From Acanthamoeba lenticulata (lineage: Eukaryota; Discosea; Longamoebia; Acanthamoebidae): a stretch of DNA of 23,462 nucleotides. The stretch lies in assembly GCA_002179805.1 (NCBI GenBank), contig NAVB01001131.1, positions 1 to 23,462 on the forward strand, written 5' to 3'. The notes beneath the pieces were generated by a model. The model was not told the DNA's origin and made no database searches. It saw only the letters and a list, made by a program, of their open reading frames with translations. The position numbers were made by a program, and so were the translations under genes. Shown piece after piece: positions 1-23,462 of the stretch (its first letter is position 1; each line of letters starts with the position of its first letter).

Positions 1-1980
1 ATCTGCACTTACATCGCTCACGGACGACCGCACAGCTGTCGCGATTGACTGTGGACGGATGTTCGCAACTCAACGACGACGCCATGGCATCCATCATCGA
101 GGGGTGCCCGCTGCTTACCCTCTTTTCGGCCCAGGACTGCGAGGCCCTCACGCACTCCACCCTGTACCTGCTCGGTACGCACCTCACGCACTTGGCGACC
201 ACTTTTCATCCCCTCCCCCCATTCCCCTGACTGATGTCGAAAATTCAAACAAACTTGTTGTTGGCTTGTGTGACGTTGTTGTGATGGTGAATCGGGAATA
301 GGGCGTCGCTGCAGTGACCTGTCGGTGGTGAGGGTGTCGGGCTGCACCAACGTCGCCTTTGACGGCGTCATCAATTTGGTTCGCTTGGCCAAGCGGCTGC
401 AGGTGCGAGCTCCCTACGGACATTCATTCCCATCATGGGGGGAGGCCTTCAGCTCACTCGACGTCGTTGGTGGTGCGCTACTAGGTTCTCGACGCGGCCG
501 CAGTGGGGAACAACACCACCTCCACTCTCGAACACCGGGTTGAGCCCAACCGGTATGGCCCCCTTGATTCCCCTCCTCCTCACTATTGCGTCCCAGTTCC
601 CCACTCATTTGAGAGGTCCGTCTCTGCGTGCCACACAGTCTGTCGAACCAGTGGCTGTACTCGCTCAAGTTGGATCGCTGCAACCGGATCACCAGCAGAG
701 TGCTCCAGCGTACGTTGTTTTTGGCTTTTATTTCGGCCCTTTTTTTTTTCCTCGGTCCGCTCAAGTGTTCAGTACAGAGCTGCTCGGGCCGCTCAAGGAC
801 CAGCTGTGCCCGAACTTGGCCGTGATCTCGCTGCTTGATTGCCCTCTCCTTGTGGACGGCGTCGTGGAGGAAGTATGGACCCATTCCCATCCAGCAAATT
901 CGAACGTTCTCTGGTGTGTTGCTGATGACGTTTTTGTCTGCGTCGTTCATAAGGTGATCCTTCCCTTGTGCCCCAACCTGCGGGCGCTGCACTACTCGGC
1001 GAAGCGAGAGACGGAGGTGAGCCGAGTCAAATTGAACGGCCTCTCCTTCCTCGAGGGCTGTGCGCAGGCGTTTCCCATCCGCGGCTCTCAACTGCCGGCA
1101 ACGCTCCAGCGTCTCCGCACCGATCTCGACGGCACAACCAAGCCGCAGATCAGCGACGTGGAGCGGCGACGGCTGGTGCCCGACCCCGCGGCGTTTCTCA
1201 AGGCGGTCCGACGATTCGAGGCCAACGCAATGGCGCGCCAGGCTATACGCAACATCCGCTCGCTCACGATGCGGAGCTGCGCCGGGTCGTTCGATTTGCT
1301 CGAGTTTATCATTTCGCTGCCCGCCCTCGAGCACCTCGACATCGTCAACAGCGCCTTGACGCTCCGCGAGCTGCTCTTGTCGTGCTACTACTTTTTGCCG
1401 CACTTGGAGACCCTGAGCTTCAAGTACAAGCAACCCCTACTGGGCGTCCCGACTCACGAGCGCAGCCGCGCGCGATTCGAGCAAAGGGAGAAGCAGATCA
1501 AAGCCAAGCTCCTGCGCGACATGCAGAAGGACGCGCGCCTGGTCGAGCAGATGGGCGAAAGCGCCGACGCTGCACTCAAGCAGAAGCTGTGGATTGTGCA
1601 GCACATTGTCGGCGACGACAAGCGATACGCTCCGCGCCTGCGCACCCTCAAGGTGACCGGTCACACGTTTTCTGGTGGTACGGGCTCGCTGCCTCAGTTG
1701 TGCTTGAGGTGGAAGCTGACGCCAACATCCGCGGAAATGGTGCATACGCGCAGGTGAGGACTTTGCCGATCTCATTTCCAACAGGTGTCCTGAGCTGCGG
1801 TCTCTGGGCTTGTCCGGCATCAGCGGGATCGGCGAACGGACATTGCTGACGCTGCTGGATCAGTGTGTGCACCTGGAGGATATCAACATCTACCAGATGC
1901 GACCACTCACAGAGCAAATGGTCATTGGCCTTCGCAACAAGAAGCCCTCGCTGGTCGTGCGGCGCCAGGAAGACGATTGA
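1..1980 (+). CDS. Leucine-rich-repeat protein (AMN1/FBXL-like), 5' end outside window
   Basis: Exons inferred by eye: about 36-174, 302-402, 652-709, 766-872, 954-1677 and 1754-1980; joined they stay in frame for about 452 codons to TGA 1978-1980. The first exon probably starts after the cacag at 31-35, so upstream exons are missing. Successive repeats of about 26 residues carry the cysteine-containing LRR pattern of F-box/LRR and AMN1 proteins, for example LSRLTVDGCSQLND, LSVVRVSGCTNVAFDGV and LYSLKLDRCNRIT. The repeats are interrupted by a charged, coiled-coil-like stretch at about 1450-1610 (RARFEQREKQIKAKLL...), after which LRRs resume to the end. Such proteins usually recruit partners, often for ubiquitin ligases, but no F-box is visible here, so the partner is unknown. 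The acceptor of exon 4 could be 765 or 777. Family call good, function open. Confidence 0.8.
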
Positions 1981-2004
1981 GAAAGTTCGCGCTTTGCGGA
2001 TACA

Positions 2005-2010
2005 AATAAA
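2005..2010 (+). terminator. AATAAA polyadenylation signal of the LRR gene
   Basis: A canonical AATAAA lies 25 bases after the TGA at 1978-1980, in a short AT-rich gap before the next start codon at 2093. Placement fits a 3' end signal; cleavage itself cannot be seen. Confidence 0.55.
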
Positions 2011-2026
2011 AGGAAATGGCCGAACC

Positions 2027-2060
2027 TATTTATTTCATTTATTTATTTCATTTATTTATA
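2027..2060. repeat. ATTT-rich short tandem repeat
   Basis: Tandem ATTT/ATTTC units with a period near 13 bases fill the intergenic gap between the LRR gene and the Frizzled-like gene. The AT content contrasts with the GC-rich coding DNA on both sides. Confidence 0.7.
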
Positions 2061-2092
2061 CTTTTTAGTGGCCTAAACGCGCAGAGGTGACC

Positions 2093-3213
2093 ATGGGGTG
2101 GCAGCTGCTTCTCTGGACCACCGTCGTGGCAGCGCTCGCTGGTACACGTGCTGCGTTGAGAAGCTTCGCGAGCAGACTCGTTCGCATATTATCTGACAGA
2201 TCTGTGTGGGGGTTGGGGGGGGGGGAGAAGTCGTGGTGTCGATGGCGGGAACCGCGCATGGTCAGTGCGTGCCCGTATCAGGCTTGTCCTTTTGCGCGAG
2301 CGTCAACTACTCGGTCAATGCGTCTTCCTTTGCACACCCCGGAAGCTCGCCACAGGAGCAGGACCAGTTGGTGCAGGCGTGGTACGCCAAATACTCATCC
2401 GAACAGCTGCAAACGCAAGACTGTCTCATGGCGTGGAAGGCCTACCTGTGCTCTTTCTATTTCCCCAAGGTGAGTGTCATCCTCACGTGTTTTCACTTGT
2501 TCCTCCGCTCATACCTTCTTTCCTCTTCAGTGCCCGTACTGCCGGGAAGCCAACGGTTTGCTCCAATCTGTCTTGAGTTGGTTGGTCTTTGACAGGCCAC
2601 TGATGCCCGTCTCGTGATTGTGTGCGCAGGTATCTGTCGAAGCGCTTGCGTGGCGCTTACGGCCCGTTGTGCACACCAGGTGCAGGACTACATGGCAACC
2701 TGCTACGGCGGCAACCTTTTCGTCAACGAATCGGCTCTGTGCACCCCTTACTCCCTGACCCCTATCTCCCCTCCGGCTCCCGTGAGTGAAGTCGCGCCTC
2801 GAGGCGCAGGAAAGGCCTCACGTCGAGATGCCCTACAGGCTACAGAGCCTCTCTTCCAGTGCCTGTCTGTGCCCCCAGCCTACGCGTCCTTCTGTCAGCC
2901 GTTCTGGGCCGTGGCCAGCGCCCCCAACAACTACACTGACGTGTGGATACGCATGGACAACGTCACCCAGACTCGCTGGAGCACGTTCGCTTCCGGTGGC
3001 GTCTCGGCGGAGTGCCAGCAGGCGCTTCGCCGGTACTTCTGCGCCGAGTACTTTTCGCCCTGCAACGGGCCAACGTCTCTGCTCAATCCGATCGCGGACG
3101 TCCTGCAACCGCTGTGCGCCCAGCTTCAGGGCGTTTGTCCCGAAGGTATGGTTCGCAAGGTGTGCAGCTTTAGCCCCTACACCCCGCCGGATCCGAACGT
3201 GTGCTTAGAGTGA
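2093..3213 (+). CDS. Secreted protein with two Frizzled-like cysteine-rich domains
   Basis: Five exons, 2093-2141, 2231-2469, 2531-2555, 2630-2781 and 2860-3213, join in phase to 272 residues. ATG 2093 gives a hydrophobic leader (MGWQLLLWTTVVAALA, continuing VVVSMAG across intron 1) that looks like a signal peptide. The first module, from Cys29, follows the Fz CRD spacing: QC, FC with VNYSVN, then QDC, YLC, KC, YC, GIC, SAC, RC and TC, ending near ALC. A second, less complete module starts at QCLSVPP and has FC, EC, YFC, SPC, PLC and VCP. There is no second membrane segment or GPI-type tail, so it is probably secreted or carried in the secretory pathway. Potential N-glycosylation sites (NYS, NAS, NES, NYT) agree with that. 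Ligand unknown. Exon 3 is only 25 bases. Confidence 0.75.
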
Positions 3214-3240
3214 AGCTTTCCCGTCGTGTAGGGTACACGG

Positions 3241-3246
3241 ATTAAA
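3241..3246 (+). terminator. ATTAAA polyadenylation signal of the Frizzled-like gene
   Basis: ATTAAA lies 27 bases after the TGA at 3211-3213, at the start of an AT-rich stretch. The remaining 3247-3365 must also hold the promoter and leader of the PNKP gene, whose ATG is only 152 bases from this stop codon. No TATA-like element is clear. Confidence 0.5.
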
Positions 3247-3365
3247 TTTTTGTTGATTTCGTGTAAAAATTTTGGCCCTACTTAGAAAAGAGCCGCAATT
3301 TGGCCCAACGTACGTTATTACCAGTTCGTTACCACCCACGCCAACACCAGCCGGAGTACTCCGCC

Positions 3366-5365
3366 ATGCCCCCCAGGAAAGCGGCTACTCGCGCCAGCGC
3401 GCGCCTCGCTAAGACGACTGCCCGCAGTAAGAGGGACGAAGAAGATTACGAAGAAGAGGAAGAAGAACAACAGGAGGTCAGACCGACGCGACGGGTCGCA
3501 AGAAGGGCTGCCGCGAGCAAGAAGAAACAACAATCTTCGGAAGAAGAGGAAGAATCAGAGGAGGAGGAGGTTAAAAAGCCAGTGAGGCGAGCCGCGAAGA
3601 GGAAGGCTGCCCCCCGCAAGAAGAAACAGTCTTCAGAAGAAGACGAAGACGAGGTTGAGGAAGAAGAAGACGAGGAAGAGGAGGAAGAGCAAGAAAGTGC
3701 GCCCAAGCGCCAGCGCCTTGCCCGCAAGGCCAAGGAGGTGAAGGGCGGTGACGAAGAAGAGGAGGACGGCAACTCCTCAGTCCAAGCTGGGAAATGGACC
3801 TCAGTGGACACGATGTTGGTGCTTGACGGCCCCGACACTAAGCCTTCGGCTAAGATTGCGTCTTTTGACATGGTACGTGCTCCCCTGCGCACACACAGCA
3901 CTCTCTTGTCTGCCCCAGGGCTAACCTGCTTCTTTTATTGTGTCTTCTTTTTGCTCTCCCACCTTCGAAAGGACGACACGCTTATCACCACCAAGTCTGG
4001 TCGGGCTTTCCCGACGGGCCGAGCGGACTGGGTGTGGTGGGACAAGAAGGTGCCGGAGAAGCTGAAGGAGCTGCACCAGGAGGGGTTCAAGCTGGTCATC
4101 TTCACCAACCAGGCCGGCATCAGCAAGGGCCACTCAAAGGCCAAGGACATCCAGGGCAAGATTCTCGACCTCAGCGCGGCGCTGGGCCTCCCTCTCCAGG
4201 CCTTTGTCGCGACGACGGATGACAAGTGGCGCAAGCCCTCCACCGGCATGTGGGACTATTTTGTCGAGCACCACAATGGCGGCGTCGCCGTCGACATGTC
4301 GCAGTCGTTCTACTGCGGCGACGCCGCCGGTCGCGCCAAGGCGTGGGACGGCAATGCCAAGACCAAGAAGGATCACTCGTGCTCCGACCGCAAGTTTGCG
4401 CATAACGCGGGCCTGCCCTTCCACACGCCCGAGATGCTCTTCTTCGGCCACAAGGACGTGGCCTTTGCGTGGGGTTCTATTGATCCGACCTCCATTCCCA
4501 AGAGTACGCCACCGCAGTTTCTGGCTTACGTCGTTATCGATTCCTCATTGACCACTGGTTCGATTGTTGTGTTTGCCGTGTTGACTGCTGGGCCCTTTGT
4601 AGCGGGCAAGTCCTACGAGGGCGAACTCACGTCGGATTCACAGGAAATGATCATTTGCGTTGGCTTCCCCGCCGTACGTAACATTCTCGCCGACACCCAC
4701 TCCCACGCTCCCTCTGCTCATTACTTTTCATGATCTTGTGGCTCTACAGTCGGGCAAGTCGACCTTCACACGCCGGCACCTGGTACCCAAGGGCTACGTG
4801 CACATCAACCAGGATACCCTCAAGTCCAAGGCCGGCTGCCTCAAGGGCGCCCGTGCAGCCATTGAGGAGGGCAAGAGGTATCTCTCTTCCCCTCTCGTCG
4901 TCCTGCCCTTTTAGTTGCAGCGCTCATCGGCTCGGGTTGTTATGCGTTGGCTTGGGGGGGGGGCACTAGTGTGGTGATCGACAACACCAACCCGAGCGCG
5001 TCAGTGCGCGCCGAGTACATTGCCATCGCGAACGATCACGAGATTCCAGTGCGCTGCTTTGTCTTCTTGACGCCGATCGAGCTGGCGCAGCACATGAACA
5101 GCTACCGCGAGAATGTGTTTGGGATCAAGCACGTCCCCGGTGTGGGCTACAACATGTGCGTGTCCCCCCCCCCCGGCCGTGATGAGTCGCTAAGGGAAAG
5201 CCTGGCCACACACTGCTAACCCAAACATTTTCCCCCTTGATCAGGTACAAGAAGAACTTCAAGGCGCCGCACAAGTCGGAAGGCTTTACGGAGGTCAAGG
5301 AGATCAAATTCGTGCCGCACTTCGACGATCCCGAGAAGGAGAAGCTCTTCTACCGCTACACTTGA
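3366..5365 (+). CDS. PNKP: Bifunctional polynucleotide 3'-phosphatase/5'-kinase
   Basis: Six exons, 3366-3872, 3972-4503, 4603-4673, 4750-4877, 4970-5155 and 5245-5365, join in phase to 514 residues. The enzyme cleans DNA ends: it removes 3'-phosphates and phosphorylates 5'-hydroxyls before ligation in single- and double-strand break repair. The phosphatase domain (about 160-345) is HAD type, with the nucleophile motif SFDMDDT (D168, D170), then VIFTNQAGI and FYCGDAAGR. The kinase domain (about 360-514) has Walker A GFPASGKST (367-375), HINQDTLKS with D392, and DNTNPS near 417. The usual N-terminal FHA domain is absent. Residues 1-165 are instead alternating acidic runs (EEEEEE) and basic patches (RRVARRAAASKKK), probably nuclear and nucleic-acid or chromatin binding. 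Intron 1 is open in frame and splits the nucleophile motif exactly. Confidence 0.93.
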
Positions 5366-5497
5366 GGCCTTATCGCGCTCCCAAGAGAGCCACAAGGACG
5401 GTGTTATATGGGTGATATTTAGAGGATGAAGAAGAAGAGGAAGAACAGAGAAGAGGAGGGTTTGGCTTTCGTTTAGGGTGTGGGGGGAAGGAGGGAT

Positions 5498-6916
5498 TCA
5501 ATGCTTGGCCATGTGGTCCAGCTGCTCCAGTTCGGTGCGGGCCTCGGCGTCGTTGGCCTGGGCGATCAGCTTGCGCGCGAGGTCGAACGAGTCCCTGTTG
5601 AGGGGCAGCTGGGCGCGGAGCATGGCCCGCCAAGCGCGGACGGCAGCCGCGGGCCGCGAGGAGAGCACGCCGAGGAGGCGGTGGCAGTCGGGGGCGGTGA
5701 GGGTGGGCGCCAGCGTGGTGCCGGCCTTGATGGTGTCGTCGACGAGCTGGAAGAATGTGGCGTCGTCCGCCTTATTGCGCTGGGTGCGGAGGAGGTCGCG
5801 ATAGAAGATGGCATCAGGGAGCACGCCACGGGAGCGCATGTCCTGGTACAGGTCCCAGGCCTTCTCGGGATCGTTGCGGACGGCCTTGAGCAGCGACGTG
5901 TAGGTGAGCGTGTCAGGCGCGAGGCCCTGTTGGTCGACCATTTCGCGGAAAACGGTGAAGGCCTGGTCGGTGAGGCCGTTGCGGACGAGGCCCTCGATGA
6001 GGGTCGTGTAGAGGACGCAGTTGGGCTTCTGGCCCGCTTCGTTGAGCCGCTCGAGGATGCGCTGCGAAGCGTCGATGGCGTTGGCCTTGCTGTTGGCGTA
6101 GACAAACGGGGTGAGGGTCTCGACCGAGGGTGTGATACGGCGGCCCTCCATGTCCTTGAGCAAGAGCGCGGCTTGGTCGTTGAGGCCCTTCTTGAGGTGG
6201 CCGTTGATGAGCATGGCATAGGTGCGCTCATTGGGCTCGATCCGGCGCGCCTTCATGAGCTCAAACACGGCGAGAGCCTCGTCAAGATCGCCGACGGCGA
6301 TGTGGGCCTTGATGAGGGCGTTGAACGTGTAGCGGTCCGGCAGGAAACCAGCTTCCTGCATGCGGTTGAGGGCCGTGAGGGCCTGCCCGCGCTGGCCGGC
6401 CCGGGCACAGGAGGCAATCAGCGTGTTCCACGACACGGCGTTCGGCTTGAGCTGCGGCACCCCGAGCTGCTCCATCTTGGCCATGTTCTCCTTCACCTGG
6501 TCCAACGCGCCCAGGTTGCCGTGCGTGCTCATGATGGCGTTGCGCACCAACTTGTCGTTCGGCCGCAGCTTCTTGCCCAGCTGCACCATCTTCGTCGCCA
6601 GTTCGGTATCTCGCGAGCGTGAGCAGAGCTGCAACGCGCGAATTACTCGGTCGCGCCCAATCGGTACTCCGGCTTGATAGGCATCCTCAAGCAGCTCAAC
6701 TTCCCGTCGCACTAGACTTCGAGCGGCCTCTGTCACGTAGCCTCTCCCACCATTCCTTCGCACGAGCACAGACGAAATGGACCCGGAAGATTGGAGGTTT
6801 GCGGCGGAAAAAATTCTCTGCGACGCTTCCGCTCCTCGCCCGCACGCCAAAGCGCTCAAGCCTCGCGTCGTAAAGGCGCCGGTTGAACTGGCCCAGAGGG
6901 TGCCTTTCGTCAACAT
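5498..6916 (-). CDS. P-class pentatricopeptide repeat (PPR) protein
   Basis: One uninterrupted frame of 472 residues, ATG at 6916-6914 and TGA at 5500-5498. From about residue 122 to 370 there are seven or so repeats of about 35 residues with the PPR pattern, for example VSWNTLIASCARAGQRGQAL, RYTFNALIKAHIAVGDLDEA and RTYAMLINGHLKKGLNDQAA. The N-terminal 70 residues are rich in Arg, Ser and Ala with few acidic residues, as in a mitochondrial targeting leader. PPR proteins bind specific RNAs, normally in mitochondria, to stabilise, process or translate them. The target cannot be read reliably here. It is intronless, unlike most neighbours, converges on PNKP with a gap of only 132 bases, and diverges from the epimerase gene. 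Confidence 0.88.
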   Translation of the reverse strand: MLTKGTLWASSTGAFTTRGLSALACGRGAEASQRIFSAANLQSSGSISSVLVRRNGGRGYVTEAARSLVRREVELLEDAYQAGVPIGRDRVIRALQLCSRSRDTELATKMVQLGKKLRPNDKLVRNAIMSTHGNLGALDQVKENMAKMEQLGVPQLKPNAVSWNTLIASCARAGQRGQALTALNRMQEAGFLPDRYTFNALIKAHIAVGDLDEALAVFELMKARRIEPNERTYAMLINGHLKKGLNDQAALLLKDMEGRRITPSVETLTPFVYANSKANAIDASQRILERLNEAGQKPNCVLYTTLIEGLVRNGLTDQAFTVFREMVDQQGLAPDTLTYTSLLKAVRNDPEKAWDLYQDMRSRGVLPDAIFYRDLLRTQRNKADDATFFQLVDDTIKAGTTLAPTLTAPDCHRLLGVLSSRPAAAVRAWRAMLRAQLPLNRDSFDLARKLIAQANDAEARTELEQLDHMAKH

Positions 6917-7446
6917 GGTCTAAGAGGGCTGGATTTTTAATCTCCCAAAGATCCTGACCAAGTCCAAGAAATAGTAGAGAAAACAGAAGAAAAAATCCAT
7001 CCATTTCTCGCACTCCCAGAGGAAAGAAAATGTGGGGAAACACCGTTTAGGTAGGCAATACGAGGAGGCGGGGCAGCACAACCAACCCCGTTGGTTCACT
7101 ACGTGGTAAGTGTTATGCGACCTGCGGTACGGGCAAGTGTCTACCACCACGCTCCCTTATTGCTTATTGTGTGAAGTACAACACCACCAACCAACAAGGA
7201 TCCCGCACACAAAGGTAAAAACCGTTGTGCCCTGTCCCTCCTTCCTCCTCTTTTTCGTGTGGTTATTTTATTTGTTTATTTGTTTATTTTTGTTATTATT
7301 ATTATTTATTCTGCCATAAGAGGAAAAAAGAGAAAGCGAAGACACCGCGCACACGTGTTGGGTCACGCGAGAGGAGAGTACAGAGGCAGGGGAGAGAGAG
7401 GGGTTACATATTCTTGCGCCACAGCAGCTACAACAACAACAACAAC
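6917..7446. promoter_or_regulatory. Shared divergent 5' region between PPR and epimerase genes
   Basis: This 530-base gap separates two divergent start codons and so must contain both promoters and leaders. It holds a T-rich tract of TTTATTTG and TTATT units at about 7255-7315 and a (CAA)5C run at 7431-7446 directly before the epimerase ATG. No convincing long reading frame, RNA gene or defined TATA box was seen. Confidence 0.5.
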
Positions 7447-9645
<2,199 letters not shown>

Positions 9646-9727
9646 GTTGGGGTGCCCACTTGCTTGTTTTATAGACTACTTTTTTTTTTTGCTAGCACGT
9701 TTTCGTTCGCTGTGGGCAGTCCAGTGC

Positions 9728-9757
9728 CTCTCTCTGTCTCTCTTTCTCTCTCTCTCT
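9728..9757. repeat. CT-rich microsatellite
   Basis: TCTCTC units, slightly interrupted, in the 3' region of the epimerase gene. They end a few bases before the left copy of the 103-base duplication, so the tract may mark one junction of that rearrangement. Confidence 0.7.
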
Positions 9758-9762
9758 ACCTA

Positions 9763-9865
9763 TATCTAGAGAATGACGCGGGGGAGGAGGACTCTTTCCG
9801 TCGTGTGGTGAAGGGTGACTCCTGCCTCTTGTGCTCTTCGTGCAAGTTCCTTCTCGTGGCTACTG
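9763..9865 (-). pseudogene. Duplicated 3' fragment of the UPF0739-like gene
   Basis: These 103 bases match 11488-11590 at a constant offset of 1725, with two differences by eye (T for C at 9840, T for G at 9861). In the right copy they are the last codons and stop of the minus-strand gene at 11491-12632. Here they are an orphan: no upstream exons follow. Beyond 9865 only a broken, partly deleted resemblance continues (ttgggctcgctcggc against ttggcgtgctcgctctcggc). It is best read as a decaying partial gene copy. Confidence 0.8.
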
Positions 9866-9912
9866 TTGGGCTCGCTCGGCATGGAGGCTCTGTGTCATAG
9901 TAAGGTAAGGGG

Positions 9913-11467
9913 ATGTGGGAGCACGTTTGGGTTCTGCTCCAGGATTACACAATCCTTGCCCAAATCAGTCCTAATCAGGTTCCATTTAAAAGAGGAGATT
10001 CGTTGGCCAAGCAAAGCTGGTTAGTGCCGAGAGTTTTAGAGAACTTCCCTACCTCCACCCGCCTCCCCTTCCAGGCACAGGACCGCATGGCAGCTGTTCA
10101 GGAGCTCTGGGACCGCGTGGTAGAGCCAAGCTGGCGGGCCTTTAGTAATGGCTCCTTTGAAGACAAGAAGGTGTGGTCGACCGGCTTCATCCACGGCACG
10201 AGTGGAGTGGGCAAGACTCGCTTCAACCTCGAGTTGCTGGGTCTTCTGGCCAAGTACCAGCTGACGGCGATCTTGAAGCGAAAGCGTTGCAAGTGGCGCT
10301 CTCGAACAGCAAGACCGTGGTGCTCGACATACGGCACAACGGCAATGAGCTCACTGAGGATGAGGTCAAGTGGCCACCGACGGTCATCCTCGGCCTGCGG
10401 CTGGCGCGCCAGTACTGGCTTCCACACTTGCCCTACACATTACTGCGTAACGCCTTCCAGTCACAGGTGGCCAAAGATCCCGAGCTCTGGCACACCTTCG
10501 CGCTGATACAAGTGCTTGACGCTGTACAGCGGCACAAGGCAGCACCCACCGTAGGTGATACGTCACCTCGCATTCCGGAGATTCTGCACATCGCCATTGT
10601 CGAGATCCAGACCGCGTTCGACATCATGGTCCCCTATCGAGGTCTTGGCCATCATCGTGAGCAAGAGCCTCTGTCGACTGCCCTCGACCGCGCGCTTCAG
10701 GCTGCTATCAACCAAACCTGAGGACTGTTTGTTTTGGGCACGCTCACCACGCGGCCGAGGTATTGGACGCCAAGACGGTCACTGTGCTCTGATCGCCCCT
10801 CTCGGCTGAGCCCATCCGCCAGCTTGTGGCTACATTCCAGTTCCCAGCCCGCAGAGGCCAGCGGCTGACGGCGGTGAGCGGGCAGGATTGGCTCGACAAG
10901 GGCGGCAAGCCATTCCAGCGCCTACTCGCCACCCTCGGTGGTAACGTGCGCGCCCTCTAGTGCCTCGAACGCGTGCTGATGAAAGAGGACTCCGAGTCAC
11001 TCGACCTGGACCGGATGGGATGGGAAAAGCGAACGTGCCCGCTTCCATCACTCCAGGATGGCAGCACCGTTGCGCTGCAGCACAGTGCTCCCTACGCGAT
11101 TCTCCTCTCGGGAGATGGTCTGCTAAATGAGCAGCTTTTGCATCCGGCCACCAAGGTGACACCTCTCCCCGCAGAAATCGTGCTCACTGAGCTCCCATGG
11201 CGGTGGCAGGAGGCGCTGGTCTACCTTGACACCAAGCACGCACAGATCGGGGCACCTACAGACAACATCAAGGCGCAGATGAGGAGGAGGCGCTACCTTG
11301 CAGACCAGTTTCCTGACGCGGAGCACATCATGGTTATCACGACCAGCCAGCGCGCGCAGCAGCCAGACGGCCAACCCACACGGGAGCAACAGCTTAGGGT
11401 TAGGCTCCAGCAGAGGGACTCCTTCAACATCTGCAGATCCACGAACTTGCCTCATTACCACGGCTGA
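9913..11467 (+). pseudogene. Broken Crinkler/RHS-like P-loop NTPase with nuclease-like C-terminus
   Basis: Coding-quality sequence runs through three frames in order. The first frame, to about 10265, has Walker A in FIHGTSGVGKTRFNLELL (10195-10218 encodes GTSGVGKT). The second, about 10269-10721, contains KTVVLDIRHNGNELTEDEV and PELWHTFALIQVLD. The third, about 10740-11467, is interrupted by TGA 10790-10792 and TAG 10958-10960 and has ALVYLDTKHAQIG, a possible D-x-K core of a PD-(D/E)xK nuclease, followed by HIMVITTS. Gaps at the joins are too small for introns of the size used here, so at least two frameshifts and two stops are needed. NTPase plus nuclease is the known layout of Crinkler-RHS effectors; the family name rests on these motifs only. 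The start at 9913 is arbitrary, and an acceptor at 10074 (cttccag) may mark an older exon. Confidence 0.6.
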
Positions 11468-11487
11468 GGACAGCTTGGCGTGGGCTG

Positions 11488-11590
11488 TATCTAGAGAATG
11501 ACGCGGGGGAGGAGGACTCTTTCCGTCGTGTGGTGAAGGGTGACTCCTGCCTCTTGTGCTCTTCGCGCAAGTTCCTTCTCGTGGCGACTG
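11488..11590. repeat. Right copy of the 103-base direct duplication
   Basis: Same sequence as 9763-9865 apart from two bases, in the same orientation. It covers the stop codon and last 33 or so codons of the intact minus-strand gene. It begins 20 bases after the stop of the Crinkler-like pseudogene. Confidence 0.85.
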
Positions 11591-12632
11591 AGGGCAGCAG
11601 CGATGCTGTTGGCGTGCTCGCTCTCGGCTCCGAGCAGGTTCTCCGGCATGCTGAATCGTTGAACTTGCAGGCGACGTGGGCTTGTGGGAATGGTGGTCTC
11701 GAAGGTGTGCACTTGGAGAGACTCAAAATCTGATGCATGGACCAACCAGGGTCACGTGAGGAACCTCACTGCGGGAAGGCGAAGGGGCTGGAGCGAAGGG
11801 AGAAGGCGCACCAAGACAGTTGCTCTCCGTGTTAGAGGCGCTCGGGCAAGATGTGTAGATGACAGGATATTCGAGGAGGTATCCTAACAGAGCAGAGCCA
11901 AACATGTGCTCCCATATGCCCTTACCAAAGACAGCCACAAAGGGTTGTTCATCGATAGTTTCTTCTAATGCGGCTCTGAGTTGACTTGCCACGAGAGCGA
12001 GCCCGTTTAGCGTTACCCGCTCCTCCTCAGCGCTACAAACCTGTACTATGAGATCAGTGGGATTCCAGGCAAACAGAGAGATAGAGAGAGAGAGAGAGAG
12101 AAAGAGAGAAGGACCCGGGGTGCATCAAGCGTCCGATGCACATTGACCCAAACGAGTGGAGGTTGCTGCAGTTCTTCCGCACTGAGACGCTTGCGCATCA
12201 AACGTAAGTTGACGAACAGCACCATGTGGTCCAGTCGGAGCGCCCCAACTTCCCGCATTTGGGCACTCCCTGCCTGCTCAAACCGTCGTCAGCGCAGAAG
12301 ACCCGAAGACGTCTCAAATGCTGCGGAAGGAGTGGTGGACAGCAAACCCACGCATCTGACAGGAACTGTCGAAGCTCCTCCACTTTAGGAGCTGTATAGT
12401 CCAGCATAAAGGCTGCACGAATGCCGTTCGCCACCATGTTCACTCCTGTGGTGCCCTCCCCCCCCTCCACTTTAGCCCATTGAGACGCCGACCTATCGCT
12501 GCGGAGCAGACCGTCAACAAACGAGTGCCATGCCTTGGCACGTGTAAGCTGTCGGTGCAGTTGTGGCGGCAGCCATCCGCGCACGCTCTCCGCTGGCACG
12601 ACCGGGGAGCAACTTGACAACTTCCCCTCCAT
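11491..12632 (-). CDS. Protein resembling UPF0739/C1orf74 (DUF4504), function unknown
   Basis: Four exons on the minus strand, 12632-12348, 12273-12115, 12040-11812 and 11729-11491, join in phase to 303 residues, stop TAG 11493-11491. The vertebrate C1orf74 family has about 270 residues. The resemblance rests on a C-terminal pattern recalled from that family: a GSALLGY...EYPVIYT stretch (about 196-211), an NCL, then VHTFETT and RFSMPENLL. No catalytic motif or membrane segment is apparent, and no function is known for the family. The donor of intron 2 (GTCCTT) is unusual and is followed at once by a long CT tract. The gene lies 116 bases downstream of the VPS9 gene on the same strand. Its last exon was copied to 9763-9865. 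The gene structure is more certain than the family name. Confidence 0.65.
12074..12109. repeat. (AG)n microsatellite in an intron
   Basis: AG dinucleotides on the plus strand, CT on the coding strand, occupying the start of intron 2 (12114-12041) of the UPF0739-like gene. Confidence 0.8.
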
Positions 12633-12748
12633 CTTTTTGGCTGCCCGGGCCGAAGAGAGAAGCTTCTAGCTTCGTGTTTTGTTTTTTCCTTCCTTTCTTT
12701 CCCGCTTTTCCGTTTTGCATACACGTGGTGTCCGACAAGGGAGCTCAT

Positions 12749-15700
12749 TCATGACTTCGAACGCGAGCTGGTCCCCATGTGTCTGCGGAGGGACGAGAGC
12801 GAGAGGCGCGGAGGAGCGCGCCACATTGTGAGCGCTCCGCAGTGCTCACTACTCATGGCTGGGAAGGAGAGGATGGGGATGGAGAGAGGGCAGACGCACT
12901 TCTGAAACTCGGCGGGATCGATCTTGAGAGAAGAAGCTTGGAGCATTTCAATGAAGGAGACGCAAAACACAAGGTGTGTGTAGAAGCAGAGGTTCTCCAT
13001 GATCAACACATCCGAATCGCAGAATCGAGAAATGTAGCTGATGTTGGAGTGCAGGGATGGCGGATTCGCCCGAATGATCGTGTACACCAGTTGTGGGACA
13101 AAGTCATCTGCACCAGCGGCACTCTTTGCCTCCTGCAACGAGTCTGCATCGTCGTGACACATTGCATGCACGCATAAGGCCCATCCCACCATAACGTCAG
13201 TACTTCTATTCTTGATTAGTATTAATGTCATGTGATACGGAGAGAGAAAGAAACGTAACAGATGAGGATTCGGCAGCAGTTCAGAATACACATGAGCTTC
13301 TCACTCGGTGCGATGAAGTTATTGATGCTCGCCAGCTCTGATGTTCGATGATGATGATGATGATGAAAGACATGTGCGAAGAAAGGACGAGAGGAGTGTT
13401 AGAATACGGGGAAGAGCAAAGAGCAGCGAGGAAGGAAGAGAGGAAAACGACGAACCAACGCGTGCACGCTCCCAGAGCTCTTCGTTGACATACTTGGAAT
13501 GGATCTCGAGATGCTCCGGTTTGATGAAAGTGGCCAGCCTGGTGATCTTATTCTGTAGGTGCTCATCGCGCTTTTCCGACGCCTCCGTTCGAAATACGCT
13601 GTGAAACATATCCGGAAATATAAGAAAAATAAGAATCGACGACGCCTCTGCAGGAAAGAGATCGGGCAAAGGGGAGCAGGTCTCAGGATGCCGTACTGTT
13701 TGTACAAACGGGTAAAAATGTGGTGTTGCAGGTCGTCTCGCACTTTTCGCAGCTCAAACACGCTGAGCGCTGCCCACATGGGGTGAACTTGCATGGACTC
13801 CTGTACACGGTCCAGAAAGGCCGACACCAAGTCACCAGCTCCATCATCCGACGGCTGCTTGCTCTTGGCTTGTCTGTGGTGTGTTTTCAGTAGGATAACA
13901 GTAAGGAACTACGCGCAGCAGTGTGGGTTGCGGGCAGCAGGCGTTGTCCTGTCGTGTGTGCATAAAGAATGGGAGCGTCGTAGTGGTAGAAGTAGTACCG
14001 CTTGATGAACCAGCCAATAAAGGACTCGACTTGCTGGCTAATCTTCTTGGTCGAGGGGTGGGCCAGCTGGACCGTGATAGGTGCGTTATGCGGCAGGCGT
14101 GCGCCGTGAGTCGCCCCGTCACTCGGGCCGAGCATGAGTGATTCCGACCTCACCGGCTTGGATGCACGCGCGACCAACACGCTCTTCCTGTGGCGTGAGA
14201 AACGTGAACACGCGATTCATGCGCTGTGTCAAATACAAAAACAACGCAGACAGGCGGAGAAGAATACCGGAGTACAGGAGGGGTGGACTCGTGACTGCCT
14301 GCTCGGTCTTGACTTTGCTCATCCTGCTGTCCACGAGCCAGGTCGACAGATGTGGCTCGTCGATGCTGCCGCTCGCCCTGCGTGCGGAGCCCGTCCCTAT
14401 CAGTATCGCGGGGCGAGACAAAGGGGAGGGGGGGGTGGACTGCAGCCCACTGCGGCTGTAGTAGAAGAAGAAGAAGAAGGAAGAGGAGGAGGAGGAGGAG
14501 CAGGAAGAGGGGAGAAAGGGGGGAAAGCAGATAGAAGGCGGTCTAGGATTCGTACCGTCGCTCGTGCAGGAACAGCGGAAGCAGATCGCATGTACGACGA
14601 TTTGGGGTCGAATGATTTTGAGAGTCGAGCGTCTTGGCTGCCGTTGGGAGCAGAAACTTGCTCCTCGCGGCTGCTCGCGAGACACTGGGTGGGGTCCAGC
14701 GGTGCGGACACCAACAGGAGAGGTAGTCTGCCGCTGTGCAGCTCGCACGTGCCCCGGCGCAGAATCAGCACCTTCTGCTGACACGGCGGCAAGCCCTTGT
14801 GTGCACTGCGAGCGAAGAAAAGATAGTGAATCAATAATAATAATTAGACAGGCAGCCGGAAAGAGAGATATATTTGTTTTTTTTAAAAAGAAATGGGAGT
14901 GGCCCCCAAAACCTCGTTCCGTCCGGTGGACGGGTGGAAAACGATACGGTAGAGGATGGGAAGGGAAAAAAGTGGAGAAAGGAGTACGCACTGTGTGTTT
15001 ATGTTGATTTCGTTGAGGCTCAGATCCAGGGTGCCCTCGAGCCCGTTGAAGGTGATGAAGCGAGAGCACAGGCCAGTCGGTTTGCCGTGCAGCGTGATCA
15101 TGTGCGTCTGCACGAATGGCCGGGTCATTTCGTGCTTGGCCAATTCCGGTGTGCTGATAGGAACCAGGATAGTGGCCTACATCGCACGTGAGTGGTGAGT
15201 ATTATCAACAAAAAAAAGGAGGGGGGGGGCAAGTGCGCACGCTCTCCATATCAGTCCCATTCACAGTCACACGCCATGAGGAAGAGGGGAAAGAAGGAGA
15301 GAGAGAGAGAGAGAGAAGAGAGCCATTGGCTCCAGGTACCTGAATATCCTCAGCAAATTGAGTAAGGTCGCGCAAGGCTGCCTGCTCACGCAAGGCAAGC
15401 AAGAGGCGATTGTTGGCGCATTCGTAGGTGAGAAGTCCACGCTCGGAGGTGCTAGCAGCAGCAGCAGCAGCAGCAGCGGCGGCCATTGTTGTCTGCTCTA
15501 CAACCGAGGGCCTTGGGGGTGTGCTGCTGGAGGCGGGTCGGAGGTCATTCTCATCATCGTCATCACCATAAGCGAGATCATCGGGGCGTGCGCCAGTCGT
15601 GATTGGAAGAGGCGTCGTTACGATGGCCGACAAGCGCCCTTTCCCTGGGCCCAGGGGGGTGCTATCGTAACTCTCAACATTGCTGAGATCGCTGTCGCTC

Positions 15701-16837
15701 TGATGCGACTGGTTCCCGTCGCTGCTCGTGGTGACAACGGGTTCTCCATGCTGCCCCTTCATGGTAGGCATCTTGGCGGCAAAGTACTTGCGCTTGTGCG
15801 CGGGCATTTTCTCTATCTCCTCTCGCCATGAAGCGTGCAGTTGAGCCTTCCACACCTGCGCTTCTCGGTCCTCGTCATCTCTCTCTTTGTCGTCCTCATC
15901 GTCGTTTTCTTTGTCTTCTTCTTCTTCTTCTTCTTCTGTTGTTGTACCGGCTTCAGCCGTTTGGACGACCTTGGTTGACTGCTGAAGCGTAGTGGACACC
16001 TTACGATGTGTCGTGGATTTGGGTCGGCCCTCCGATGACGCTGGTGCTGCTGCTGCTGCTGCTGCTGCTGGTGTTGGTGCTGGTGGTGTTGAGCTCGAGA
16101 GGAACTGTATTGAGTCTTCCACGTTGGATAGGTTGGAGGCAAGCACAAATCCCAGCAGTTCTGGATCAAGCCCAGGGAAGGCAGCGCGGAGAGCCTGCAG
16201 TTTGGCCTCGTAAACCTCCTCTGTGTGGTGTGGTGTGGTGTGGTGTGGTGTGGTAAAGACAAAATAGAACACCATGAAGCCCCCGAGGACAGGAGAATGA
16301 AGAGGATGATGCTCATCGTCGTTAGTTTTTAACTGAGAGAAAGAGAGAGGAGAGCGAGAGGGAGAGTGCGAGAGAGAGAGAGAGAGTGGTACGGTGAGAT
16401 TGCTTGCGGATGTGACGAAGGAAATGGCCAATAGTCGGCTTTTCTGCCCCCTGTTGAATCGCCATGGCATGTTCCACAGCCGCCTGCAAGTGAACTAAAC
16501 CTTGGTGCGGATGTGCTGCCGCCGTTGAAGAAGAAGAGGATGGCAGTGGCGGAGAAGGAGAAGGAAGTGAAGCAGCCAGAACTGAAAACCCGGCAGAGGA
16601 GGCTGCTTCCTTTTCTGTTGCTGTTGGTGGTGCTGTCGCTTGTGGAGGAGGAGGAGGAGGAGGACGAGGAGGAGGAGAAGAAGAAGGACAGATGTGATGA
16701 CGAGCGGCAAATTTTCGGTGGAGGCTGTCCTCAAAGCTGTCAAACGATGAAGAAAGGGAGCTGCCGTCCCCGCCACCACCAGAAGCGATTGTATCATCGT
16801 CTTGATCTGTTTTCTCCAACAAGCAACCGCGCAGCAT
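12749..16837 (-). CDS. CUE and VPS9 domain protein, probable Rab5-family exchange factor
   Basis: Ten exons on the minus strand: 16837-16393, 16220-15340, 15176-14992, 14805-14596, 14377-14276, 14187-13999, 13873-13697, 13598-13468, 13337-13260 and 13143-12749, in phase, about 930 residues. Removing an optional in-frame intron, 12899-12783, gives 891. A CUE domain (EVYEAKLQALRAAFPGLDPE..., about 150-193) should bind ubiquitin. The VPS9 module begins near residue 672 with its helical bundle (FLDRVQESMQVHPMW, RLYKHVF, then RDEHLQNKI). The catalytic core has NNFIAPSEKLMCILNCC, GADDFVPQLVYTII (D812, D813) and ANPPSLHSNISYI. VPS9 domains load GTP on Rab5/Rab21-type GTPases at early endosomes. The linker has Pro, Ala, Glu and Asp runs and is probably disordered; residues about 445-670 are unassigned. 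The exon 4/5 join is least certain, and the start could lie further upstream. Confidence 0.85.
14460..14525. repeat. GAA/GGA purine-rich repeat in an intron
   Basis: AGAAGAAG and GAGGAGGAG units on the plus strand inside intron 4 (14595-14378) of the VPS9 gene, giving a polypyrimidine tract on the coding strand before the acceptor. Confidence 0.75.
15296..15320. repeat. (GA)n microsatellite in an intron
   Basis: GA repeat on the plus strand, CT on the coding strand, in the donor-side half of intron 2 (15339-15177) of the VPS9 gene. Confidence 0.8.
16221..16255. repeat. TGGTG pentamer array at an intron acceptor
   Basis: About six TGGTG units. On the coding minus strand they read ACCAC and run straight into the AG acceptor at 16222-16221 of VPS9 intron 1. 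Confidence 0.85.
16330..16387. repeat. GA-rich microsatellite in an intron
   Basis: GA and GAGG units on the plus strand, CT-rich on the coding strand, starting next to the GT donor at 16392-16391 of VPS9 intron 1. Confidence 0.8.
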
Positions 16838-17294
16838 CTCCAGAACCCCCCCCCCCAAAGGCTGATCCTGGTTATTGAAATGTTTAAATCTTTTTGTTTT
16901 TCCCTCGTTCACGACGACGAGAAAGGAAAAGAAACAAAAAAAAAAATAAAAATGCCGAGGGCACACGCGTTGGGACAGTATCGTACAACGTGACAGTGGA
17001 GGCTGTGTCGCCCTTAGGAACAGCCGCCGTCTGGCAGCAAACAGCAATCTCCCCAGAGGAGGAAACCGGTTACGACCTTGACTGCTCACCTGCCCGTGCT
17101 GGTCTCGGTCACGTTGACGCTGAGTCTTACTTCCTCTTTAACTCATCGACCGCCTCACCGAGCTGGGCATCCTGTAACTTTGAACTTAATCCTAACAATC
17201 TCGTCACTGTCCTTAAAACGGACTATGCACCCATTTATATCCTCTTGAAGCAACAACGAGAAGCTTGAATTTTTCTTAACCAGACGGCACCCGG
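16838..17294. promoter_or_regulatory. Divergent 5' region between VPS9 and surface-protein genes
   Basis: Two start codons face away from each other across 457 bases, so both promoters should lie here. The VPS9-proximal part (about 16870-16955) is A/T-rich with T or A runs. The rest contains an open plus-strand frame, described separately. No defined promoter motif was recognised. Confidence 0.4.
16975..17268 (+). other. Orphan coding-like reading frame
   Basis: A plus-strand frame, open from 16894, ends with TGA at 17266-17268, 26 bases before the ATG of the surface-protein gene. From about 16975 its composition is protein-like (YNVTVEAVSPLGTAAVWQQ, then ESYFLFNSSTASPSWASCNF), with an NSS site and several aromatics; before that it is low-complexity lysine and arginine. 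A possible acceptor (gggacag) lies at 16978. No family was recognised. It may be a leftover exon of an older copy of the surface gene, an upstream ORF, or chance. Confidence 0.3.
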
Positions 17295-20200
17295 ATGTGC
17301 TGCGTGATAGCATGCCTCCAAACTACTCTGTTGATACTGTTGTTTTCCTGCCCTGGCACCTTGTCTGCCGGTACCTCCCCCCTCCTCCTCCTCCTTAACA
17401 CTTCTTTCCCAGCCTCGCCATCTTGTGAGCACAGCTCTTGCTGTGTCCACGAAAGCCTTTCACTTTGCCCATCTCCAGCCCAACAGTGAACAACTCGTTA
17501 CTAAGATCCGCACCACCCCTTTGGCCTCTTTCTTGCCATAATCATACAGTGCAGACAGTGTGCCCGAATGACTGTGACTACACAGATATCAGTACTGCGC
17601 TGACCAATGTGATGCAACCCACAACGATCCTGGTGCGCACTGGCGCCTACGAATCAGCAGCTATCCAAATTAGTGCCTCCAACATCGAACTTGTGTGCGC
17701 ACGACCTCTTCCCTTATCTGTCTCCAAGCCTTGCGCACACTTGTCTTTGTGGTCGTCTGATGACACCTTTGTGAGTGCAGTCTTGACGGGCCGGTGCTGT
17801 GGAACATCACTTCTGGAAATGTTGTGCTTGTCTTAGGGAAGAACTTTGTGATCAACGGAAGCCTCAGCATCACCAATGGCGGTAAGTTGGCGCCCAACTG
17901 ATCAAACCTTTGACCGTAATCCCCCAATACTATGTGGTCAATTGAACAACAAGGATTGTTGTTGTTAAAAATCTTAACTATGTATGTTGTAAAGGCTTAG
18001 GTGGCTTGTATGCCACCATTAGACAATACGGGACCCTCAACATCACCTCAACCTCGGATGATGCCTTGTATCTGTCTAGGACCACACTCCAGACGTTCGG
18101 AACCATCCACCTCAGTGGTGGGCGAAGGAATTCAGGTACGTGTGGGAATTAAGGTCTTTACCACTTTTGCTCTCTCCTTTTCTGACAACTGGTGGTGTGA
18201 TGGATTTAGTCTACATGACTTATTTGAGTGTGTGGAATCAAACGGGCGATGCTGTGGTGACTGGCAGCATCGGTGTGCTGCTTTCCTCCTCCTCCCAATT
18301 TTCCCAGCATTGACTGCAGCTTACTATCTTCGTACCCACTGAACTTGCACTACTGGTCTCCATCGCCACATCAGAGGCCTCTGATCAGAGCAGGTGGTTT
18401 CAAGATGGATCACTTGTTGCTACCTTGGCCCAGTTCGAAAGTAGCGCAATCACCCCCCCCCCCACCCACCCATCAGCTATCCTTGAAAAGAGAGAGGATT
18501 TGGGGGGGGGGATTTCTCACCACTCATCATTGCAGGCGTGCGGATAGACCAAAGCACATGGACCAGCAATGGACCGGTCTCCTTAACGGGCATACTCTGG
18601 CCATTTGCTGCTCCAGGTGCGCACAGGCCAAACGTCACACATGTCATGTTCAAAGGTCACTCTGCAGTGTGCGGTTGTATACAGCAGCTCACCTCACACC
18701 CACAACCACCACCACCACCACCTAAGGAATTACCATTACTGCCAGCAGTGTGTGGATAACAAATGCAACTGTCCTCATTGACATCAACACTTCCATGGCA
18801 GGTACACCTACTCTACCCTCTTTCTTCTCTTCTTGAGCTTTCTGCACTACTGGTGTGTGTTTGTGTGTGTAGTGTGATCGTCACCAGCGCCAGTGGTTGT
18901 CTCATTTGTTGGGGGTGTATGGGCTCTAGTTTCAATCCAAGAGGAAAGCGCTTGGCACCAATACTCGTCCCTCACCATCACCGCCCAAAACACACACTAC
19001 GACTTCGCGGGAGGTATGTAAACAACACAGGAGGGAGTGTTGCTTTTTTTGGATTCCGTCGCTCTCTGGCGATCTAACCTGGTGTCTTATATTGTGCCCC
19101 ACGTGAAGTCGTGGTGATTGAAACCAATTCTAACTGGTTCCAGAACGGCTTGGCCGAGCTGAGCCTCACAGCAGCCAACACTGGCGGTATGAAGAGATCA
19201 CCTGCGCCTGACCGGTGGCCGGTGTGATCAATCTCATAGTAGAGTGTCCCTCACACCACTGGTGGTGGATGGTGTTGTTGTTGTTGTCACAGGAGTGTTG
19301 TGCAGTGGAAGCAACTGGACTCAAAACAGTGATCTGAGCATCACGTCACGCCAATCAACGGGGTTTTCGATGGTAAGCCTTGGCCCGTCCGCAACCTGGA
19401 CTCAAAATGGCAACGTCACCTTGGACCTCCTCGATCAGTCATCAGGCTTTGGTAACAAACGCCATCTGTGGCCCACTCATTCTGCTGCTTTGCGTGCTTG
19501 CTGATGTCGCATTTGTGTTTTTAGGTGTCAGAGCGGCAGGAGCAGCAACGACGTGGCTCCAAAGGGGCAAAGCAACAATTTTCATCGAACCTATCACACC
19601 ATCCTACGGTATGTTGCGCCCACGCACACATACCGTCAAGTAGGTGTGAGGTCTTTACCATTCATAGGGGAGATGAGCTCATTTGATGGTTAGGAGTCTA
19701 TGCGGCAGACAACGTCGTTGGGTGGTGGAACCAAACTGGAGCTTTGAATGTCACTATCTCGGGTCCCAGCAGTGTTGGTAAGCTTTTTGATGTGATATAT
19801 ATCGCACATAGGAGAGGAGAGTCTCACATATCCCCACACTGTCTGTAATGCAACCTCTTGGCGTAGGCGTGCAGTGTGGTAGCTGGATCTGGTATACGTT
19901 GGGTCCTGTCTCCATCAACAGCCAAGCAGGATCTACCAACTTCAGTACGCTCAGTATTCGTGGATTGCTTGATGATAAAGATGATTACAGTTGCCTCACT
20001 TGCTCTCTGCGTGTAGATTGCTCTGCCTCTTCGTTCCCCTTGCCTTTTGTATCACCCTCAAGCACCCCCACTGCATCTCCTTCGCTGCCCCCTACGTCGT
20101 CGCCCACTCCATCTCTCTCACCTTCCTCATCAGCTGCACCGACTACTTCGCCCACCATTTCGCCCTCTCTCACTCCCTCATTCTCCGCCTCGGTCACACC

Positions 20201-22402
20201 TACTGCTTCTTCGACGCCTTCGTCCTCTGCTTCAGTGCCGCCCTCTAGTACACCTTCGGGGACCTCCACACCAACACCAACCATCACGCCCACGGTAACC
20301 CCAACGGTGACTCCGACGGTGACACCCACGGCGACGCCTACGGTTACCGTCACGCCCACAGGGACTCCAACAGGCACACCGACAGTGACTCCCACCATAA
20401 CGCCTACTGTGACGCCAACTGGACCACCCACGGTAACCCCCACGGTGACAGTTACGCCCACGGTGACGCCCACAGTCACACCCACGGTTACGCCGACCGT
20501 GACTCAGACCGTCACACCCACTGTGACATCGACTGTTACTCCAACCGTGACGCCCTCAGTTACGCCCACCGTGACGCCTACCGTGACGCCGACAGTGACG
20601 GCCACTGTCACGCCCACGGTGACACCTACGGTGACTCCCACAGTGATACCCACTGTTACTGTTACGCCGACAGTGACGCCAACAGTGACGCCCACCATCA
20701 CACCCACAGTGACGTCTACAGTCACTCCCACGGTCACGCCCACAGTGACACCCACAGTCACTGCTGCGACGGTGACGCCGACACCTACCGGAACACCCAC
20801 TCCAACGCCCACGGTGACACCAACAGCCACGCCAACACGAACTCCTACCGCCACTCCCACCGTTACGCCGACTCTTACACCTACAGTGACGCCCACAGCA
20901 ACGCCAACAGTGACACCCACAGTCACTCCAACTGTCACGCCGACAGTGACGCCGACGGTGACACCAACTGCTACGCCGGCGTTGCCGCCCACCGTAACGC
21001 CCTCAGTCACGCCCACTGTCGGTGTGCCGACAGTTACCCCCACCGTCACGCCCACGGTGACGCCGACTGTGACGCCCACGCTGACGCCCACAGTGACGCC
21101 GACAGTTACCCCCACCGCCACGCCCACGGTGACGCCGACTGTGACGCCCACGCTGACGCCGACTGTTACGCCGACGATGTCGCCCACAGTGACACCTACA
21201 CTGTCACCAGAGTCGTATATCTTACCTCTCAATGTGACCTACAACATCGATGAGACAGTGCCCAACCTCAGCCTGTCTGTCCAGGGATCTAACAGCAGTG
21301 GTGCACCCTCCCCACCCCTCTAGTCGCTGGCCTTAGGCTCACTGTTGTGAGGGCCCTTCTCAACCAACCAGTCTCCTATGCTGTGGTGCACAGGTGCACC
21401 ACAGACTGTGGTATCCATGTCACAGCAAGATCTCCAGCTGGGCTCCGGCTCTCCCTTCACAGCGGCCGGTAACAGATCTTTTGCACCACTACTGCAGTTC
21501 TCCCTTGTGAGTGTGCACTCAACGCTGTTGGTGCAATGTGTGGTGTGGTGTGGTGTTGTGTGTGGTGCCTCGATGCAGTGTCCAATGTGCAGGTGGATGG
21601 AGCAACAACCATCTACACGCAGTACGTTACCAACGCGGCCAACCACACGCTAATGCAGCTCAGCCAGTTGTTCACCTTCCACGAGGATACCTTGGAGGGC
21701 CTGTTTGCCGGGCGCGGCTTCCTCATCAGAGCCAGCACTCTCAAGTGGGCGCTATCCATCACCGGCAGCAGCGCTGGACAGCTGACTGTGCGCTATCGGC
21801 TGTCAGAGAGCAGCAACTCTTCGCGTGCTGCCGGCCTTGCACGCGGCGTTACTGTGCGACGCGGAGTGCCGCAGGCGCTGATGACCACCTACTACGTTCC
21901 CTTTGAGTCCGTGGTGACCGCCTCCTCTGGTGGCGCAACCTTGTCATCTTCATCGCAGCTGGTGGCACTAGTCGAGGTGTGGGACTTTGCGGTGGCCGAC
22001 GGTGCAGAGCGACCTATAGGCCACGATGTGCGACTTGCTGAAGCAGAGCCAGACTCTGGGCCGTCGTCATCATCATCATCATCATCGCTCGAGTATGTGC
22101 TCGAACTCAGACTTCCAAGCTTCACAACCTCGCTCTACTACGACCCATCTCTCTCCTTGGGCATGCTCGTGGGCGCAAGCAGCAACGGCATTTCCAAGAA
22201 GGGCGGCACTGATGGCAACACAATGCTTCTCGTGATTGCGGGAGTTGTAGTCAGTGTCCTGATCATCACCAGCATTGCAGTGACTAGCACAGTGGTGGTC
22301 CTGATGCGGAGGAGAAAGACTAAGCAGTTGCAAGTCCTGCGCAAGACCCTGGTGTACACCACACCCATACAGGTGCATACTCTCAACCATCTCAATGGAT
22401 AA
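17295..22402 (+). CDS. Type I membrane surface protein: repeated exon modules, TPTV stalk, short tail
   Basis: Sixteen exons join in phase to 1197 residues: 17295-17370, 17550-17694, 17781-17881, 17995-18135, 18210-18272, 18375-18440, 18536-18616, 18727-18801, 18930-19013, 19109-19186, 19293-19451, 19525-19608, 19694-19777, 19867-21300, 21394-21506 and 21593-22402. Exon 1 is a signal peptide (MCCVIACLQTTLLILLFSC...LSA). Exon 2 (VCPNDCDYTDISTALTNV, then TTILVRTGAY and NIELV) looks like the entry of a right-handed beta-helix. The next exons mostly encode one unit each, with a W-x-Q-x-G-x-L-x-I-T-like core and many Asn glycosylation sites. Residues about 476-860 are a Ser/Thr/Pro then TPTV stalk, probably heavily O-glycosylated. 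An unassigned domain follows, then a Ser run, a membrane span (about 1139-1165), RRRK and a tail of some 30 residues. This layout fits a surface receptor or adhesin; no enzyme motif is seen. No family name is known to me. Confidence 0.8.
20280..21210 (+). repeat. 12-base coding minisatellite (Thr-Pro-Thr-Val)
   Basis: About 75 tandem units of 12 bases, close to ACGCCCACGGTG, all in frame within one exon of the surface protein. Units differ mainly at third codon positions (acg, aca, acc, act; gtg, gtc, gtt), and replacements are mostly V to A, I or L and P to S. Flanking 20040-20280 is Ser/Pro/Thr-rich but not regular. Confidence 0.95.
21537..21567. repeat. TGGTG repeat in an intron
   Basis: TGTGGTG units in the last intron (21507-21592) of the surface-protein gene, the same motif as at 16221-16255 but on the coding strand. 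Confidence 0.7.
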
Positions 22403-22882
22403 CCATTTGTCTCATGCTGTTTTATCAGAACAACGGACATGATCAAGAAAAAAAACAGTTGGCATCTATTTCAATGACCACAGTCAAACAGTCAAAGAAG
22501 AGCAAACAAGATAACTATAACCTACACAGGCAGACTTGGCTTTCAGCTTAATGACATTGCATGTGTATATATATATATTTCAGCCAAATATGAACCATAC
22601 TAAAATAAGTAGTTTTTACAAATTTTACAAATTTTGCAACTTTTTAGTTTTTGTAAATGATTTAAGGTTTCCACCAAAAAGGTTAAGGATTTCCCTGGGC
22701 GTTTTTGAAGGTTTTCATAATATACATCTTGTTCTCTTCCATCAGGCCTTTAGGGTAGGGAAAAGTCTTGGGGAGACCCTTAACTTCAGACCCCCCCTTT
22801 TTATTACATCATCAAATAAAACAAGCTGAATAAGCAAAGTGGATTAAAGATCCCCCCACTTGATTCATTGGCTTGTCAAAAA

Positions 22883-22911
22883 TCTGTCAAAAATGTCAGA
22901 ATTTTGACAGA
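22883..22911. repeat. Inverted repeat, 10-base arms
   Basis: TCTGTCAAAA at 22883-22892 and its exact reverse complement TTTTGACAGA at 22902-22911 are separated by nine bases. A related TGTCAAAAAT lies just upstream at 22874. It could form a hairpin or be a binding-site pair. Confidence 0.7.
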
Positions 22912-23040
22912 CATGTACATGATGTGATGGTGACATGCCATATATCATTCGAAAGCCCATGAATTATCACATCTGATAAAACTGGTTTCATGATTTGTCG
23001 ACTTGTTGTTGGCCCACAAGATGGTGCACAAGACTTTGGG

Positions 23041-23064
23041 TTAGGGTTAGGGTTAGGGTTAGGG
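23041..23064. repeat. Interstitial telomeric repeat (TTAGGG)4
   Basis: Four perfect TTAGGG units, preceded by an imperfect TTTGGG at 23035-23040. They are flanked on both sides by unique sequence, so this is internal and not a chromosome end in this window. Confidence 0.9.
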
Positions 23065-23396
23065 CTCTTTGACGCGCTTGCAGAGCATCTGAGACATGTC
23101 ACTCTTTGACCTTCTTGTAGAACAGGACAAGGGCTACAAAACGTGCTATACTAGAGGTCTTGATGTCAACATATAAGTCAGAAAAGTGGAAAATGTCGGA
23201 AATTTCGCAGAAAACAGGGGGGTGTCAATTGCGAGTCCAGACCTTTGGGATGCTGAGGCGTGAGCAGGACATGCGAAGCATGTCTTGCTCTAGCCAAGCT
23301 CCTGCTCCACCACCAACAGCAAAAAACATCCATTTTGATCAAGTTTGTGGACTTGGAGACGACCACTGAGATGGTCGTCCAACATCAATCATTTAT

Positions 23397-23462
23397 TCAT
23401 TTCTTTCTGCCAGCAGCATTCTTCCTGACAAAGATGTTCTGTTTGAGCCAGTCTTCCACCAG
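23397..23462 (-). CDS. Possible C-terminal end of a gene running in from the right
   Basis: On the minus strand the last 66 bases are open and read VEDWLKQNIFVRKNAAGRKK before TGA at 23399-23397. An AATAAA (23397-23392, minus) overlaps the stop codon, and the sequence turns AT-rich right after it. GC-rich codons and the lysine-rich end look like a real C-terminus. Only about 21 residues are visible and no family can be named. Confidence 0.4.
   Translation of the reverse strand: MVEDWLKQNIFVRKNAAGRKK

Follow-up and report, generated by a model that had tools for sequence, protein, structure and literature searches.

The window analysed here, the whole 23,462-nucleotide stretch of the Acanthamoeba lenticulata contig called C814 below, carries on its plus strand a gene that was rebuilt from GT..AG sites and reading frames, with splice sites that are a model read from the sequence. 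The genome in which its relatives were searched has 48.5 Mb in 1825 contigs. Two of its profilins find their best matches in the solved profilins II and IA, which are from Acanthamoeba castellanii, and differ from them in several places; this points to an Acanthamoeba, perhaps of another species. The gene model comprises 17 exons with 1165 codons ahead of the stop, as listed below, where 1-1 denotes phase-1 introns on both sides and u1 to u11 denote the repeat units (coils).

17295..17370, plus strand, exon 1: start codon and, judged by eye, a signal-peptide-like hydrophobic stretch; phase 1 at its end
17550..17694, plus strand, exon 2: N-terminal segment (CPNDCDYTDISTALT...TTILVRTGAY), phase 1 to 2; conserved in the C918 paralogue
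17781..17881, plus strand, exon 3: phase 2 to 1; same phases in the C918 paralogue
17995..18135, plus strand, exon 4: 141 b, 1-1; C918 counterpart of 147 b
18210..18272, plus strand, exon 5: 63 b, 1-1, coil u1 (W-N-Q-T-G)
18375..18440, plus strand, exon 6: 66 b, 1-1, coil u2 (W-F-Q-D-G)
18536..18616, plus strand, exon 7: 81 b, 1-1, coil u3
18727..18801, plus strand, exon 8: 75 b, 1-1, coil u4
18930..19013, plus strand, exon 9: 84 b, 1-1, coil u5
19109..19186, plus strand, exon 10: 78 b, 1-1, coil u6
19293..19451, plus strand, exon 11: 159 b, 1-1, coils u7 and u8; C918 counterpart is a 168-b two-coil exon
19525..19608, plus strand, exon 12: 84 b, 1-1, coil u9
19694..19777, plus strand, exon 13: 84 b, 1-1, coil u10
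19867..19944, plus strand, exon 14: 78 b, 1-1, last coil u11; 78-b C918 counterpart
20017..21300, plus strand, exon 15: 1284 b, 1-1, stalk rich in Thr and Pro with tandem repeats of 12 b, and juxtamembrane start
21394..21468, plus strand, exon 16: 75 b, 1-1; supported with its own protein as query
21579..22402, plus strand, exon 17: juxtamembrane sandwich-type domain, transmembrane (TM) helix, short basic tail, stop codon

Phase 1 is found in 15 of the 16 introns of the model, the sole exception being the exon 2/3 junction, which is of phase 2. The ten exons singled out by a preliminary description of this DNA (141, 63, 66, 81, 75, 84, 78, 159, 84 and 84 b) recur here with exactly the place, length and phase-1 flanks given there, the GT..AG introns between them having 73-128 b each. 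The 1-1 pattern runs on past them, through exon 14, which was absent from that list, the stalk exon 15 and exon 16, up to the membrane exon. Nine of the ten coil exons 5-14 contain one coil and one contains two (u7 and u8, the two units that had been noticed in the 159-base exon), and all ten are 1-1 and multiples of three, so that each can be removed with no change of frame, as had been stated for the exons of that list.

It is noted that the units are real repeats. With the 11 units of the window anchored at the Trp, the leave-one-out profile sum is 28, compared with −221 ± 24 in shuffles, 0 of 2000 of which score as high. When each unit is compared with 2000 shuffles of itself, using the profile from the other ten, the share scoring as high ranges from 0 to 0.0455, and the ten units of the C918 paralogue, which are outside that profile, also score high, with the largest share being 0.0045. 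The claim of a common W-x-Q core thus stands for exons 5-13, which are truly similar, but not for the 141-b exon 4, which has no such Trp unit. In all ten coil exons the Trp lies 7-11 residues from the exon start, and a set of 41 coils was compared, of which 31 belong to the window gene, C918 and C988, while the other ten were entered from three loci that the coil profile had picked out and are thus selected by it. Of these 41, 36 have Gln at +2 and 30 have Gly at +4, and the hydrophobic places after the Trp alternate in the manner of a beta-strand. As this alternating pattern fits a beta-solenoid, the W-x-Q-x-G coil looks like one beta-solenoid turn. The ectodomain, 413 residues long after splicing, has no relevant sequence match in Pfam or PDB, including the right-handed beta-helix and pectin-lyase-like folds, and the structure predicted for a peptide of two coils was not usable. 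Of the cell-surface beta-helix proposed before, the membrane anchoring is supported by the signal-like start seen by eye, the stalk and the modelled TM helix, and the putative helix by the solenoid-like repeat.

The window gene belongs to a large family, defined within this analysis, whose members have a common juxtamembrane domain and membrane helix while their ectodomains differ. Its own anchor comprises the sandwich-type juxtamembrane domain with the K-W and YDP-x-L-x-LG-x-L motifs, followed by the TM helix, which is present in a structure model. The anchor domain is similar to the ComC supersandwich domain (PF22933, ComC_SSD) by a weak sequence match and by its predicted sandwich-type fold, but it lies below the curated cut-off of that profile, with 4 matches in the genome, the best at 21.6 versus 24 bits. 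PF22933 matches 3 of the 12 members of set A2 (best E 0.022) and 3 of the 22 of set A3 (best E 0.00048), and in the A3 search 7 of the 22 are hit by TM-segment families, for example SKG6 and Psg1. With the GLMP luminal domain (PDB 6nyq) the identity is 10%, and the NCU-G1/GLMP profile PF15065 gave no match in the genome, where the controls were silent as well. The last intron before the anchor domain was scored with two queries in 29 family loci plus the window, 30 loci in total. With both queries it is of phase 1 in 11 loci (at the identical site in 5), of phase 0 in 3 and of phase 2 in 3, and it is absent in 5; the queries disagree in 8, the window included. Phase 1 at the anchor is therefore common, not universal.

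Several observations were made on the side. RCC1-type CWG repeats were found in anchor-family members at L043 and L056 (by Pfam) and at L044, L051 and L054 (by eye), L054 and L056 lying close together on contig C33 and being read as one long frame. An anchor-family ectodomain around 'YWLVL', with no Pfam match, is present at L058 and L060 and was recognised by eye at other loci. The long Thr-Pro-rich stalk of the window gene, with diverged 12-b repeats, occupies 20274-21193, where length change is likely; its exon has 1284 b versus 468 b in C918. An interstitial telomere-like GGGTTA repeat of 4.5 copies lies at 23038-23064, near the contig end.

The most informative relative is the gene on contig C918, which shares the plan of the window gene, with the ectodomains 42% identical. 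Of the 11 junctions modelled in it, ten are of phase 1 and a single one is of phase 2, and they follow each other as in the window gene; this agreement supports the exon model of the window. Its coil exons of 75, 87, 240, 168, 81, 84 and 78 b hold 1, 1, 3, 2, 1, 1 and 1 coils, giving ten coils versus eleven in the window gene and six coil-boundary introns versus nine. When the coils of the two genes are aligned collinearly, permuting the coil order in one of them gives an alignment as good in 0 of 2000 cases. In the best such alignment u5 is unpaired, although the identity of the extra coil among the middle ones is uncertain, and u2 to u6 pair weakly with their C918 partners, several of them scoring higher against coils of other loci. 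Inside the 240-b exon (coil exon 7, L063, minus strand) there is at a coil boundary a stretch of 18 nt, GTGCGTACACAGCGTTAG, which has a donor-like start and an acceptor-like end and is translated through in frame. From its ends it looks like the remnant of a shrunken intron. The preliminary idea that the 159-base exon arose by the loss of an intron fits with these two C918 exons, the 168-b one with two units and the 240-b one with three. The two-coil exon is common to both genes, so that this fusion predates them.

A near-identical copy of the C918 gene lies on contig C208 (L062, C208:39700-46300) and is probably its other allele. It lacks 272 alignment columns, 9 of one exon, 91 of the intron and 172 of the next exon, and the exon bases that remain, 146, are not a multiple of three, so that the frame is broken; the copy looks broken. 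Because the deletion is not exon-exact, it provides no example of clean exon loss. At about 2480-5460 of the same locus, between the stalk and juxtamembrane exons, there are Copia-like retrotransposon frames with stops, with parts that by eye resemble a zinc knuckle, a reverse transcriptase and an RNase H.

With a profile of 31 coils, the genome search found more coils in C39, C262 and C1795/C898 and, weakly, in C248. Taking each YAG located 5 to 12 residues before the Trp as an acceptor, and omitting L026 and L029, which overlap or are twins of L025 and L028, phase 1 is found in 13 of 15 acceptors at L022, L023, L025 and L028 (19 coils) and in 11 of 12 on C988 (L067, 15 coils); with a stricter donor pattern, phase-1 donors number 7 of 10 and 4 of 6, respectively. 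Contig C988 carries a tandem pair with 75% DNA identity. For the best-scoring conserved splice pair of each coil in this pair, the acceptor is of phase 1 in 13 of 15 and the donor in 7 of 15, and, when phase-1 candidates only are considered, several exons look as if they contained two or three coils. Against the genome, the C988 coil query gave 85 matches at E ≤ 0.01. The sets on C988 and C34 correspond to each other, and the two contigs look equal in coil content and may be alleles.

Based on these results, we propose that the product of the gene is a single-pass (type I) glycoprotein of the Acanthamoeba surface whose row of coils arose by tandem duplication of a one-coil phase-1 exon, followed by intron loss and by the gain or loss of single coils, a reading to which we give a probability of about 0.62. 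The protein would consist of a signal peptide, an N-terminal part, about 11 W-x-Q-x-G coils, the Thr-Pro stalk, the sandwich-type juxtamembrane domain, the TM helix and a short tail. According to this proposal, an exon with one coil, flanked by phase-1 introns, would have been copied in tandem; because the introns keep a constant phase and a nearly constant position, 7-11 residues ahead of the Trp, the frame and the coil register survive each copying step. Later loss of some introns would have produced exons with two or three fused coils, and coils would have been gained or lost singly and slowly, on the time scale of paralogues. An intron-to-intron comparison within the gene gave no clear similarity that would point to joint duplication of exons and introns. 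It also speaks against the proposal that on C988 the best conserved splice pairs are 1-1 in just 5 of 15.

Since the introns share no clear similarity, the main rival remains that the coils came first, in an intronless gene, and that phase-1 introns were inserted later and in parallel at a repeated proto-splice site, the same codon at each coil start. We consider this rather unlikely. It agrees with the dissimilar introns, with the coils of relatives that have no intron at the coil start, with the split codon, which is G|GN or G|TN at the start of 8 of the 10 coil exons 5-14, and with the richness in introns of Acanthamoeba genes, laterally acquired ones included (PMC4053784). By contrast, about ten independent events of one phase and at one place would be needed, while recent intron gain was judged very rare by Clarke et al. 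(PMC4053784), and the intron-like 18 nt in C918 point to loss at that boundary.

A further explanation sees in the row of exons a means of producing solenoid variants, the coil exons being skipped or combined by alternative splicing as in the LRR exons of brown-algal ROCO genes. The neutrality of every coil exon to the frame would permit this, and alternative LRR exons provide a precedent (PMC11378527). It is nevertheless improbable, because the coil order and all but one coil are conserved between the two paralogues and because the coils within the gene are well diverged, unlike recently copied exons. The preliminary description had seen here a ready-made system for length or sequence variants. 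What holds of this is that the number of units has changed in evolution; a use of the arrangement by the cell for variants finds no support in the conserved order or in the DNA repeats inside the gene, of which there are just two, short and weak. Neither the suggested reshuffling nor clean loss of units is borne out, as C988 and C34 match the same parts of the coil query and the sole unit-scale deletion, that on C208, cuts across exons and breaks the frame. That a single-celled predator has, in a large receptor family with interchangeable and alternatively spliced phase-1 coil exons, a beta-solenoid counterpart of Dscam or of the brown-algal ROCO receptors is a speculative and improbable reading.

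That the pattern is a by-product of phase 1 being common throughout the genome is very improbable, for although the two hand-modelled neighbour genes in the window do have phase 1, with phases 0/1/2 in 6/3/3 of 12 introns (a small sample, from an epimerase-like gene named by eye with 7 introns and a PNK3P-type gene with a Pfam match that is cut short at 5350 and has 5 introns), phase 1 is found in 24 of the 27 likely acceptors of other coil loci, and the 15 of 16 in the window gene correspond to a binomial probability of 1e-8 at p=0.25 and 3e-4 at p=0.5, values that treat as independent introns which would be dependent if exons were duplicated.

The plan of one repeat per exon is already known. 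In the brown-algal LRR-ROCO genes, single repeats lie in symmetric 72-b exons of phase 2 that are reported to be intensely shuffled and alternatively spliced (PMC11378527; Zambounis et al. 2012, cited there). Common to both systems are the single solenoid repeat in each symmetric exon, the solenoid being a putative one here, and the candidate role in recognition. By contrast, in genes of the window type the coil is of the W-x-Q kind, the exons with one coil measure 63-87 b and the phase is 1, and the coils of the window gene are old and of conserved order, with one coil of difference between two paralogues. No LRR or ROC-COR Pfam domain was found in the ectodomain or the last exon. The gene may work like the LRR-ROCO type while not being a member of it. 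In animal genomes, phase 1-1 exons are in excess around domains (PMC6547436), with phase 1 on both sides as here, but there they hold a whole folded domain, whereas in this amoeba gene a single coil, about 20-30 residues long, forms the unit. The Acanthamoeba genome was described as having 6.2 introns per gene and many receptors, with no such family named in the accessible text (PMC4053784). A search of mostly openly accessible literature, PMC4053784 and PMC11377244 included, found no description of a large anchor family with exchangeable ectodomains. What is new here is one probable beta-solenoid coil per phase-1 exon, in an amoeba and in a large family with a shared anchor.

Genes with one coil per exon make the growth of repeat proteins directly visible. 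Relatives of graded age are present in one genome, namely near-identical contig pairs, tandem copies and an older paralogue, one of them with an intron that seems to be shrinking, and as these related genes share the plan, the window gene illustrates the evolution of repeat receptors. The build of the protein suggests a place at the cell surface and a role in the recognition of prey or substrate, and the family is read most simply as adhesion or recognition proteins. The anchor family with its exchangeable ectodomains would thus be a candidate set for the recognition of prey and surfaces by an amoeba that grazes on bacteria.
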